Source: Limimaricola variabilis (lineage in GTDB: Bacteria > Pseudomonadota > Alphaproteobacteria > Rhodobacterales > Rhodobacteraceae). Taken from it: a DNA stretch of 64,000 bases. Location: the NCBI RefSeq assembly GCF_014195545.1, contig NZ_JACIBX010000001.1, positions 516,463-580,462 of the forward strand, read 5' to 3'. How positions within the stretch are numbered: position 1 is the first letter of the stretch; the number at the start of each line of letters is the position of its first letter. The notes beneath the pieces are model-generated. The model worked only from the letters and a program-made list of their open reading frames with translations. It ran no database searches and was not told where the DNA came from. Of the stretch, positions 1-64,000 are shown piece after piece. The position numbers and the translations under genes are program-made.

Positions 1-46
1 GACCCTGCCGGCCGCCATTGAAACTGCCCACGCCCGAGCCAGACGG

Positions 47-60
47 CCAAAGCGCTTTGG
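47..60. promoter_or_regulatory. LacI-type operator palindrome O1
   Basis: The 14 bases CCAAAGCGCTTTGG form a perfect inverted repeat with the central CG step typical of LacI/GalR-family operators. A near copy lies at 207-220 just before the LacI-family gene, so this site is probably bound by that regulator. It lies about 160 bp from the proximal copy and could serve a divergent gene to the left of the window or a repression loop. The binding protein is inferred. Confidence 0.6.
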
Positions 61-152
61 ACACGCCCAACCTGTCGGAGCCTCCGCTCCCTGTCAATGA
101 CCGTTTCCAGCCGTAGCTGGAGGGATAATGCAGCGTTAGCGGCGGCCTCCGA

Positions 153-170
153 TCAAAAAGCGCGCTTTGA
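153..170. promoter_or_regulatory. Operator-like palindrome O2 overlapping the -35 box
   Basis: The core AAAGCGCGCTTT (157-168) is a perfect 12-bp palindrome inside the imperfect repeat TCAAAAAGCGCGCTTTGA. It resembles the sites at 47-60 and 207-220 but has two extra central bases. It overlaps the -35 element at 167-172, so occupancy would block RNA polymerase. It could be a weaker or accessory site for the same regulator. Confidence 0.45.
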
Positions 171-195
171 CGGGTATCGCTGCGCTGCATAAGCT
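167..195 (+). promoter_or_regulatory. Candidate sigma70 promoter of the LacI-bgl-glk operon
   Basis: TTGACG (167-172) and TAAGCT (190-195) are separated by 17 bases and match the key positions of -35 and -10 elements. Transcription would start near 202, immediately before the operator at 207-220. The promoter thus sits between two operator-like sites, a usual arrangement for an autoregulated LacI-family gene. Not experimentally supported. Confidence 0.5.
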
Positions 196-206
196 GTCAT
201 CCATTG

Positions 207-220
207 CAAAAGCGCTTTGG
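207..220. promoter_or_regulatory. LacI-type operator O3 at the 5' UTR/RBS
   Basis: CAAAAGCGCTTTGG differs by one base from the perfect palindrome at 47-60. It lies directly upstream of the Shine-Dalgarno AAGGAGGG (221-228) of the LacI-family gene and just after the predicted transcription start. This position fits autorepression of the whole operon. Confidence 0.6.
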
Positions 221-233
221 AAGGAGGGCGGCG

Positions 234-1259
234 GTGAATCTGAAGGAGCTTTCCGCCTTGCTCGGGCTGAGCCAGACCACGGTGAGCCGGGCGCTCAACG
301 GCTACACCGATGTCAGTGAAGCGACCCGCGCCCGCGTTCAGGCCGCGGCCAAGCTGCACGACTACCGCCCCAACACCCGCGCGCAGGCGCTGGCCACCGG
401 GCGCAGCCGGGTAATCGGGCACGTGATTCCCAAAATCTCTACCCATGCGATGGTGAACCCGATCTTCGCCGACTTCATCACCGGCGCGGGCGAGACCTAT
501 TCCCAGCATGGCTACGAGATGCTGATCTCGGTGGTCGACGTCGACGAGGAGGAGAAGGCCTACCGCGCGATGAAGCGGCGCGGCCTGGTCGACGGGTTGA
601 TCGTCAGCGCGCCGCGCCGCAACGATCCGCGGATCGAACTGCTCGACGGGATCGGCCTGCCCTATGCCGTGCATGGCCGCGCCACCGGCACCACGCGGCC
701 CTATACTTGGCTCGACGTCAACAACCGCCGGGCCTTCGCCCGCGCGACCGCCTTCCTGCTCGATCTCGGGCACCGACGGATCGGGCTGATCAACGGGCTG
801 GAGGTGATGGATTTCGCGCATCGCCGCCGGCAGGGCTACGAGGAGGCGCTGCGCGCGCGCGGCCTCGCGCCCGACCCGGAACTGATGCGGCAGGACGAGA
901 TGACCGAAGGCTATGGCTGGCGCGCGGCGCGCGACATGCTCGCCCTGCCCGACCCGCCGACCGCCTTTCTCGTCTCCTCCGTGGTCTGCATGCTGGGCGT
1001 GCGCCGGGCCGTCGACGAGGCCGGGCTGGTGCTCGGCCGCGACGTCTCGGCCGTCACCCATGACGACCAGCTCTCCTATCTGCGCGATGACGGGCCGGTG
1101 CCGGCCTTTACCGCCACCCGCTCCTCGGTGCGCGAGGCTGGACAGCGGCTGGCGCGGATGGTCATAGACCGCATAGACAACCCCGAGGCCCCCCATCGGC
1201 AGGATCTGCTCGAGGCCGACCTGATCATCGGCCGCTCCACGGGACCGGCCCCAAGTTGA
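234..1259 (+). CDS. LacI/GalR-family transcriptional regulator
   Basis: This 341-residue DNA-binding repressor probably senses a sugar and controls itself and the following beta-glucosidase and glucokinase genes. The N-terminal helix-turn-helix (about residues 4-23, with LSQTTVSRALNGY) is the LacI signature. The remainder is a periplasmic-binding-protein-like effector domain. The GTG at 234 is chosen because AAGGAGGG lies just upstream and the protein then starts at the usual point before the HTH; the TTG at 204 would overlap the operator and has no ribosome binding site. The stop is 10 bp before the next gene. AglR-like regulators of alpha-glucoside or beta-glucoside operons are the nearest functional guess, but the ligand is unknown. 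Confidence 0.9.
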   Translation: MNLKELSALLGLSQTTVSRALNGYTDVSEATRARVQAAAKLHDYRPNTRAQALATGRSRVIGHVIPKISTHAMVNPIFADFITGAGETYSQHGYEMLISVVDVDEEEKAYRAMKRRGLVDGLIVSAPRRNDPRIELLDGIGLPYAVHGRATGTTRPYTWLDVNNRRAFARATAFLLDLGHRRIGLINGLEVMDFAHRRRQGYEEALRARGLAPDPELMRQDEMTEGYGWRAARDMLALPDPPTAFLVSSVVCMLGVRRAVDEAGLVLGRDVSAVTHDDQLSYLRDDGPVPAFTATRSSVREAGQRLARMVIDRIDNPEAPHRQDLLEADLIIGRSTGPAPS

Positions 1260-1269
1260 GGCGAGCGAC

Positions 1270-2586
1270 ATGAATTTCACCCGTGCGGATTTTCCCGAAG
1301 GTTTCCTGTTCGGGGCGGCCACGGCCGCCTACCAGATCGAGGGACACGGCTTCGGCGGCGCCGGCCCGACCCACTGGGACAGCTTTTCCAAGGGTCCGGG
1401 CAACGTGGTGCGCGGCGAAGACGGGGCCGTGGCCTGCGACCACTACCACCGCTACGAGGCCGATCTGGACCTGCTGCAAGCGGGGGGCTTCGACGCCTAT
1501 CGGTTCTCGACCTCCTGGGCCCGGGTGATGCCGGATGGTCGGACGGTTAACCCCGAGGGGCTCGACTTCTACGACCGGCTGGTCGACGCGACGCTGGAGC
1601 GCGGGCTGAAACCCTTCCAAACGCTCTATCATTGGGAACTGCCCTCGGCGCTCGCCGATCGCGGCGGATGGGCCAATCGCGACACCGCGCTGGCCTTCGC
1701 CGATTTCAGCGAGGTGATCAGCGCCCGGATCGGCGATCGCGTCGCCTCGACCGCCACGATCAACGAGCCTTGGTGCGTGGCCTGGCTGTCGCATTACCTC
1801 GGCCATCATGCGCCGGGCCTGCGCGACATTCGCGCCGCCGCGCGGGCGATGCACCATATCCTGCTGGCGCATGGCCTCGCGGTGGAACGGCTGCGCGGCA
1901 TGGGACGTAAAGAGCTGGGCATCGTGCTCAATTTCGAGCGCGCCCTGCCCGCCTCCGAGAAAGCCGCGGATGTCCGCGCCGCCGATCTGCAGGACCAGAT
2001 CTACAACCGCTGGTTCCTCGAGGCGATCGCCCATGGGCGCTACCCCGAAGGCGCGCTCGAAGGCCTCGCGCCGCATATGCCCCAAGGCTGGCAGGACGAC
2101 ATGCGGCTGATTGCACAGCCGATCGACTGGCTTGGCGTGAATTACTACACCCGGTCGCTGATCGCCGCCGCGCCCGAGACACCGTGGCCGTCGCTGACCG
2201 CCGTCGAAGGGCCGCTGCCCAAGACCCAGATGGGGTGGGAGATCTACCCAGAGGGGCTGCATCATTTCCTGCTGCGGGCGCGGGACGCGCTGGGCCTGCC
2301 CGTCCACGTCACCGAGAACGGCATGGCATGGGCCGACCAGGTCGAGGATGGCGGGGTCGCCGATGCCGAGCGGCAGGGCTTCGTCGCCGATCACCTCGCC
2401 GCGGCCCGTCGTGCCATCGCCGATGGCGTCGACCTGCGCAGCTTCTTCTACTGGTCGCTTCTGGACAATTACGAATGGGCCTTCGGCTACGAAAAGCGCT
2501 TCGGCCTCGTCCATGTCGATTTCGAAACACTGGAGCGGACCCCCAAGGCGTCGTATCACGCCCTGAAATCCGCCATCACCCGCTGA
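1270..2586 (+). CDS. bgl: GH1 family beta-glucosidase
   Basis: This 438-residue cytoplasmic enzyme hydrolyses beta-linked glucosides with retention of configuration. The family 1 start signature is visible at residues 12-24 (FLFGAATAAYQIE). The acid/base glutamate is E166 in TINEPW and the nucleophile is E349 in VTENGMAW. The length is normal for GH1 and there is no signal peptide, so the substrate must be imported as the disaccharide. It lies 10 bp after the LacI gene and 16 bp before glucokinase, and the glucose released is the substrate of that kinase. A specificity for cellobiose, gentiobiose or aryl glucosides cannot be decided from the sequence. Confidence 0.95.
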   Translation: MNFTRADFPEGFLFGAATAAYQIEGHGFGGAGPTHWDSFSKGPGNVVRGEDGAVACDHYHRYEADLDLLQAGGFDAYRFSTSWARVMPDGRTVNPEGLDFYDRLVDATLERGLKPFQTLYHWELPSALADRGGWANRDTALAFADFSEVISARIGDRVASTATINEPWCVAWLSHYLGHHAPGLRDIRAAARAMHHILLAHGLAVERLRGMGRKELGIVLNFERALPASEKAADVRAADLQDQIYNRWFLEAIAHGRYPEGALEGLAPHMPQGWQDDMRLIAQPIDWLGVNYYTRSLIAAAPETPWPSLTAVEGPLPKTQMGWEIYPEGLHHFLLRARDALGLPVHVTENGMAWADQVEDGGVADAERQGFVADHLAAARRAIADGVDLRSFFYWSLLDNYEWAFGYEKRFGLVHVDFETLERTPKASYHALKSAITR

Positions 2587-2602
2587 TCCCCGAGGAGCCA
2601 CC

Positions 2603-3586
2603 ATGCACCCCGACAACGCCTATTCCCTGGTCGCCGATATCGGTGGCACCAACACCCGCGTGGCGCTGGCGCGCGGGCTGGAGATCCGTGAAGACACGAT
2701 CCGGCGCTATTCGAACGCCGAGTATCCCGGCCTCGAATCCGTGCTGCGCCGCTTCATCGCCGAGGAAGGCGAGGTCGACTGCATCGGCGCATGCGTTGCC
2801 GTGGCGGGACCGGTTCGCGACGGCCGGGCGACGATGACCAATCTCGACTGGACCATCGACAAAACGACGCTGGTCCGCGCCACCGGGGCCGAGCACGTCG
2901 CCATCCTCAACGACCTGCAGGCTCAGGGCCACGCGCTGGGCCATGTGGCCGCGGCCAACATCCGTGAGATCATCCCCTTCCCGGAGGCGTCCCCCCACGC
3001 CGCCAAGCTGGTGATCGGCGTCGGCACCGGCTTCAACGCGACGCCGGTCTTCGACACCGAGGACGGGCGTTACGTGACGCCGTCGGAATCGGGTCACGTG
3101 AACCTGCCGGTCAACAGCGAGGTCGATCTGCGGCTGGCACAGTTCGTCTCGACCGCGCATGGCTTTCCGGCGGTCGAGGACGTGTTGTCGGGCCGTGGTC
3201 TGGAACGGGTCTATGCCTGGCTCGGAACCGAGGCGGGCGCACCGGCCGAGAAATCGGCGGCTGCGATCATGCAAGGCTGCGCGGATCGCAGCGATCCACG
3301 CGCCGTCGAGGCCGCGCGCGTCTTCGTGCGGATGCTGGGCGTCACGGCCGGAAACCTCGCCTTGATCCAGCTGCCCTTCGGCGGCGTCTATCTGGTCGGC
3401 GGCGTCTCGCGTGCCATCGCGCCCTATCTGCGCGAATTCGGCTTCGCAGAGGCGTTCCGCGACAAGGGGCGCTTCGCAGGCTTCATGGGCAATTTCGGCG
3501 TGGCGGTGATCGAGGACGATTATGCCGCCCTGATTGGCTGTGCGGCCCACCTGAACGGATTGATCCTGCCCGGTACGGCGAGCTGA
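2603..3586 (+). CDS. glk: Glucokinase
   Basis: This 327-residue enzyme phosphorylates free glucose with ATP to glucose 6-phosphate. It belongs to the Glk family (PF02685) rather than the ROK family: the phosphate-binding DIGGTNTR is at residues 12-19 and the catalytic aspartate is D104 in ILNDLQAQ. A GAGGAG Shine-Dalgarno stands a few bases before the ATG. As third gene of the operon it takes the glucose produced by the beta-glucosidase. The product feeds the zwf-pgl-pgi operon found 8 kb downstream. Confidence 0.93.
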   Translation: MHPDNAYSLVADIGGTNTRVALARGLEIREDTIRRYSNAEYPGLESVLRRFIAEEGEVDCIGACVAVAGPVRDGRATMTNLDWTIDKTTLVRATGAEHVAILNDLQAQGHALGHVAAANIREIIPFPEASPHAAKLVIGVGTGFNATPVFDTEDGRYVTPSESGHVNLPVNSEVDLRLAQFVSTAHGFPAVEDVLSGRGLERVYAWLGTEAGAPAEKSAAAIMQGCADRSDPRAVEAARVFVRMLGVTAGNLALIQLPFGGVYLVGGVSRAIAPYLREFGFAEAFRDKGRFAGFMGNFGVAVIEDDYAALIGCAAHLNGLILPGTAS

Positions 3587-3596
3587 GCCGCCCCTG

Positions 3597-3621
3597 CCCC
3601 GGTGCCTGAACAGCACTGGGG
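3597..3621. terminator. Hairpin between convergent glk and cckA
   Basis: CCCCGGTGC and GCACTGGGG pair over nine positions (one G-T) around a 7-base loop in the 76-bp gap between two convergent genes. No T tract follows on either strand, so a role as terminator is only likely by position. Confidence 0.35.
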
Positions 3622-3662
3622 CTACCCTCGCAGCCCAGCAATGTGCCGCCTCGATCCCGGCC

Positions 3663-5966
3663 TCAGCAGGCAATCCGCGTTTGCACAGTCGTGGCCAGGT
3701 CGGTCAGCGAGAATGGCTTCGGCAGGAACACTGAGTTCGGAATCTCGGCCTGCTGCTCGGCGAAGGTGTCCTCGGCATAGCCCGAGACGAACACCACCTG
3801 GGTGTCGGGCCGTTCGACCAGCGCCTCGCGTACCCAGGTTGGCCCATCCTTGCCCGGCATGATCACGTCGGTGACGAAGATATCCACTTTCAGCGCCGGG
3901 TCGGACAGGATCGACAGCGCGGCGTCGGCGTCCTCGGCCTCGATCACGGTCAGCCCCCGCAGCCGCAGCGCCCGCGCCGCAAAGGCGCGCACCGGGGCCT
4001 CGTCCTCGACCAGAAGGACCACCCCGTCGCTGCGGCGGGTGATGGGTTTGGGGGGCTCGGGAGTGGTGGTGCCGACGCTCTCGGGCGCGGCATCGCGTCC
4101 CGGCAGCAGCAGGGTGAAGCAGCTTCCGCGCTCTGGCTCGCTGTCGACGAAGATGTAGCCGCCGCTCTGCTTCACGATGCCATAGGCGGTCGAAAGGCCG
4201 AGCCCCGTGCCCTCGCCCGGGCGCTTCGTGGTGTAGAAGGGCTCGAACACCTTGGGCAGCTTCTCGGCCGGGATACCGCAGCCTTGGTCGGTTACCCGGA
4301 TCCGCACCCATAGTCCGGCCGGCACGACTGCCCGATCGCGTTCGAGTGGTCGTTCGAGATCGAAATTGTCGGTCTCGACCTGGATCTCGCCCCCCTCGGG
4401 CATGGCATCGCGAGCATTGACCACGAGGTTCATCACCACCTGTTCGAGATGGCGCCGGTCGGCGCGGACCTGGCACAGATCCGGGTCATGGTTGAGCGTG
4501 AGCACCACTTTCTCCCCCACCAGCCGATTGAGCAGATGTGTCAAATCGGACAGCGTGTCGCGCAGGTCGATCTGCTCGAACATCAGGTTCTGCTTGCGCG
4601 AATAGGCAAGGAGCTGGCCGACGAGGCTGGCGGCGCGATTGGCGTTCTGGTGGATCTGTATCAGGTCACCGTAATCCTGGTCGTCCTTGTCGTGGCGCAG
4701 CAGCAGCAGGTCGCAATGCCCCGAGATGGCGGTGAGCAGGTTATTGAAATCATGCGCGACGCCGCCGGCGAGCTGGCCGATCGCCTGCATCTTCTGGGCC
4801 TGCACGAACTGCGCTTCGAGCGATTTGTACTCGGTCGCGTCGTGTAGCACTGCGACCAGGCACCCCTCCTCGTCCGGCTCACCCAGCGTGACCTGCAGCA
4901 CCCGGTCCTGCCGGGATCCGCGTCCCTTGAGAAATTGCGGGCCCGGCACGGCGCGCCCCTCCGCCGCCTCGGCGAGCCAATCGATGAGCGGACGCCCCAG
5001 CCCTTCGAGAAGGTCCGACAGCCTTGCCCCGGGCTCCGCTGCCGGCAGCAGCGTCCTTGCGGCACGGTTCGCGCCGAGCAATTGCCCCTGCCGATCCAGA
5101 CGCAGCAGCGGGACCGGCAGGATCTCGACCTCGCTCCAACCGGCGCCGCCGGAGCGCGCGGGCGACAGCGGTGGCAGCAGGTAGATCTCCCTCCGGCCTC
5201 CCGCCGCCGGGATCTCGGCCACCAGCGTGTCGACGGGGCCGGAGACGCCGTTCACCTGCTGCACCTGCCCCGGTGCGACCGGCATCCGCTCGAACACCGC
5301 CTCGAGCGTACGCGCCCGGCCACCGATCAGCGCCCGGCAGGCCCCGTTCATGTAAAGGATCGTGCCCGAAGGCCCGGCCGTGAGCATCGGCAGGCCGAGA
5401 GCGTCGGCGGCGCGTCCGGTGCCCGGACGCTCGGACAGATCCTCGACCCGCCACAGATAGGTCCCCGCGCCCAGCCCGCTGACGGTGATGCGCAGATGGC
5501 CCCTGCGGGTCGCCACCATGTCCTGCGCCGAGCCTTCGCGCATCGCCCTCTGGCGCAGACGGGTCAGCGTGCGGCCGGGCGCCGCGAAATGCTGCGAGAG
5601 CGCGGTCGTCAGGCTGCCGCCGCGCCCGCCGAAGCGCTGCGCCGCGGCCGGGTTGCAGTCGAGGATCGCACCCTGCGCGTCGCTCAGGAAGCCGGGGACC
5701 ATGTCCGGCCCGAGGATGCGCTGCCCGAGCCGGACCATCTGACGGCGTCGCCGCAGCCGGTCGAGTCGTCGCAGCGCGAACATCGCGGCGACGCAGGCCA
5801 GCGTCGAGCCGACCAGCAACAGCGACAGCGCCATGTAGCCGTCAGGCGTGAGCGCCGCCCCGGCCAACGACAGCGTCGCCGCGCCCAGGATCGAAGCCAA
5901 TTGCCCCGGGCTCGGCAGGGCCACGCCCTCGTCGGACATGCCCGCCGGCAGATCGATTTCGACCAC
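3663..5966 (-). CDS. cckA: Cell-cycle hybrid histidine kinase CckA
   Basis: CckA is the membrane hybrid kinase/phosphatase that drives the ChpT-CtrA phosphorelay in alphaproteobacteria. The roughly 767-residue protein has two N-terminal membrane segments (about residues 23-65), PAS-like regions, a histidine box with AHDFNNLL (His about 405), a kinase ATPase domain with GEGTGLGLS, and a C-terminal receiver with the phospho-acceptor in FVTDVIMP (Asp about 700). The H-box and following GHCDLLLLRHD segment are characteristic of CckA. The GTG at 5966 is chosen because GAGGAGG lies 5 bases upstream; a TTG at 5987 lacks a binding site and an ATG at 5939 has a weak one. It follows the rRNA methyltransferase gene by a short gap on the same strand. 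In Rhodobacteraceae this pathway mainly controls motility and gene transfer agents. Confidence 0.9.
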   Translation of the reverse strand: MVEIDLPAGMSDEGVALPSPGQLASILGAATLSLAGAALTPDGYMALSLLLVGSTLACVAAMFALRRLDRLRRRRQMVRLGQRILGPDMVPGFLSDAQGAILDCNPAAAQRFGGRGGSLTTALSQHFAAPGRTLTRLRQRAMREGSAQDMVATRRGHLRITVSGLGAGTYLWRVEDLSERPGTGRAADALGLPMLTAGPSGTILYMNGACRALIGGRARTLEAVFERMPVAPGQVQQVNGVSGPVDTLVAEIPAAGGRREIYLLPPLSPARSGGAGWSEVEILPVPLLRLDRQGQLLGANRAARTLLPAAEPGARLSDLLEGLGRPLIDWLAEAAEGRAVPGPQFLKGRGSRQDRVLQVTLGEPDEEGCLVAVLHDATEYKSLEAQFVQAQKMQAIGQLAGGVAHDFNNLLTAISGHCDLLLLRHDKDDQDYGDLIQIHQNANRAASLVGQLLAYSRKQNLMFEQIDLRDTLSDLTHLLNRLVGEKVVLTLNHDPDLCQVRADRRHLEQVVMNLVVNARDAMPEGGEIQVETDNFDLERPLERDRAVVPAGLWVRIRVTDQGCGIPAEKLPKVFEPFYTTKRPGEGTGLGLSTAYGIVKQSGGYIFVDSEPERGSCFTLLLPGRDAAPESVGTTTPEPPKPITRRSDGVVLLVEDEAPVRAFAARALRLRGLTVIEAEDADAALSILSDPALKVDIFVTDVIMPGKDGPTWVREALVERPDTQVVFVSGYAEDTFAEQQAEIPNSVFLPKPFSLTDLATTVQTRIAC

Positions 5967-6029
5967 CTCACCCTCCTCGGATGCCAATGCATCCAGAAGG
6001 GGCCAAAATGCCTAACGCCCGGTAAAGAG

Positions 6030-7193
6030 CTAAGTGGGGGTTCGTTCGAACCGCACGAGGAAGAACCCGTCGCCGTTGGGCCCCGGCAACCATTGGGCGC
6101 GATCGGCCAGCCGCCAGCCGGGATTGCGACGCAGGAACGTCTCTGCCTGCGCGTCGTTCTCGGCGCGCAGCACCGAACAGGTCGCGTAGGCGAGGATGCC
6201 ATCGGCGGCCACCGACACCGCCGCATGATCGAGGATTTCTGCCTGCAGAGCGACCAGCGCGGCCAGCCCCGCCGGGTCGAGCCGCCATTTGCCGTCGGGG
6301 TCACGCCGCCAGGTGCCGCTGCCGGAACAGGGCGCGTCGACCAGAACGAGATCGGCCTTTCGCTCGCCCACCCGCTCGATCACGTCGATGCGCACCCCGG
6401 CGCGCTCCGCCCGGGCCGGTATGTCGTGCATTCGGGTGGGATTGGCGTCATGTGCCGCCACTTCGATCCGCGCCCGCGCAGCCAGCGCCAGCGCTTTGCC
6501 GCCGCCGCCCGCGCAGAAGTCGAGCACGCGCTGCCCGTCGCGCAACGGCAGTCGCAGCATCGCCGCCTGCGAGGCGGCGTCCTGCAACTCCACGAGGCCA
6601 TCGGCATAGGCGCGGCTCCGCGCCACGGCACGGCCGCCGGACACCACTTGCAGCGCGTCTGCGACGTCGCGATGGGCCACCGCCTCGACCCCATCGGCCG
6701 CGAGGCTCGCGATCGCAGCCGCCTGATCACCACGGCGAGGATTGACCCGCAGGAACACCGGCGCTCGGTCGCGCAACGCCTGCGCCGCGTCCGGCCCGGC
6801 TTCGCCCAGATCCTCGAGGAAGCAGTCCCAGAGCCAGTCCGGCAGATCATGCGCCACGGCCGGCGCCGCCGGCTCGGCGGGCAGGTGCATTTCATGAGCG
6901 TCTAGCACGGCAGGGGCGTGGTCGCGCCCGGTGAACAGTGTTTCCGGCTCGACCCCTTGCTGGCGCAGCAGGCCGATCATGATGCCACGTCCGGTTTCGG
7001 CGCCACCCGCATGCGCGGCGGACCGGCGGCGACGCCAGCCGTCGAAGACATGGTCGCGCACCGCCGCGCGGTCCTTCGACCCCGCGAAGCGGCTTGCGCG
7101 CGACCAGCGCAGCAACGCCTTCTCCACCGGCATCCCCGACAGGCAGTTATCGAGCACGCCGATCGCGGCGGCGACCCGCGCCGCCGGGGTCAT
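6030..7193 (-). CDS. RsmB/NOP-family rRNA (cytosine-C5) methyltransferase
   Basis: This 387-residue enzyme transfers a methyl group from SAM to C5 of a cytosine in rRNA. The SAM-binding motif VLDFCAGGGGKALAL, the motif IV PC pair in VDAPCSGSGTW and the catalytic TC in YATCSVLR are all visible. It is shorter than E. coli RsmB (429 residues), the N-terminal RNA-binding part being reduced. The target site (C967 as for RsmB, or another cytosine) cannot be assigned. It lies between guaB and cckA on the same strand, 22 bp after guaB. Confidence 0.88.
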   Translation of the reverse strand: MTPAARVAAAIGVLDNCLSGMPVEKALLRWSRASRFAGSKDRAAVRDHVFDGWRRRRSAAHAGGAETGRGIMIGLLRQQGVEPETLFTGRDHAPAVLDAHEMHLPAEPAAPAVAHDLPDWLWDCFLEDLGEAGPDAAQALRDRAPVFLRVNPRRGDQAAAIASLAADGVEAVAHRDVADALQVVSGGRAVARSRAYADGLVELQDAASQAAMLRLPLRDGQRVLDFCAGGGGKALALAARARIEVAAHDANPTRMHDIPARAERAGVRIDVIERVGERKADLVLVDAPCSGSGTWRRDPDGKWRLDPAGLAALVALQAEILDHAAVSVAADGILAYATCSVLRAENDAQAETFLRRNPGWRLADRAQWLPGPNGDGFFLVRFERTPT

Positions 7194-7215
7194 GGAAGCC
7201 TCTCCGCCACCCGCC

Positions 7216-8802
<1,587 letters not shown>

Positions 8803-8844
8803 CTATGGTCCGCGCAAACGACCGCCGCCCTCGAAAGGCCCGCC

Positions 8845-10893
8845 ATGACCCAGGACCCGCTCGTCATCTTCACCCCCTCGGGCAAGCGCGGCCGGGTGCC
8901 CGCCGGCACCACCGTGCTGACCGCCGCACGCCGCCTCGGCGTCGATCTCGACAGCGTCTGCGGCGGGCGCGGCATCTGCTCCAAGTGCCAAATCAGCCCC
9001 GGCAAGGGTCGGTTCGACAAGCATGGCGTGACCGTGGCCGAGGATGCGCTGAGCGGCATCAACGCCGTCGAAGAGCGCTATGACCGGATCCGCGGGCTCA
9101 AGCCTGGCCGCCGGCTCGGCTGCCAGGCGCAGATCTGCTCTGACGTGGTGCTCGACGTGCCGCCCGAGAGCCAAGTGCACCGGCAGGTCGTGCGCAAGAA
9201 CGCCGATGCCCGCCCGATCGAGATGGACCCGGCGACGCGGCGCTATTTCGTCTCGGTGCCCGAGCCTGACATGCACGAGCCGCGCGGCGACTTGGAGCGC
9301 CTGATCGAGGCGCTGGCGGGGCAATGGCGGATCGAAGGCGCGACGGCCGCCCCTGCCGTGCTGGCCAAGCTGCAGCAGGCGCTCAGGAAGGGCGAATGGG
9401 AGGTGACGCTCGCCGTGCATCAGGGCGCGGAGACGGAGCCGCCGCGCATCGTCGACCTCTGGCCCGGCTTTCGCGACGCGCCGCTCTGGGGTCTCGCCAT
9501 CGATCTCGGCTCGACCACCATCGCCGCGCATCTGACCTCGCTCGAGGATGGCCATGTCGAGGCCTCGGCCGGAATCATGAATCCGCAGATCCGGTTCGGC
9601 GAAGACCTGATGAGCCGGGTCAGCTACTCGATGATGAACGAGGGCGGCGCCGCCGAGATGACCACGGCAGTCCGCGCCGCCATTGACGATCTGGCGCGCG
9701 GGCTGGCCGAAGAGGCGGGCATCGAACCGCGCGACATCGTCGAGGCGGTATTCGTCTGCAACCCGGTGATGCACCACCTGCTGCTGGGGATCGACCCGGT
9801 CGAACTGGGCCAGGCGCCCTTCGCGCTGGCCACCTCAGACGCGGTCTCCCTGCCTGCCCGCGACCTCGACCTCGGGGCGATCAATGCAGGCGCGCAGGTC
9901 TACGCGCTGCCCTGCATCGCGGGCCATGTCGGCGCCGACGCGGCCGCGGTGGCGCTGTCGGAACGGCCGGACCAGTCGGACGATCTGGTGCTGATCGTCG
10001 ATGTCGGCACCAATGCCGAGCTGTTGCTTGGCGACCGGGCCCGGGTGCTGGCCTGCTCCTCGCCCACCGGTCCGGCCTTCGAGGGCGCGCAGATCTCGAG
10101 CGGGCAGCGCGCCGCGCCGGGCGCGATCGAGGCGATCCGCATCGACCCCGAGACCAAGGCGCCGCGCTTCCGCGTGATCGGCTGCGACAAGTGGTCGGAC
10201 GAGGACGGCTTCTGGGAGGCGGTCGGACCGGGCGGCGTCACCGGCATCTGCGGCTCGGGGATCATCGAGGCGGTGGCCGAGATGCGCATCGCGGGTCTCG
10301 TCGACGCGCGCGGCCTGATCGGCTCGGCCGAGCAGACCGGCACCAACCGGATGATCGCCGAAGGCCGGACCCATGCCTATCTGATCCATGACGGCGCGGA
10401 GGCCGGCGGGCCGCGCATCACCGTGACCCAAGGCGACATCCGCGCGATTCAGCTCGCCAAGTCGGCGCTTTATGCGGGCGCGCGGTTGCTGATGGACGAG
10501 CGCGGCGTCGAGGCAGTCGACCGGGTGGTGCTGGCCGGGGCCTTCGGCGCGCATATCAGCCCCAAGCACGCCCTCGTTCTGGGGATGATTCCCGACGTGC
10601 CGGTCGAGCGCGTGACCAGCGCGGGCAACGCCGCCGGGACCGGGGCGCGGATCGCGCTGTGCTCGCGCGCAGCGCGGCGCGAGGTCGAGGTGCTGGTCCG
10701 CGAGATCACCAAGGTCGAGACCGCGATCGAGCCGCGTTTCCAGGAGCATTTCGTCGCCGCCAATGCCATCCCGCATGCCACTGCGCCCTTTGCCGGGCTG
10801 CGGGCGACACAGCCCCTGCCGGAGCCTTCCTTCAACGCCAGTGGCGGCGGCGAGGGCGGTGGCGGGCGCCGGCGGCGGCGGGCGCGCGACTGA
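8845..10893 (+). CDS. RamA-like corrinoid-protein reductive activase (2Fe-2S ferredoxin + ASKHA ATPase)
   Basis: Proteins of this type reactivate Co(II) corrinoid methyltransferases by ATP-dependent reduction to Co(I). The 682-residue protein begins with a plant-type ferredoxin domain whose cysteines are seen in CGGRGICSKC (about residues 34-43) and a later GCQAQIC. After a linker comes an actin-like nucleotide-binding domain starting at GLAIDLGSTTIAAHL (about residue 217), as in DUF4445/RACo proteins. The C-terminus is low-complexity Gly/Arg (last 20 residues). The start at 8845 has AAAGG upstream; the open frame continues far upstream but only as antisense to guaB. No corrinoid methyltransferase is in the window, so the partner is unknown. 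Confidence 0.85.
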   Translation: MTQDPLVIFTPSGKRGRVPAGTTVLTAARRLGVDLDSVCGGRGICSKCQISPGKGRFDKHGVTVAEDALSGINAVEERYDRIRGLKPGRRLGCQAQICSDVVLDVPPESQVHRQVVRKNADARPIEMDPATRRYFVSVPEPDMHEPRGDLERLIEALAGQWRIEGATAAPAVLAKLQQALRKGEWEVTLAVHQGAETEPPRIVDLWPGFRDAPLWGLAIDLGSTTIAAHLTSLEDGHVEASAGIMNPQIRFGEDLMSRVSYSMMNEGGAAEMTTAVRAAIDDLARGLAEEAGIEPRDIVEAVFVCNPVMHHLLLGIDPVELGQAPFALATSDAVSLPARDLDLGAINAGAQVYALPCIAGHVGADAAAVALSERPDQSDDLVLIVDVGTNAELLLGDRARVLACSSPTGPAFEGAQISSGQRAAPGAIEAIRIDPETKAPRFRVIGCDKWSDEDGFWEAVGPGGVTGICGSGIIEAVAEMRIAGLVDARGLIGSAEQTGTNRMIAEGRTHAYLIHDGAEAGGPRITVTQGDIRAIQLAKSALYAGARLLMDERGVEAVDRVVLAGAFGAHISPKHALVLGMIPDVPVERVTSAGNAAGTGARIALCSRAARREVEVLVREITKVETAIEPRFQEHFVAANAIPHATAPFAGLRATQPLPEPSFNASGGGEGGGGRRRRRARD

Positions 10894-10946
10894 GCGATCG
10901 CCGCTTGACGAGGGCGGTCGGCGCGGCTACCTCGGGGCCAGAGCGC

Positions 10947-11020
10947 GCGGGTATGGTGAAAAGGTATCACGAAAGCTTCCCAAGCTTCAGTTACGGGTTC
11001 GATTCCCGTTACCCGCTCCA
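10947..11020 (+). tRNA. tRNA-Gly (anticodon CCC)
   Basis: A 74-nt cloverleaf is seen: acceptor GCGGGTA/TACCCGC, D arm GTGA/TCAC, anticodon loop TTCCCAA, T arm ACGGG-TTCGATT-CCCGT, discriminator T and an encoded CCA. The anticodon CCC reads GGG glycine codons. Position 27-43 is an A-C mismatch, so the anticodon stem has four normal pairs, or five with a bulged A. Confidence 0.93.
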
Positions 11021-11058
11021 TCCCCTCCCGCCTGCATATATCCGAGGGGAAACCAGAC

Positions 11059-11406
11059 ATGGCCGATATCAAGCGCATCGAATCCAACGCCCGCATGAGC
11101 GCGGCGGTTGTCCATAACGGCATCGCCTATCTTGCCGGTCAGATCGGCACGCCGGGCAACGACGCCCGCACCCAGACCCGCGAAATCCTGGCCGAGATCG
11201 ACCGGCTGCTCGGCCTCGCCGGCACCGACAAGACCAAGCTGCTGACCGCGCAGATCTGGCTCTCCGACATGGCGTTCTTCGCCGACATGAACGCCGAGTG
11301 GGAGCCCTGGGTCGCCGAGGGCTGTGCCCCGGCCCGCTGGACCGGCGAAGCCAAGCTCGCCACGCCCGAGCACCTCGTCGAAATCATCGTCACCGCCGCG
11401 ATCTGA
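11059..11406 (+). CDS. RidA/YjgF-family protein
   Basis: RidA-type proteins hydrolyse reactive enamine/imine intermediates released by PLP enzymes. This 115-residue protein has the family fold pattern with VVHNGIAYLAGQIG near the N-terminus and TKLLTAQIWLSDM in the middle. A catalytic arginine in the strict RidA motif is not evident, since the C-terminal part reads CAPARWTGEAKLATPEHLVEI, so it may belong to another subfamily (Rid4-7). It is preceded by GAGGGG and follows tRNA-Gly closely, which may be co-transcribed. Confidence 0.85.
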   Translation: MADIKRIESNARMSAAVVHNGIAYLAGQIGTPGNDARTQTREILAEIDRLLGLAGTDKTKLLTAQIWLSDMAFFADMNAEWEPWVAEGCAPARWTGEAKLATPEHLVEIIVTAAI

Positions 11407-11413
11407 CACGTCG

Positions 11414-11447
11414 CCCGTCCCGCGCCCACCAGCCGGCGCGGGACGGG
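11414..11447. terminator. Perfect 13-bp hairpin downstream of the RidA gene
   Basis: CCCGTCCCGCGCC pairs perfectly with GGCGCGGGACGGG across an 8-base loop, starting 7 bp after the stop codon. No T tract follows, so it may protect the 3' end or cause pausing ahead of the true terminator at 11472-11517. Confidence 0.45.
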
Positions 11448-11471
11448 CTTGGACAGGGCGCTTCGCTTCTG

Positions 11472-11517
11472 AACGAGAAAGGGGGCGGCACGCTTTGGCG
11501 GCCGCCCCTTTTTCGTT
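11472..11517. terminator. Bidirectional intrinsic terminator between the RidA gene and pgi
   Basis: The arms AACGAGAAAGGGGGCGGC and GCCGCCCCTTTTTCGTT form a long hairpin with T5 on the plus strand and a T-rich CTTTCTCGTT on the minus strand. It lies between two convergent genes and can end transcription from both sides. Confidence 0.8.
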
Positions 11518-11549
11518 GCCTCGCAGGGCGCTCAGGCGCCCTTCTGCGG

Positions 11550-13151
11550 TCAGGCGCCGTTGGCGCGCAGGAAGCCCACCAGCTGTGCGGTGGAGCCATC
11601 CTTGTCGTCGGCGCTCCGCTCGCCATCGACGATCGGCTGCAGCGCGGTCGCGAGCTCCTTGCCCAGCTCCACGCCCCACTGGTCGTAGGAGTTGATGCCA
11701 AGTACCACGCCTTCGACGAAGACCCGGTGCTCGTAGAGCGCGATGATCTTGCCCAGCGTCTCGGGATCGAGCTTCGGATAAGCCAGCGTGGTCGAGGGGC
11801 GGTTGCCCGGGAACACGCGATGCTTGGCCTGACGCTCCAGCTCGGCGCCTTCGAACTTGCCCGCGACCTTGCTACGCGCCTCGTCGAAATCGCGGCCCTT
11901 CATCAGCGCCTCGGACTGCGCGAGGCAGTTGGCGATCAGCAGACGATGCTGGTGCTCCAGCCCCTCCTCGTGCCCCTCGGCGGCGACGAGGAACTCGCAA
12001 GGCACGACCCGCGTGCCCTGGTGGATCAGCTGGTAGAAGGCGTGCTGGCCGTTGGTGCCGGGCTCGCCCCAGACCACCGGGCCGCTCTCAAAGCCGAGAT
12101 CCTCGCCATCCATCGAGACCCGCTTGCCGTTGCTCTCCATCTCGAGTTGCTGGAGATAGGCGGGCAGACGCGCAAGGCGGTTGTCATAGGGCAGCACGGC
12201 GCGGGTCGCGTGGCCCAGCACCTGACTGTGCCAGATCCCGACCAGCGCCAGCATCGCCGGCATGTTTTCCTGCCAGGAAGCGGCACGGAAATGCGTGTCC
12301 ATTGCCTGACCACCGCGCAGGAAGGCGCGGAATGCCTCCGGCCCGATGCCGATCATCAGCGACAGCCCGATCGGGCCCCACATCGAGTAGCGCCCGCCGA
12401 CCCAGTCGGCAAAGCCGAAGACACGTTCCGGCGCGATGCCGAAATCGGCGGTCTTGTCGGCGGCGGTCGACAGCGCGGCGAATTGCGCGCCGGTATCGGA
12501 GACCACCTCGCCCATCCACGCCTTGGCGGTGCGGGCGTTGGTCATCGTCTCGATGGTGGTAAAGGTCTTGGAGGCGACGATCACCAGCGTGGTCGCCGGG
12601 TCGCAGGCCGAGAGCGTGTCGTGAATGTCGGCCGGGTCGACATTCGAGACGAAATGCAGCCGCGGCCCGTCGTGATAGGGCCTGAGCGCGATCGCGGCCA
12701 TGGCCGGCCCGAGATCCGAGCCGCCGATGCCGATGTTGATCACGTCGGTGATCGCGCCGCCCTGCCCTTGGTACTCGCCCGAGCGCACGGCGCGGGCAAA
12801 GCCTTCCATGCGCTCCAGCGTGTCGAGCACCTCGGGCATCACGTCCTGCCCCTCCACCGTCACCGCCGCGCCGTCGAGGTTGCGCAGGGCCGTGTGCAGC
12901 ACGGCGCGGCCTTCGGTCTCGTTGATTGGCGTGCCCGAGAACATCGCCTCGCGGCGGCCCGCCACGTCGCGCGCGTCCAAGAGCGCGATCAGTGCGTCGC
13001 GGGTCTCGGCGTCGATGTTGGTCTTGGCGTAGTCGAACAACATGCCCAGCGCGCTGACCGAGAAGTCGCGCGCGCGGTTCGGGTCCTCGAACAGCGTCTC
13101 GATCCGGCGCTCGGCAATGGCCGCGCCCCTGCTCTTCAGATCATCCCACAT
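11550..13151 (-). CDS. pgi: Glucose-6-phosphate isomerase
   Basis: Pgi interconverts glucose 6-phosphate and fructose 6-phosphate in the cytoplasm. The 533-residue protein shows the SIS sugar-isomerase folds with IGIGGSDLGPAM, the KTFTTIETM motif and the family signature in GGRYSMWGPIG. The catalytic glutamate region GEPGTNGQHAFYQLIHQG is intact. It starts 1 bp after the pgl stop, so it is the last gene of the zwf-pgl-pgi operon. In an organism using the Entner-Doudoroff route it would mainly recycle fructose 6-phosphate. Confidence 0.97.
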   Translation of the reverse strand: MWDDLKSRGAAIAERRIETLFEDPNRARDFSVSALGMLFDYAKTNIDAETRDALIALLDARDVAGRREAMFSGTPINETEGRAVLHTALRNLDGAAVTVEGQDVMPEVLDTLERMEGFARAVRSGEYQGQGGAITDVINIGIGGSDLGPAMAAIALRPYHDGPRLHFVSNVDPADIHDTLSACDPATTLVIVASKTFTTIETMTNARTAKAWMGEVVSDTGAQFAALSTAADKTADFGIAPERVFGFADWVGGRYSMWGPIGLSLMIGIGPEAFRAFLRGGQAMDTHFRAASWQENMPAMLALVGIWHSQVLGHATRAVLPYDNRLARLPAYLQQLEMESNGKRVSMDGEDLGFESGPVVWGEPGTNGQHAFYQLIHQGTRVVPCEFLVAAEGHEEGLEHQHRLLIANCLAQSEALMKGRDFDEARSKVAGKFEGAELERQAKHRVFPGNRPSTTLAYPKLDPETLGKIIALYEHRVFVEGVVLGINSYDQWGVELGKELATALQPIVDGERSADDKDGSTAQLVGFLRANGA

Positions 13152-13152
13152 C

Positions 13153-13824
13153 TCAGCTCTCCGCCCAATGCACGGTCGCGCCCTTGAGGACGGCCGCCAC
13201 CGGCGCCTCCTCGGGGCTCAGCCCCTGCGCTTTTTCCAACGCGGCGCGCTTCTCGGCGCCGATGATCACGATATGGCGGCGCATCGCGTCGTTCAGCACC
13301 TTGGCCGACAGCGTGATGCGCGGCTCGGGCGCGCCGGGTGCGCGCATCGCCACCAGCGTCGCGTCGCCGTTGAGCGCCGCGTCGAGCTGGTCGGCGCCGG
13401 GAAAGATCGAGGCGGTGTGCATGTCAGCACCCATGCCGAGCAGCACCACCGACAGCGGCAGATGCGGCGCCAGCGCCTCCTGCAGCGCGTCGAGCTTTTC
13501 CTCGGGACGCTCGGCCGGGGCGTAGAGCGGCAGGTAATGCGCGGCCGCGGCGGCGCCGGTGAACAGCCGCCGCTTGAGCAGGCCGGTGTTCGACCGCTCG
13601 CTGTCCTCGGGCACCCAACGCTCGTCGGTGAGCATCACGTGCACCTTGTCCCAATCGAGCCCGATCGCCGAGAGCGTGTCGAAGATCGGCCCCGGCGTGG
13701 TGCCGCCGGGCACCGCGAGGCTGGCACGTCCATCGGCGGCGATCGCCGCACGCAGCTCGCTCGCCAGCCGGTCGGCGAGGTCGATCATCATCATCTCGGA
13801 ATCGGCGTATTCGACGAATTCCAT
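13153..13824 (-). CDS. pgl: 6-phosphogluconolactonase
   Basis: Pgl hydrolyses 6-phosphogluconolactone to 6-phosphogluconate. The 223-residue protein is of the DevB/SOL type with the lactonase/isomerase fold: PGGTTPGPIFDTL near residue 39, the LTDERWVP motif near residue 66 and LLGMGADMHTASIFPG near residue 130. It lies between zwf (28 bp upstream) and pgi (1 bp downstream) and acts directly after Zwf. Confidence 0.95.
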   Translation of the reverse strand: MEFVEYADSEMMMIDLADRLASELRAAIAADGRASLAVPGGTTPGPIFDTLSAIGLDWDKVHVMLTDERWVPEDSERSNTGLLKRRLFTGAAAAAHYLPLYAPAERPEEKLDALQEALAPHLPLSVVLLGMGADMHTASIFPGADQLDAALNGDATLVAMRAPGAPEPRITLSAKVLNDAMRRHIVIIGAEKRAALEKAQGLSPEEAPVAAVLKGATVHWAES

Positions 13825-13852
13825 CGCGGGTTCCTTTCGGTCTCTCGGGGCC

Positions 13853-15304
13853 TCAGCCCTTGATCTCGCGCCAGCGGCGGCCGTCGCGATGCATCAGCAT
13901 CATCGCGTCCTCGGGCCCGGCGCTGCCGGCGTCATAGAGCTTGGGTACGTCGTTGCGCGCCTCCCAGCCCTCGATGATCGGGTCGGTCCAGGCCCAGGCG
14001 GCCTCGACCTCGTCGCCGCGCATGAACAGCGTCTGGTTGCCACGGATCACATCCATGATCAGCCGCTCATAGGCGTCGGGCGCGTCCTGGTCGGGGCCCA
14101 GCGCGTCGGCAAAGGTCATATCGAGCGGCACGTCGACGAGGCGCATGCCGCCCGGGCCCGGCTCCTTGATCGTCACCTGCAGGTCCATCCCCTCGTTCGG
14201 CTGCAGCCGGATCGACAGGATGTTGCGGTGCCGGGCGGTGTCGCCCTCGAAGATGGTATGGCCGAGATCCTTGAAGACCACGGCGATCTCGGAGGAGCGC
14301 GCTTTCATGCGCTTGCCGGTGCGGATGTAGAACGGCACCTTGGCCCAGCGCCAGTTGGCGATGTGGCACTTGAGCGCGAGGAAGCTCTCGGTGAAGCTGC
14401 GCGGGTTCTCGGCGTCCTCGCGGTAGGAGGGGCCCTCGGCGGACGCCTCGTATTGGCCGCGCACGATCTGGTGCGGCTCGACGGGCTGCAGCGCGCGGAT
14501 CACCTTGAGCTTCTCGTCGCGGACGGTGTCGGCGTCGTAGATCGAGGGCGGCTCCATCGCGATCAGGCACAGCAGCTGCATCAGGTGGTTCTGCACCATG
14601 TCGCGCATCGCGCCCGACTTGTCGTAGTAGCTGCCGCGTCCGGTGACGCCCACGGTCTCGGCCACGGTGATCTGGATGTGGTCGATGTAATGCGAGTTCC
14701 AGAGCGGCTCGAACAGCACGTTGCCAAAGCGCACGGCCATCAGGTTCTGAACCGTTTCCTTGCCGAGATAATGGTCGATCCGGTAGATCTGGCTCTCGTC
14801 GAAATGCTCGGCCAGCGTCGCGTTGAGCGCCTTGGCGGAGGCGAGGTCGCGGCCGAAGGGCTTTTCGACCACGATCCGGCTCGAGGCGTCGGCGATGCCG
14901 TGCTGGTGCAGCCGCTCGGCCAGCGCGCCGAAGAGCGAGGGCGCGACCGAGAAGTAGAAGGCCCGGATCACGCCGTCGCGCATCAGATCGCGCAGCTGGT
15001 GCCAGCCGCCCTCGCCTGTGGCGTCGATCGCGACGTAGTGCAGCCGCTCGACGAAGGCGTCGATGCCCGCCGTGTCCTGCTTTTCCTCGGAGCCGAACTC
15101 GGCGATCGCCTCGCGGATCATCTGCCGGTAGCCCGCATCGTCCATCTCGGAACGCGCGGCGCCGATGATGCGCGCCTCGGCCGGCATCTGGCCGGAGCGG
15201 AAGCGGCGGAATAGGCCCGGCAGGATCTTGCGCCGGGCAAGGTCGCCGGTGCCGCCGAAAATGACGAGGTCGAAGCTGTCGACCGGGATGACGCGCGATA
15301 CCAT
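13853..15304 (-). CDS. zwf: Glucose-6-phosphate 1-dehydrogenase
   Basis: Zwf oxidises glucose 6-phosphate to 6-phosphogluconolactone, making NAD(P)H. The 483-residue protein has the coenzyme-binding FGGTGDLARRKILP near residue 14 and the active-site signature RIDHYLGKE near residue 180. A GGAG stands 6 bases before the ATG. It is the first gene of zwf-pgl-pgi and has a perfect palindrome GTTAGCGCTAAC 37 bp upstream, which probably mediates sugar-responsive control. No edd or eda gene is in the window. Confidence 0.97.
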   Translation of the reverse strand: MVSRVIPVDSFDLVIFGGTGDLARRKILPGLFRRFRSGQMPAEARIIGAARSEMDDAGYRQMIREAIAEFGSEEKQDTAGIDAFVERLHYVAIDATGEGGWHQLRDLMRDGVIRAFYFSVAPSLFGALAERLHQHGIADASSRIVVEKPFGRDLASAKALNATLAEHFDESQIYRIDHYLGKETVQNLMAVRFGNVLFEPLWNSHYIDHIQITVAETVGVTGRGSYYDKSGAMRDMVQNHLMQLLCLIAMEPPSIYDADTVRDEKLKVIRALQPVEPHQIVRGQYEASAEGPSYREDAENPRSFTESFLALKCHIANWRWAKVPFYIRTGKRMKARSSEIAVVFKDLGHTIFEGDTARHRNILSIRLQPNEGMDLQVTIKEPGPGGMRLVDVPLDMTFADALGPDQDAPDAYERLIMDVIRGNQTLFMRGDEVEAAWAWTDPIIEGWEARNDVPKLYDAGSAGPEDAMMLMHRDGRRWREIKG

Positions 15305-15340
15305 GGCTGTCTCCGTCTGGGCGGCCGCTGGGGCCGTGCA

Positions 15341-15352
15341 GTTAGCGCTAAC
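15341..15352. promoter_or_regulatory. LacI-type operator palindrome upstream of zwf
   Basis: GTTAGCGCTAAC is a perfect 12-bp palindrome with the central CG of LacI-family operators, 37 bp upstream of the zwf start. It differs from the AAAGCGCTTT sites at the left end, so a different LacI-family protein is expected. Caulobacter sugar regulators use closely similar TGTTAGCGCTAACA-like sites. Confidence 0.55.
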
Positions 15353-15431
15353 GCCGCCCTCTTAACGGCGGCTTCGCGCGCAGTCTAGGCATCGGCGTCG
15401 ACACCGCAACCCGATCGACCCTTCGGCGGGT

Positions 15432-16016
15432 TCAGGCTTCGAGTTCGGCATCCCAGTAGAGGTAGTCGACCCAGCTCGCATGGAGATGGTTCGGGGGGAA
15501 GCGGCGTCCGCTGTCGCGCAGCTCCTCCGCACCCGGGCGGCGCGGCGGCCGCTTGAGGCTCAGCCCCGACTGGCGCAGGCTCTTGGATCCCTTGCGCAAA
15601 TTGCAGCGCGCGCAGGCGGCGACGACGTTTTCCCAACTCGTCACCCCGCCCCGCGCCCGCGGGATCACGTGGTCGAAGGTCAGGTCCCCGCGCGCGCCGC
15701 AGTACTGGCAGCAGAAACCGTCCCTCAAAAAAAGATTGAAGCGCGTGAATGCCACGCGCTTCTGGGGTTTGACGAAATCTCTGAGGACCACGACCGAGGG
15801 TATTCGGATCACCGTGGAGGGCGAATGCACCACCGCGTCGTATTCGGCGACGATATCGACCCGGTCGAGGAACACGGCCTTGATCGCTTCCTGCCAAGGC
15901 CACAACGACAGCGGGTAGTAGGAGAGCGGCCGGAAATCCGCGTTGAGCACCAGCGCCGGATGCTGCCGGAGTGCAACGGGATCGCGCACGAACTCGGTTC
16001 TGAAATCGCCTTGCAT
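15432..16016 (-). CDS. HNH endonuclease family protein
   Basis: This 194-residue protein carries a compact HNH nuclease domain. The zinc-binding CQYCG (about residue 99), the DHVIPRARGG histidine motif (about residue 114) and AACARCNLRKG with a second CxxC (about residue 135) are all visible. The roughly 95-residue N-terminal part is outside the HNH motif. Such stand-alone proteins are widespread single-copy genes in alphaproteobacteria. The biological role is unknown; nothing nearby suggests restriction-modification or homing. A sigma70-like promoter lies at 16089-16116. Confidence 0.85.
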   Translation of the reverse strand: MQGDFRTEFVRDPVALRQHPALVLNADFRPLSYYPLSLWPWQEAIKAVFLDRVDIVAEYDAVVHSPSTVIRIPSVVVLRDFVKPQKRVAFTRFNLFLRDGFCCQYCGARGDLTFDHVIPRARGGVTSWENVVAACARCNLRKGSKSLRQSGLSLKRPPRRPGAEELRDSGRRFPPNHLHASWVDYLYWDAELEA

Positions 16017-16088
16017 GATGAGTCCGTCCTCACTCTCGCAGCCCGTGCCGGACGACCAGAGCGGGAGCCCCGCTCCTGCCGTATCTCG

Positions 16089-16116
16089 ACTATATATGGC
16101 GGCTCGAGTCTGACAA
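16089..16116 (-). promoter_or_regulatory. Candidate sigma70 promoter of the HNH gene
   Basis: On the minus strand TTGTCA (16116-16111) and TATAGT (16094-16089) are spaced by 16 bases, a good match to -35 and -10 consensus in an otherwise GC-rich region. The start would lie near 16082, about 65 nt before the ATG. Confidence 0.45.
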
Positions 16117-16202
16117 GTCTCAAGGTCGTGGTGCCGCCGCGATCAGCATGACCGCGCCGGGTGACAGCGATATGACGAAGACGGGGCGCGGACGCCCGGT
16201 TT

Positions 16203-16871
16203 TCAGGCGATGCCGAGACGTTCGCGCATGAAGGCCAGCGCCACTTCGAGCCCGTCAGGGGCGATTCCATGGGCCGTGCCCTTCATCACATGCGCGTATA
16301 GATCGGTCCAACCGGCTTCCTGCAGCGCCTGCGCGGCCTCGGGCAGCGATTGCGGCGGCACCACCTCGTCCATGTCGCCATGCACCAGTAGGATCGGCAG
16401 CCGATTCTGCACCTCGTCGGCCAGAAGCTCGGGCTCGAGCAGCCGCCCCGAGAAGGCCACCAGACCGGCGATCGGATCCTCGCGGCGCGGCAGCACGTGC
16501 AGCGCCATCATCGTGCCTTGGGAGAAGCCCACGACCATCACCTGTTCAGGCAGCAGGTCCTCGTCGACCATGACGCCATCGAGAAAGGCGTTGAGATCCT
16601 CGGCGGCGCGCTGGAGGCCCTGGCGGCTCTCCTCCTCGCTCGATCCGTCGATCCACGGGATCGGGAACCACTGGAAGCCCATCGGCGCGCCGATGCAGGC
16701 CTCAGGCGCATCGGGCGCGAGGAACAGCGTGTCCGGCATGTGCTCGGCCAGCGGCTCGGCCAGCCCCAGTAGGTCGGCACCGTTGGCGCCGTAACCATGC
16801 AGGAAAATCACCGCCGAGCGCATCTCGCCGCTGAGCGGCTCCACCCGGCCCGATTGCAATGCGCGCGTCAT
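16203..16871 (-). CDS. Alpha/beta-hydrolase, carboxylesterase/phospholipase family
   Basis: This 222-residue cytoplasmic serine hydrolase belongs to the esterase/lysophospholipase-like family (PF02230, YpfH type). The oxyanion-hole HGYGANGADL is near residue 25, the nucleophile serine is in GFSQG (about residue 114), the aspartate in HGDMDEVVPP (about residue 165) and the histidine in GTAHGI (about residue 197). Its ATG overlaps the stop of the upstream glycosylase by ATGA. The natural substrate is unknown. Confidence 0.87.
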   Translation of the reverse strand: MTRALQSGRVEPLSGEMRSAVIFLHGYGANGADLLGLAEPLAEHMPDTLFLAPDAPEACIGAPMGFQWFPIPWIDGSSEEESRQGLQRAAEDLNAFLDGVMVDEDLLPEQVMVVGFSQGTMMALHVLPRREDPIAGLVAFSGRLLEPELLADEVQNRLPILLVHGDMDEVVPPQSLPEAAQALQEAGWTDLYAHVMKGTAHGIAPDGLEVALAFMRERLGIA

Positions 16872-17497
16872 AGGATTCCTTCCCTGCCCTTAACGTGGTG
16901 GTAGTATTCCCACAGCCCCCGCGCCGCAACCGCGCGCCAGGGCGACCATTGCAGGGCGATCTCGCGCAGCGCACGCTCCTTGGGGCGCTCCTCTAGACCC
17001 AGCAGATGCCGCGCCCCCTCCTGCAGCGCCAGATCGCCCGGCGCGAAGACATCCGCCCTCCCCAGCGCGAACATGGCATAGATCTCGGCGGTCCAGACAC
17101 CGACGCCGGTGACGGCGGTGAGGGTCGAGACAACCTCTTGCGTCGGCGCGCGCCGCAATCCGTCGAAATCGATTCCCGACGCCGCCAAGGCCCGCAGGTA
17201 GCGCATCTTCTGGCGGGACAGTCCGCAAGCTCGCAGCGCCTCGTCCTCGGCAGTGGCGATGGTTTCCGGCCGCATCAGGTCGGCCGCCTCCAGCCGCCCA
17301 CGGATCGCGCGGGCCGAGGCGGTCGAAACCTGCTGGCTGACGATCGCCGAGGCGAGCTGCGAAAAGCCGTCGGGCGTGCGGCGCAGCGGCAGCGGCCCGG
17401 TGATCTCCAGAAGCCGCCCGAAATGATCGGTGTTGGCCGCGAGCCAGGCCGCGCCCTCGGCCACGTCCTCCTCATGCGTGATGATCCGTTCCGTCAC
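16868..17497 (-). CDS. DNA-3-methyladenine glycosylase II-like (HhH-GPD) protein
   Basis: AlkA-type glycosylases remove alkylated purines from DNA and start base excision repair. The 209-residue protein has the helix-hairpin-helix VTGVGVWTAEIYAMFALG (about residues 128-145) and the GPD catalytic loop APGDLALQEG with the conserved aspartate. It lacks the N-terminal domain of E. coli AlkA, as do many bacterial single-domain forms. The GTG at 17497 overlaps the cobK stop by GTGA and has GGAGGGG upstream; an ATG nine codons or so upstream is possible. It sits inside a cobalamin operon, between cobK and an esterase. Confidence 0.85.
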   Translation of the reverse strand: MTERIITHEEDVAEGAAWLAANTDHFGRLLEITGPLPLRRTPDGFSQLASAIVSQQVSTASARAIRGRLEAADLMRPETIATAEDEALRACGLSRQKMRYLRALAASGIDFDGLRRAPTQEVVSTLTAVTGVGVWTAEIYAMFALGRADVFAPGDLALQEGARHLLGLEERPKERALREIALQWSPWRAVAARGLWEYYHHVKGREGIL

Positions 17498-18225
17498 AGC
17501 CCCTCCGCCCATTGCAATGCCGCCTCCACCGTCTCGACCACGCGCGCCCCTTCGGGCGGCGGCGGCCGGTCGAGCAGCACGACCTTCACGCCCAGCGCCC
17601 GCGCCGCGTCGAGCTTGGCGCGGCCGTCCTCGCCGCCCGAATCCTTGGTCGCCAGCACGTCCACCCCCATCAGCGACAGCAGCGCCGTCTCGTCCGCGAG
17701 GGTAAAGGGTGGGCGCGAGACCACCCATTGCCCCTGCTCGAAGGGGAACGGCCCCGGCGCCGGATCGATCCTGCGACACAGCACCCGCCGCCCATCGAGC
17801 CCGGCGAAGGCCGCGAGCCGTTGCGGTCCCGTGGCAAGAAAGACGGTTGCGCCGCGCGGCACATGCTGCGCCAGTTCCGCCTCGCGCGCGATCCGGGTCC
17901 AGTCGTCGCCGGGACCCGGCGTCCAGCCGGGCCGCAGCACGAGCAGATACGGCACGCCGTCCTCGCGGCAAATCCGGGCGGTGCGCGCCGTGATGTGCTC
18001 GGCGAAGGGATGCGTGGCATCGATCACGGCGGTGATGCCATGGTCGCGCAGCGCCGCGCGGAACCCCTCCTCACCGCCGAAGCCACCCGTCCGCACCGGC
18101 ACGCCCGGATCGAGCGGCCGCCGCGTGCGGCCTGCCAGCGAGGCCAGGACCGGCAGGCGCCGCGCGGCGAGACCGGCCGCGATCTCGCGCCCTTCGCGCG
18201 TGCCGGCGAGCACGAGCAGCGTCAC
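17494..18225 (-). CDS. cobK: Precorrin-6A reductase
   Basis: CobK/CbiJ reduces precorrin-6A to precorrin-6B with NADPH during corrin ring synthesis. The 243-residue protein starts with the typical LLVLAGTREGREIAAGL and has VIDATHPFAEH near residue 88 and VLATKDSGGEDG near residue 205. It overlaps cbiD upstream by ATGA and the glycosylase downstream by GTGA. CobK acts after the C1 methylation/deacylation step. Confidence 0.93.
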   Translation of the reverse strand: MTLLVLAGTREGREIAAGLAARRLPVLASLAGRTRRPLDPGVPVRTGGFGGEEGFRAALRDHGITAVIDATHPFAEHITARTARICREDGVPYLLVLRPGWTPGPGDDWTRIAREAELAQHVPRGATVFLATGPQRLAAFAGLDGRRVLCRRIDPAPGPFPFEQGQWVVSRPPFTLADETALLSLMGVDVLATKDSGGEDGRAKLDAARALGVKVVLLDRPPPPEGARVVETVEAALQWAEGL

Positions 18226-19271
18226 GAGGCGCGACCCAATATCGCGCCCGCCCGGTCGATCACCACTACGTCGAAGCGGATCCGGCTGCCGTCATGGGCC
18301 GTGCCGAACCGCTCGGTCACCCGCGCCAGCGCCGTCTCGGCGACGCGCTGGCCGAGCTCGGGCGCGAGTCGCGATGCCTCCAGCGCGGTGTTGGCCGCCG
18401 CGATGCCCGGCACCCCCGCCAGCTCGGCCAGCGCCGCGAAATCGACCTGACTGCGCGAAGAATGCAGGTCCACCGCGCCTTGCGCGAGCTTGGTGATCTT
18501 GCCGATCCCGCCGCCGACGGTGACGCGGGGCACCGGGTGCTTGGCCAGGTATTTCAGCATCCCCCCCGCGAAATCCCCCATGTCGAGCATCGCGTGATCG
18601 GGCAGGCCGTGCAGCGACTGGACGACCTTTTCGGAGGTCGCACCGGTGCAGCCCGCCACATGGCCGAGCCCCGCGGCCCGCGCGACATCGACGCCGCGCT
18701 GGATCGAAGCGATCCAGGCCGCGCAGGAAAATGGGCGGACGATGCCGGTGGTGCCGAGGATCGACAGCCCGCCGGTAATGCCCAGGCGCGGGTTCCATGT
18801 CCGCGCCGCCAGTTCCGCGCCGCCGGGCACGGAGATGGTGATCTCGATATCCGGCGCGCGGGCCTGTTCGGCGGCCAGCTCGGCCACGACCTCCTCCATC
18901 ATCGCGCGCGGCACCGGATTGATCGCAGGCTCGCCCGGCGGGATCGGCAGGCCGGGCCTCGTTACCATTCCCACGCCCTCGCCCGCTTGGAAGGTCACGC
19001 CGCCCGGCGCGCCGCGCACCCGCGCGACGATCAGCGCGCCATGGGTCACGTCCGGGTCGTCCCCGGCATCCTTGACGATGCCCGCCTCGGCCCAGCCCTC
19101 GCCCTCGGCGCGATGGGTCACGGCGAAGACGGGGGTTTCGCCGCGTGGAAGCGTAATCGAGACCTGCTCCGGCCAATCGCCGCCCCATAGCCGGATCAGC
19201 GCCGCACGCGTGGCGGCGGCGGCGCAGGCACCGGTGGTCCAGCCGCGTCGAAGGGGGGCGGTCTCGCTCAT
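18222..19271 (-). CDS. cbiD: Cobalt-precorrin-5B C1-methyltransferase
   Basis: CbiD methylates C1 of the corrin ring. The 349-residue protein begins with LRRGWTTGACAAAATRAAL (about residues 7-25), the family's N-terminal signature, and has GGLSILGTTGIVRPFS near residue 160. CbiD belongs to the anaerobic route but often replaces CobF in alphaproteobacteria that otherwise use aerobic enzymes. The ATG at 19271 is chosen because the family starts a few residues before the TTGAC motif; the frame is open 14 codons further. It diverges from cobA across 83 bp and is the first gene of the cbiD-cobK-glycosylase-esterase run. Confidence 0.92.
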   Translation of the reverse strand: MSETAPLRRGWTTGACAAAATRAALIRLWGGDWPEQVSITLPRGETPVFAVTHRAEGEGWAEAGIVKDAGDDPDVTHGALIVARVRGAPGGVTFQAGEGVGMVTRPGLPIPPGEPAINPVPRAMMEEVVAELAAEQARAPDIEITISVPGGAELAARTWNPRLGITGGLSILGTTGIVRPFSCAAWIASIQRGVDVARAAGLGHVAGCTGATSEKVVQSLHGLPDHAMLDMGDFAGGMLKYLAKHPVPRVTVGGGIGKITKLAQGAVDLHSSRSQVDFAALAELAGVPGIAAANTALEASRLAPELGQRVAETALARVTERFGTAHDGSRIRFDVVVIDRAGAILGRAS

Positions 19272-19354
19272 GACGGCGACATTAGGCGGGCGCGATGGGG
19301 GTGGAAAGCGCATCCGGGGTTTCCACGCGCCCGGCGCGCGGCAATAACGATCCC

Positions 19355-20206
19355 ATGACCGACTCGATCTCCCTCCCCGATCACCAGTGGCCCACTCTCG
19401 AACCAGGCTGGGTCTGGCTTTGCGGCGCGGGACCTGGCGATCCGGGCCTGCTGACCCTGCACGCGCTCAACGCGCTGCGTCAGGCCGACGCCATCGTCTA
19501 TGACGCACTGGTGGATGAGCGCATCCTCGACTGGGCTCCCAAGGCCGAGAAGATCTATGCCGGCAAGCGCGGCGGCAAGCCGTCGGCCAAGCAGCGCGAC
19601 ATTTCGCTGCGCCTGGTCGAACTGGCCCAAGCCGGGCGCCGGGTGCTGCGGCTCAAGGGCGGCGATCCCTTCGTCTTCGGCCGCGGCGGCGAAGAGGCGC
19701 AGACGCTGGTGCAGCACGGGGTGCGGCTGCGGATCATCCCCGGCATCAGCGCCGGTATCGGCGGGCTCGCCTATGCCGGCATCCCGGTCACCCATCGCGA
19801 CGTGAACCAGTCGGTCACCTTCGTCACCGGCCACGACCAGTCCGGCGCCACCCCTTCCTCGCTTGACTGGGCGGCGATCTCGCGCGGCAGCCAGGTGATT
19901 GTGATCTACATGGGAATGAAGCATGCCGGCGCGATCGCAGGCGCCCTGCTCGCCGCGGGTCGCGATCCGGAGGAGCCGGTGGCGGTGGTCGCCGGCGCCA
20001 CGACACCCGCGCAGCAGGTCCTCGAGACCCGCCTCGACCGCATGGCCGCGGACATCGCCGACAGCCGGCTGGAGCCGCCTGCGATCATCTGCATCGGCCG
20101 CGCCGCCCTGATGCGGCAGGTGCTCGACTGGCAGGATCAGCTCGCGGGCGCGGCGCCGCGCGATCTCGACCCGCTGCGGCGCGGATGGCCCGCCGAGCAG
20201 GGCTGA
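19355..20206 (+). CDS. cobA: Uroporphyrinogen-III C-methyltransferase
   Basis: CobA adds methyl groups at C2 and C7 of uroporphyrinogen III, giving precorrin-2, the branch point to cobalamin and siroheme. The 283-residue protein has the SUMT motifs VWLCGAGPGDPGLLT (about residue 16) and RLKGGDPFVFGRGGEE (about residue 96). There is no CysG dehydrogenase/ferrochelatase part, so it is a single-function SUMT. Its stop overlaps the cobB start (TGATG). Confidence 0.95.
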   Translation: MTDSISLPDHQWPTLEPGWVWLCGAGPGDPGLLTLHALNALRQADAIVYDALVDERILDWAPKAEKIYAGKRGGKPSAKQRDISLRLVELAQAGRRVLRLKGGDPFVFGRGGEEAQTLVQHGVRLRIIPGISAGIGGLAYAGIPVTHRDVNQSVTFVTGHDQSGATPSSLDWAAISRGSQVIVIYMGMKHAGAIAGALLAAGRDPEEPVAVVAGATTPAQQVLETRLDRMAADIADSRLEPPAIICIGRAALMRQVLDWQDQLAGAAPRDLDPLRRGWPAEQG

Positions 20207-21477
20207 TGCCCGGCCTGCTGATCGCCGCGCCCAGTTCGGGCGCGGGCAAGACCACGGTGACGCTTGGCCTGCTGCGGGCGCTATCGCGGCGGGGTCTGGC
20301 GATCAGGGGAGCGAAATCCGGACCCGACTATATCGATCCGCGATTTCACGCCGCCGCCTGCGGGGCGGAATGCATCAACCTCGACGCCTGGGCGATGCAC
20401 GAGGACCGGCTGCATGCGCTGGCTGCCGGGCCGGAGACGCTGGTGGTCGAAGGGGCGATGGGCCTGTTCGACGGCGCCCCGCCCGACGGGCGGGGCGCCT
20501 GTGCCGATCTCGCGCGGCTGCTGGGGCTGCCGGTGCTGCTCGTCGTGGATGCCGCGCGGATGGCGCAGTCGGTCGCGCCGCTTGTAGCAGGTTTCGCCCG
20601 GTTCGACCCGGAAGTTCGAATCGGCGGTGTGGTCCTGAACCGCGTGGGCTCGCCCCGGCACGAGACGATGCTGTGCCGGGCACTCGATGCGATCGGCATG
20701 CCGGTCCTCGGCGCCCTCCCGCGCGCCGAAGGCATCGCGCATCCCTCGCGGCATCTGGGGCTGGTGCAAGCCGAAGAGCGGCAGGATCTCGAGGCATTCC
20801 TCGACCGCGCTGCCGATCTGGTCTCGGCGCATATCGACCTCGATGCGGTTCTGGCCCTGGCCGACCGCGCAGCACCCCGCCCATCGGCCTCGGGCCCGCG
20901 CACACCGCCTCCGGCACAGCGCATTGCCCTCGCGCGCGATGCCGCCTTCGCCTTCGCCTATCCGCATCTGCTCAAGGATTGGCGAGCGCAGGGGGCGGAG
21001 ATCACGACCTTCTCACCGCTTGCCGACGAGGCGGTCCCGGAGGCCGATCTGGTGCTTCTGCCGGGGGGGTACCCGGAGCTGCATACCGGACGGCTGGCAG
21101 CGGCGCAGATCTTCATGCAGAGCCTTCGAAAAGCATCCTATACATCTGATATATATGGAGAATGTGGGGGCTATATGACCCTCGGTGAAACCCTGACGGA
21201 TGCCGATGGGCACGTGCACCGGATGGCCGGCCTGCTCGAACTCGCGACCTCGTTCGAGCGGCGGCGACTGCATCTGGGGTACCGCAGGGTGGAGACCAGC
21301 CACGGTCCTTTCGCCGGCCGCTGGGCGGCGCATGAGTTCCACTATGCCACCACCCTCTCAGCCAAGGGGACCCCGCTCTTCGAGGCGGTCGATGCCGAGG
21401 GCGCGGCTTTGCAGCCGATGGGGCTTCGTCGCGGCCGGGTCTGCGGCTCCTTCGCGCATCTGATCGACCGGGCGTGA
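20206..21477 (+). CDS. cobB: Cobyrinate / hydrogenobyrinate a,c-diamide synthase
   Basis: CobB amidates the a and c side chains of (hydrogeno)byrinic acid with glutamine and ATP. The 423-residue protein has the P-loop APSSGAGKTTVTLGLL (about residues 6-21) and a class I glutamine amidotransferase domain with the nucleophile cysteine in YGECGGYM (about residue 320). The ATG at 20206 overlaps the cobA stop by one base. The segment 21120-21178, which encodes the residues around the catalytic cysteine, is unusually AT-rich with ATA and other rare codons. Confidence 0.94.
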   Translation: MPGLLIAAPSSGAGKTTVTLGLLRALSRRGLAIRGAKSGPDYIDPRFHAAACGAECINLDAWAMHEDRLHALAAGPETLVVEGAMGLFDGAPPDGRGACADLARLLGLPVLLVVDAARMAQSVAPLVAGFARFDPEVRIGGVVLNRVGSPRHETMLCRALDAIGMPVLGALPRAEGIAHPSRHLGLVQAEERQDLEAFLDRAADLVSAHIDLDAVLALADRAAPRPSASGPRTPPPAQRIALARDAAFAFAYPHLLKDWRAQGAEITTFSPLADEAVPEADLVLLPGGYPELHTGRLAAAQIFMQSLRKASYTSDIYGECGGYMTLGETLTDADGHVHRMAGLLELATSFERRRLHLGYRRVETSHGPFAGRWAAHEFHYATTLSAKGTPLFEAVDAEGAALQPMGLRRGRVCGSFAHLIDRA

Positions 21478-21508
21478 CAGCGGCGCGCCGGGAAGTTACC
21501 GGTATTAC

Positions 21509-22744
21509 ATGACATCAGCACCCATCACCGACGACCGTCGCGCCCGCCGCAACACCGCGATCCTCGCCGCCGCACAGGCGATCCTGGGGGCGCAGATGCC
21601 GATCCTGTTCGTGATCGGCGGGCTGGTCGGCGCCGAGCTGTCGCCCAACTCCTGCCTCGCCACCCTGCCGATCTCGCTCATCGTGTTCGGGTCGATGACC
21701 ACGGCGCCCTGGCTCTCGCCCCTGATGCAGCGGCGGGGACGGCGCGCGGGCTTCGTCATCGGCGGGCTTGCAGGCGCGCTGGGCGCGGCGCTCGCCATGG
21801 CCGGGCTTCTCGCGGGCTCCTTCGCGCTGCTGCTGCTCGGCTCCTATGTCACCGGCATCTACATGTCGGCGCAGGGCTTCTACCGTTTCGCGGCCGCCGA
21901 CAGCGCCTCGGACGCGTTCCGGCCCAAGGCGATCTCCTGGGTGATGGCTGGCGGTCTCGGCGCGGCGATCATCGGGCCGCAGCTCAACAAGGTCGTGCTC
22001 GACGCCCTCGCGCTGCCCTTCCTCGGCAGCTACCTCGCGGTGATGCTGCTCAATCTCGGCGGGCTGCTGCTGTTTCTCGGCCTCGATCTGCCGACGGGCA
22101 GCCCGACCGACCCACAGGTGGCGCCGACTCTGGCCCGCTCCCGCCGGACGCTGCTGCGCGAGCCCGAGATCCTGGTGGCCATGCTGTGCGGCATGGTCGC
22201 CTTTGGCATGATGAACCTCGTGATGACCTCGACCCCGCTCGCGGTGGTCGGCATGGGTCACGGCCGCGATCATGCCAACGACATCGTCTCGGCGCATGTG
22301 CTGGCGATGTATCTGCCATCCTTCTTCACCGGCCACCTGATCGCGCGGTTCGGCGCCTCGAACGTCGTCGCCGCCGGGTTGGCGCTGCTGGGCTTCGCGG
22401 CGCTCACCGGACTGACGGGAACCGGCCTGCCGATGTTCTACGGCGATCTCGTCCTGCTCGGACTGGGCTGGAACTTCGGCTTCATCGGCGCCACCGCGAT
22501 GCTGACGGCCGCGCATCGGGCCGAGGAGCGCGGGCTGGTCCAGGGGCTCAACGACATGGCGGTATTCGGCTTCGTCACGCTCGCCTCGCTGTCCTCGGGC
22601 GGGCTGATGAACTGCTCGGGCGGGCTGCCTGCGCAGGGCTGGATCTCGGTCAACACGGCGGTCTTCCCGGCGCTGGCGCTGGCCGGCGGGGCGCTGTTCT
22701 GGCTGCGGCTGCGCCGTCGCCGGCTCGCTACCAACGCCCCGTAG
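21509..22744 (+). CDS. MFS transporter
   Basis: This 411-residue inner-membrane protein has about 12 hydrophobic segments and a cytoplasmic loop with QRRGRRAGFVIGG typical of the major facilitator superfamily between helices 2 and 3. Substrate is not identifiable. It starts 31 bp after cobB on the same strand and may be part of the cobA-cobB transcript. Its 3' end overlaps the convergent phytoene-synthase-like gene by 17 bp. Confidence 0.88.
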   Translation: MTSAPITDDRRARRNTAILAAAQAILGAQMPILFVIGGLVGAELSPNSCLATLPISLIVFGSMTTAPWLSPLMQRRGRRAGFVIGGLAGALGAALAMAGLLAGSFALLLLGSYVTGIYMSAQGFYRFAAADSASDAFRPKAISWVMAGGLGAAIIGPQLNKVVLDALALPFLGSYLAVMLLNLGGLLLFLGLDLPTGSPTDPQVAPTLARSRRTLLREPEILVAMLCGMVAFGMMNLVMTSTPLAVVGMGHGRDHANDIVSAHVLAMYLPSFFTGHLIARFGASNVVAAGLALLGFAALTGLTGTGLPMFYGDLVLLGLGWNFGFIGATAMLTAAHRAEERGLVQGLNDMAVFGFVTLASLSSGGLMNCSGGLPAQGWISVNTAVFPALALAGGALFWLRLRRRRLATNAP

Positions 22745-23498
22745 CTGCCTTCAATGCCAGACCGGCACTGGCCGCCGCCGGTCCCGGGGCCAGCCGCCCC
22801 TCGGCCACGCGGCGCGGCTCGGCCACTGCGCGTTTCAGCACCGCCTCAGACTGCCAGGCAGCCCGCAGTGCGGGGATCGCCGTGCCGGTGATCCGGGTAC
22901 CCCGCGCCTGCTTGAGCGCATCGAGGCCGCGCCGCGCGAAGTCGCGCACCGCCTCCGGCCGCCCGTCGACGAGAGGCCGCTTGTTGCGCTCCTCGAAGCC
23001 CGGGATCGCCATCAGCCACAGCGCCACGCCATGTCCGAATCCGATCTGCCTGATCGCGGCCTCCTCGGCGTCTTGCGCGCCGAGTGCCTTGGCCGAAAGC
23101 CACATCAGCCCGCCCGCCGTGGCATCGAGATGGGCATCGAGCGCAGCCTGATCCTCAAAGGGGTCGGCATAGATGTCCCAACGCCGCGCCGCGACCAGCG
23201 CGTCGAGTGCGGCCTCGGGCAGATCCGCTTCGCGTGCGACCTGCGCAAGCGGCGTCGCCACTTCGTGGGCCCGTACCGGCCCGCCGCCCGCGATCTGCTC
23301 GACCACGTCGCGCCACCATTGCAGCCGCATCTCGGCGATCATCGGCTCCTTGGTGACGAAGGGCGCGCGCGCCACCTCGAGGTTGAAGGCATAGAGCGGG
23401 AACAGCCTGGACCGCGCCGCCACGGGCGCGGCCATGGCGGCGCGAAAGCGATCCGGATCGCCGCGCTGAACCAGCCCGGCGCAGGCCTCGACGCTCAT
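22728..23498 (-). CDS. Squalene/phytoene synthase-like protein, probably NDUFAF6-type complex I assembly factor
   Basis: This 256-residue protein has the all-alpha squalene/phytoene synthase fold (PF00494) with FPLYAFNLEVAR near residue 33 and MRLQWWRDVVEQI near residue 58. The two aspartate-rich DxxxD motifs that bind prenyl diphosphate-magnesium in true synthases are absent, as in NDUFAF6, the mitochondrial complex I assembly factor. The ATG at 23498 has GGAGGGG upstream. There is no carotenoid or hopanoid gene nearby. Assignment as assembly factor is inferred from family resemblance and motif loss. Confidence 0.75.
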   Translation of the reverse strand: MSVEACAGLVQRGDPDRFRAAMAAPVAARSRLFPLYAFNLEVARAPFVTKEPMIAEMRLQWWRDVVEQIAGGGPVRAHEVATPLAQVAREADLPEAALDALVAARRWDIYADPFEDQAALDAHLDATAGGLMWLSAKALGAQDAEEAAIRQIGFGHGVALWLMAIPGFEERNKRPLVDGRPEAVRDFARRGLDALKQARGTRITGTAIPALRAAWQSEAVLKRAVAEPRRVAEGRLAPGPAAASAGLALKAATGRW

Positions 23499-23541
23499 GC
23501 GCGCCCCTCCGTCATCATTGCGAAACCTCGCATGCCGCGCC

Positions 23542-25166
23542 TTAGCCCCGCGCGACCGGCTTGGCGCCATCGCGCACCAGCTTCCAGCGGATCGCGTCGA
23601 CCAGCGCGTCGAAGCTCGCATCGACGATGTTGGCCGAGACCCCGACCGTCGACCACCTTTCGCCCTGCCCGTCCTCGCTGTCGATGATGACCCGGGTGAC
23701 GGCCTCGGTGCCGCCATCGGTGATCCGCACCTTGAAGTCGACCAGATGCATGTCGTCGATGATCGATTGATACGGGCCGAGATCCTTGCCCAGCGCGCGG
23801 GACAGCGCGTTGACCGGGCCGCGGTCCGAGCCGTCCGGCCCGGCGCTCTCGGAGACGCTCATCACCTTTTCGCCGCCGATCTTCACCACGACGACCGCTT
23901 CGGAGAGCGAGACCATCTTGCCCCGCTTGTTGCGGCGGCGCTCGACCGTGACGCGGTAGCGTTTGACCTCGAAGAAGTCCGGCAGGCGGCCCAGCTCGTC
24001 GAGCGCCAGAAGCTCGAAGCTGGCTTGCGCCGTGTCATAGGAATAGCCGCGCGATTCCTGCTCCTTGATGCGATCGAGGATGCGGGTCAGCGCCGGATCG
24101 CCCTTTTCCACCTCGATTCCGGCGCGGGACAGGCGCTCGCGCAGGTTCGACTGCCCGGCCTGGTTCGACATCGGCACGATGCGGCTGTTGCCGACGAGGG
24201 CGGGCTCGATGTGCTCGTAGGTGGAGGGATTCTTGACGATGGCGGAGGCGTGCAGCCCGGCCTTGTGCGCGAAGGCCGAGGCGCCGACATAGGGCGCCTG
24301 CTTCATCGGCACGCGGTTGAGGATGTCATCCAGGAGACGCGAGGCACGGCGCAGCCCCTTGAGCGCATCGAGCGTCACGCCGGTTTCGTAGCGCGAGGCG
24401 AAAGGCTCCTTGAGCAGCAGCGTCGGGATGAGCGTGGTCAGATTGGCATTGCCGCAGCGCTCGCCAAGCCCGTTCAGCGTGCCCTGTATCTGGCGCGCCC
24501 CGGCCTCGACCGCGGCGAGCGAACACGCGACCGCCTGCCCGGTATCGTCGTGGCAATGGATGCCCAGATGATCGCCCGGGATGCCGGCGGCGATCACGTC
24601 GCGGGTGATGGCCGCGATCTCATCGGGCATGGAGCCGCCATTGGTGTCACACAGCACGACCCAGCGCGCGCCGGCGTCATAGGCGGCGCGAATGGCGGCG
24701 AGGGTGTAGTCCGGGTTGGCCTTCCAGCCGTCGAAGAAATGCTCGGCATCGAACAGCGCCTCGCGGCCCTGCGCCACGATATGCGCGATCGACTCGCGGA
24801 TGTTGTCGAGGTTCTCCTCCAGCGTGATGCCCAGCGCCGTGGTGACGTGGAAATCATGTGTCTTGCCGACGATGCAGACCGAGGGCGTTCCCGCGTTCAG
24901 AACCGCTGCCAGCACCTCGTCATTGGCGGCCGAGCGCCCGGCGCGCTTGGTCATGCCGAAGGCGGTGATCGGGGCGCGGGTGTCGGGCACCACCTCGAAG
25001 AACTCGCTGTCGGTGGGATTGGCGCCCGGCCACCCCCCCTCGATCTGATCGATGCCGAGCGCGTCGAGCGCCTGCGCGATCTGGATCTTCTCGCGGGTCG
25101 AGAACTGCACGCCTTGCGTCTGCTGCCCGTCACGCAGGGTGGTGTCGTAGAGATAGAGCCGGTCGG

Positions 25167-25170
<4 letters not shown>
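23542..25170 (-). CDS. cimA: Citramalate synthase
   Basis: CimA condenses pyruvate and acetyl-CoA to (R)-citramalate, opening a threonine-independent route to isoleucine. The 542-residue protein has the HMGL-like barrel with [14 protein letters not shown] (about residues 7-20), the metal-binding GIHCHDDTG (about residue 205) and a C-terminal LeuA-type regulatory domain after residue 400. The length and DGQQTQG signature fit CimA type (TIGR00977) better than LeuA. Its ATG overlaps the cysS stop by 4 nt. Confidence 0.88.
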
Positions 25171-26617
<1,447 letters not shown>

Positions 26618-26621
<4 letters not shown>

Positions 26622-26668
26622 GTGGGCCTCGCAGGCGGTGACGCCGGCGGGCTGATCCTGTGTTCCAT
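26618..26668 (-). other. Short reading frame (16 codons) overlapping the cysS start
   Basis: A frame encoding [16 protein letters not shown] ends with a TGA that overlaps the cysS ATG (ATGA). No Shine-Dalgarno precedes it. The arrangement could couple translation to cysS, but chance is a fair explanation. Confidence 0.2.
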
Positions 26669-26701
26669 GGGGAAACGTGAGAGCGGCCCGCGTGACGCAA
26701 G

Positions 26702-26746
26702 TCAGCAGGAAATGATGCAGCCGATGATGTTGCTCGTGCTCGTCAT
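26702..26746 (-). CDS. Candidate cysteine leader peptide of cysS
   Basis: A 14-codon frame encodes [14 protein letters not shown], with Cys codons at positions 10 and 14, the last being the final sense codon. It lies 80 nt upstream of cysS on the same strand. A promoter-like TGGACG-17-TAGATC places the transcription start at about its ATG, so it could be translated as a leaderless mRNA, as known for the trp leader of Sinorhizobium. No intrinsic terminator follows, so any control would act by translation or RNA folding. The coding status is inferred only. Confidence 0.4.
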
Positions 26747-26753
26747 GGCCAGC

Positions 26754-26782
26754 GATCTAGCAGCCGCACCCCGCCCCGTCCA
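26754..26782 (-). promoter_or_regulatory. Candidate promoter of the cysS leader
   Basis: On the minus strand TGGACG (26782-26777) and TAGATC (26759-26754) are 17 bases apart. The start would be at about 26747-26746, the first base of the short Cys-containing frame. Confidence 0.35.
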
Positions 26783-26831
26783 GCGTTTCGCGCGATTGAC
26801 AGCGGCGCGGCCCTGCGGCCTGTTGCGCTGC

Positions 26832-28028
26832 ATGACGCTTTCGCATCGCATCACCCGCATCACCGGCGGCGGCCCCGACGGCTGGGACCTGTTCCGCAAG
26901 GCCCGACGCATGATCGCCGAGGGCCGGCCCGTCGTCGAGCTGACCATCGGGGAACACGACATCCGCACCGACTCGCGCATCCTCGACGCGATGGATGCGG
27001 CGGCGCGGGACGGGCATACCGGCTACGCCGCGGTGCCCGGTATCCCCGAGCTGCGCGCCGAGATCGCCCACCGCGTCACTGCCCAGAGCGGCATCGCCAC
27101 CGCACCCGAGGAGGTGCTGGTCGTTCCCGGCGGTCAGGCGGCGCTGTTCATGGCGCATCATGCAAGCTGCGATCCGGGCGACGGTGCGCTCTATATCGAT
27201 CCCTATTACGCCACATATCCCGGCACGATCCGGGGCGCAGGCGCCGTGCCGCTCGCCGTCGAAGCGAGGGCACGGGACGGCTTCGTGCCCCGCGCCGAGG
27301 CGATCGAGGCCGTGATCGACGCCTTCGAGGGCCACGCGCGATCGCTGCTGATCAACACGCCCAACAACCCGACCGGTGCGGTCTACGGGCGCCCGGCGCT
27401 TGAGGAGATCGGCGCGCTGTGTGGGCGCCGCGATCTCTGGCTGATCTCGGACGAAGTCTATGAAAGCCAGGTCTGGGAAGGGGAACATCTCAGCCCGCGC
27501 GCCTTGCCCGGTCTGGCCGAACGCACGCTCGTGGTGGGATCTCTTTCCAAGGGTCATGCCATGACCGGCAGCCGAGTCGGCTGGATCGTCGGACCGCGTG
27601 CCGCGATCGCCGCGCTGGAGGATCTGGCGACCCACATGACCTACGGCATTCCGGGCTTCGTGCAAGACGCCGCGCTGCACGCGCTCCGCATGGGGCCGGC
27701 CTTCGAAGCCGAGGTGGCCGCGCCGTTCCGGCGGCGGCGCGACATCGTCGCGCGGCTCCTTGCGACGCAGGAAGTGGTGCGGGCGGTGCCGATGCAGGGC
27801 GCGATGTATGCCTTTCTCGACGTCCGGGCGACCGGTCTCGAGGGTGAGGCCTTCGCCCTCGCGCTGCTCAAAGAAGAGGCGATCGCGGTGATGCCGGGGG
27901 AAAGCTTCGGCCGTGCGGCGGCGGGGCATGTGCGCGTGGCCCTGACCGTGGCCGATGACCGCTTCGAGGACGCCTTGCGCCGTCTGCTCGGCTTCGCGGC
28001 GGAGCAGGCACGAAAAAGGGGGCCGTGA
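26832..28028 (+). CDS. PLP-dependent class I/II aminotransferase
   Basis: This 398-residue fold-type I enzyme transfers amino groups between amino and oxo acids. The PLP-phosphate glycine region VVPGGQAALFMAH (about residue 97), the NTPNNPTGAVYG motif (about residue 176), the aspartate of LISDEVYE and the PLP lysine in GSLSKGHAMTGSRVGW (about residue 240) are visible. The start is taken at ATGACGCTT because the homologous region begins there; its Shine-Dalgarno is weak. The substrate is not known. It diverges from cysS and is isolated from other metabolic genes. Confidence 0.88.
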   Translation: MTLSHRITRITGGGPDGWDLFRKARRMIAEGRPVVELTIGEHDIRTDSRILDAMDAAARDGHTGYAAVPGIPELRAEIAHRVTAQSGIATAPEEVLVVPGGQAALFMAHHASCDPGDGALYIDPYYATYPGTIRGAGAVPLAVEARARDGFVPRAEAIEAVIDAFEGHARSLLINTPNNPTGAVYGRPALEEIGALCGRRDLWLISDEVYESQVWEGEHLSPRALPGLAERTLVVGSLSKGHAMTGSRVGWIVGPRAAIAALEDLATHMTYGIPGFVQDAALHALRMGPAFEAEVAAPFRRRRDIVARLLATQEVVRAVPMQGAMYAFLDVRATGLEGEAFALALLKEEAIAVMPGESFGRAAAGHVRVALTVADDRFEDALRRLLGFAAEQARKRGP

Positions 28029-28041
28029 CCGACCCCCTTGC

Positions 28042-28100
28042 GGGCCGCCATGGCGGCCCTTGTCCCGATCGAACCGGCCCGGCGGAAACGCCGGGCCGGT
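28042..28100. terminator. Two strong hairpins between the aminotransferase and the porin
   Basis: GGGCCGCCATGGCGGCCC (28042-28059) is a perfect 18-bp palindrome followed by TTGT. ACCGGCCCGGCG-GAAA-CGCCGGGCCGGT (28073-28100) is a perfect 12-bp stem with a GAAA tetraloop on the plus strand. Both lie between convergent genes and probably end or protect both transcripts, though T tracts are poor. Confidence 0.5.
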
Positions 28101-28106
28101 GTGCGA

Positions 28107-28724
28107 TCAGAACTGGTAGGACACGCGCAGCGCGGCGGTGGTCGCGTCGAGATCGACGTCGCTGTCGCCTAGGTCCTCGAACTCGTGCTGCAGCACTTCG
28201 CCGCCCACGATGATGTTCTCGCTGACCTTGTAGTCGACACCGGCGCCGTAGACGTAGCCGTCGAACTGGTCGTCACCTTGGAATTCGTCAGCAGTGTAGG
28301 CGCTGGCGTAACCGGCGGTCACGTAGGGCAGGAAGGCGCCGGCGTCGTAGCCCGCGCGCAGCTTGGCGGTGGCCACGCCGTCGATCTCGGCGCCCGCATC
28401 CTCGTCACCGATCTCGGTGCCGACATAGGCGATCTCGCCGCCCATCACGAAACGGCCGAAGTCGTAGTTGTAGCCGAGCTGGGCACCGTAGGTAGCGCCT
28501 TCCTCGTCAAAATCACCATCATCGGTCCCGGCTTGGCCATAGCCGAGCTGGCCACCGACATAGAGGCCGGTCCAGTCGGCGCTGGGCGCCACGGCGACGG
28601 GGGCCACGGCGACCGGGGCCGCGGGGGCCACCGGGTCGGCGACCGGCATGGAGAGGCCGCCAGCAAAGGCGGGGGCGGCAACAACGCCGAGGGCGAGTGC
28701 AATGGAGGAGGTCGTGAACTTCAT
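28107..28724 (-). CDS. Outer-membrane beta-barrel protein
   Basis: This 205-residue protein has a signal peptide ending in APAFAGG (about residue 22). The mature part is a short Pro/Val/Ala linker followed by about 150 residues of alternating beta strands such as WTGLYVGGQLGYGQAG and GRFVMGGEIAYVG. It ends in LRVSYQF with the C-terminal aromatic residue recognised by the BAM complex. The pattern fits the OmpA/Omp25-like eight-stranded porin family (PF13505). AGGAGC precedes the ATG, and the 188 bp to aroB imply its own promoter. Confidence 0.88.
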   Translation of the reverse strand: MKFTTSSIALALGVVAAPAFAGGLSMPVADPVAPAAPVAVAPVAVAPSADWTGLYVGGQLGYGQAGTDDGDFDEEGATYGAQLGYNYDFGRFVMGGEIAYVGTEIGDEDAGAEIDGVATAKLRAGYDAGAFLPYVTAGYASAYTADEFQGDDQFDGYVYGAGVDYKVSENIIVGGEVLQHEFEDLGDSDVDLDATTAALRVSYQF

Positions 28725-28912
28725 GGTAGCTCCTGTTCTTCAAAGCCCGGCCGCCGGAAAATTCAGGGAGGCGACGACCGGAACGGACGGACCGGCTGTT
28801 CCAGCCCGTCCGCGCCCACAACACATGACGCCAAATGAAGTTCAATGCAGTTCCGCAAAACCGCACAACCCTGTCGCGGCAGCGGGCAAGCCCCTGCCGT
28901 CAATAGGCTAAA

Positions 28913-30043
28913 TCACGCCGAAGTAGCGTGGTTGCTATCCCGCAACACCTGCAGCACCGCCTCGGCCGGCACATCAGCGGTGACGAAGGCCTGCCCGATG
29001 CCGCGTGCCAGGACAAAGCGCAGGCGCCCGTCGCGGACCTTCTTGTCCTGCCCCATCAGACCCAGGAGCGCTTCGGCCGGCGGCAGCGTGCCGGGGATGT
29101 GGCTCAGATCCGAGCGCATGCCCATCGCCGAGAGATGCGCGCGCAGCCGCGAAGGGTCTTCCTGCGGACACAGGCCGAGCCGGGCCGACAGGTCGAAGGC
29201 CAGCGCGCAGCCGATCGCGACCCCCTCGCCGTGACGGAGCCGGTCGGAATAACCGGTGGCCGCCTCCAGCGCGTGGCAGAAGGTATGGCCGAGATTGAGC
29301 AGCGCGCGGTCGCCCTGTTCGGTCTCGTCGCGCATCACGATCTCGGCCTTCATCTCGCAGGATCTCCGGACCGCCTCGAGCCGGGCGGCGCGGTCGCCGT
29401 CGCGCAGCGCCGGGCCTTGGGCCTCAAGCCATTCGAAGAACGCCGCATCGCCCAGGAGCCCGTACTTCACCACCTCGCCATAGCCCGAGAGGAACTCGCG
29501 CGCAGGCAGCGTCTCCAGAAGCCCGATATCGGCCAGCACCATCACCGGCTGGTGGAACGCCCCGGCGAGATTCTTGCCCTGCGCGGTGTTGATCCCGGTC
29601 TTGCCGCCGACCGAGCTGTCGACCTGCGCCAGCAGCGTGGTCGGGATCTGCACGAAGCGGATGCCGCGCAGCGCGATGGCGGCGGCAAAGCCCGCCAGGT
29701 CGCCGATCACGCCGCCGCCGAACGCGATCACCAGATCACCACGCTCGACCCGGTTCTCGATCAGCCACTCGGTCGCGCGCGACAGGCCCTCCCAGGATTT
29801 CGTCGCCTCGCCCGGGGGCAGCGCCAGGCTGATCGAATCGATCCCCTCGACTGCCAGCCCGGCCTCGAGCGCGTCGAGATGGGCCGCGGCCACCGTCTCG
29901 TCGGTCAGGATCGCCACCCGGCGACGGCCCATCAGCGGCTTGAGCCACTGACCGGTGCGCGCCAGGATGCCCGTGCCGATATGGATGTCGTAGGCGCGGC
30001 CGGGCAGATCGACCCGGACCGTGGCGGGGGCGGTGGCGGTCAT
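28913..30043 (-). CDS. aroB: 3-dehydroquinate synthase
   Basis: AroB cyclises DAHP to 3-dehydroquinate, step 2 of the shikimate pathway. The 376-residue protein has the NAD-binding DLVIAFGGGVIGDLAGFAA (about residue 102) and the zinc ligands in the KYGLL, LNLGHTFCHALE and RHGEGVAIG regions. Its ATG is 2 bp after the aroK stop, so the two are co-translated. The product of AroB is three enzymes upstream of the AroK reaction. Confidence 0.96.
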   Translation of the reverse strand: MTATAPATVRVDLPGRAYDIHIGTGILARTGQWLKPLMGRRRVAILTDETVAAAHLDALEAGLAVEGIDSISLALPPGEATKSWEGLSRATEWLIENRVERGDLVIAFGGGVIGDLAGFAAAIALRGIRFVQIPTTLLAQVDSSVGGKTGINTAQGKNLAGAFHQPVMVLADIGLLETLPAREFLSGYGEVVKYGLLGDAAFFEWLEAQGPALRDGDRAARLEAVRRSCEMKAEIVMRDETEQGDRALLNLGHTFCHALEAATGYSDRLRHGEGVAIGCALAFDLSARLGLCPQEDPSRLRAHLSAMGMRSDLSHIPGTLPPAEALLGLMGQDKKVRDGRLRFVLARGIGQAFVTADVPAEAVLQVLRDSNHATSA

Positions 30044-30045
30044 CT

Positions 30046-30624
30046 TCAGCTCTCCAGTATGTCGGGCCGCGTGGCGAGCAGCGCCAGCACCCGGTCGGTG
30101 GTGGTGTCGATCGAATCGCCGGGCCGCGCGATCAGCCGCAGCGGCGCCTGCGCATAGATCGGGCGACGCTCCTCGAGCAGCCGCGCCAGCGTGCCGCGCG
30201 GGTCGGGCGTCCGCAGCAAGGGGCGTGTCGACTTGTGCCGCACGCGCTCCCAGAGCAGGTCGAGATCGGCATCGAGCCACAACGCCACGCCGCGTTCGGC
30301 GATGGCTTCGCGGTTGCGGGGCGCGAGGAAGGCCCCGCCCCCGGTCGAGACGACGCGCGGCCCGGCGTCAAGCAGCCGCGACAGGACCTCGCTCTCGCGT
30401 GCGCGGAAGAATTTCTCGCCATCGCGGGCGAAGATCTCGGCGATCGAGCATTTCGCCGCCTCCTCGATGGCCGCGTCGCTGTCGACGAAACCGCAGCCGA
30501 GCCGGGCAGCGAGTGCCTTGCCGATGGCGGTCTTGCCCGACCCCATCATGCCAACCAGCACCACCGGCCGGCCGAGCCGCGCCGCTCGCGTCCGCCCCGT
30601 CCTGTGCGCCCTATCCGCCCCCAT
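30046..30624 (-). CDS. aroK: Shikimate kinase
   Basis: AroK phosphorylates shikimate at the 3-hydroxyl with ATP. The P-loop GMMGSGKTAIG (about residues 24-34), the shikimate-binding DSDAAIE and RARESEVLSRLL regions, the GGGAF motif and the lid R in STRPLL are present. The ATG at 30624 gives 192 residues, near family length; an ATG at 30669 (207 residues) is an alternative. It diverges from a small membrane protein gene. Confidence 0.93.
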   Translation of the reverse strand: MGADRAHRTGRTRAARLGRPVVLVGMMGSGKTAIGKALAARLGCGFVDSDAAIEEAAKCSIAEIFARDGEKFFRARESEVLSRLLDAGPRVVSTGGGAFLAPRNREAIAERGVALWLDADLDLLWERVRHKSTRPLLRTPDPRGTLARLLEERRPIYAQAPLRLIARPGDSIDTTTDRVLALLATRPDILES

Positions 30625-30768
30625 TGCTCCCCCGATCGCGACCCGACCGGCGGGCCCGTGCAAATTCATGCCCTGAATGACGTGATCTCGCTCGAAAGAC
30701 CAGTTATGAATCGCTCGAAAGAGGCGGCGCGCGGCCGCCCGTGGAACCGGGGCAAGAGGACGAGCGGG

Positions 30769-30939
30769 ATGTTGAGACGATTGATCTGGGCGCTGGTGAA
30801 AGCGGCGCTGATCCTCGTGGTGCTGGCGGCGCTGGGGCTTCTGGCCTACGCCTATGTGGGGCCGATGCTGTTCCCCGCGGATTTCGCTGCCCCCGCCACG
30901 GAGGTGGTGAAGCCCATCACCCTCGAGATCGGGCAGTGA
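30769..30939 (+). CDS. Small single-span membrane protein
   Basis: This 56-residue protein has one hydrophobic segment (about residues 6-31, LIWALVKAALILVVLAALG and onward) and a short C-terminal tail. AGAGGA lies 8 bases before the ATG at 30769; an ATG at 30706 would add 21 basic residues. Its stop overlaps the GTG of the following secreted protein (GTGA), so they are translationally coupled. Function is unknown. Confidence 0.65.
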   Translation: MLRRLIWALVKAALILVVLAALGLLAYAYVGPMLFPADFAAPATEVVKPITLEIGQ

Positions 30940-32495
30940 GCCGGGCGGGGCTGGCCGTCGCGCTGCTGCTGCTGGGTCAGAGCGTCGCGGCGCAGGAACA
31001 GCCGGAGGACGGTGCGCCGCTCTCGGCGATCGACTGGCTGTCGCGCTCGGTGGCACCGCTGCCCGAGACGCCCGGCGCCGGCACGACCGAGCCGCCCGTC
31101 GCCGACAGCGCCGCCGCTCCGCAGGTTTCCGTGCAGCCGCTCGACGCCAACCCGCCCGACGCGGTGGGTCTGGTGGCGCCGCGAATCTCGGGGCTGCCGC
31201 GCGGGCTGTGGTCGCAGAGCGAGCAGGACCAGCTTGCCGCGCTGATCGCGGCGCAGAAGCTCGACTCGCTGCCCGCGGTCGAGCAGTTGCTACGGCTGCT
31301 GATGATCGCCGAGACCGACCCGCCACGCGACGCCGATGCCCGAGGCACGCTGTTTCTCGCCCGGATCGACCGGTTGCTGGAGATGGGGGCGCTGGAGCCT
31401 GCCGCCGAGATGCTGGCCGAGGCCGGCCCGGACGAACCCGAGCGATTCCGCCGCTGGTTCGACACCGCCCTGCTCACCGGCGAGGAGAACCGCGCCTGTC
31501 GCGCCATGCGCAACAAGCCGACGATCGCGCCGACCATGCTCGCGCGGATCTTCTGCCTCGCACGCGAGGGCGACTGGCAGGCGGCGGCGCTGACGCTGAA
31601 CTCCGCCCGGGCGCTGGGTGAGATCACCGATCTCGAGGATGCGATGCTCTCGCGGTTCCTCGATCCCGACCTCTACGAGGGCGAGCCACCGCTCGAAGCT
31701 CCGGAGCGGGTCACGCCGCTGGTCTACCGGCTGCTCGAAGCGGTGGGCGAGGCGATGCCCGCCTCCGCCCTGCCCCGGGCCTTCAGCCAGGCCGACCTGC
31801 GTCCGACCAAGGCATGGCGGGCGCAGCTCGAGGCGGCCGAACGGCTGGCCCGCCACGGCGCGATCGAACCGGCGCGGCTGATCGGCATCTATACCGATCG
31901 CGTGCCGGCTGCCTCCGGCGGCGTCTGGGACCGGGCCAAGGCTGTCCAGGCGCTCGATACCGCGCTGCGCGACAATGCGGCCGACAAGGTGGCCGCCGCC
32001 CTGCCCGAGGCTTGGGAGGCGATGCGCGAGGCGCGGCTCGAGGTACCCTTCGCGCAGCATTACGGCACCGATCTCGCGGCGCTCGACCTCGAAGATGACG
32101 CCGCCGATCTGGTCTTCGAGATCGGCCTGCTCGGCCCGGATTACGAGGCGGCCGCCCAGGCGCGCACGCCGCGCGATCCGCGCGAAGAGCTGCTGGTGGC
32201 GCTGGCGCGCGGTGTGCCGGATGACGCCCGGCCCGAGACCGACCCCGAGGAGCCCATCGCCCTTGCGGTGCTGAGCGGCTTCACCGAGGCCGAGCCGTCT
32301 CAGCCCCTGCTCGACATGATCGACGAGGGTCGCGTCGGCGAGGTGATCCTGCGTGCGATCTCCTTGATCGACGAGGGCCAGGCCGGGGATACCGGCGCCC
32401 TGGCCGAGGGGCTCGCCACGCTGCGCATGGTCGGGCTAGAGGATCAGGCCCGGCGCATCGCGCTGCAATCGCTGCTGTTGGGGCGCCACGGGTGA
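30936..32495 (+). CDS. Secreted alpha-helical (solenoid-like) protein of unknown function
   Basis: This 519-residue protein begins at a GTG that overlaps the previous stop, with a signal peptide ending near SVAAQEQ (about residue 20). A Pro/Ala-rich linker to about residue 85 is followed by some 430 residues of helical repeats rich in Ala, Leu and Glu, as in TPR/HEAT-like solenoids. Two cysteines about 20 residues apart (ENRACRAM and IFCLAREG) could form a disulphide in the periplasm. It lies between aroK and xerD and overlaps xerD by GTGA. I do not recognise a defined family. Confidence 0.75.
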   Translation: MSRAGLAVALLLLGQSVAAQEQPEDGAPLSAIDWLSRSVAPLPETPGAGTTEPPVADSAAAPQVSVQPLDANPPDAVGLVAPRISGLPRGLWSQSEQDQLAALIAAQKLDSLPAVEQLLRLLMIAETDPPRDADARGTLFLARIDRLLEMGALEPAAEMLAEAGPDEPERFRRWFDTALLTGEENRACRAMRNKPTIAPTMLARIFCLAREGDWQAAALTLNSARALGEITDLEDAMLSRFLDPDLYEGEPPLEAPERVTPLVYRLLEAVGEAMPASALPRAFSQADLRPTKAWRAQLEAAERLARHGAIEPARLIGIYTDRVPAASGGVWDRAKAVQALDTALRDNAADKVAAALPEAWEAMREARLEVPFAQHYGTDLAALDLEDDAADLVFEIGLLGPDYEAAAQARTPRDPREELLVALARGVPDDARPETDPEEPIALAVLSGFTEAEPSQPLLDMIDEGRVGEVILRAISLIDEGQAGDTGALAEGLATLRMVGLEDQARRIALQSLLLGRHG

Positions 32496-33439
32496 GCGTC
32501 ACGCGCCCCATGGGGCACTGGATCTCGGCCTTTCTCGAAGCGCAGGCGGCCGAGCTCGACGCGGCGCGCAACACGCTTCTGGCCTATGGGCGCGACCTCA
32601 ACGATTTCGCAGGCTGGCTGGCGCGGCGCGAGGCACATTTTGCCACCGCCACTCAGGGCCAGGTCGAGGACTACCTGGTAGCCTGCGAGGCCGAGGGTCT
32701 GTCGAGCGCCACACGGGCCCGGCGGCTTTCTTCGATCCGGCAGCTCTACCGCTTTGCCTTCGAAGAAGGCTGGCGCGAGGACAATCCCGCGATCCGGCTC
32801 AAAGGGCCGGGCCGGACCCGGCGCCTGCCCGGTACGCTTACCCGCGAACAGGTCGAGGCACTGCTCGCCGCGGCCCGCAGCCATCCACGCGATCCGCTGC
32901 GCGCCACCTGCCTGATGGAACTGCTCTATGCCACCGGCCTGCGGGTGTCGGAACTGGTTAGCCTGCCGGTCGCATCGCTCAGGGGCGATCCGGAGATGCT
33001 TCTGGTGCGCGGCAAGGGCGGGCGCGAGCGGATGGTGCCGCTGTCGCGCCCGGCCCGCGCCGCCGTGGCGGCGTGGCTCGAGCGCCGCGACGCGCGCGAG
33101 GCCGAGGTGACGGCGTCGGGCCAGCCCGCGTCGCGCTTCCTGTTCCCGGCGCGCGGTCGCGACGGGCACCTGACCCGGCAGAGCTTCTTCGTGATGATCA
33201 AGGAGCTGGCCGCCGCCGCGGGCCTGTCCCCCGACCAGGTGACACCGCATGTGCTGCGCCATGCCTTTGCCAGCCATCTGCTTGCCGGTGGGGCCGATCT
33301 GCGGGCGATCCAGGCGCTCCTCGGGCATGCCGATCTCTCGACTACCGAGATCTATACCCATGTCCAGGGCGAGCGATTGAGCGCGCTGGTGCACGAACAT
33401 CACCCCCTCGCACGGCCACTTCGGCGCGGCGAGGGTTGA
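32492..33439 (+). CDS. xerD: Site-specific tyrosine recombinase XerD
   Basis: XerD with XerC resolves chromosome dimers at dif. The 315-residue protein has the SAM-like core-binding domain (residues 8-90) and the catalytic residues R151 (TGLRVSEL), K175 (GKGGRER), H253 and R256 (HVLRHAFASH), H279 (LLGHADLSTT) and Y288 (IYTHV). Length and sequence are those of the housekeeping recombinase, not an integrase. It overlaps the upstream secreted protein by 4 nt. Confidence 0.93.
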   Translation: MSVTRPMGHWISAFLEAQAAELDAARNTLLAYGRDLNDFAGWLARREAHFATATQGQVEDYLVACEAEGLSSATRARRLSSIRQLYRFAFEEGWREDNPAIRLKGPGRTRRLPGTLTREQVEALLAAARSHPRDPLRATCLMELLYATGLRVSELVSLPVASLRGDPEMLLVRGKGGRERMVPLSRPARAAVAAWLERRDAREAEVTASGQPASRFLFPARGRDGHLTRQSFFVMIKELAAAAGLSPDQVTPHVLRHAFASHLLAGGADLRAIQALLGHADLSTTEIYTHVQGERLSALVHEHHPLARPLRRGEG

Positions 33440-33493
33440 ACCTGCGGCCCCACGGTCCATAAATCAGGGGACCATCCAACCGCGAAGGACCCC

Positions 33494-34801
33494 ATGGACA
33501 CCGCCCTAGACGCCGCCTTCTGGATCACAGCAACCGCGATCCTTCTCCTGCTGGTGGCTTCGGCCTTCTTCTCGGGTTCCGAGACCGCACTCACCGCCGC
33601 CTCGCGCGGCAAGCTGCGCGCTGCCGCCGATCGCGGTCACCGCGGCGCGGCGCAGGCGCTGCACGTCACCGAGGACAACGAGCGGCTGATCGGCTCGGTG
33701 CTGCTCGGCAACAACGTCGTCAACATCCTCGCCACCTCGCTGGCCACCGCCCTGCTCACCCGCGTCTTCGGCGATAGCGGCGTGGCGGCGGCGACGCTGG
33801 TGATGACGCTTCTGGTGCTGATCTTCGCCGAGGTGCTGCCCAAGACCTATGCCATCACCAACGCCGAAACGATGGCCAGTCGGGTGGCGCGGCCCATCGG
33901 CTGGGTCATCCTGATCTTCGCGCCCGTCGTCTCGGCCGTGCAGGTGCTGGTGCGGGCCCTGCTGCGCATGTTCGGCGTGCGCACAGACCCCGATACCAAC
34001 GTGCTCGCGGTGCGCGAGGAGATCGCCGGCGCGCTGAGCCTTGGCCACGAGGAAGGCGTGGTCGACCGCGAGGACCGCGACCGCATTCTCGGCGCGCTCG
34101 ACCTCGGCGACCGCACGGTCGAAGAGGTGATGCTGCACCGCTCCAACATTGCGATGATCGATGCGAGCCTGCCCGCGACCGAGATCCTCAAGCTCTGCCT
34201 CGACAGCCCGCATACGCGACTGCCGCTCTATCGCGACGAGCCCGAGAACATCGTCGGCATCCTGCACGCCAAGGATCTGCTGCGCGCGATGCACAAGATG
34301 ATGGGCGACGGCGCGGTCGAGACCGCGGAACTCGAGAATTTCGACATCATGGATGTCGCGATGACGCCCTATTTCATTCCCGAGACCACCACGCTCGACG
34401 ACCAGATGCGCCAGTTCCTGCGGCGCCACACGCATTTCGCGCTGGTGGTGGACGAATACGGCGCGCTGCGTGGCCTGATCACGCTCGAGGACATCCTCGA
34501 AGAGATCGTCGGCGAGATCTCGGACGAGTTCGACGCCGAGCGCGAAGAGCCGATCGCGATGACCGAGGACGGCGCCTACATCATCGACGGCTCGATGACG
34601 ATCCGCGACCTGAACCGGCGCCAGGACTGGAACCTGCCCGACGAGGAAGCCAACACCATCGCCGGCCTGGTGATCCACGAGGCGCAGATGATCCCCACCG
34701 AAGGTCAGGTGTTCAGCTTCCACGGCTTCCGCTTCGAAGTGGTCGCCAAGGAAGAGAACCGCCTCGCGACGCTGAAGATCAGGCCGCTCGATCCGAGCTG
34801 A
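33494..34801 (+). CDS. CorC/HlyC-type CNNM transporter family protein
   Basis: This 435-residue inner-membrane protein has an N-terminal DUF21/CNNM domain with four hydrophobic segments (about residues 8-150, including SAFFSGSETALTAASR), two CBS domains (about 205-345) and a C-terminal CorC_HlyC domain from about 360. The family is linked to magnesium/cobalt efflux or resistance. It follows xerD by 54 bp and ends before a strong terminator. Confidence 0.92.
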   Translation: MDTALDAAFWITATAILLLLVASAFFSGSETALTAASRGKLRAAADRGHRGAAQALHVTEDNERLIGSVLLGNNVVNILATSLATALLTRVFGDSGVAAATLVMTLLVLIFAEVLPKTYAITNAETMASRVARPIGWVILIFAPVVSAVQVLVRALLRMFGVRTDPDTNVLAVREEIAGALSLGHEEGVVDREDRDRILGALDLGDRTVEEVMLHRSNIAMIDASLPATEILKLCLDSPHTRLPLYRDEPENIVGILHAKDLLRAMHKMMGDGAVETAELENFDIMDVAMTPYFIPETTTLDDQMRQFLRRHTHFALVVDEYGALRGLITLEDILEEIVGEISDEFDAEREEPIAMTEDGAYIIDGSMTIRDLNRRQDWNLPDEEANTIAGLVIHEAQMIPTEGQVFSFHGFRFEVVAKEENRLATLKIRPLDPS

Positions 34802-34828
34802 TCCGAGTACTGATCTGAACCGCCATGC

Positions 34829-34861
34829 AAAAAGCCGGTCCGCAATGCGGGCCGGCTTTTT
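34829..34861. terminator. Bidirectional intrinsic terminator
   Basis: AAAAAGCCGGTCCGC and GCGGGCCGGCTTTTT form a 15-bp stem (one T-G) with an AAT loop. The T5 and A5 tracts make it work on both strands between convergent genes. Confidence 0.88.
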
Positions 34862-34887
34862 CCCTGGGCTGGTTGGTTGCGAGGCGC

Positions 34888-35307
34888 CTATGCGGCGCCG
34901 AGCCGGGCTGCATTGCGATCGGGACGACGCAGGATCGCGACTTTTGACGCTGGATCCTGGATCGGCTCGCGCTCATGCGACAGCCGCAGCCAGCGGCCGT
35001 CATCGTCGAGATAGGTGGACGCGCAACGGGCGCGCAGCGGCGCCGAGCAGCAGTCGCGCCATGCGACGACACGGTAGCTGAGAAGCACGGTGTCGCCTTT
35101 TCGGGTCACGTTCTGATCGTACAATTCGATCGCCTCCCATTGGCGGGCGGGTTTGAGACCCTCCAGCGCATCGGCACGGTCCTGCAGCCCAGCGGGATAT
35201 GGGATGACCATGGCAGCGCCCGGAGCCAATTCCCGCTCGTAGAAGGACGCGCCATCGAACCAGTGCTGTTTTTCCTGCGACCAGAGTTCCTCGGTCTTCG
35301 AATCCAT
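34888..35307 (-). CDS. NTF2-like protein
   Basis: This 139-residue protein fits the SnoaL/DUF4440-like NTF2 fold: an N-terminal helix pair (TEELWSQEKQHWFDG), a central sheet and a C-terminal strand GRWLRLSHEREP. The ATG at 35307 has GGGGAGG 6 bases upstream. A Cys pair (DCCSAP) is present. Function is unknown. Two direct repeats of AACGTTA lie in its upstream region. Confidence 0.75.
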   Translation of the reverse strand: MDSKTEELWSQEKQHWFDGASFYERELAPGAAMVIPYPAGLQDRADALEGLKPARQWEAIELYDQNVTRKGDTVLLSYRVVAWRDCCSAPLRARCASTYLDDDGRWLRLSHEREPIQDPASKVAILRRPDRNAARLGAA

Positions 35308-35540
35308 GCTGTTCCTCCCCTGCATGATATTCTTCGCTCCCGTGGCACGAACGTTACACCAATGTTTCCGTTCCGTCAGCAACGTTAAACCGTGGGTTAT
35401 GTCTAAAATCGTACACTCACTTCAATGGTGTCCATTCGCCGCCAATAGTCCTTGGCTTGCAGCCAGTTGGCCTCGGCGACACAGATTTGGCCGGAATTCG
35501 TGAACGGCGCGATTGAAGCAATCTCCTGTTAGCGGTTTCG

Positions 35541-35549
35541 TGATATGTT
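35541..35549 (+). promoter_or_regulatory. Extended -10 promoter of candidate sRNA 1
   Basis: TGATATGTT matches the extended -10 pattern TGn-TATAAT (TATGTT at 35544-35549). The -35 region (ATCTCC) is poor, as allowed with an extended -10. The start would be near 35556. Confidence 0.45.
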
Positions 35550-35554
35550 GATCC

Positions 35555-35618
35555 TGCCGGGCATGGCGCCCGGCGTCCTCCCTGTCAGACTTGCCGCGCC
35601 CTCGGGCGCGGTTTTTTT
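35555..35618 (+). ncRNA. Candidate small RNA 1 with anti-Shine-Dalgarno linker
   Basis: The segment of about 64 nt has a 5' hairpin (GCCGGGC-ATGGC-GCCCGGC, 35556-35574), an unpaired linker GTCCTCCCTGTCAGACTTG and an intrinsic terminator (35594-35618). The linker carries CCTCCCT, complementary to a Shine-Dalgarno, as in sRNAs that block translation starts. It is complementary over about 20 pairs to candidate sRNA 2 located 110 bp downstream. No protein frame is present. Confidence 0.6.
35594..35618 (+). terminator. Intrinsic terminator of candidate sRNA 1
   Basis: CCGCGCC-CTCG-GGCGCGG is a perfect GC stem followed by T7 on the plus strand. No upstream protein gene runs in this direction for 790 bp, so it ends an independent short transcript. 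Confidence 0.85.
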
Positions 35619-35655
35619 GCCGCATGTCCCGGCACTTGGCCCCGCTGCTTAGCGG

Positions 35656-35684
35656 TTGACGCGACGCTCGGCATTGCGTAGCTT
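35656..35684 (+). promoter_or_regulatory. Sigma70-like promoter of candidate sRNA 2
   Basis: TTGACG (35656-35661) and TAGCTT (35679-35684) are separated by exactly 17 bases. Transcription would start near 35691, 62 nt before the terminator end. Confidence 0.55.
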
Positions 35685-35690
35685 GCGGCC

Positions 35691-35752
35691 AATTAGTCGG
35701 CCAAGTCCGACAGGGAGAACCGGGAAAGGGGTCGCTCGCGCGGTCCCTTTTT
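35691..35752 (+). ncRNA. Candidate small RNA 2, partly antisense to sRNA 1
   Basis: The segment of about 62 nt has a 5' hairpin GTCGG-CCAAGT-CCGAC (35696-35711), a linker AGGGAGAACC and a terminator (35724-35752). Bases 35699-35720 read CGGCCAAGTCCGACAGGGAGAAC, matching the reverse complement of the sRNA 1 linker with two mismatches and one bulge. It could act as a sponge of sRNA 1 or share an ancestor with it. Confidence 0.55.
35724..35752 (+). terminator. Intrinsic terminator of candidate sRNA 2
   Basis: AAAGGGG (35725-35731) pairs with TCCCTTT (35744-35750) around a GC-rich inner loop, and T5 follows on the plus strand. Confidence 0.7.
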
Positions 35753-35849
35753 CGATTCGGCGGATCGCCGCGGCGTATTCTCATTCCCGCCTGACAGGGC
35801 CCGGGCCGCGTGTTAAGCCGCTGTCGAAACAGACAAACGGGACCGCTAC

Positions 35850-36599
35850 ATGTCGAACCGACTGACCCTTCTGGCCAGCGCCGCGCTGCTGGCCCTCGCC
35901 GCCCCGCTGACCGCGCAGGAGGCCGCGACGCCGGCCCCCACCGAGCAGAGCGACGCCCCCGCCGACGCCGCCCCCGCAGAGACCCCGGCGGCGCCTGAGG
36001 CGCCCACGGAGGCCGAAGCGCCTGCCGATGCCGAAACCCCGGCAGAGGCCGACGTGCCCTCCGAGACCGAAGCACCGGCAGCCGAAGCACCGACAGCCGA
36101 GGCGCCTGCTGCCGAGGCACCCGCCGCCCCCGAGGGTGAGCGCCCGGGCCAGCCCTACGTCGCCGAGACCCATGGCGATTGGTCGCTGCGCTGCATGCGC
36201 GTCCCCGAGGGCGAGGCCGAGCCGTGCCAGCTCTACCAGCTGCTCGAAGATGGTGAGGGCAACGCCGTGGCCGAGGTCACCGTGCTGCCGCTGAACGCCG
36301 AGTCGCAGGCCGCGGCCGGCGTCACCGTGGTCGCGCCGCTCGAGACCCTGCTGACCGAACAGCTGAGCGTCTCGATCGATGGCGGCCAGGCGGCCCGTTA
36401 TCCCTTCGGCTTCTGCAACCGGGCTGGCTGCGTGGCGCGCTTCGGCCTGTCGCAGCCGCAGCTCGATGCCTTCAAGCGCGGTGCCAAGGGCACGCTGCGG
36501 ATCGTGCCCGCCGCCGCGCCCGATCAGGAGGTCCTGCTCGACATGTCGCTCTCGGGCTTCACCGCAGGCTTCGCAGCAGTTTCCGAACGCGCGCAGTAA
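35850..36599 (+). CDS. Invasion-associated locus B (IalB) family protein
   Basis: This 249-residue protein has a signal peptide ending near APLTAQEA (about residue 24), a low-complexity Ala/Pro/Glu linker to about residue 100 with repeats of APxAE, and a C-terminal IalB domain (PF06776) starting at THGDWSLRCMR. Two cysteines in the domain (SLRCMR and EPCQLYQLL) and a GFCNRAGCVARF pair are typical. It is periplasmic or envelope-attached. In most alphaproteobacteria the role is unknown; the name comes from Bartonella. Confidence 0.9.
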   Translation: MSNRLTLLASAALLALAAPLTAQEAATPAPTEQSDAPADAAPAETPAAPEAPTEAEAPADAETPAEADVPSETEAPAAEAPTAEAPAAEAPAAPEGERPGQPYVAETHGDWSLRCMRVPEGEAEPCQLYQLLEDGEGNAVAEVTVLPLNAESQAAAGVTVVAPLETLLTEQLSVSIDGGQAARYPFGFCNRAGCVARFGLSQPQLDAFKRGAKGTLRIVPAAAPDQEVLLDMSLSGFTAGFAAVSERAQ

Positions 36600-36620
36600 T
36601 ACGGCCCATTGGGCTATCGA

Positions 36621-36651
36621 CGGCGCGGTCCCGAGTGGGCCGCGCCGTTTT
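36621..36651. terminator. Intrinsic terminator after ialB
   Basis: CGGCGCGG and CCGCGCCG form a perfect stem (extended inside by CCC/GGG) followed by TTTT on the plus strand, 21 bp after the ialB stop. Confidence 0.82.
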
Positions 36652-36674
36652 CATGTCCGGTTGCCAATGCTTGA

Positions 36675-37892
36675 TCAGGCTGCCTTCAGGGCCAGAACCG
36701 CGTTCATGCCGCCGAAGGCAAACGCGTTGGACAGCACCGCCTCGACCCGCGCCTCGCGCGCCTCGTTGGGCACCACGTCGAGCGGGCACTCCGGATCGGG
36801 CGCCTCGTATCCGATGGTCGGCGCGATCACGCCCTCGCGCAGCGCCATGATGCAGGCGAGCAGCTCGACCGCGCCGGTGGCGCCGATCAGGTGGCCATGC
36901 ATCGACTTGGTCGAGGAGATCATCAACTGCTCGGCGGCGGGGCCAAAGACCTGCGCCACGGCGGCACATTCGCTGCGATCATTGGCGGTCGTGCCCGTAC
37001 CGTGCGCGTTGACATAGCCTACCGCCTCCGGCGTGAGGCCCGCATCGGTCAGCGCGGCCCGCATCCCACGGACGGCCCCTTCGGTCGAGGGCATGACGAT
37101 ATCCGCCGCATCCGCCGTCATGCCGAAGCCGGAGACCTCGGCCAGAATCTCGGCGCCGCGGGCACGGGCATGCTCGTATTCCTCGAACACGAACACCGCC
37201 GCCCCCTCGCCCTGAACCATGCCGTTGCGGGTGGCGCTGAACGGGCGGCAGCCATCCTTGGACATCACCCGCAGCCCTTCCCAGGCCTTGATCCCGCCAA
37301 AGCACAGCATCGCCTCCGAGCCGCCGGTGAGCATGGCCCGGCACATGCCGGAGCGGATCATCTGGAAAGCCAGCCCCATCGCGTGGTTCGAACTGGCGCA
37401 GGCGGTGGCGACGGTAAAGCTCGGGCCGCGCAGCCCGTAGGTCATGCTGACATGGCTCGCGGCGGCGTTGTTCATCAGCTTCGGGACGACGAAGGGATGA
37501 ACGCGGTTCTTCCCCTCCTCATAGACGGCGCGGTAGCTGTCATCCGAGGTGCCAAGGCCCCCGCCGGCGGTGCCCAGCACCACGCCCGACATCTCGCCCG
37601 CCTCGCCGTCGAAGGTGATCCCCGACTGCGCCATTGCCTCGGCCGCGGCGATGAGCGCGAACTGGGTGAAACGATCGTAGAGCACGATCCGCTGGCGGTC
37701 GAAATGCGCCTGCGGGTCGAAATCCCGAACCTGCCCGCCGATGCGCACCGAGAGGCGCTCGGCGTCGCGCAGGTCGAGCGGGCCGATGCCGCAGCGTCCC
37801 TCGCGCATCGCGGCCAGCGTCGTGGGCACGTCGTGGCCGAGGCTGTTGATCGTGCCCGAGCCGGTGATGACGACGCGACGCGCGCCGGTCAT
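36675..37892 (-). CDS. Beta-ketoacyl-ACP synthase (KAS II/FabF-like)
   Basis: This 405-residue thiolase-fold enzyme condenses malonyl-ACP with acyl-ACP. The catalytic triad is C165 (VATACASSNH), H297 (VNAHGTGTTAND) and H334 (KSMHGHLIGATG). Its ATG overlaps the stop of the upstream ACP gene by 4 nt, and an LpxD-like acyltransferase gene precedes that. A stand-alone KAS with its own ACP and LpxD resembles the gene sets that make special lipid A acyl chains (AcpXL systems) rather than housekeeping fab. Confidence 0.92.
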   Translation of the reverse strand: MTGARRVVITGSGTINSLGHDVPTTLAAMREGRCGIGPLDLRDAERLSVRIGGQVRDFDPQAHFDRQRIVLYDRFTQFALIAAAEAMAQSGITFDGEAGEMSGVVLGTAGGGLGTSDDSYRAVYEEGKNRVHPFVVPKLMNNAAASHVSMTYGLRGPSFTVATACASSNHAMGLAFQMIRSGMCRAMLTGGSEAMLCFGGIKAWEGLRVMSKDGCRPFSATRNGMVQGEGAAVFVFEEYEHARARGAEILAEVSGFGMTADAADIVMPSTEGAVRGMRAALTDAGLTPEAVGYVNAHGTGTTANDRSECAAVAQVFGPAAEQLMISSTKSMHGHLIGATGAVELLACIMALREGVIAPTIGYEAPDPECPLDVVPNEAREARVEAVLSNAFAFGGMNAVLALKAA

Positions 37893-38155
37893 GCGGCGGC
37901 GTGCCGGTCCTGGACCAGCCGCTCGACCGCGGCGACGATCGCCCCGACCGAGGAGATGTCGAAGCCGCTCTCCTCGGGGGCGTTGGCGTTGAACGGCACC
38001 GAGATGTCGAACGCCTCCTCGATCGCGAAGATGCTCTCGACAAGACCGAGACTGTCGATTCCGAGATCGGCCGGGCTCTGCTCCGGCATGACGTCCGCCG
38101 GCTCGAGCATCGCCTGATCGGCGATGATAGCAATCACCTTTTCACGCAAATCCAT
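37889..38155 (-). CDS. Acyl carrier protein (AcpXL-like)
   Basis: This 88-residue acidic ACP has the phosphopantetheine serine S35 in DLGIDSLGLVE. It is longer than typical AcpP (about 78) and has an extension with SVPFNANAPEESGFDISS, as seen in specialised ACPs such as AcpXL. It overlaps the KAS gene by ATGA and follows the lpxD-like gene by 82 bp, so it probably delivers a dedicated acyl chain to lipid A. Confidence 0.88.
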   Translation of the reverse strand: MDLREKVIAIIADQAMLEPADVMPEQSPADLGIDSLGLVESIFAIEEAFDISVPFNANAPEESGFDISSVGAIVAAVERLVQDRHAAA

Positions 38156-38237
38156 CCGCCCCGCATCCCCTGCAGCTGCTTGTCCTGCCCCTGATCTAAT
38201 CGCTGCGACGCCGCATTGGAACCATGAATGGCCGCTT

Positions 38238-39308
38238 TCAGCCCTTGCGGGATGCCGCTAGGTCACGCATCAGCCGCGGCAGCCGGCGCAGGGCCTTGTA
38301 GCTCTCGACCTGGGTGTCGATCTTGGTTGCCGGATAGCCCATCATCACCCGCCCTGCAGGCACGTTCGAAAGCACGATCGAACCGCCGGTCAGCACGACA
38401 TCGGCACCGATGACGAGGTTGTCGGACACCCCGACCTTGCCGCCCAGCACGGAACGATCACCGATCGTCACCGAACCGGCGAGGCCGACATGGCCGCAAA
38501 GCAGGCAGTGATCGCCGATGACGCAGTTGTGGCCGACCTGCACGAGGTTGTCGATCTTGCTGCCATTGCCGATCCGCGTCGGGCGGATCGTCCCGGCGTC
38601 GATCGTGGCGCAGGCACCGATCTCGACATCGTCCCCGAGCGACACCGCGCCGAGGCTGTGGATCCGGTGCCAAGTCGGGTCGGCATCCGCGCTGACGCTG
38701 CCCTGCCCCAGCTCGGCCCGCGCGCTCTCGACATGGCTCTCGGCCTCGGTGACGAAGGAGAAGCCGTCGCCGCCGATCACCGCGTTGGGCTGGACGATCA
38801 GGCGCGCGCCCGCGACGACGTTGCGACCCAGCCGCGCCCCGGAATGGATCAGCGCGCCCTCACCGAGCCGCACGCCCGGCCCGATCGACGCCTGCGCCTC
38901 GATCCGGCTGCCGGCGCCGATCACCGCGCCCGCGCCGATCACGGCGAGTGGGCCGACATGAACGTCGGCGCCGATCTCGGCCGAAGGATCGATGACGGCC
39001 GAGGGGTGGATGCCGGGATCCGCGGGCATGGGGTCGAGGAGCTGGGTCAGCCGTGCCATGGCGAGACGGCCGCGCGGCGCGATCACTGCGCCGGCCAGAC
39101 CCATCGCCTGCCAGTCGGCATCGGGCCAGACCAGCGCCGCCCGCGCGCTCCCCTGCTGCAGCGCCTCCGCGTAGCGCGGCGACATCGCGAGGGCGAGATC
39201 GTCGGCGCCCGCCATGCCCGGCTCGGCCGCGCCGGTGATGCGCAGGCTGCCATCGCCCTTCCATTCGGCGCCAAGCGCCTCGGCGATCTGTTGCAACGTG
39301 TAGTTCAT
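38238..39308 (-). CDS. lpxD: UDP-3-O-acylglucosamine N-acyltransferase (LpxD-like)
   Basis: LpxD transfers a 3-hydroxyacyl chain from ACP to UDP-3-O-acylglucosamine in lipid A synthesis. The 356-residue protein has the N-terminal uridine-binding domain (residues 1-95), a left-handed beta-helix of hexapeptide repeats (about 100-320) and the catalytic histidine H260 in VQVGHNCVIG, close to H239 of E. coli LpxD. The usual lpxD neighbours bamA, fabZ and lpxA are absent, so this may be a second copy working with the adjacent ACP. Confidence 0.9.
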   Translation of the reverse strand: MNYTLQQIAEALGAEWKGDGSLRITGAAEPGMAGADDLALAMSPRYAEALQQGSARAALVWPDADWQAMGLAGAVIAPRGRLAMARLTQLLDPMPADPGIHPSAVIDPSAEIGADVHVGPLAVIGAGAVIGAGSRIEAQASIGPGVRLGEGALIHSGARLGRNVVAGARLIVQPNAVIGGDGFSFVTEAESHVESARAELGQGSVSADADPTWHRIHSLGAVSLGDDVEIGACATIDAGTIRPTRIGNGSKIDNLVQVGHNCVIGDHCLLCGHVGLAGSVTIGDRSVLGGKVGVSDNLVIGADVVLTGGSIVLSNVPAGRVMMGYPATKIDTQVESYKALRRLPRLMRDLAASRKG

Positions 39309-39338
39309 GCGCGGTCCCCTTGGCTTCGGGGCTGCGAT

Positions 39339-40958
39339 CTAGCTCGCCGGGCCGAGGATCGCCACCCCCTCGCGCGCCAGGGCCGCCCAGATCGCCGCGT
39401 CGCGGCCATAGACGTCACGGCGAAACTCCAGCCGACCCTCCGGGTCGGTGAACGCGGTTCGGTAGATCAGATGCACCGGCACCGGCGTCTCGAGCGAGAC
39501 GCGCGTTTCACGGCCGGAATTCAGCCGCGCGCGGAAAAACCCTTCGGGATCATCCTCCTGCGCCGCCAGCAGCGCATGCGCGAACTCGAACGGGTCGTTG
39601 AGGCGGACGCAGCCATGGCTGAAGGCGCGCACCTCGCGGCCGAACAGCGACTTGGCCGGGGTGTCGTGCAGATAGATGTTCCAGCGGTTCGGGAACATGA
39701 ATTTCACCAGCCCGAGCGCGTTCGAGTTCGACGGCGGCTGGCGCATCGAGAATGGAAAGCTGCGCGCGTCGTAGCGCGAGAAATCGATGGCGTTGCGGCT
39801 GATCTCGCGGCCGGACCGATCGGTGATCAGGATCTGGCTGGCGGCGTTACGGTTGCGCTTCAACTGCGGCAGGTACTCGTTCACCACGATCGAGCGCGGC
39901 ACGTACCAGCTCGGATTGATGACCATGTGCTCCATGACGTCCGAGAATTCGGGCGTCTGCCGGTCCGGCATCTCGGCACCGATGACCGAGCGGGTCCGGA
40001 AGGTCTCGACCTCGTCGTCGACGATGGTGGCGCTGAAATCCGTCAGGTTGACCAGCACGTGCCGACGGCCGCGCTCCATGTTGGTCCAGCGCTCGCGCTC
40101 CATCGCGACCAGCACCGATTGCAGCCGCTCCTCCACCGGGCGATTCAGCTCCGCCCGCGTGCCGGGACCGACCACGCCATCCACCGCGAGGCCGTGCCGC
40201 GTCTGAAAGTCGCGCACCGCCGCGACCATCGCCTCGTCCATCACCGCGACGGTGGTCGGCGCGAGATAGCCCATCGCGATCAGCCGGTCGCGCAGCGCCA
40301 CGACGGCCGGGCCGCTATCGCCCTGGGAAATCTTCGTCTCTGGAAGCCGCGGCCCCCAGCCACCGGTATCGAGCGCGTGCTGCAGCTCGGCCCGGGCCCG
40401 CATCAGCCGGCCATATTCGGGGTTCGACGGGGCGAGATCGCGCAGGAAGACAACCGGATCTGCGTCGAGAAACGCGACCAGCGTCTCGGCCGGATCGCGC
40501 AGCGGCACCTCGCGTCGGATCAGCGGCACGACCCGGCCAGGCTCAAGCATGCCGGTCTGCACGTCGCGGGCGTAGCGCAGGAAGGCCCGCGTCAGCGCCA
40601 CGTCCATCTCGGCCCGCTCCTGCACGGTCTGTGCATCGCGCATCCGCGCCATCAGCCCCTCGGGGTCGTAGCGCGACCGCGGCAGGCCATGCGCATCTGC
40701 CCCGGCCAGCGTTGAGAGAAGCGCGTTGCGCCGCGCCACCGCGGCCGCGTCGGTGCCGGTCCAGATGCCTGCGAAGCCATGCGCGCGGTAGCCCGCGGCC
40801 AGCTCCGTCTGCCCGGCCACCGTTTCGGCGAGGGCCTGACGGAAGGGGCTGACCTGCGCCTGACCCGCGACCGGCATCGCCAGCGCGGCGATCAGCCCGG
40901 CCGGAAGACACAGACGGCGCAGCTTGGGAAGGAGGGAGGGGATGGGGACAACAGACAT
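39339..40958 (-). CDS. L,D-transpeptidase (YcbB/LdtD family)
   Basis: This 539-residue periplasmic enzyme makes 3-3 crosslinks in peptidoglycan. It has a signal peptide ending near PVAGQAQ (about residue 35), an N-terminal scaffold domain, a peptidoglycan-binding domain (about 250-305, with VRDFQTRHGLAVDGVVG) and a C-terminal YkuD catalytic domain with SHGCVRLNDP. The ATG at 40958 is chosen because the signal peptide then starts normally. It lies 30 bp upstream of nothing on its strand but next to lpxD in the same direction. Confidence 0.92.
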   Translation of the reverse strand: MSVVPIPSLLPKLRRLCLPAGLIAALAMPVAGQAQVSPFRQALAETVAGQTELAAGYRAHGFAGIWTGTDAAAVARRNALLSTLAGADAHGLPRSRYDPEGLMARMRDAQTVQERAEMDVALTRAFLRYARDVQTGMLEPGRVVPLIRREVPLRDPAETLVAFLDADPVVFLRDLAPSNPEYGRLMRARAELQHALDTGGWGPRLPETKISQGDSGPAVVALRDRLIAMGYLAPTTVAVMDEAMVAAVRDFQTRHGLAVDGVVGPGTRAELNRPVEERLQSVLVAMERERWTNMERGRRHVLVNLTDFSATIVDDEVETFRTRSVIGAEMPDRQTPEFSDVMEHMVINPSWYVPRSIVVNEYLPQLKRNRNAASQILITDRSGREISRNAIDFSRYDARSFPFSMRQPPSNSNALGLVKFMFPNRWNIYLHDTPAKSLFGREVRAFSHGCVRLNDPFEFAHALLAAQEDDPEGFFRARLNSGRETRVSLETPVPVHLIYRTAFTDPEGRLEFRRDVYGRDAAIWAALAREGVAILGPAS

Positions 40959-41270
40959 GCGGCACCGGCTTCGAAACGGACCTCGGGGATCTCGATCAGG
41001 ACATAGGCCCGGCCACGCGGCCCGGCCATCGGCTCGTTTCCCACTGACGCGCAACGTGGCAAATGCGCAGCAATCGGGTCGCTCCAGAGACCCAATGCGG
41101 GCGCGTTGCGCAAGTTCCCGCCGATTTGGCCTTTCTTCACCCTGTTATCGGATAACCACCCTTGGTCGAGTCGTCCTCCCATGCGATAGAGGGTCTGCAT
41201 CTGGGGATGGATGGCAAAAAACGCCCGTGAAACTGCGGGCCCACAGGTAAGCGACGGGACAGGCGCTCAC
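40959..41270. other. 312-bp divergent intergenic region
   Basis: It lies between the L,D-transpeptidase (minus) and the DUF882 gene (plus), both peptidoglycan-related. It contains the palindrome GTTATC-G-GATAAC at 41144-41156 and no plausible gene. No confident promoter is seen. Confidence 0.5.
41144..41156. promoter_or_regulatory. GTTATC-G-GATAAC inverted repeat
   Basis: A perfect 6-1-6 inverted repeat lies 115 bp upstream of the DUF882 start and 185 bp upstream of the L,D-transpeptidase start. It could be an operator shared by the two divergent cell-wall genes. The protein that binds is unknown. Confidence 0.3.
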
Positions 41271-41843
41271 ATGATGAACACTCTTCGCACGGCGGGCATG
41301 ACCCGCCGCGGTCTCCTTGGCGCGTTCGCGGCCACGGCAGTCACCGCAGCACCCACCTACTCGAATGCAGCAGGATTCCTTCGGCGCGCGGGCGACGTGC
41401 GCAGGCTTTCCATGTACTCCGAAAGGACCGGCGAGAAGATCGACACGATCTACTGGATCGAGGGGCAGTACATTGCCGAGGCGATCCGCGAGATCAACGT
41501 CTTCATGCGCGACTGGCGCAACAACCAGATGATGGACATCGACACCCGCACCGTCGACATCATGGCCGCCAGCCACGCCCTGCTCGAAGTCAACGAACCC
41601 TTCATGCTGCTGTCGGGCTACCGCTCGCCGGCGACCAACGCGATGCTGCGCAGCCGTTCCTCCGGCGTCGCCAAGAATTCCCTGCACCTCAAGGGCCAGG
41701 CCGCCGACCTCCGGCTCGCCTCGCGCTCGGTGGGCCAGATGGCCCGCGCCGCCAAGGCCTGCAATGCGGGCGGTGTCGGCACCTATTCCGGCTCGAACTT
41801 CGTCCACATGGATTGCGGCCCGGTCCGCAGCTGGGGCAGCTGA
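41271..41843 (+). CDS. DUF882/YcbK-like peptidase M15 family protein
   Basis: This 190-residue protein starts with a Tat signal (TRRGLLGAFAATAV, about residues 10-23). The zinc metallopeptidase-like motifs are visible: SGYRSPATN, SLHLKGQAADL (His and Asp ligands) and FVHMDCG. The family is related to D-Ala-D-Ala carboxypeptidases and works on peptidoglycan in the periplasm. It follows the L,D-transpeptidase divergently. The start at 41271 is supported by the Tat signal position, with a second ATG next to it. Confidence 0.88.
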   Translation: MMNTLRTAGMTRRGLLGAFAATAVTAAPTYSNAAGFLRRAGDVRRLSMYSERTGEKIDTIYWIEGQYIAEAIREINVFMRDWRNNQMMDIDTRTVDIMAASHALLEVNEPFMLLSGYRSPATNAMLRSRSSGVAKNSLHLKGQAADLRLASRSVGQMARAAKACNAGGVGTYSGSNFVHMDCGPVRSWGS

Positions 41844-41880
41844 GCCAAAACCAAAAGACTGGACCTGCTGCACAGGTCGA

Positions 41881-41913
41881 GAGGGCGCTCCCGCAAGGGG
41901 CGCCCTTTTCTCT
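41881..41913. terminator. Intrinsic terminator between DUF882 and LysR genes
   Basis: GAGGGCGC and GCGCCCTTTTCTC form a hairpin with a GCAA-containing loop and TTTT on the plus strand. The A/G-rich left side gives a weaker T tract on the minus strand, where the convergent LysR gene ends at 41920. Confidence 0.75.
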
Positions 41914-41919
41914 TGGGGC

Positions 41920-42810
41920 TCAGCTTTCGGCGAGCCGCGCCGCCACCTTCTTCACCAGCTCGGCGATGCGGACGGCCCGCGCTGGCATCTCGCGACCGCG
42001 CCGCTGCAACAGGTACAGATCGCGATGCCGCGGATGCGCCAGCTCCGCCACCTTCAGTCGATCGCGATCGGCGAACGCCTCGAAACCGCTGCGCGGCAGC
42101 ACCGTATAGCCGACACCATCCGCCACCGGCGCCGGGATCTGGCCGATCTGGTTGACGAAGGCCCGTACGGCGAGGTGTTCGGCACCTCGGAACTCGCCCG
42201 GGAAGTTGAGGGCGAACAGCTCCTCGGCATAGAGCCAGCCATCGGGATGCGCGATGAACCCCAGCGCCTCCAGCGCGGCAAAGCGCGTATCCTCCATTCC
42301 GGCCGGCAACAGCAGGCACAGCGCCTCGCGGCCGATCCGCTCCGTCGCGAGGCGGGGATCCGACGGGGCGTGATCCACGATGCCGAGGTCGAAGCGCGCT
42401 TCGGCCACCCCGTCGATCACCCCGCGCTGCGGTACGGCCTCAAGCCGCAGCCTGAGTCTGGGCGCCTCGCGCAGCACTGGCCAGAAGGCCGGCTGGAGGG
42501 CCATGGCAAAGCTTCCCGAACATGCGACCGAGACTTCCCCGGCCTCGGGATCGTCGGAGCGGATCGCCTCGCGCAGCTGTCGCTCCTCGTCGCGCCGGTT
42601 CCGGGCCAGTGCGAGGACGGCTTCCCCCGCCGGGGTAAGCGTGAATCCCTTGCCCTGCCGGCTCAGCAGCGGTCGCCCGACCTGTGTCTCGAGCTTGCGC
42701 AGATGCTGGGACACGCCGGGCTGGGTCATGTTCAGCCGCTCGGCCGCACGGGTGAAATGCCCGGTCTCGACCAGCGTAGCGAAGCTTTCGAGCCACAAGG
42801 CATTCAGCAT
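41920..42810 (-). CDS. LysR-family transcriptional regulator
   Basis: This 296-residue protein has the N-terminal winged HTH (about residues 3-62, with GHFTRAAERLNMTQPGVSQHLRKLE) and a substrate-binding domain from about residue 90. It is divergent from a VOC-family protein with a 97-bp gap that holds nested inverted repeats, so it probably controls that gene. The effector is unknown. ArgP-like sequence features are possible but not decisive. Confidence 0.9.
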   Translation of the reverse strand: MLNALWLESFATLVETGHFTRAAERLNMTQPGVSQHLRKLETQVGRPLLSRQGKGFTLTPAGEAVLALARNRRDEERQLREAIRSDDPEAGEVSVACSGSFAMALQPAFWPVLREAPRLRLRLEAVPQRGVIDGVAEARFDLGIVDHAPSDPRLATERIGREALCLLLPAGMEDTRFAALEALGFIAHPDGWLYAEELFALNFPGEFRGAEHLAVRAFVNQIGQIPAPVADGVGYTVLPRSGFEAFADRDRLKVAELAHPRHRDLYLLQRRGREMPARAVRIAELVKKVAARLAES

Positions 42811-42826
42811 CAGAGATCACGAACCG

Positions 42827-42851
42827 TTATCAAAATCATGCCACATGATAA
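42827..42851. promoter_or_regulatory. LysR-type operator in the LysR/VOC divergent region
   Basis: TTATCA (42827-42832) and TGATAA (42846-42851) form an outer inverted repeat, with ATCATG-CCA-CATGAT (42835-42849) nested inside. This AT-rich dyad matches the size of LysR activator sites and lies 17 bp upstream of the LysR gene start. Confidence 0.55.
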
Positions 42852-42907
42852 TTTCACGTTCGGATCGCGCAAGCATAGCTCTCCCTCTGTCAGCGATGGA
42901 GAGACCC

Positions 42908-43405
42908 ATGACCCCCTATCCCAGAAGCTTTTCGCATATCGGCCTGTCGGTGCCCGACCTCGACGCCGCCGTGGCCTTCTACCGCGACGTCCTCGGGCTT
43001 TACGTCATCATGACGCCGACCGAGGTGGTGGAGGATGACAGCGACATAGGCCGCATGTGCACCGACGTGTTCGGGCTCGGCTGGAAGCGGCTGCGGATCG
43101 CGCATCTGGCCACGGCGGACCGGATCGGGATCGAACTGTTCGAGATGGACTGCAACCGCCCGCCCGAGGACAATCTCGATTTCCGCCGGCACGGCACCTT
43201 CCACTTCGCGGTCCAGGACCCGGACATCGAAGGGCTGGTCGCGCGGATCGTCGCCGCGGGCGGCAAGCAGCGGATGCCGATCCGCGAATACTTCCCCGGC
43301 GAGAAGCCGTATCGCATGTGCTATGTCGAGGACCCGTTCGGCATCGTCTTCGAGATCTACAGCCACGGCTACGAGCTGACCTATTCGGCCGGCGCCTACG
43401 ACTGA
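42908..43405 (+). CDS. VOC superfamily (glyoxalase/dioxygenase-like) protein
   Basis: This 165-residue protein has a vicinal-oxygen-chelate fold with metal ligands in FSHIGLSVPDLD (His), RIGIELFEM (Glu), GTFHFAVQD (His) and FGIVFEIYS (Glu). It may be a lactoylglutathione-lyase-like isomerase or a ring-cleaving dioxygenase; the residues do not decide. GGAGA lies 5 bases before the ATG at 42908. It is divergent from, and probably regulated by, the LysR gene. Confidence 0.87.
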   Translation: MTPYPRSFSHIGLSVPDLDAAVAFYRDVLGLYVIMTPTEVVEDDSDIGRMCTDVFGLGWKRLRIAHLATADRIGIELFEMDCNRPPEDNLDFRRHGTFHFAVQDPDIEGLVARIVAAGGKQRMPIREYFPGEKPYRMCYVEDPFGIVFEIYSHGYELTYSAGAYD

Positions 43406-43439
43406 GCCTAGCAGCTCTCCCGGAACAGTCCCCGAAACG

Positions 43440-43469
43440 ACAAGGGCCGCCCCGAAGGGCGGCCCTTGT
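43440..43469. terminator. Hairpin between VOC gene and tig
   Basis: CAAGGGCCGCCC-CGAA-GGGCGGCCCTTG is a 12-bp perfect stem (13 with the flanking A-T) with a CGAA tetraloop, between two convergent genes. The T tract is short on both strands. Confidence 0.6.
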
Positions 43470-43490
43470 ACGTTAGGAAGCGAGAGAGGC

Positions 43491-44819
43491 TCAGGCCTCG
43501 TCGTCGAGCGCCTCGACGGCCTTCTGGAGATCTTCCTTGGAGACCTCCTTCTCTTCGACCTTGGCCTGCTCGAAGATGTGGTCGATGACCTTGTCTTCGA
43601 AGATCGGGGCCTGGATCTGCTGGCGCATCTGCGGGTTCTGCTGGACGAACTCGAAGAACTGACGCTCCTGGCCGCGATACTGACGCGCCTGGTTGAGGAT
43701 CGCCTGGGTCAGCTCCTGGTCGGTGACCTTGACGTCGGCCTTCTGGCCGATCTCTGCCAGCAGGAGGCCCAGCTTCACGCGACGCTCGGCGAGCTTCACG
43801 TGCTCCTCGGTCGGCTCGATCTTGCCGTGGTCGTGGCCGTGATCCTCGGGATGCTCCTCGTGGTAGAGCTGGTGCGCGATCTGGTTCGCCTCGGCCTCGA
43901 CGAGGCTCGGCGGCAGGTCGAAGGACACCTTCTCGTCGAGGATGTCGAGCAGCTTGCGCTTGGCGACCGCGCGCGAAGCACCGGAATACTCGGCCTCGAG
44001 ACGCTCGGCGATCTGCGCCTTCAGGGAGGCGAGATCCTCGGCGCCGAACTTCTTCGCCAGCTCGTCGTCGATCTCGGCCTTCTGCGGGGCCTTCACCGCC
44101 TTGACCTTGCACTCGAACACGGCGGCTTTGCCGGCAAGGTTCTTGGCCTGGTAGTCCTCGGGGAAGTTGACCTCGACGTTCTTGTCGTCGCCGGCCTTCA
44201 CGCCCTTCAGGCCATCCTCGAAGCCGGGGATGAAGGAGTTGGAGCCGAGCACCAGCGGGTAGTCCTCGGCGGCGCCGCCTTCAAAGGCCTCGCCGTCGAT
44301 CTTGCCCACGAAGTCAATGACGACCTGATCGCCCTCTTCGGCGGCGCCGTCCTTGTCTTCGAAGTTCTGCGCGGTCTCGGCAAGGTTGCCCAGCGCTTCG
44401 TCGATCGCGGCGTCGTCGGCCGAGACCTTCAGACGCTCGATCGAGATGTCCGAGAAATCGGTCTCGGGAATCTCGGGGAGCTTCTCGTAGGAGACGGTGA
44501 CTTCGACGTCGTCGCCTTCCTTCCAGTCGTCATTGGCCATCTTCACCTCGGGCTGCATCGCCGGGCGATCGCCGCTTTCCTCGAGGTGGTTCGACAGCGC
44601 GCCGTCGATGCTTTCCTGCATGGCTTCGCCCAGCACGCGCGGGCCGAACTGCTTCTTGAGCAGCGACAGCGGCACCTTGCCCTTGCGGAAGCCCTTCATG
44701 GCGACCTCGGGCTGCGCCTCGACCAGCTTTTCCTGCACCTTGGCGTCCAGTTCGGCGGCGGGCAGCGTGATCTTGTAGCCGCGCTTGAGGCCGTCGTTGA
44801 GGGTCTCGGTGACCTGCAT
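43491..44819 (-). CDS. tig: Trigger factor
   Basis: Trigger factor is the ribosome-bound chaperone and peptidyl-prolyl isomerase. The 442-residue protein has the N-terminal ribosome-binding domain with the [17 protein letters not shown] signature (about residues 43-59), an FKBP domain (about 160-245, [20 protein letters not shown]) and the C-terminal chaperone arms. A His/Asp-rich patch ([15 protein letters not shown]) is inserted in the C-terminal domain. The ATG at 44819 is 27 nt after the tRNA-Leu 3' end. Confidence 0.96.
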
Positions 44820-44845
44820 CTGTCGTCCTTTTCCTTCGTGTCTCA

Positions 44846-44930
44846 TGGTGCGGGTGAAGGGACTCGAACCCCCACGCCTTGCGGCGCCAGAACCTAAATC
44901 TGGTGCGTCTACCAGTTCCGCCACACCCGC
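44846..44930 (-). tRNA. tRNA-Leu (anticodon UAG)
   Basis: The 85-nt minus-strand cloverleaf has acceptor GCGGGTG/CACCCGC, anticodon stem CCAGA/TCTGG with loop TTTAGGT (anticodon TAG), a long variable arm typical of class II tRNA and an encoded CCA. It reads CTA/CTG codons and lies just upstream of tig, possibly on the same transcript. Confidence 0.95.
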
Positions 44931-45030
44931 ATGTCTCTGTTGGGGGCGGAACGGCCCCCGAAATCTCGGCGCTGTCTAGCAAAGCCCGAAGCCGCGCGCC
45001 ACGGGAAAAAGCGACGACCTTGCGGCGGGG

Positions 45031-46584
45031 CTAGAGACCCAATTCGCGCAGCAGGCCGGGCAGCTGCTCGGGGAGATCCTCGGCGATGAGCCCCGGCCCG
45101 AAACGCCGCGCCGCGGCACTATGGAGCCAAGCCGCCGTAGAGGCCGCGTCGAAACCGTCGCGCCCGCGCGCCATCAGCCCCGCCGCGATCCCCGCGAGCA
45201 CGTCGCCCGCCCCCGCCGTAGCGAGCCACGGCGCCGCCCGGTCGTAGACGCTGGCATTGACGCGAGCGCGGCCGTCCGGGGCTGCGATCACCGTGTCCGG
45301 CCCCTTGAGAAGCAGCGTGCAGCCCAGCCGCGCGGCAGCCTCGCGCGCGGCGTCGAGCCGCGAAAAGGCCGGGCCGCTGGTGGTCGGACCGGTCATCCGA
45401 TCGGCCAGATCCGTGCAGAGCCGCGCGAACTCGCCCTCATGCGGGGTGAGCAGGCAGCCCGGATGCAACGCGCCGCGCAGCCCGTCGTCATTCGCCACCA
45501 GCGTCAGCGCATCGGCATCGAGCACGGTGGCTCGACCGGCCGACAGCGCCTGCGCGACCAAATCGCGCTCGCGCGCCCCGGTGCCAAGGCCCGGCCCGAG
45601 CAGCAGCGCGTTGAGCCGGGCGTCTTCGAGCAACCCGGCCAGCGCCTCTTCGTCGCGCACAGGCCGCAGCATGATCGCGTCGAGCCGGGCCGCGTTTTCC
45701 TGCAGCGCAGCCGCCGGGCAGCCCAGCGTCACCAGCCCTGCCCCGATCCTGAGCGCCGCCCGCGCCGCCATCCGCGCCGCACCGCCCCGCCCGACCTCGC
45801 CCGAGAGCACCAGCGCATGGCCGTAGCCGTATTTGTGGCCCGCCCGCTTCGCGAGATCTGCCGGCACGCCGGTCAAGGCGATCTCCCCGCCCACGGCATC
45901 GAGGCCGATGTCGCGCAGATCGAGCCGCCCGCAGCGGGCCGGCCCCTCGGCCAGCACATGGCCGCGCTTGGGCGCGTGGAACGTCACCGTGAAATCCGCG
46001 TCGAGGCAGGCCTCGCCGATCACCCGGCCGCTCTCGGAACACAGCCCCGATGGCAGGTCGATCGCCAGACGCCGCGGCGCCCTTACCTCGCGCAGCGCCG
46101 CGATTTCGGCGCCGAGCGGACGGCTCAGCCCGATCCCGAACAGGGCGTCGATCACCAGATCCGCGCTGGCAGCGGAGTTGGTCGCCCCGTCCCAACCACC
46201 GATCTCCCCCATCTCCCGCCACAGCGTGGCCTGCCCCACCGCGTCAGGGTGGCTCGCCGGGGCCAGAGCGTGCAGCGCCACCCGCATGCCACGCGCCGCC
46301 AGCATCCGCGCGACCGCGTAGCCGTCACCCCCATTGCCGCCCGGGCCGCACAGCACGCAGATCCGGGCGCCGGGCTGCAGTTCGGGCCACTGCGCATCGA
46401 TCGCCGCGACGACGCTGGCCGCGGCGCGTTCCATCAGAACCGCCCCGGGCGTGCCGGCGGCGATGGCCCGGGCCTCGGCCGCGCGCATTTCGGTAGCACT
46501 CAGCAGCCACGCCCCGTCGAGACTGCCCACGGAACGGGCGTCCATCTGATCATGGAGCGGCCGAGAATTCCCAAATTGCATCAA
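45031..46584 (-). CDS. nnr: Bifunctional NAD(P)HX epimerase/dehydratase
   Basis: This metabolite-repair enzyme epimerises and dehydrates damaged NAD(P)H hydrates. The 517-residue protein has the YjeF N-terminal epimerase domain (about residues 26-225, with CGPGGNGGDGYAVARML) and the C-terminal ribokinase-like ADP-dependent dehydratase (about 240-515, with LLTPHEGEFARL and ATAGAGDVLAGI). Both domains look complete. It diverges from glnB. Confidence 0.95.
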   Translation of the reverse strand: MMQFGNSRPLHDQMDARSVGSLDGAWLLSATEMRAAEARAIAAGTPGAVLMERAAASVVAAIDAQWPELQPGARICVLCGPGGNGGDGYAVARMLAARGMRVALHALAPASHPDAVGQATLWREMGEIGGWDGATNSAASADLVIDALFGIGLSRPLGAEIAALREVRAPRRLAIDLPSGLCSESGRVIGEACLDADFTVTFHAPKRGHVLAEGPARCGRLDLRDIGLDAVGGEIALTGVPADLAKRAGHKYGYGHALVLSGEVGRGGAARMAARAALRIGAGLVTLGCPAAALQENAARLDAIMLRPVRDEEALAGLLEDARLNALLLGPGLGTGARERDLVAQALSAGRATVLDADALTLVANDDGLRGALHPGCLLTPHEGEFARLCTDLADRMTGPTTSGPAFSRLDAAREAAARLGCTLLLKGPDTVIAAPDGRARVNASVYDRAAPWLATAGAGDVLAGIAAGLMARGRDGFDAASTAAWLHSAAARRFGPGLIAEDLPEQLPGLLRELGL

Positions 46585-46662
46585 TAACCACCATCATGCA
46601 CAATTTTTAATCACGCCCTGGCTTTTTTCGGTGGCCGCCCGGGGGCGCCCCGGAGCCGATGA

Positions 46663-47064
<402 letters not shown>

Positions 47065-47126
47065 TCGCGGCGGCGCAGGGGCTCCGGCCCCTCATTCGAA
47101 CACGAACCAACAAGGAAAGCATTCAG

Positions 47127-48533
47127 ATGGACAGCTCCAAGCTTCTGAAAATGATCAAGGACGAGGAAGTCGAATACGTCGACATCCGCTTCACCGACCC
47201 CAAGGGCAAGCTGCAGCACGTCACCGTGGTCGCCGACCTCGTCGACGAAGACTTCCTCGAGGAAGGCTTCATGTTCGACGGCTCCTCGATCGCCGGCTGG
47301 AAGTCGATCGACCAGTCCGACATGAAGCTGATGCCCGACAACGACAGCGCCTATGTCGACCCGTTCTACGCCGAGAAGACGCTGTGCATCCATTGCACCG
47401 TGGTCGAGCCCGACACCGGCGAGCCCTATGACCGCGACCCGCGCGGCACCGCGCTGAAGGCCGAGGCCTACCTCAAGTCCTCCGGCATCGGCGACACTGC
47501 CTATATGGGTCCCGAGGCCGAGTTCTTCATCTTCGACGACGTCCGCTTTGCCGTGACCTCGAACAAGGTCTCCTTCTCGGTCGACGCGATCGACGGCGCC
47601 TGGAACACCGACACCGAGTACGAGGTCGGCAACACCGGCCACCGTCCGGGCGTCAAGGGCGGCTACTTCCCGGTCAACCCGATCGACGACGCGCAGGACA
47701 TGCGTGGCGAGATGCTCTCGACCATGAAGCGCATGGGCATGAAGGTCGACAAGCACCACCACGAGGTGGCGTCGTGCCAGCACGAGCTGGGTCTGATCTT
47801 CGGCACGCTGACCAAGCAGGCCGACGAGATCCAGAAGTACAAGTACGTGATCCACAACGTGGCCCAGGCCTACGGCAAGTCGGCGACCTTCATGCCGAAG
47901 CCGATCTCGGGCGACAACGGCTCGGGCATGCACGTCAACATGTCGATCTGGAAGGACGGCAAGCCGCTCTTCGCCGGCGACAAGTATGCCGACCTGTCCC
48001 AGGAGGCGCTCTACTTCATCGGCGGTATCCTGAAGCACGCCAAGGCGCTTAACGCGATCACCAACCCGACCACCAACAGCTACAAGCGCCTGATCCCGGG
48101 CTTCGAAGCCCCGGTGCTGCGCGCCTACTCGGCTCGCAACCGCTCGGGCTGCGTCCGGATCCCGTGGTCGGAAAGCCCGAAGGCCAAGCGCGTCGAAGCC
48201 CGTTTCCCGGACCCGGCCGCCAACCCCTACCTCGCCTTCTCGGCGCTGCTGATGGCCGGCCTTGACGGCATCAAGAACAAGATCGACCCGGGCTCGGCCT
48301 CGGACAAGGATCTCTACGACCTGCCCCCCGAGGAGCTGGCCGAGATCCCGACCGTCTGCGGCTCGCTGCGCGAGGCGCTCGAGGCGCTCGAGGCCGATCA
48401 CGAGTTCCTGCTCGCCGGCGACGTGTTCACCAAGAGCCAGCTCGAGGGCTACATGGCGCTCAAGTGGGAAGAGGTCTACGCCTACGAGCACACCCCCCAC
48501 CCGGTCGAATACAAGCTGTACTACAGCTGCTAA
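47127..48533 (+). CDS. glnA: Glutamine synthetase type I
   Basis: GlnA makes glutamine from glutamate, ammonia and ATP as a dodecamer. The 468-residue protein has the [12 protein letters not shown] motif (about residue 50), the ATP-binding [14 protein letters not shown] region (about residue 260) and the adenylylation tyrosine Y397 in DLYDLPPEE. It is controlled by PII encoded upstream and by GlnE. A strong terminator follows at 48564-48589. Confidence 0.98.
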
Positions 48534-48563
48534 GACCCGGTCATCGGTCAGATCACGGTCACG

Positions 48564-48589
48564 CGGGGCGCCCATCGGCGCCCCGTTTT
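48564..48589 (+). terminator. Intrinsic terminator of glnBA
   Basis: CGGGGCGCC-CATC-GGCGCCCCG is a perfect 9-bp stem followed by TTTT on the plus strand, 30 bp after the glnA stop. Confidence 0.88.
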
Positions 48590-48789
48590 CGTTGCGTCAC
48601 ATCCGAATGAACCGCTTCGCACAACCAAAGGCGGTGCCGCAACGCGGCGAAAATGCGGCGCCGGCGGGGCGGAACGCCATGTGCGACCTTGCTAATTCCC
48701 CCATTCGCGCTCAGCGCGAACACATTTCTTAATCAAGGATGAAGGAACACCTCACGCGGCCTTCGTGCCAGCCCATTCGGAGACCGGTC

Positions 48790-49647
48790 ATGTCAGATCC
48801 GATCACCAGCACGATCGCCCAGCTGCTGTTCCGCAGCGGGCCCGATCTCGACTTCCCCGCCCTCGTCGACGACCTGCGCACCGCGCTGCATGACTGCCCG
48901 CCACGCGAATGCGGGCTGCGCTGGGATCACGAGGACACCGCGGTGTTCGAGCTCGACAACGCCCGGATCATCCTCGCCTACACCTCCGACCTGCATGGCC
49001 GCTACGCGGCCTGCCTGACCATCGCGGTCGGGGCCGATGACAGCGGCGACTGCCAGATCGGCATCGCCAGCCACCAGGGCACGATCACCCGCCTGCTCGC
49101 CGACCGCATCAACGCACGGTTCCAGTCGGACCGGATGCTGTGGAAGACCAGCAGCCGCAGCGCCAGCGTCGAGATGATCGACGAGGCGATCGAGCAGCTG
49201 CCCGGGCTCGATCCGACCCGTGCCGGTCCGCATGCCGGCGAGGCCGAGATCGACCGCATGCTCGCCCGCTACGACGCGGAGACCGCCGAGCAGGTCTCCG
49301 AGCTCGCCCCCGAGGTACCGACCTCCCGGCCGCGCCGGCCGCGCCGCCCCCAGCGCCCGGTCTATCAGACCGAGCGGCCGAAGCCGGTCCGCCGCAAGAC
49401 GGTCGCACCGCTGCCCGCCAACGACATGCCGGCCGCGTCCCACCCGATGATTCATGAGATGCGGCTGATCCGCGAGGCGCTCGAGCCGAGCGAGGAAGAG
49501 GCCCGCGCCGAACAGCCGCGCAGCCTGCTCGGGCTGGCGCTGTCCAAGCTGCGCCACCGCTCGGCCGTCGCCGCGGCAACCGGGCTTCTCGCGGCGCTGG
49601 TGCTGCAGCACGGGGCCGCCATGGCGCAGGCCTTCCCGCCGCTCTGA
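48790..49647 (+). CDS. Protein of unknown function with C-terminal membrane segment
   Basis: This 285-residue protein has an N-terminal globular region of about 140 residues (ITSTIAQLLFRSGPDLDFPALVDDL and RIILAYTSDLHGRYAACL), a basic Pro/Arg-rich linker (about 190-225) and a C-terminal hydrophobic segment (about 262-280). GGAGA precedes the ATG at 48790. It lies between glnA and purB on the same strand. I do not recognise a family; YbjN-like secretion or stress proteins are a loose possibility. Confidence 0.7.
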   Translation: MSDPITSTIAQLLFRSGPDLDFPALVDDLRTALHDCPPRECGLRWDHEDTAVFELDNARIILAYTSDLHGRYAACLTIAVGADDSGDCQIGIASHQGTITRLLADRINARFQSDRMLWKTSSRSASVEMIDEAIEQLPGLDPTRAGPHAGEAEIDRMLARYDAETAEQVSELAPEVPTSRPRRPRRPQRPVYQTERPKPVRRKTVAPLPANDMPAASHPMIHEMRLIREALEPSEEEARAEQPRSLLGLALSKLRHRSAVAAATGLLAALVLQHGAAMAQAFPPL

Positions 49648-49765
49648 GGCCACCTCCGGCCCGCCCGCATCGGCCCGCCCTGCCCCGGCGTCATCCCGCG
49701 ACCTTGTGCGGGCGCCGCCCAGCCCCTATGACCCCGGCGAACCCTCCCCGAACGAGAGAGCGCCG

Positions 49766-51067
49766 ATGATCCCCCGCTATTCCCGCCCCGAGATGACCGC
49801 CATCTGGGAGCCCGCCACCAAGTTCCGCATCTGGTACGAGATCGAGGCCCATGCCGGCGACGCGATGGCCGATCTGGGCGTGATCCCGCGCGAGAACGCC
49901 GACGCGGTGTGGAAGGCCAAGGATGTCGAGTTCGACGTCGCCCGCATCGACGAGATCGAGGCCGTCACCAAGCACGACGTGATCGCCTTCCTCACCCATC
50001 TGGCCGAGCATGTGGGTTCGGATCAGGCGCGCTTCGTGCATCAGGGCATGACCTCGTCGGACGTGCTCGACACCACCTTCAACGTGCAGCTCACCCGCGC
50101 CGCCGACCTGCTGATCGCCGACATGGAGCGGGTTCTGGCCGCGCTCAAGGCGCGCGCGATCGAGCACAAGGACACGGTCCGCATTGGCCGCAGCCACGGC
50201 ATCCATGCCGAGCCGACCACCATGGGCCTGACCTTCGCCCGTTTCTATGCCGAGATGGATCGCGGTCTCGCCCGGCTCCGGAACGCCCGCGACGAGATCG
50301 CCACCGGCGCCATCTCGGGCGCGGTCGGCACCTTCGCCAACGTCGATCCGCGCGTCGAGGAGCATGTCTGCGCCAAGATGGGCCTCAAGCCCGAGCCGAT
50401 CTCGACCCAGGTGATCCCGCGCGACCGTCACGCCATGTTCTTCGCCACGCTGGGCGTGATCGCCTCGTCGATGGAGAATATCGCCACCGAGATCCGTCAC
50501 ATGCAGCGCACCGAGGTGCTCGAGGCGGAGGAGTTCTTCTCTAAGGGCCAGAAGGGCTCCTCGGCGATGCCGCACAAGCGCAACCCGGTGCTGACCGAGA
50601 ACCTGACCGGCCTCGCCCGGCTGGTGCGCATGTCGGTTGTGCCGGCGATGGAAAACGTCACGCTCTGGCACGAGCGCGACATCTCGCATTCCTCGGTCGA
50701 GCGGGCGATCGGCCCCGACACCACGGTGACGCTCGACTTCGCGCTCAACCGGCTCGCCGGCGTGATCGAGAAGCTGGTGATCTACCCCGAGACCATGCTC
50801 AACAACATGAACAAGTTCCGCGGTCTGGTGATGAGCCAGCGCGTGCTGCTGGCGCTGACCCAGGCCGGGGTGAGCCGCGAGGACGCCTACCGGCTCGTGC
50901 AGCGCAACGCGATGAAGGTCTGGGAGCAGGGCGCCGACTTCAAGACCGAGCTGCTCGCCGACACGGACGTGACCGCGGCGCTCAGCCCGGCCGAGATCGA
51001 GGAAAAGTTCGACCTCGGCTACCACACCAAGCATGTCGACACGATCTTCGCCCGCGTGTTCGGCTGA
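49766..51067 (+). CDS. purB: Adenylosuccinate lyase
   Basis: PurB cleaves SAICAR and adenylosuccinate, releasing fumarate, in purine synthesis. The 433-residue protein has the family signature GSSAMPHKRNP (about residue 267) with the catalytic serine, and the TSSDVLDTTF and GRSHGIHAEPTTMG motifs. A GAGAG stands before the ATG at 49766. It is convergent with the LuxR-type gene, with a perfect 9-bp hairpin between them. Confidence 0.97.
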   Translation: MIPRYSRPEMTAIWEPATKFRIWYEIEAHAGDAMADLGVIPRENADAVWKAKDVEFDVARIDEIEAVTKHDVIAFLTHLAEHVGSDQARFVHQGMTSSDVLDTTFNVQLTRAADLLIADMERVLAALKARAIEHKDTVRIGRSHGIHAEPTTMGLTFARFYAEMDRGLARLRNARDEIATGAISGAVGTFANVDPRVEEHVCAKMGLKPEPISTQVIPRDRHAMFFATLGVIASSMENIATEIRHMQRTEVLEAEEFFSKGQKGSSAMPHKRNPVLTENLTGLARLVRMSVVPAMENVTLWHERDISHSSVERAIGPDTTVTLDFALNRLAGVIEKLVIYPETMLNNMNKFRGLVMSQRVLLALTQAGVSREDAYRLVQRNAMKVWEQGADFKTELLADTDVTAALSPAEIEEKFDLGYHTKHVDTIFARVFG

Positions 51068-51073
51068 GGCATC

Positions 51074-51095
51074 GCGGCGGGCTGCGGCCCGCCGC
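51074..51095. terminator. Hairpin between purB and the LuxR gene
   Basis: GCGGCGGGC-TGCG-GCCCGCCGC is a perfect 9-bp stem located 6 bp after purB and 6 bp before the convergent luxR-type stop. It has no T tract, so termination may be Rho-assisted. Confidence 0.5.
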
Positions 51096-51100
51096 CCCCC

Positions 51101-51700
51101 TCAGATCAGGCCGAATCCGGAGGCGAGCGTCGCCGCTTGGGTCGCGGTGTTGGCGCCGAGCTTGGTGCGGGCGTTCTTTAGCCGCTGCTTGATCGCCCCC
51201 TCGGTCACGCCGAGCGCATGGGCGATCTGCTTGAGACGGTAGCCGTCCTTGACCATGCGCAGCACCTCGATCTCGGCCTGCGTGAGGTTGCTCGGCGGCG
51301 CGGCACCGGCATGCAGCGTCACCAGGATCTCGTGCAAGAGGCCGAGTTCGCGGTCGCTGAATTCGCGATCGACCCGCGCGAACAGACCGATCGACCGTAG
51401 CCCCGTTCCCTCATCGGCATGCGCCGCCACCGCGCCGTAGCGCAGCCCGTGCTTCCAGGCCTCGGCGAAGACACCCTTCGGATCCTCGAGCGCGCTCCAG
51501 CGCGTCACGCCGCGGTTCGCATGCCCCCAGCGCATCGCCGGATCGTCCGGGAGCATTCGCTCCACGGTATAAAGGTCGATCCAATTTTTCGGCAGATGAT
51601 TGTATTCCTCGAGCGGGAATGCGAAGCCGATCCGCAGCGCGATGTAATGACCGGCCGGCGAAAGGCGCTCCAGAAGGTCGGTGTCGATACGACCCGTCAT
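51101..51700 (-). CDS. LuxR-type regulator (AHL-binding + HTH)
   Basis: This 199-residue protein has an autoinducer-binding domain (residues 1-140) with the conserved W-x3-Y-x8-D-P-x13-W pattern (WIDLY, then DP, then W) of AHL-contacting residues, and a C-terminal LuxR HTH (about 142-195, with LTQAEIEVLRMVKDGYRLKQIA). It is shorter than TraR (234 residues). No luxI is in the window, so it is a LuxR solo. It is divergent from an HTH-less paralogue, 130 bp away. Confidence 0.85.
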   Translation of the reverse strand: MTGRIDTDLLERLSPAGHYIALRIGFAFPLEEYNHLPKNWIDLYTVERMLPDDPAMRWGHANRGVTRWSALEDPKGVFAEAWKHGLRYGAVAAHADEGTGLRSIGLFARVDREFSDRELGLLHEILVTLHAGAAPPSNLTQAEIEVLRMVKDGYRLKQIAHALGVTEGAIKQRLKNARTKLGANTATQAATLASGFGLI

Positions 51701-51830
51701 CCGCCGAAGCCGGCGCGTTCCGGGGCGGGACGAATGCGTTCGACTGTCGCGCCGGTAACGATTTCACGCCTCCCTTGGGACATAGGTCCACGGGGGCACG
51801 GCATTGCGAACACGAAGGTAGACGACACAA

Positions 51831-52322
51831 ATGACCTTGCCCAATACGGTCATTATCAGTCAGGCGCTCTCGCATCTCAAGCATATTGCACCGACGGGAT
51901 ACGCGGTTGGCCTGCATATCCGCTTCACGACGCCACGTATAATGTTCGTGACCTATCCGGAGGTATGGCTGACCCTCTACGGGCGCGAAGGCCTTCTGAT
52001 GAAGGACCCGACCGTGCGTTGGGGCATGTCACGGCCCGGCGTGCTCGATTGGAGCCAGATCGACGAGGCCATGGATCCGGACGGGGTCATGTCGCGGGCG
52101 GCGGATCACGGCCTCAGATACGGCTTCAGCTGCGCCCGGCAGGACCCGGAGCCGAGCCTCGCCGGGTTCGCCCGGTCCGACCGGCCCTTCACGGAGAGCG
52201 AGATCTCGGAGGCGGTCGAGCTGTTCGAGCGGTTGCACGAGTTGACCCGCGAGGAGTCGGCGTTCGACTCGGCAGAGCTGGCGGAGCTGCAGGCGCATGC
52301 AGAGGCGCTTCCGACGCGCTAG
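51831..52322 (+). CDS. HTH-less LuxR-type autoinducer-binding protein
   Basis: This 163-residue protein aligns along its length with the binding domain of the divergent LuxR gene and keeps the same W-x3-Y-x8-D-P-x13-W pattern (WLTLY, MKDP, then W) and the HGLRYG segment. The HTH is absent: after about residue 145 there are only 18 acidic residues. It may form heterodimers with the full protein or bind a signal as an anti-activator, as does Agrobacterium TrlR. The function is inferred. Confidence 0.8.
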   Translation: MTLPNTVIISQALSHLKHIAPTGYAVGLHIRFTTPRIMFVTYPEVWLTLYGREGLLMKDPTVRWGMSRPGVLDWSQIDEAMDPDGVMSRAADHGLRYGFSCARQDPEPSLAGFARSDRPFTESEISEAVELFERLHELTREESAFDSAELAELQAHAEALPTR

Positions 52323-52386
52323 GCACCGGTTGTTTACCCTGAATGTCTAACCTGCGCCGGACGAGACCCGAGCAGGAGGCCGCCCC

Positions 52387-53448
52387 TTGTCCGTACCGCA
52401 ACCGATCGATGCCGCCGACGCCCGTCCGGTCGACCCCGCCCTCAGCCGCCGCCGCAAGGCCGCGATGGTGGTGCAGCTGATGATCTCCGAGGGGCGCAGC
52501 CTCGATCTCGCGGCGCTGCCGGAAGAGGTGCAGGTCAGCCTGACGCGCGAGCTCGGCGCGCTGCGGCTGGTCGACCGGGCGACGCTCAGGGCCGTCGCGA
52601 CCGAGTTCGCCGACGGCATCGAGGGGCTGGGCCTTGCCGTGCCGGGCGGCATGGACGGGGCGCTCGCGGCGCTCGACGGGCGGATCAGCCCGGCCACCGC
52701 GGCCCGGCTGCGGGCCGAGGCCGGCCCGCCCCGCGGCGACGACAGCTGGGCGCGGCTCACCGCGCTGCCCTGCCCAGAGCTGGTGCCGCTGATGACCGGG
52801 GAATGCGCCGAGATCGCCGCCGTGGCCCTGTCCAAGCTGCCGGTGGCCAAGGCGGCCGAACTGCTCGGCTTGCTGCCGGGAGAGCGCGCCCGCCGGATCA
52901 CCCATGCGATGTCGCAGACCTCGACCATCGGCCCCGACGCGGTCGAACGGATCGGCGCCGCGCTCGCCGCCGAGCACTGCCGCCCGGTGAACCACGCCTT
53001 CGAGCATCCGGCCCCCAACCGGCTAGGCGAAATCCTGAACTCCAGCGGCAGCGTCACCCGCGACGCCGTGCTCGACGGGTTGGAGGCCGACGATCCCGAT
53101 TTCGCGCAGCATGTCCGCAAGGCGATCTTCACCTTCCCCGACATCCCCGCCCGGCTCGCCGCCAGCGACGCACCCGCCGTGCTGCGCCGGATCGATCAGC
53201 CGATGCTCATCACCGCGCTGGCAGCGGCGCAGGCGCTCGGCGAAGGCTTCGCGGCGGCGGCGGCGCATCTGCTCGACAACATTTCCCAGCGGATGGCGCA
53301 GGGGCTGCGCGACGAGATCGCGGAGCGCGGCACGGTCCGCAAAGTCGAGGGCGAAACCGCGATGAGCGAGGTTGTGGCCGCGATCCGTGCCGCCGCCGAC
53401 GAGGGCGACATCACTCTCGTTGTGGCCGAGGACGACGGCGAGGAATAG
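52387..53448 (+). CDS. Orphan FliG-like protein
   Basis: This 353-residue protein follows the FliG domain order: N domain (about residues 15-80, RRKAAMVVQLMISEG), M domain (about 120-205, ALSKLPVAKAAELLGLLP) and C domain (about 230-345, DDPDFAQHVRKAIFTFPDI, LRRIDQPML and ISQRMAQGLRDEI). The EHPQ motif of the M domain is replaced by GECAE. The start is TTG at 52387, strongly supported by AGGAGG 7 bases upstream. No flagellar gene is in the window, so it may be a switch paralogue or a repurposed scaffold. Assignment is by pattern only. Confidence 0.7.
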   Translation: MSVPQPIDAADARPVDPALSRRRKAAMVVQLMISEGRSLDLAALPEEVQVSLTRELGALRLVDRATLRAVATEFADGIEGLGLAVPGGMDGALAALDGRISPATAARLRAEAGPPRGDDSWARLTALPCPELVPLMTGECAEIAAVALSKLPVAKAAELLGLLPGERARRITHAMSQTSTIGPDAVERIGAALAAEHCRPVNHAFEHPAPNRLGEILNSSGSVTRDAVLDGLEADDPDFAQHVRKAIFTFPDIPARLAASDAPAVLRRIDQPMLITALAAAQALGEGFAAAAAHLLDNISQRMAQGLRDEIAERGTVRKVEGETAMSEVVAAIRAAADEGDITLVVAEDDGEE

Positions 53449-53519
53449 CGCGCCCCGCTTGGCAACGCGCCCTCGCCGCCCTATCCCCGGCACATCCGGA
53501 CGCAGACGGCGGTGAGGCG

Positions 53520-54422
53520 ATGACACAGAACGGAACGCGACGGCCCTCGGGGCGCGGACCGGGAGACAGGATCGTCGATCTGGCCCTGCGCGGTGCGATC
53601 AACACGGCGCTGGCGCTGCCCTATGAGCGACGCGTGGCGGCGATGGGCGCGCTCACGGCGCGGGCGATAGGCCCCCTCGCCGGCTACCGGCGCCGGGCGC
53701 GCGCCAATCTGGCGCTGATCCGGCCCGACCTGCCCGCGGCCGAGCGGGAGCGGATCGCGACCGCCGTGTGCGACAATCTCGGCCGGACCCTGATCGAGAA
53801 CTATTCCGGCGCGGATTTCGCCGCGCGGCTGCCGCCCCAACCGCAGCAGGGGGACGGGCTCGACGCCTTGGCCGCCGCGCGGGCGGAAGGGCGGCCGGTG
53901 ATCTTCGTCACCGGGCATTTCGGCAATCACGAGGCGCCGCGGCGAGTGCTGACCCGCATGGGCTACGAGATCGGCGGCTTCTATCGCGAGATGTCGAACC
54001 GCTTCGTCAACGACCACTACGCCGCCACCATGCAGGGCGTGTCGGGGCCGGTCTTTCCCAAGGGGCGGCGCGGCCTCACCGGCTTCCTGCGCCATCTCAA
54101 GGCGGGCGGCATGGCGACCATCCTGTTCGACCTGCACGACCGCAATGGTGCCGAGATCCCGTTTCTCGGTCGCCCGGCGCGCACCGCGCTCACCGCGGCC
54201 GAGCTGGCGCTGCGATTCGACGCGCTGCTGGTGCCCTATTTCGGCATTCGTCGGCCGGACGGGCTGAGCTTCGAGATCGCGGTCGAGGCGCCGATTCCCG
54301 CCGCCGCGCCGCTCGACATGATGCGCGAGGCCACGCGCCGTCTCGAGGCGCGCATCACGCGCGACCCGGGGCAATGGTTCTGGGTGCACAATCGCTGGAA
54401 AGAGCCGCGCAAGCGGCGCTAG
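53520..54422 (+). CDS. LpxL/HtrB-like lipid A acyltransferase
   Basis: This 300-residue protein belongs to the lysophospholipid acyltransferase superfamily (PF03279). The active-site motif H-x4-E is seen in GHFGNHEAPRR (about residue 138). It lacks the strong N-terminal membrane anchor of E. coli LpxL, being only weakly hydrophobic near residues 25-55. It adds a secondary acyl chain to lipid A, or a fatty acid to ornithine or similar lipids. The ATG at 53520 has GGTGAGG just upstream. Confidence 0.82.
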   Translation: MTQNGTRRPSGRGPGDRIVDLALRGAINTALALPYERRVAAMGALTARAIGPLAGYRRRARANLALIRPDLPAAERERIATAVCDNLGRTLIENYSGADFAARLPPQPQQGDGLDALAAARAEGRPVIFVTGHFGNHEAPRRVLTRMGYEIGGFYREMSNRFVNDHYAATMQGVSGPVFPKGRRGLTGFLRHLKAGGMATILFDLHDRNGAEIPFLGRPARTALTAAELALRFDALLVPYFGIRRPDGLSFEIAVEAPIPAAAPLDMMREATRRLEARITRDPGQWFWVHNRWKEPRKRR

Positions 54423-54431
54423 GCGTGCGGC

Positions 54432-55127
<696 letters not shown>

Positions 55128-55345
55128 TCCGTCGCTCTCCGCCGTTCCGTCCTACCGGTCTAAGCCGTCAACGGCTGCAATGCCAATCAAGCCGCCGCGA
55201 GAGCCTCGTGCGCGGCCGGACGGCATCGGCGATACTTGCCATTTGTGTGCCGTTGTATACATAGGCGGCGACGGCCTTGATCGCCTGCTGCCCTTGCGGC
55301 AGAACCGGGGCCAGACCCACAGCTCGCAGCCAGAAGGGACACTTC

Positions 55346-58126
<2,781 letters not shown>

Positions 58127-58151
58127 TCTCCGCATCCGACGTCTGAAAAAG

Positions 58152-58183
58152 AACCGCCCCGGCCGATGGCCGGGGCGGTTTTT
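58152..58183. terminator. Intrinsic terminator of acnA
   Basis: AACCGCCCCGGCC and GGCCGGGGCGGTT form a perfect 13-bp stem with a GAT loop, followed by T-rich TTTTT on the plus strand. The A5 on the left gives a partial tract for the convergent cytochrome gene. Confidence 0.92.
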
Positions 58184-58227
58184 CGTTGCAGGCACCCGAA
58201 CGGAAGGAGAGGTGCATTCTCGTTCCG

Positions 58228-59076
58228 TCACTCCATCCCGGCGCCGTCGGGCAACGCAGGCAGCTGCCGCAGATAGGCGATGATCGCCGAGACATCCTCC
58301 TCGGTCATCTTCGCGTAGCTGCCAAAGGGCATCGGCGGCGACATCGCCTCGCCATCGGGCCGGACCCCTTGGGTGATCATCGCTCTGAGCTCGTCGTCGC
58401 TGTATTCCGCGATCCCGTCCTCGCCGGAGGTGATGTTGGGCGCGATCACCGTCCCCCAAGGCCCGTGGAACTCGAAGCCGCCCGCCCCGGTATGGCTGTC
58501 GGTCATCGGCCCCTGCGGTCCCATCGGGCTGTGGCACTCGATGCAATGCGCGACGGGTCCGGCGAGATAGGCGCCGTATTCGGCGGTCGGCCCGCGCTCG
58601 GGCGCGCTGACATTCTCCACCGGCGGCCCATAGCTCGGCGGCAGCGAGATGTCGTAACGGCTCTCGCCCGGATCGTTCTCGACCGGAGGAACTTGACGCA
58701 GATAGAGCACCATGCTCATCACGTCGTCATCCGACAGGCCGCGATAGAGGGTGATCGGCATCGGCGGGCCGATGATCGAGCCGTCCGGCCGGACGCCCTC
58801 GCGGATCGCGCGCGCCAGCTCCTCGTCCGACCACTCCGCCACCCGGCTCGCTGGGGTGATGTTGGGCGCGATGGCGGTGAAGTCGGGCGTCTCCTCGACC
58901 AGACGGCCGGACAGGTGCATGTCGGGCACGGGCCCTTCCGGACCCATCGGGCTGTGACAATTGCCACAGGCGGCGGGCCCTTCCACCAGATAGGTGCCCC
59001 GTTCGAGCGACGGCTCGGCGGTTGCACCGACCGCGATCAGGGCCAGTGCGGAACTCAATAACGGTGTGTACTTCAT
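58228..59076 (-). CDS. Diheme cytochrome c with two duplicated domains
   Basis: This 282-residue periplasmic protein has a signal peptide to about residue 20 and two class I cytochrome c domains, with heme motifs CGNCH (37-41) and CIECH (178-182). Each is followed by SPMGP and by a similar APNIT...WSDEELARAI or EYSDDELRAMI tail, so the protein arose by tandem duplication. The start at 59076 has GGGGAGG upstream. It resembles the cytochrome subunits of alcohol/aldehyde dehydrogenases. It directly precedes the ccm genes that mature such cytochromes. Confidence 0.87.
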   Translation of the reverse strand: MKYTPLLSSALALIAVGATAEPSLERGTYLVEGPAACGNCHSPMGPEGPVPDMHLSGRLVEETPDFTAIAPNITPASRVAEWSDEELARAIREGVRPDGSIIGPPMPITLYRGLSDDDVMSMVLYLRQVPPVENDPGESRYDISLPPSYGPPVENVSAPERGPTAEYGAYLAGPVAHCIECHSPMGPQGPMTDSHTGAGGFEFHGPWGTVIAPNITSGEDGIAEYSDDELRAMITQGVRPDGEAMSPPMPFGSYAKMTEEDVSAIIAYLRQLPALPDGAGME

Positions 59077-59123
59077 GAAAACCTCCCCATGAATGCGGGG
59101 AGAATTACCATGAGCGTCCAAGC

Positions 59124-59660
59124 TTACCTAGAGGCAGCTTCGTCCAGTGCGGGCTGCAACCTTTGGGTAATGGCGCGCTGAGTCACCGGCCCGGCCATGC
59201 GCGCCACGATCCGGCCTTCGCCGTCGACGACGAAGGTCTCCGGCACGCCATAGACGCCCCAATCCCGGGCCGCCGGCCCGTCATCGGTGCCAACCGCGGT
59301 ATAGAAATCGCCCAGCTCCGCGAGGAAGTCCGTCGCGTTCTCCGCGTCGTCCTTGTAGTTGATGCCGTAGATCGGCAGCCCCTCATCGGCGAGCGCGGCG
59401 AGGTTGGGATGCTCGACCCGGCAGGGCGCGCACCAGCTGGCCCAGAAGTTCACAAGCTTGACCTCGCCATCCGCGAGGTTCGCGGGATCGAAGGCCGGCT
59501 TGCCCGGAAGCGTCCCGAGCGCGGTGGTCGGCGCCTCCTGCCCGATCAGCGCCGAGGGCAGCTCTTCAGGGTTGTCGCGCAGCATGCCCGCGGCAAAGAG
59601 CCCCGCCAGCGCGGCGAAGATCGCCGGGGGCAGGATCATCAGTGGCGAAATCCTAGCCAT
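59124..59660 (-). CDS. ccmG: Thiol:disulfide interchange protein CcmG/DsbE
   Basis: CcmG keeps apocytochrome c cysteines reduced for heme attachment. The 178-residue protein has an N-terminal membrane anchor (residues 6-26) and a thioredoxin fold with the WCAPC motif (about residue 75) and the cis-proline region GVPETFVVD. Its ATG overlaps the end of ccmD by 8 bp. Confidence 0.95.
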   Translation of the reverse strand: MARISPLMILPPAIFAALAGLFAAGMLRDNPEELPSALIGQEAPTTALGTLPGKPAFDPANLADGEVKLVNFWASWCAPCRVEHPNLAALADEGLPIYGINYKDDAENATDFLAELGDFYTAVGTDDGPAARDWGVYGVPETFVVDGEGRIVARMAGPVTQRAITQRLQPALDEAASR

Positions 59661-59799
59661 GGTCGCGTTCGGTCCTCTCGAGTTCGGCCCGCACCCGGCG
59701 GTCCCGCCTGACGCTCCACCAGACGAGCCCGGCCAGCGCCGCGAGGCTGATCCCCCAGGCCGAGATCACCTCGGCAGCGTATTTGCCCAGATCCATCAT
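59653..59799 (-). CDS. ccmD: Heme exporter protein CcmD
   Basis: CcmD is a small membrane protein needed to release holo-CcmE from CcmABC. The 48-residue protein has one hydrophobic segment (about residues 10-28, AEVISAWGISLAALAGLVW) and a basic tail. Its ATG overlaps the ccmC stop by ATGA, and its stop overlaps ccmG by 8 bp. Its position between ccmC and ccmG supports the call. Confidence 0.85.
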   Translation of the reverse strand: MMDLGKYAAEVISAWGISLAALAGLVWWSVRRDRRVRAELERTERDHG

Positions 59800-60539
59800 G
59801 CCCGCACCGCCCCGGTCCGGCGGGCCCGGTTGCGCAGCGCCTCGATCCGGCGGGCGCGGATCTCGGTGCCGGTGCGCAGCAGCACCAGCGCCAGGAACAG
59901 CAGCACGAAGCCCGCCATGCAGACCAGCAGCGGTATCCAGAACACGTCGGCCACGTTCTCCTGCTTGTCGAGGGAAAGCGAGGCGCCCTGGTGCAGGCCC
60001 TGGTTCCAGAAGTTCACCGCATAGCGCGACAGGATCGCGAAGACCGAGCCGACGAGGCAGAGCACCGAGGTCAGGTCGGCGGCGCCGTCCGGATCGGGGA
60101 TCGCGGCCCAGAGCGCGATGTAGCCGAGATAGAACAGGAACAGGATGAGAAAGGAGGTCAGCCGCGGGTCCCAGGCCCACCAGGTGCCCCACATCGGCTG
60201 GCCCCAGATCGCCCCGGTGATCAGCGCGATCAGCGTCATCACCATGCCCACCGGCGCCGCGGCCCGCGCGGCCAGCGCCGAGACGTGATGACGGCGGATC
60301 AGCCAGATCAGCGAGGCCACCAGCATCATCAGCCAGGCGTTGATCGCCATCAGCGCCGAGGGGACATGCAGGTAGATGATCTTCACCGACGAGCCGAAGC
60401 GCTCCGCCTCGGGCGTGAAGAAGAAGCCCCAGACGAGCCCCACGGCCAGCACGAGGGCCGAGAGCCACATGAGCCATGGCACCCAAGGGGCGGTGGTATC
60501 GAGGAACTTCCTCGGATTGGCGTAGGACCAGATCGACAT
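59796..60539 (-). CDS. ccmC: Heme transporter protein CcmC
   Basis: CcmC delivers heme to CcmE. The 247-residue integral membrane protein has six hydrophobic segments and the heme-handling WWD-type motif MWGTWWAWDPRLTS (about residue 119). The ATG at 60539 is chosen because AGGA lies 6 bases upstream. It overlaps ccmD by 4 nt. Confidence 0.95.
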   Translation of the reverse strand: MSIWSYANPRKFLDTTAPWVPWLMWLSALVLAVGLVWGFFFTPEAERFGSSVKIIYLHVPSALMAINAWLMMLVASLIWLIRRHHVSALAARAAAPVGMVMTLIALITGAIWGQPMWGTWWAWDPRLTSFLILFLFYLGYIALWAAIPDPDGAADLTSVLCLVGSVFAILSRYAVNFWNQGLHQGASLSLDKQENVADVFWIPLLVCMAGFVLLFLALVLLRTGTEIRARRIEALRNRARRTGAVRA

Positions 60540-60585
60540 GGCTTTTCCTATCCTTCCCCGGCCCACGGCTCAATGCTCATGCGTC

Positions 60586-61242
60586 TCAACGCAGCGTGAC
60601 CCTGAGCGCCGCGGCCGTGGCGAAGGGCAGCAGCGCCACGCAGCCCAGCCCGATGCCCGCGAGCAGCAGCAGCGGCGTCGTGGCAGGCAGCCCCTCGGCT
60701 CCGCGCCGCGCGGCCTCCGCCCCGAAGATCAGCACCGGCACGTAGAGCGGTAGCACGATCAAGGACAAAAGCAGCCCGCCGCGCCGCAGGCCCACCGTGA
60801 GCGCGGCGCCGAAGGTGCCGATGAGCGACAGCGCCGGGGTCCCGATCGCCAGCGACAACAGCAGCCACGGCATGGCCTGTCCCGGCAGGTGCAGCAGCAC
60901 GCCCAGCACCGGCGCCGCAACGACCAGCGGCAGTCCGGTGGTGATCCAATGCGCCAGCGCCTTGGCCAGGGCCAGCATCTCCATTGGTAGCGGCGCGGTC
61001 GCCAGAAGCGGCAGCGAGCCGTCCTCGTGATCGAGTGCGAAGATCCGGTCCAGCGACAGCAGCGCAGCCAACAGTGCCGCGACCCACAGGATCCCGGGCG
61101 CGATCCGGGCGAGAATCGCGGCCTCCGGCCCGACCCCGAAGGGCACCAGCACGACCACGATCAGGAAGAAGGCGAGGCCGAGGCCGAAACCACCGCCGGC
61201 GCGCACCGCAAGCCGCAGATCCCGCCCCAGAAGAGCCTTCAC
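60586..61242 (-). CDS. ccmB: Heme exporter protein CcmB
   Basis: CcmB is the membrane subunit of the CcmAB ABC transporter that drives release of heme-loaded CcmE. The 218-residue protein has six hydrophobic segments and the family phrase SLDRIFALDHEDGSLPLL (about residue 63). The GTG start overlaps the ccmA stop by GTGA. ccmC follows 46 bp later. Confidence 0.93.
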   Translation of the reverse strand: MKALLGRDLRLAVRAGGGFGLGLAFFLIVVVLVPFGVGPEAAILARIAPGILWVAALLAALLSLDRIFALDHEDGSLPLLATAPLPMEMLALAKALAHWITTGLPLVVAAPVLGVLLHLPGQAMPWLLLSLAIGTPALSLIGTFGAALTVGLRRGGLLLSLIVLPLYVPVLIFGAEAARRGAEGLPATTPLLLLAGIGLGCVALLPFATAAALRVTLR

Positions 61243-61859
61243 AGGAAGGCCTCGTCCGAGCCGCCTTGCGCCTCGGGTGCGGCGCGGTGGGGCTCCAGCT
61301 CCAGCTCCGGCAGATCGAGGCCGAGGTCGATATGGGTGGCGATCACGGCAATGCCGCCGCGCCCGAGGTGATGCTCGCGCAGGAAGGTCGCGAAGCGCTT
61401 GACCGAGAAGGCGTCGAGCGAAACGGTCGGCTCGTCCAGAAGCAGAACCTCCCGGCCGATCACGGCGAGCCGGGCGAGGCCCAGCCTGCGTCCCTGCCCG
61501 GCCGACAGCGTGCCGGCGGGGCGGTCGCGCAGATCGGCGAGATCGAACAGCTCGAACACGTCCTCGGGAAGATCGGTCCGGTAGAGGTCGGCCCAGAAGC
61601 GTAGGGTTTCGGCGACGGTCAGCGCAGGCTTGATACCGTCGGCATGGCTCGCATAGCCGGCCCGTTCGCCCGCCCCCTCGATACGGCCCGAGAGCGCCGG
61701 CTGCAGCCCGGCGATGGTGCGCAGCAGGGTCGTCTTGCCCAGCCCGTTGGCGCCGCGCAGCACCAGCCCCTGCCCGGGCGAGAGCCGGAACGACACGCCG
61801 GTGAGCACCGGCCTGCCACCGCGCTCGACCGCGAGATCGGTGACGACGAGGTCGCTCAG
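61239..61859 (-). CDS. ccmA: Heme exporter ATP-binding protein CcmA
   Basis: CcmA is the ATPase of the CcmAB transporter. The 206-residue protein has Walker A in GANGLGKTTLL (about residue 35), the LSAGQGRRLGLARL signature (about residue 120) and Walker B VLLLDEPTVSLD. No ATG, GTG or TTG is found before the conserved start DLVVTDLAVERGGRP. A CTG at 61859 overlaps the upstream stop (CTGA), so a non-canonical start is proposed. Translation may depend on coupling to the upstream gene. Confidence 0.85.
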   Translation of the reverse strand: MSDLVVTDLAVERGGRPVLTGVSFRLSPGQGLVLRGANGLGKTTLLRTIAGLQPALSGRIEGAGERAGYASHADGIKPALTVAETLRFWADLYRTDLPEDVFELFDLADLRDRPAGTLSAGQGRRLGLARLAVIGREVLLLDEPTVSLDAFSVKRFATFLREHHLGRGGIAVIATHIDLGLDLPELELEPHRAAPEAQGGSDEAFL

Positions 61860-62209
61860 ACCGGCAACAGCGCGACCGCGACGCGCCGCCCTTCCGACAG
61901 GAGCACGTTGTAGGTGCGGCAGGCCGCCGGCGTCGCCATCGTCTCGACGCCCAGACCCTCGGCCTCCAGCCGCTCGCGGAAGGCGCGCGGCGCATGGGCG
62001 ATCTCGGTGCCGGTGCCCACGAAGAGCACGTCGACCCGGCCCACCAAGGCCAGGATAGCGTCGAGATCCTCGTAGCCGCCCCAACTCTTGAGCCCGGTCG
62101 GGGCGAGCGTCACCGCCCCTTCGACCACCTTCCCGCCGATCCGGAAAAAGCCCGGCCCGTAGCCGTCGATCGGCATCGAGTCGTCGTAGTCGATCTCGGT
62201 CATCCGCAT
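61856..62209 (-). CDS. Mth938/NDUFAF3-like domain protein
   Basis: This 117-residue protein has the Mth938-like domain (PF04430) of NDUFAF3, an assembly factor of respiratory complex I. The segments GKVVEGAVTLAP, LFVGTGTE and ATPAACRTYNVLLSEGRRV are typical. It starts the run leading to ccmA, whose start codon overlaps its stop. secF lies 54 bp upstream on the same strand. Confidence 0.82.
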   Translation of the reverse strand: MRMTEIDYDDSMPIDGYGPGFFRIGGKVVEGAVTLAPTGLKSWGGYEDLDAILALVGRVDVLFVGTGTEIAHAPRAFRERLEAEGLGVETMATPAACRTYNVLLSEGRRVAVALLPV

Positions 62210-62263
62210 GGCGCCCTCTCCTTCACCAGCTCCCGGCCGTGCCGATCCGGCATGGCCGCAAGA

Positions 62264-63235
62264 TCACGCGTCGATATTGGCGAACTGCGTCCCCGCTTTG
62301 GGGTCGTCCTTCTTGTCCCAATCCCGCTTCACGCCGAGCATCAGCACGATGTTCTTGGCAACGTAGATCGAGGAATAGGTGCCGACGATCACGCCCCAGA
62401 AGATCGCGAAGACGAAGCCGCGGATCACGTCGCCGCCCAGCACCAGCAGCGCCAGAAGCGCCAGGAGCGTGGTGCCCGAGGTCATCACGGTCCGGCTCAG
62501 CGTCTCGTTGGCCGAGAGATTGAGCAGGGCGCGCAGCGGCATGGTCTTGTACTTGCGCAGGTTCTCGCGCGCCCGGTCGAAGACGACGACGGTGTCGTTG
62601 ATCGAGTAACCGACGATGGTCAGCAGCGCGGCGATGATCGCGAGGTCGAACTTGATCTGGAAGGCGGCGAAGATGCCGATGGTCAGCGTCACGTCATGGA
62701 CCAGCGCCGCGATGGCGCCGACCGCGAACTGCCATTCGAAGCGCAGCCAGATGTAGAACAGGATCGCCGCGAGCGAACCGAGCACCGCGAAGATCGCGGA
62801 CTGGATCAGCTCGCCCGAGACCTTGGGCCCGACGCTTTCGACGCTCGGGAAGCTGACGGTCGGATCGACGCCCTGCAGCGCCGCCTCGACGGCGGCGATC
62901 GTCTCGGCTGAGACGCTCTCGGCGCCGTCCTGAGCCTGGATGCGGACCGAGGCCACGTTCTTGTCGTCACCGAAGGAGGGGTCGAACACCTCGGTGATGA
63001 TGACGTCGCCGAGGCCGAGTGGCGCGATGGCGTTGCGGTACTCACCGACATCGACGGCGCTCTCGCTTTCGGTGCGGATGGTCGTACCGCCCTGGAAGTC
63101 GATGCCGAAGTTGAGGCCCAGCGCCAGCGCGGCGATGATGCTGACGACCATCGCCAGCACCGAGGCGCCGAAGGTGATCTTGGCAGCCCGGAAGAAGTCG
63201 ATCTTGGTGTCGTCGGGTACGATGCGCAGCCGCAT
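62264..63235 (-). CDS. secF: Protein translocase subunit SecF
   Basis: SecF works with SecD to pull proteins through SecYEG using the proton gradient. The 323-residue protein has an N-terminal membrane helix (about 15-40), a periplasmic domain with NFGIDFQGGTTIR and five C-terminal helices with the GYSINDTVVVFDRARENLR motif. Its ATG is 1 bp after the secD stop. Confidence 0.96.
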   Translation of the reverse strand: MRLRIVPDDTKIDFFRAAKITFGASVLAMVVSIIAALALGLNFGIDFQGGTTIRTESESAVDVGEYRNAIAPLGLGDVIITEVFDPSFGDDKNVASVRIQAQDGAESVSAETIAAVEAALQGVDPTVSFPSVESVGPKVSGELIQSAIFAVLGSLAAILFYIWLRFEWQFAVGAIAALVHDVTLTIGIFAAFQIKFDLAIIAALLTIVGYSINDTVVVFDRARENLRKYKTMPLRALLNLSANETLSRTVMTSGTTLLALLALLVLGGDVIRGFVFAIFWGVIVGTYSSIYVAKNIVLMLGVKRDWDKKDDPKAGTQFANIDA

Positions 63236-63236
63236 G

Positions 63237-64000
63237 TCAGACCTCGATGGTTTTGGGGCGGCGGCGTTCGAACCACATCACGATCAGCAGCCGCGTCACG
63301 AAGATCGCGGTGAAGACCGAGGTGAGGATGCCGAGGCCGAGGGTGACGGCGAAGCCGCGCACCGGGCCGGAGCCCACGAGAAACAGGATAAGCGCGGTGA
63401 TCAGCGTGGTCACGTTGCCGTCGAGGATGGCCGAAAGCGCCTTTTCATAGCCCAGATCGATGGCACGGGCTGGCCCGCGCGCGGTCTTGAGCTCTTCGCG
63501 GATGCGCTCGTAGACAAGCACGTTGGCGTCGACCGCCATGCCCATGGTGAGCACGATCCCGGCGATGCCCGGCAGCGTCAGCGTGGCGCCGAGGATCGAC
63601 AGCACCGCGAAGATCAGGATCATGTTGATGGTCAGCGCCACGGTGGCGAAGACGCCGAACAGCCCATAGGTCAGGATCATGAAGACGATGACGGCGAGCG
63701 CGCCGACCATCGCAGCGAGCTTGCCTGCCTCGATGCTGTCCGCGCCGAGCTCCGGCCCGATCGTCCGCTCCTCGAGGAACTCGAGCCCTGCCGGCAGCGC
63801 GCCGGCACGCAGCAGAACGGCGAGCTGGGTCGATTCCTCGACGGTGAAGTTGCCGGTGATGATGCCCGAGCCGCCGGGAATGTGGCTCTGGATGACGGGG
63901 GCGGAGATCACCTCCTCGTCGAGCACGATGGCGAAGGGCGAGCCGATGTTCTCGGCGGTGTAGTCGCCGAAGGCGCGCGCACCGGTCGGGTTGAAGCGGA
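63237..64000 (-). CDS. secD: Protein translocase subunit SecD (5' end outside window)
   Basis: Only the C-terminal half is present; the frame is open to the right edge (about 254 codons). The visible region has the periplasmic P1 end (GSPFAIVLDEEVISAPVI) and the membrane domain with GMAVDANVLVYERIREEL, a SecD signature. It is followed after 1 bp by secF. Confidence 0.95.
   Translation of the reverse strand, partial: RFNPTGARAFGDYTAENIGSPFAIVLDEEVISAPVIQSHIPGGSGIITGNFTVEESTQLAVLLRAGALPAGLEFLEERTIGPELGADSIEAGKLAAMVGALAVIVFMILTYGLFGVFATVALTINMILIFAVLSILGATLTLPGIAGIVLTMGMAVDANVLVYERIREELKTARGPARAIDLGYEKALSAILDGNVTTLITALILFLVGSGPVRGFAVTLGLGILTSVFTAIFVTRLLIVMWFERRRPKTIEV

Follow-up and report, generated by a model that had tools for sequence, protein, structure and literature searches.

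A tandem of small RNA genes upstream of ialB in Limimaricola variabilis: an alpha-R8-like RNA and its putative sponge, conserved across Rhodobacteraceae

The window analysed here, i.e., the whole 64,000-nt stretch of DNA taken from the 3.65 Mb genome of Limimaricola variabilis, carries a pair of putative small RNA genes, sRNA1 and sRNA2, located between a DUF4440 gene (34888-35307, minus strand) and ialB. Both segments are predicted to fold as a hairpin followed by a linker and a terminator, and their limits were set by covariance models. At gathering thresholds Rfam recognizes two tRNAs in the window and nothing else; an automatic scan called only the terminator of sRNA1, missing that of sRNA2, and called no promoter at the pair. 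The features discussed below are:

35551..35618, plus strand: sRNA1, alpha-R8/SorX-like, with a 5' hairpin, an anti-Shine-Dalgarno linker and an intrinsic terminator (R2 model, sub-threshold Rfam matches, fold)
35578..35592, plus strand: conserved core of sRNA1, CTCCCTGTCAGACTT, anti-Shine-Dalgarno and predicted pairing region (core pattern and pairing comparison)
35593..35618, plus strand: intrinsic terminator and U tail of sRNA1 (terminator scan, fold)
35656..35661, plus strand: -35 element of the putative sRNA2 promoter, TTGACG (TTGAC/TANNN[TGC] pair upstream of homologues)
35679..35684, plus strand: -10 element of the same promoter, TAGCTT (same comparison; TAGCGT is the commonest form in homologues)
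35691..35752, plus strand: sRNA2, putative sponge RNA of about 62 nt (R1 model, covarying structure)
35696..35717, plus strand: near-invariant core of sRNA2, GTCGGCCAAGTCCGACAGGGAG, antisense to the alpha-R8 core (alignments, pairing)
35703-35717, plus strand: pairing core of sRNA2, AAGTCCGACAGGGAG (converted from core-pattern coordinates)
35723..35752, plus strand: intrinsic terminator of sRNA2 (fold, covariation)
35791..35815, plus strand: promoter-like element of ialB, CTGACA ... TGTTA, beyond the sponge terminator (motif count)
35850..36599, plus strand: ialB (IalB, PF06776), conserved downstream neighbour (domain match, locus comparison)

The DUF4440 gene adjoins sRNA1. In flanks of 800-1500 nt, a relative of it turns up at only 2 of 99 sponge loci, one of them the window itself, and it may thus have become a neighbour recently. 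Further upstream lies a gene for a CNNM/CorC-HlyC family membrane protein (33494-34801, plus strand) with relatives at 5 of 99 loci, a count that reflects loci mostly comprising about 800 nt upstream, too short for the distance seen in the window.

Conservation was followed with two covariance models, R1 for sRNA2 (10 sequences) and R2 for sRNA1 (nine), from which near-duplicates (2 of 12 sRNA2 and 1 of 10 sRNA1 sequences) were left out. On the window R1 scores 79.7 bits and R2 91.9 bits, but in each case the scored RNA is itself a training sequence. All eight genomes of the genus, that of L. variabilis included, carry sRNA1 and sRNA2 in tandem. Within the family, R1 matches are found in 354 of 394 genomes at E<=0.01, part of which are doubtful because the background in the own genome reaches E 3.2e-5; by hand count, roughly 280 of the 394 retain a match at E<=1e-6. 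We compared 150 loci, i.e., the window, the 109 top-listed R1 places, 38 from a second search and two own-genome background controls (L046, which duplicates the window, was omitted), a sample which leans to better-scoring sponges. An sRNA1-like match lies upstream on the same strand in 83 of the first 99 loci (at 38-205 nt, median 86) and in 42 of the other 51 (at 51-215 nt); of the nine loci that lack it there, two are the controls and three are probably false hits, with neither ialB nor the core. With five loci judged non-orthologous left out (L324, L325, L326 and the controls L331 and L332), the sRNA1-like gene stands just upstream at 125 of 145 loci, while at 20 of the 145 sRNA2 occurs without a detectable sRNA1. 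Two species with a sponge, Cereibacter flavus and Rhodobacter kunshanensis, have no sRNA1 discernible by eye in the 320 nt upstream.

The first-pass annotation of this DNA had described two tandem hairpin-linker-terminator units and named conservation in relatives as a check. The units are real, as indicated by the folds, the covariance-model limits and the pair kept in every genome of the genus, and the tandem at 125 of 145 loci answers the check in the affirmative. This persistence of the tandem, in the genus and at the 125 loci, is the decisive evidence that the sRNA pair is real. The putative sponge is conserved over more than 100 genera with its promoter, structure and pairing kept. An occurrence of the sponge in other alphaproteobacterial families was rejected on the basis of the 13 out-of-family R1 loci inspected, from all of which the core pattern is absent. 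Every genome retrieved by the order-level R1 search belongs to this family. At class level, 38 of 142 genomes gave matches at E<=0.01, including two members of the family; the best match outside it scores 26.9 bits, no higher than the own-genome background (one hit of 26.8 bits) would allow.

Judged by sequence and predicted fold, sRNA1 belongs, as a divergent relative, with the SorX/SorY/MmgR (alpha-R8) sRNAs, whose anti-Shine-Dalgarno core it has. In a lax Rfam scan of 35400-35860 (E<=10), it matches SorX (RF02784) with 36.1 bits (E 3.5e-7, cut-off 46.6), suhB/mmgR (RF00519) with 27.1 bits (cut-off 41) and SorY (RF02651) with 26.0 bits (cut-off 111), all three scores being under the cut-off; its counterparts at 10 further loci score 27.9-41.3 bits against SorX. 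The CCUCCCU core by which alpha-R8 RNAs are recognized is found in sRNA1 between the 5' hairpin and the terminator, so that the anti-Shine-Dalgarno CCTCCCT pointed out in the first reading holds and can be assigned to the alpha-R8 type. The 5' hairpin, the CUCCCUGU..GACUUG linker and the terminator are common to sRNA1 and to SorX and SorY of Rhodobacter sphaeroides, yet sRNA1 differs from these two in scoring below both Rfam cut-offs, in having CA for UG in the core and in its position upstream of ialB. In turn, with MmgR and the alpha-R8 family (RF00519) it shares the anti-Shine-Dalgarno core placed after a 5' hairpin and before an intrinsic terminator, in spite of the sub-threshold family score.

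As for sRNA2, a TTGAC and TANNN[TGC] pair is present upstream of 94 of 99 homologues vs 1% of random segments, with a spacing of 17 in 92 and of 18 in 2 homologues, and the -10 element takes the form TAGCGT in 55 of the 94. We read these TTGAC-N17-TAGCGT-type elements as sigma70-like, while RpoH promoters, as described in the text seen of PMC3441632, likewise carry TTG. In the alignment, 96.7% of cells are paired and changes on both sides occur in 13 of 16 pairs. None of 500 shuffles reaches any of the five measures used; the 103 rows aligned, which include four weak second matches, were fitted to the model, and kinship among sequences inflates such shuffles. In the core hairpin, five sequences have C-G in place of U-A. 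Together, the promoter at 94 of 99 loci and the terminator covariation mark sRNA2, on sequence grounds, as a predicted independent transcription unit. Its core consists of a small hairpin GTCGG/CCGAC followed by AGGGAG; the Shine-Dalgarno-like AGGGAG noted earlier is thus confirmed, as a part of the near-invariant core. No Rfam family is listed on the sRNA2 strand in the lax scan of 35400-35860. The reverse strand, though, shows a weak likeness to SorX (14.2 bits, E 1.1), from which it follows that sRNA2 carries the antisense of the SorX/SorY/alpha-R8 core.

Such an antisense sequence is what would be expected of a sponge, and the complementarity between sRNA2 and alpha-R8 RNAs extends over 18-21 pairs, reaching into their GACUUGGCC. 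For sRNA1 and sRNA2 the first-pass annotation had proposed pairing over about 20 bases with two mismatches and one bulge, which comes close: the core duplex is interrupted by one A.C mismatch and one bulge. Of 2000 double dinucleotide shuffles, 3 attain the ungapped complementarity observed, as do 7 of 2000 segments drawn at random from the window, some of which may include part of the locus. Whole-molecule duplex energies with sRNA2 are matched by 0 of 500 shuffles for the SorX-like copy, 8 of 500 for the SorY-like and 22 of 500 for sRNA1; the test is weak for sRNA1 (z -1.9) and middling for the SorY-like copy. Because GC-rich stems dominate the full-length values, we supplemented them with core-only energies, predicted at -44.8 kcal/mol for the SorX-like copy, -37.7 for the SorY-like copy and -32.3 for sRNA1.

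Alignment of cognate pairs places sponge positions 26 to 8 opposite positions 28 to 46 of the sRNA1 model. In 17 of these 19 facing columns, at least 75 of 83 cognate pairs are Watson-Crick or G.U; of the other two columns, one has A.C in 61 of the 83 pairs and the second, sponge position 12, is mismatched in 23. The conservation of the A.C mismatch implies that the pairing of the sponge with its neighbour is not optimized. Over core positions 14-26 of the 145 sponges, pairing is preserved by 78 substitutions (A to G opposite U, or C to U opposite G) and disrupted by 4; at positions 21-26, outside the sponge hairpin, the respective counts are 46 and 3. In ten flanking positions, by comparison, we counted 113 transitions and 321 transversions. 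These counts are alignment-based and come from related, phylogenetically non-independent sequences, so that the Fisher value calculated from them is not a true probability, and the pair-keeping changes at positions 16, 19 and 20 have a second explanation, as these positions also belong to the sponge hairpin.

Since sRNA1 is of the alpha-R8/SorX/SorY kind, the likely targets of the sponge include unlinked siblings. We found two further alpha-R8 cores in the own genome, L012 and L013: the former is a SorX above the Rfam cut-off (61.8 bits), encoded directly after the gene for a response regulator of the OmpR type (PF00072, PF00486), and the latter is SorY-like, below both Rfam cut-offs. Among 21 genomes without sRNA1 (C. 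flavus, R. kunshanensis and those of 19 of the 20 orthologous loci lacking it), 18 contain an alpha-R8 core elsewhere by a pattern allowing at most one mismatch, and three yield none by this pattern; one extra match, in genome G039, is the sponge itself. C. flavus encodes a SorX of 75.6 bits, above the cut-off, and a SorY-like RNA of 72.9 bits (cut-off 111). In R. sphaeroides, according to the part of PMC8307010 consulted, SorX and SorY act on spermidine-transporter and malate-transporter mRNA, and takP is given as a SorY target in the corresponding part of PMC6238624. In one genome, two alpha-R8-type cores lie 214 nt apart (G289:C5:242104 and 242318, plus strand), possibly forming a tandem of two regulators.

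By sequence comparison, we have thus shown two predicted genes, of which sRNA2 has its own promoter and terminator, an antisense core, pairing-preserving evolution, a family-wide tandem and alpha-R8 siblings in trans. These features and the analogy with CrfA of Caulobacter suggest, with a probability that we put at roughly 0.7, that sRNA2 acts throughout the family as a stand-alone, trans-acting sponge of alpha-R8 sRNAs (SorX-like, SorY-like and sRNA1), working like CrfA. According to this model, alpha-R8 RNAs with CUCCCUGU(N)2GACUUG should block the Shine-Dalgarno sequences of their target mRNAs. Transcribed from the putative sigma70-type promoter, sRNA2 would offer at its 5' end an antisense sequence, partly enclosed in the small hairpin and then exposed as an AGGGAG toehold, and would form in the cell a duplex of about 18-21 bp masking the anti-Shine-Dalgarno core. 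The masking would free the target mRNAs, and the sponging would probably take place on Hfq and entail the decay of either RNA or of both. Of the two readings offered in the first pass, that of a regulator plus its sponge fits best, with the correction that on paper the sponge pairs better with unlinked siblings than with sRNA1.

The other of these readings was an antisense pair; taken as purely local, it would have sRNA2 control only its neighbour sRNA1, with no role for other alpha-R8 RNAs. The tandem order at 125 of 145 loci and the complementarity of the two cores agree with it, but sRNA2 stays at the 20 loci without detectable sRNA1, shows stronger predicted pairing to the SorX-like and SorY-like copies, and keeps a mismatch in its pairing with sRNA1. 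As the sponge persists without sRNA1 and alpha-R8 cores are found elsewhere in 18 of the 21 genomes concerned, we consider this explanation unlikely. Nor do we give much weight to sRNA2 being an ordinary mRNA-targeting sRNA or an AGGGAG decoy for ribosome binding, with the alpha-R8 match as a by-product of Shine-Dalgarno-like pairing, which appears rather improbable: AGGGAG is indeed Shine-Dalgarno-like and the hairpin formed within the core constrains its sequence as well, yet the complementarity goes far past Shine-Dalgarno length, into the further sequence shared by alpha-R8 RNAs.

As ialB follows sRNA2 on the same strand in 97 of the first 99 loci and in 45 of the other 51 (142 of 145 of those judged orthologous), sRNA2 could also be taken for an attenuated 5' leader of that gene and not for a gene in its own right. 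However, CTGAC-N10-24-TGNTA follows the sponge terminator at 128 of 145 homologous loci vs 12.9% of random segments, and the terminator of sRNA2 is strong and covarying. A promoter-like element of ialB beyond the sponge terminator makes sRNA2 a most improbable leader, and we rejected the attenuator on this ground. Finally, chance likeness of two unrelated terminators or spacer sequences could be entertained for a single pair, which is only moderately unlikely by the shuffles (3 of 2000 for complementarity, 22 of 500 for energy), but is already refuted by conservation over more than 100 genera, and its probability is negligible.

CrfA of Caulobacter crescentus is described in the text seen of PMC12559287 as sequestering the alpha-R8 sRNAs SisA-D via their CCUCCCU core, aided by Hfq, and as lowering their level; MmgR is named there as the only alpha-R8 RNA characterized earlier, and Rhodobacter is never mentioned in its main text. 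Like CrfA as described there, the putative sponge is a small RNA of its own in which a stretch rich in G and A is antisense to the alpha-R8 anti-Shine-Dalgarno core, with a predicted release of alpha-R8 targets. Yet, CrfA pairs via residues 49-63 in its second stem-loop (PMC12559287), whereas the site of sRNA2 spans nucleotides 6-27 of 62; by this description of CrfA, to which our comparison is confined, sRNA2 lacks the placement typical of a CrfA homologue, and its genomic setting, to the extent compared, also differs. The lax scan of 35400-35860 listed no CrfA family, and Rfam possibly holds no CrfA entry. QrrX, SroC and 3'ETS-leuZ, named in the same part of PMC12559287, are likewise RNAs that capture a regulatory sRNA, but have other target families and other genomic origins than sRNA2.

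In R. sphaeroides, StsR (formerly RSs0827) is reported in the accessible part of PMC8307010 as a 72-nt, RpoHI/RpoHII-dependent sRNA that binds UpsM. As proposed here for sRNA2, it is a short sRNA that targets another sRNA, namely UpsM from the mraZ 5' leader. Its dependence on RpoHI/RpoHII would differ from the sigma70-like reading of the sRNA2 promoter elements, whose TTG, however, is also found in RpoH promoters. Upon stsR deletion, SorX and SorY are raised according to the discussion of that paper, while SorY is slightly lower according to its results, and because these statements differ, the part consulted does not settle the identity of sRNA2. In C. flavus, the best complementarity to the sponge near mraZ amounts to 12-13 nt and falls in the coding region, and the mraZ leader contains no convincing match. 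It may still be that sRNA2 corresponds to StsR or to some other sRNA known from R. sphaeroides. The sRNA lists seen of R. pomeroyi (PMC4809877) and Paracoccus (PMC5107571, no match to the search terms) gave no help in identifying sRNA2, and we found no alpha-R8 sponge described for Rhodobacteraceae in the one open-access collection searched, most subscription papers being outside the scope of the search.

If the sponge model is correct, SorX and SorY, the photo-oxidative-stress sRNAs of Rhodobacter, would share a common antagonist that we did not find described for Rhodobacteraceae, and alpha-R8 sponging, so far shown in Caulobacter, would be older or more general in Alphaproteobacteria, by descent or independently. 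The conserved mismatch raises the question of whether the sponge can tell sibling sRNAs apart. A tentative extension, possible but rather doubtful, is that Rhodobacteraceae keep the two genes together as a selective RNA switch, in which the sponge would remove siblings in trans (SorX, SorY and other alpha-R8 RNAs), the conserved A.C mismatch would weaken its grip on sRNA1, and the balance of two promoters would decide which alpha-R8 member controls shared target mRNAs. Being tandem, short and family-wide, the pair should be tractable in Cereibacter/Rhodobacter or in roseobacters.

Two minor observations concern the surroundings of the tandem. Among 40 loci read by eye, a motif of about AATACANNCTTAACCNTTNNNTGCCAG is seen upstream of many sRNA1 genes, corresponding in the window to approximately 35514-35548, where it is degenerate; TTAACC is reminiscent of a CtrA half-site. 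The other observation is a cobalamin riboswitch (RF00174, L113:1510-1666, minus strand) that scores 82.9 bits, is cut by the end of the locus and neighbours a sponge for which the stretch examined contains no ialB.
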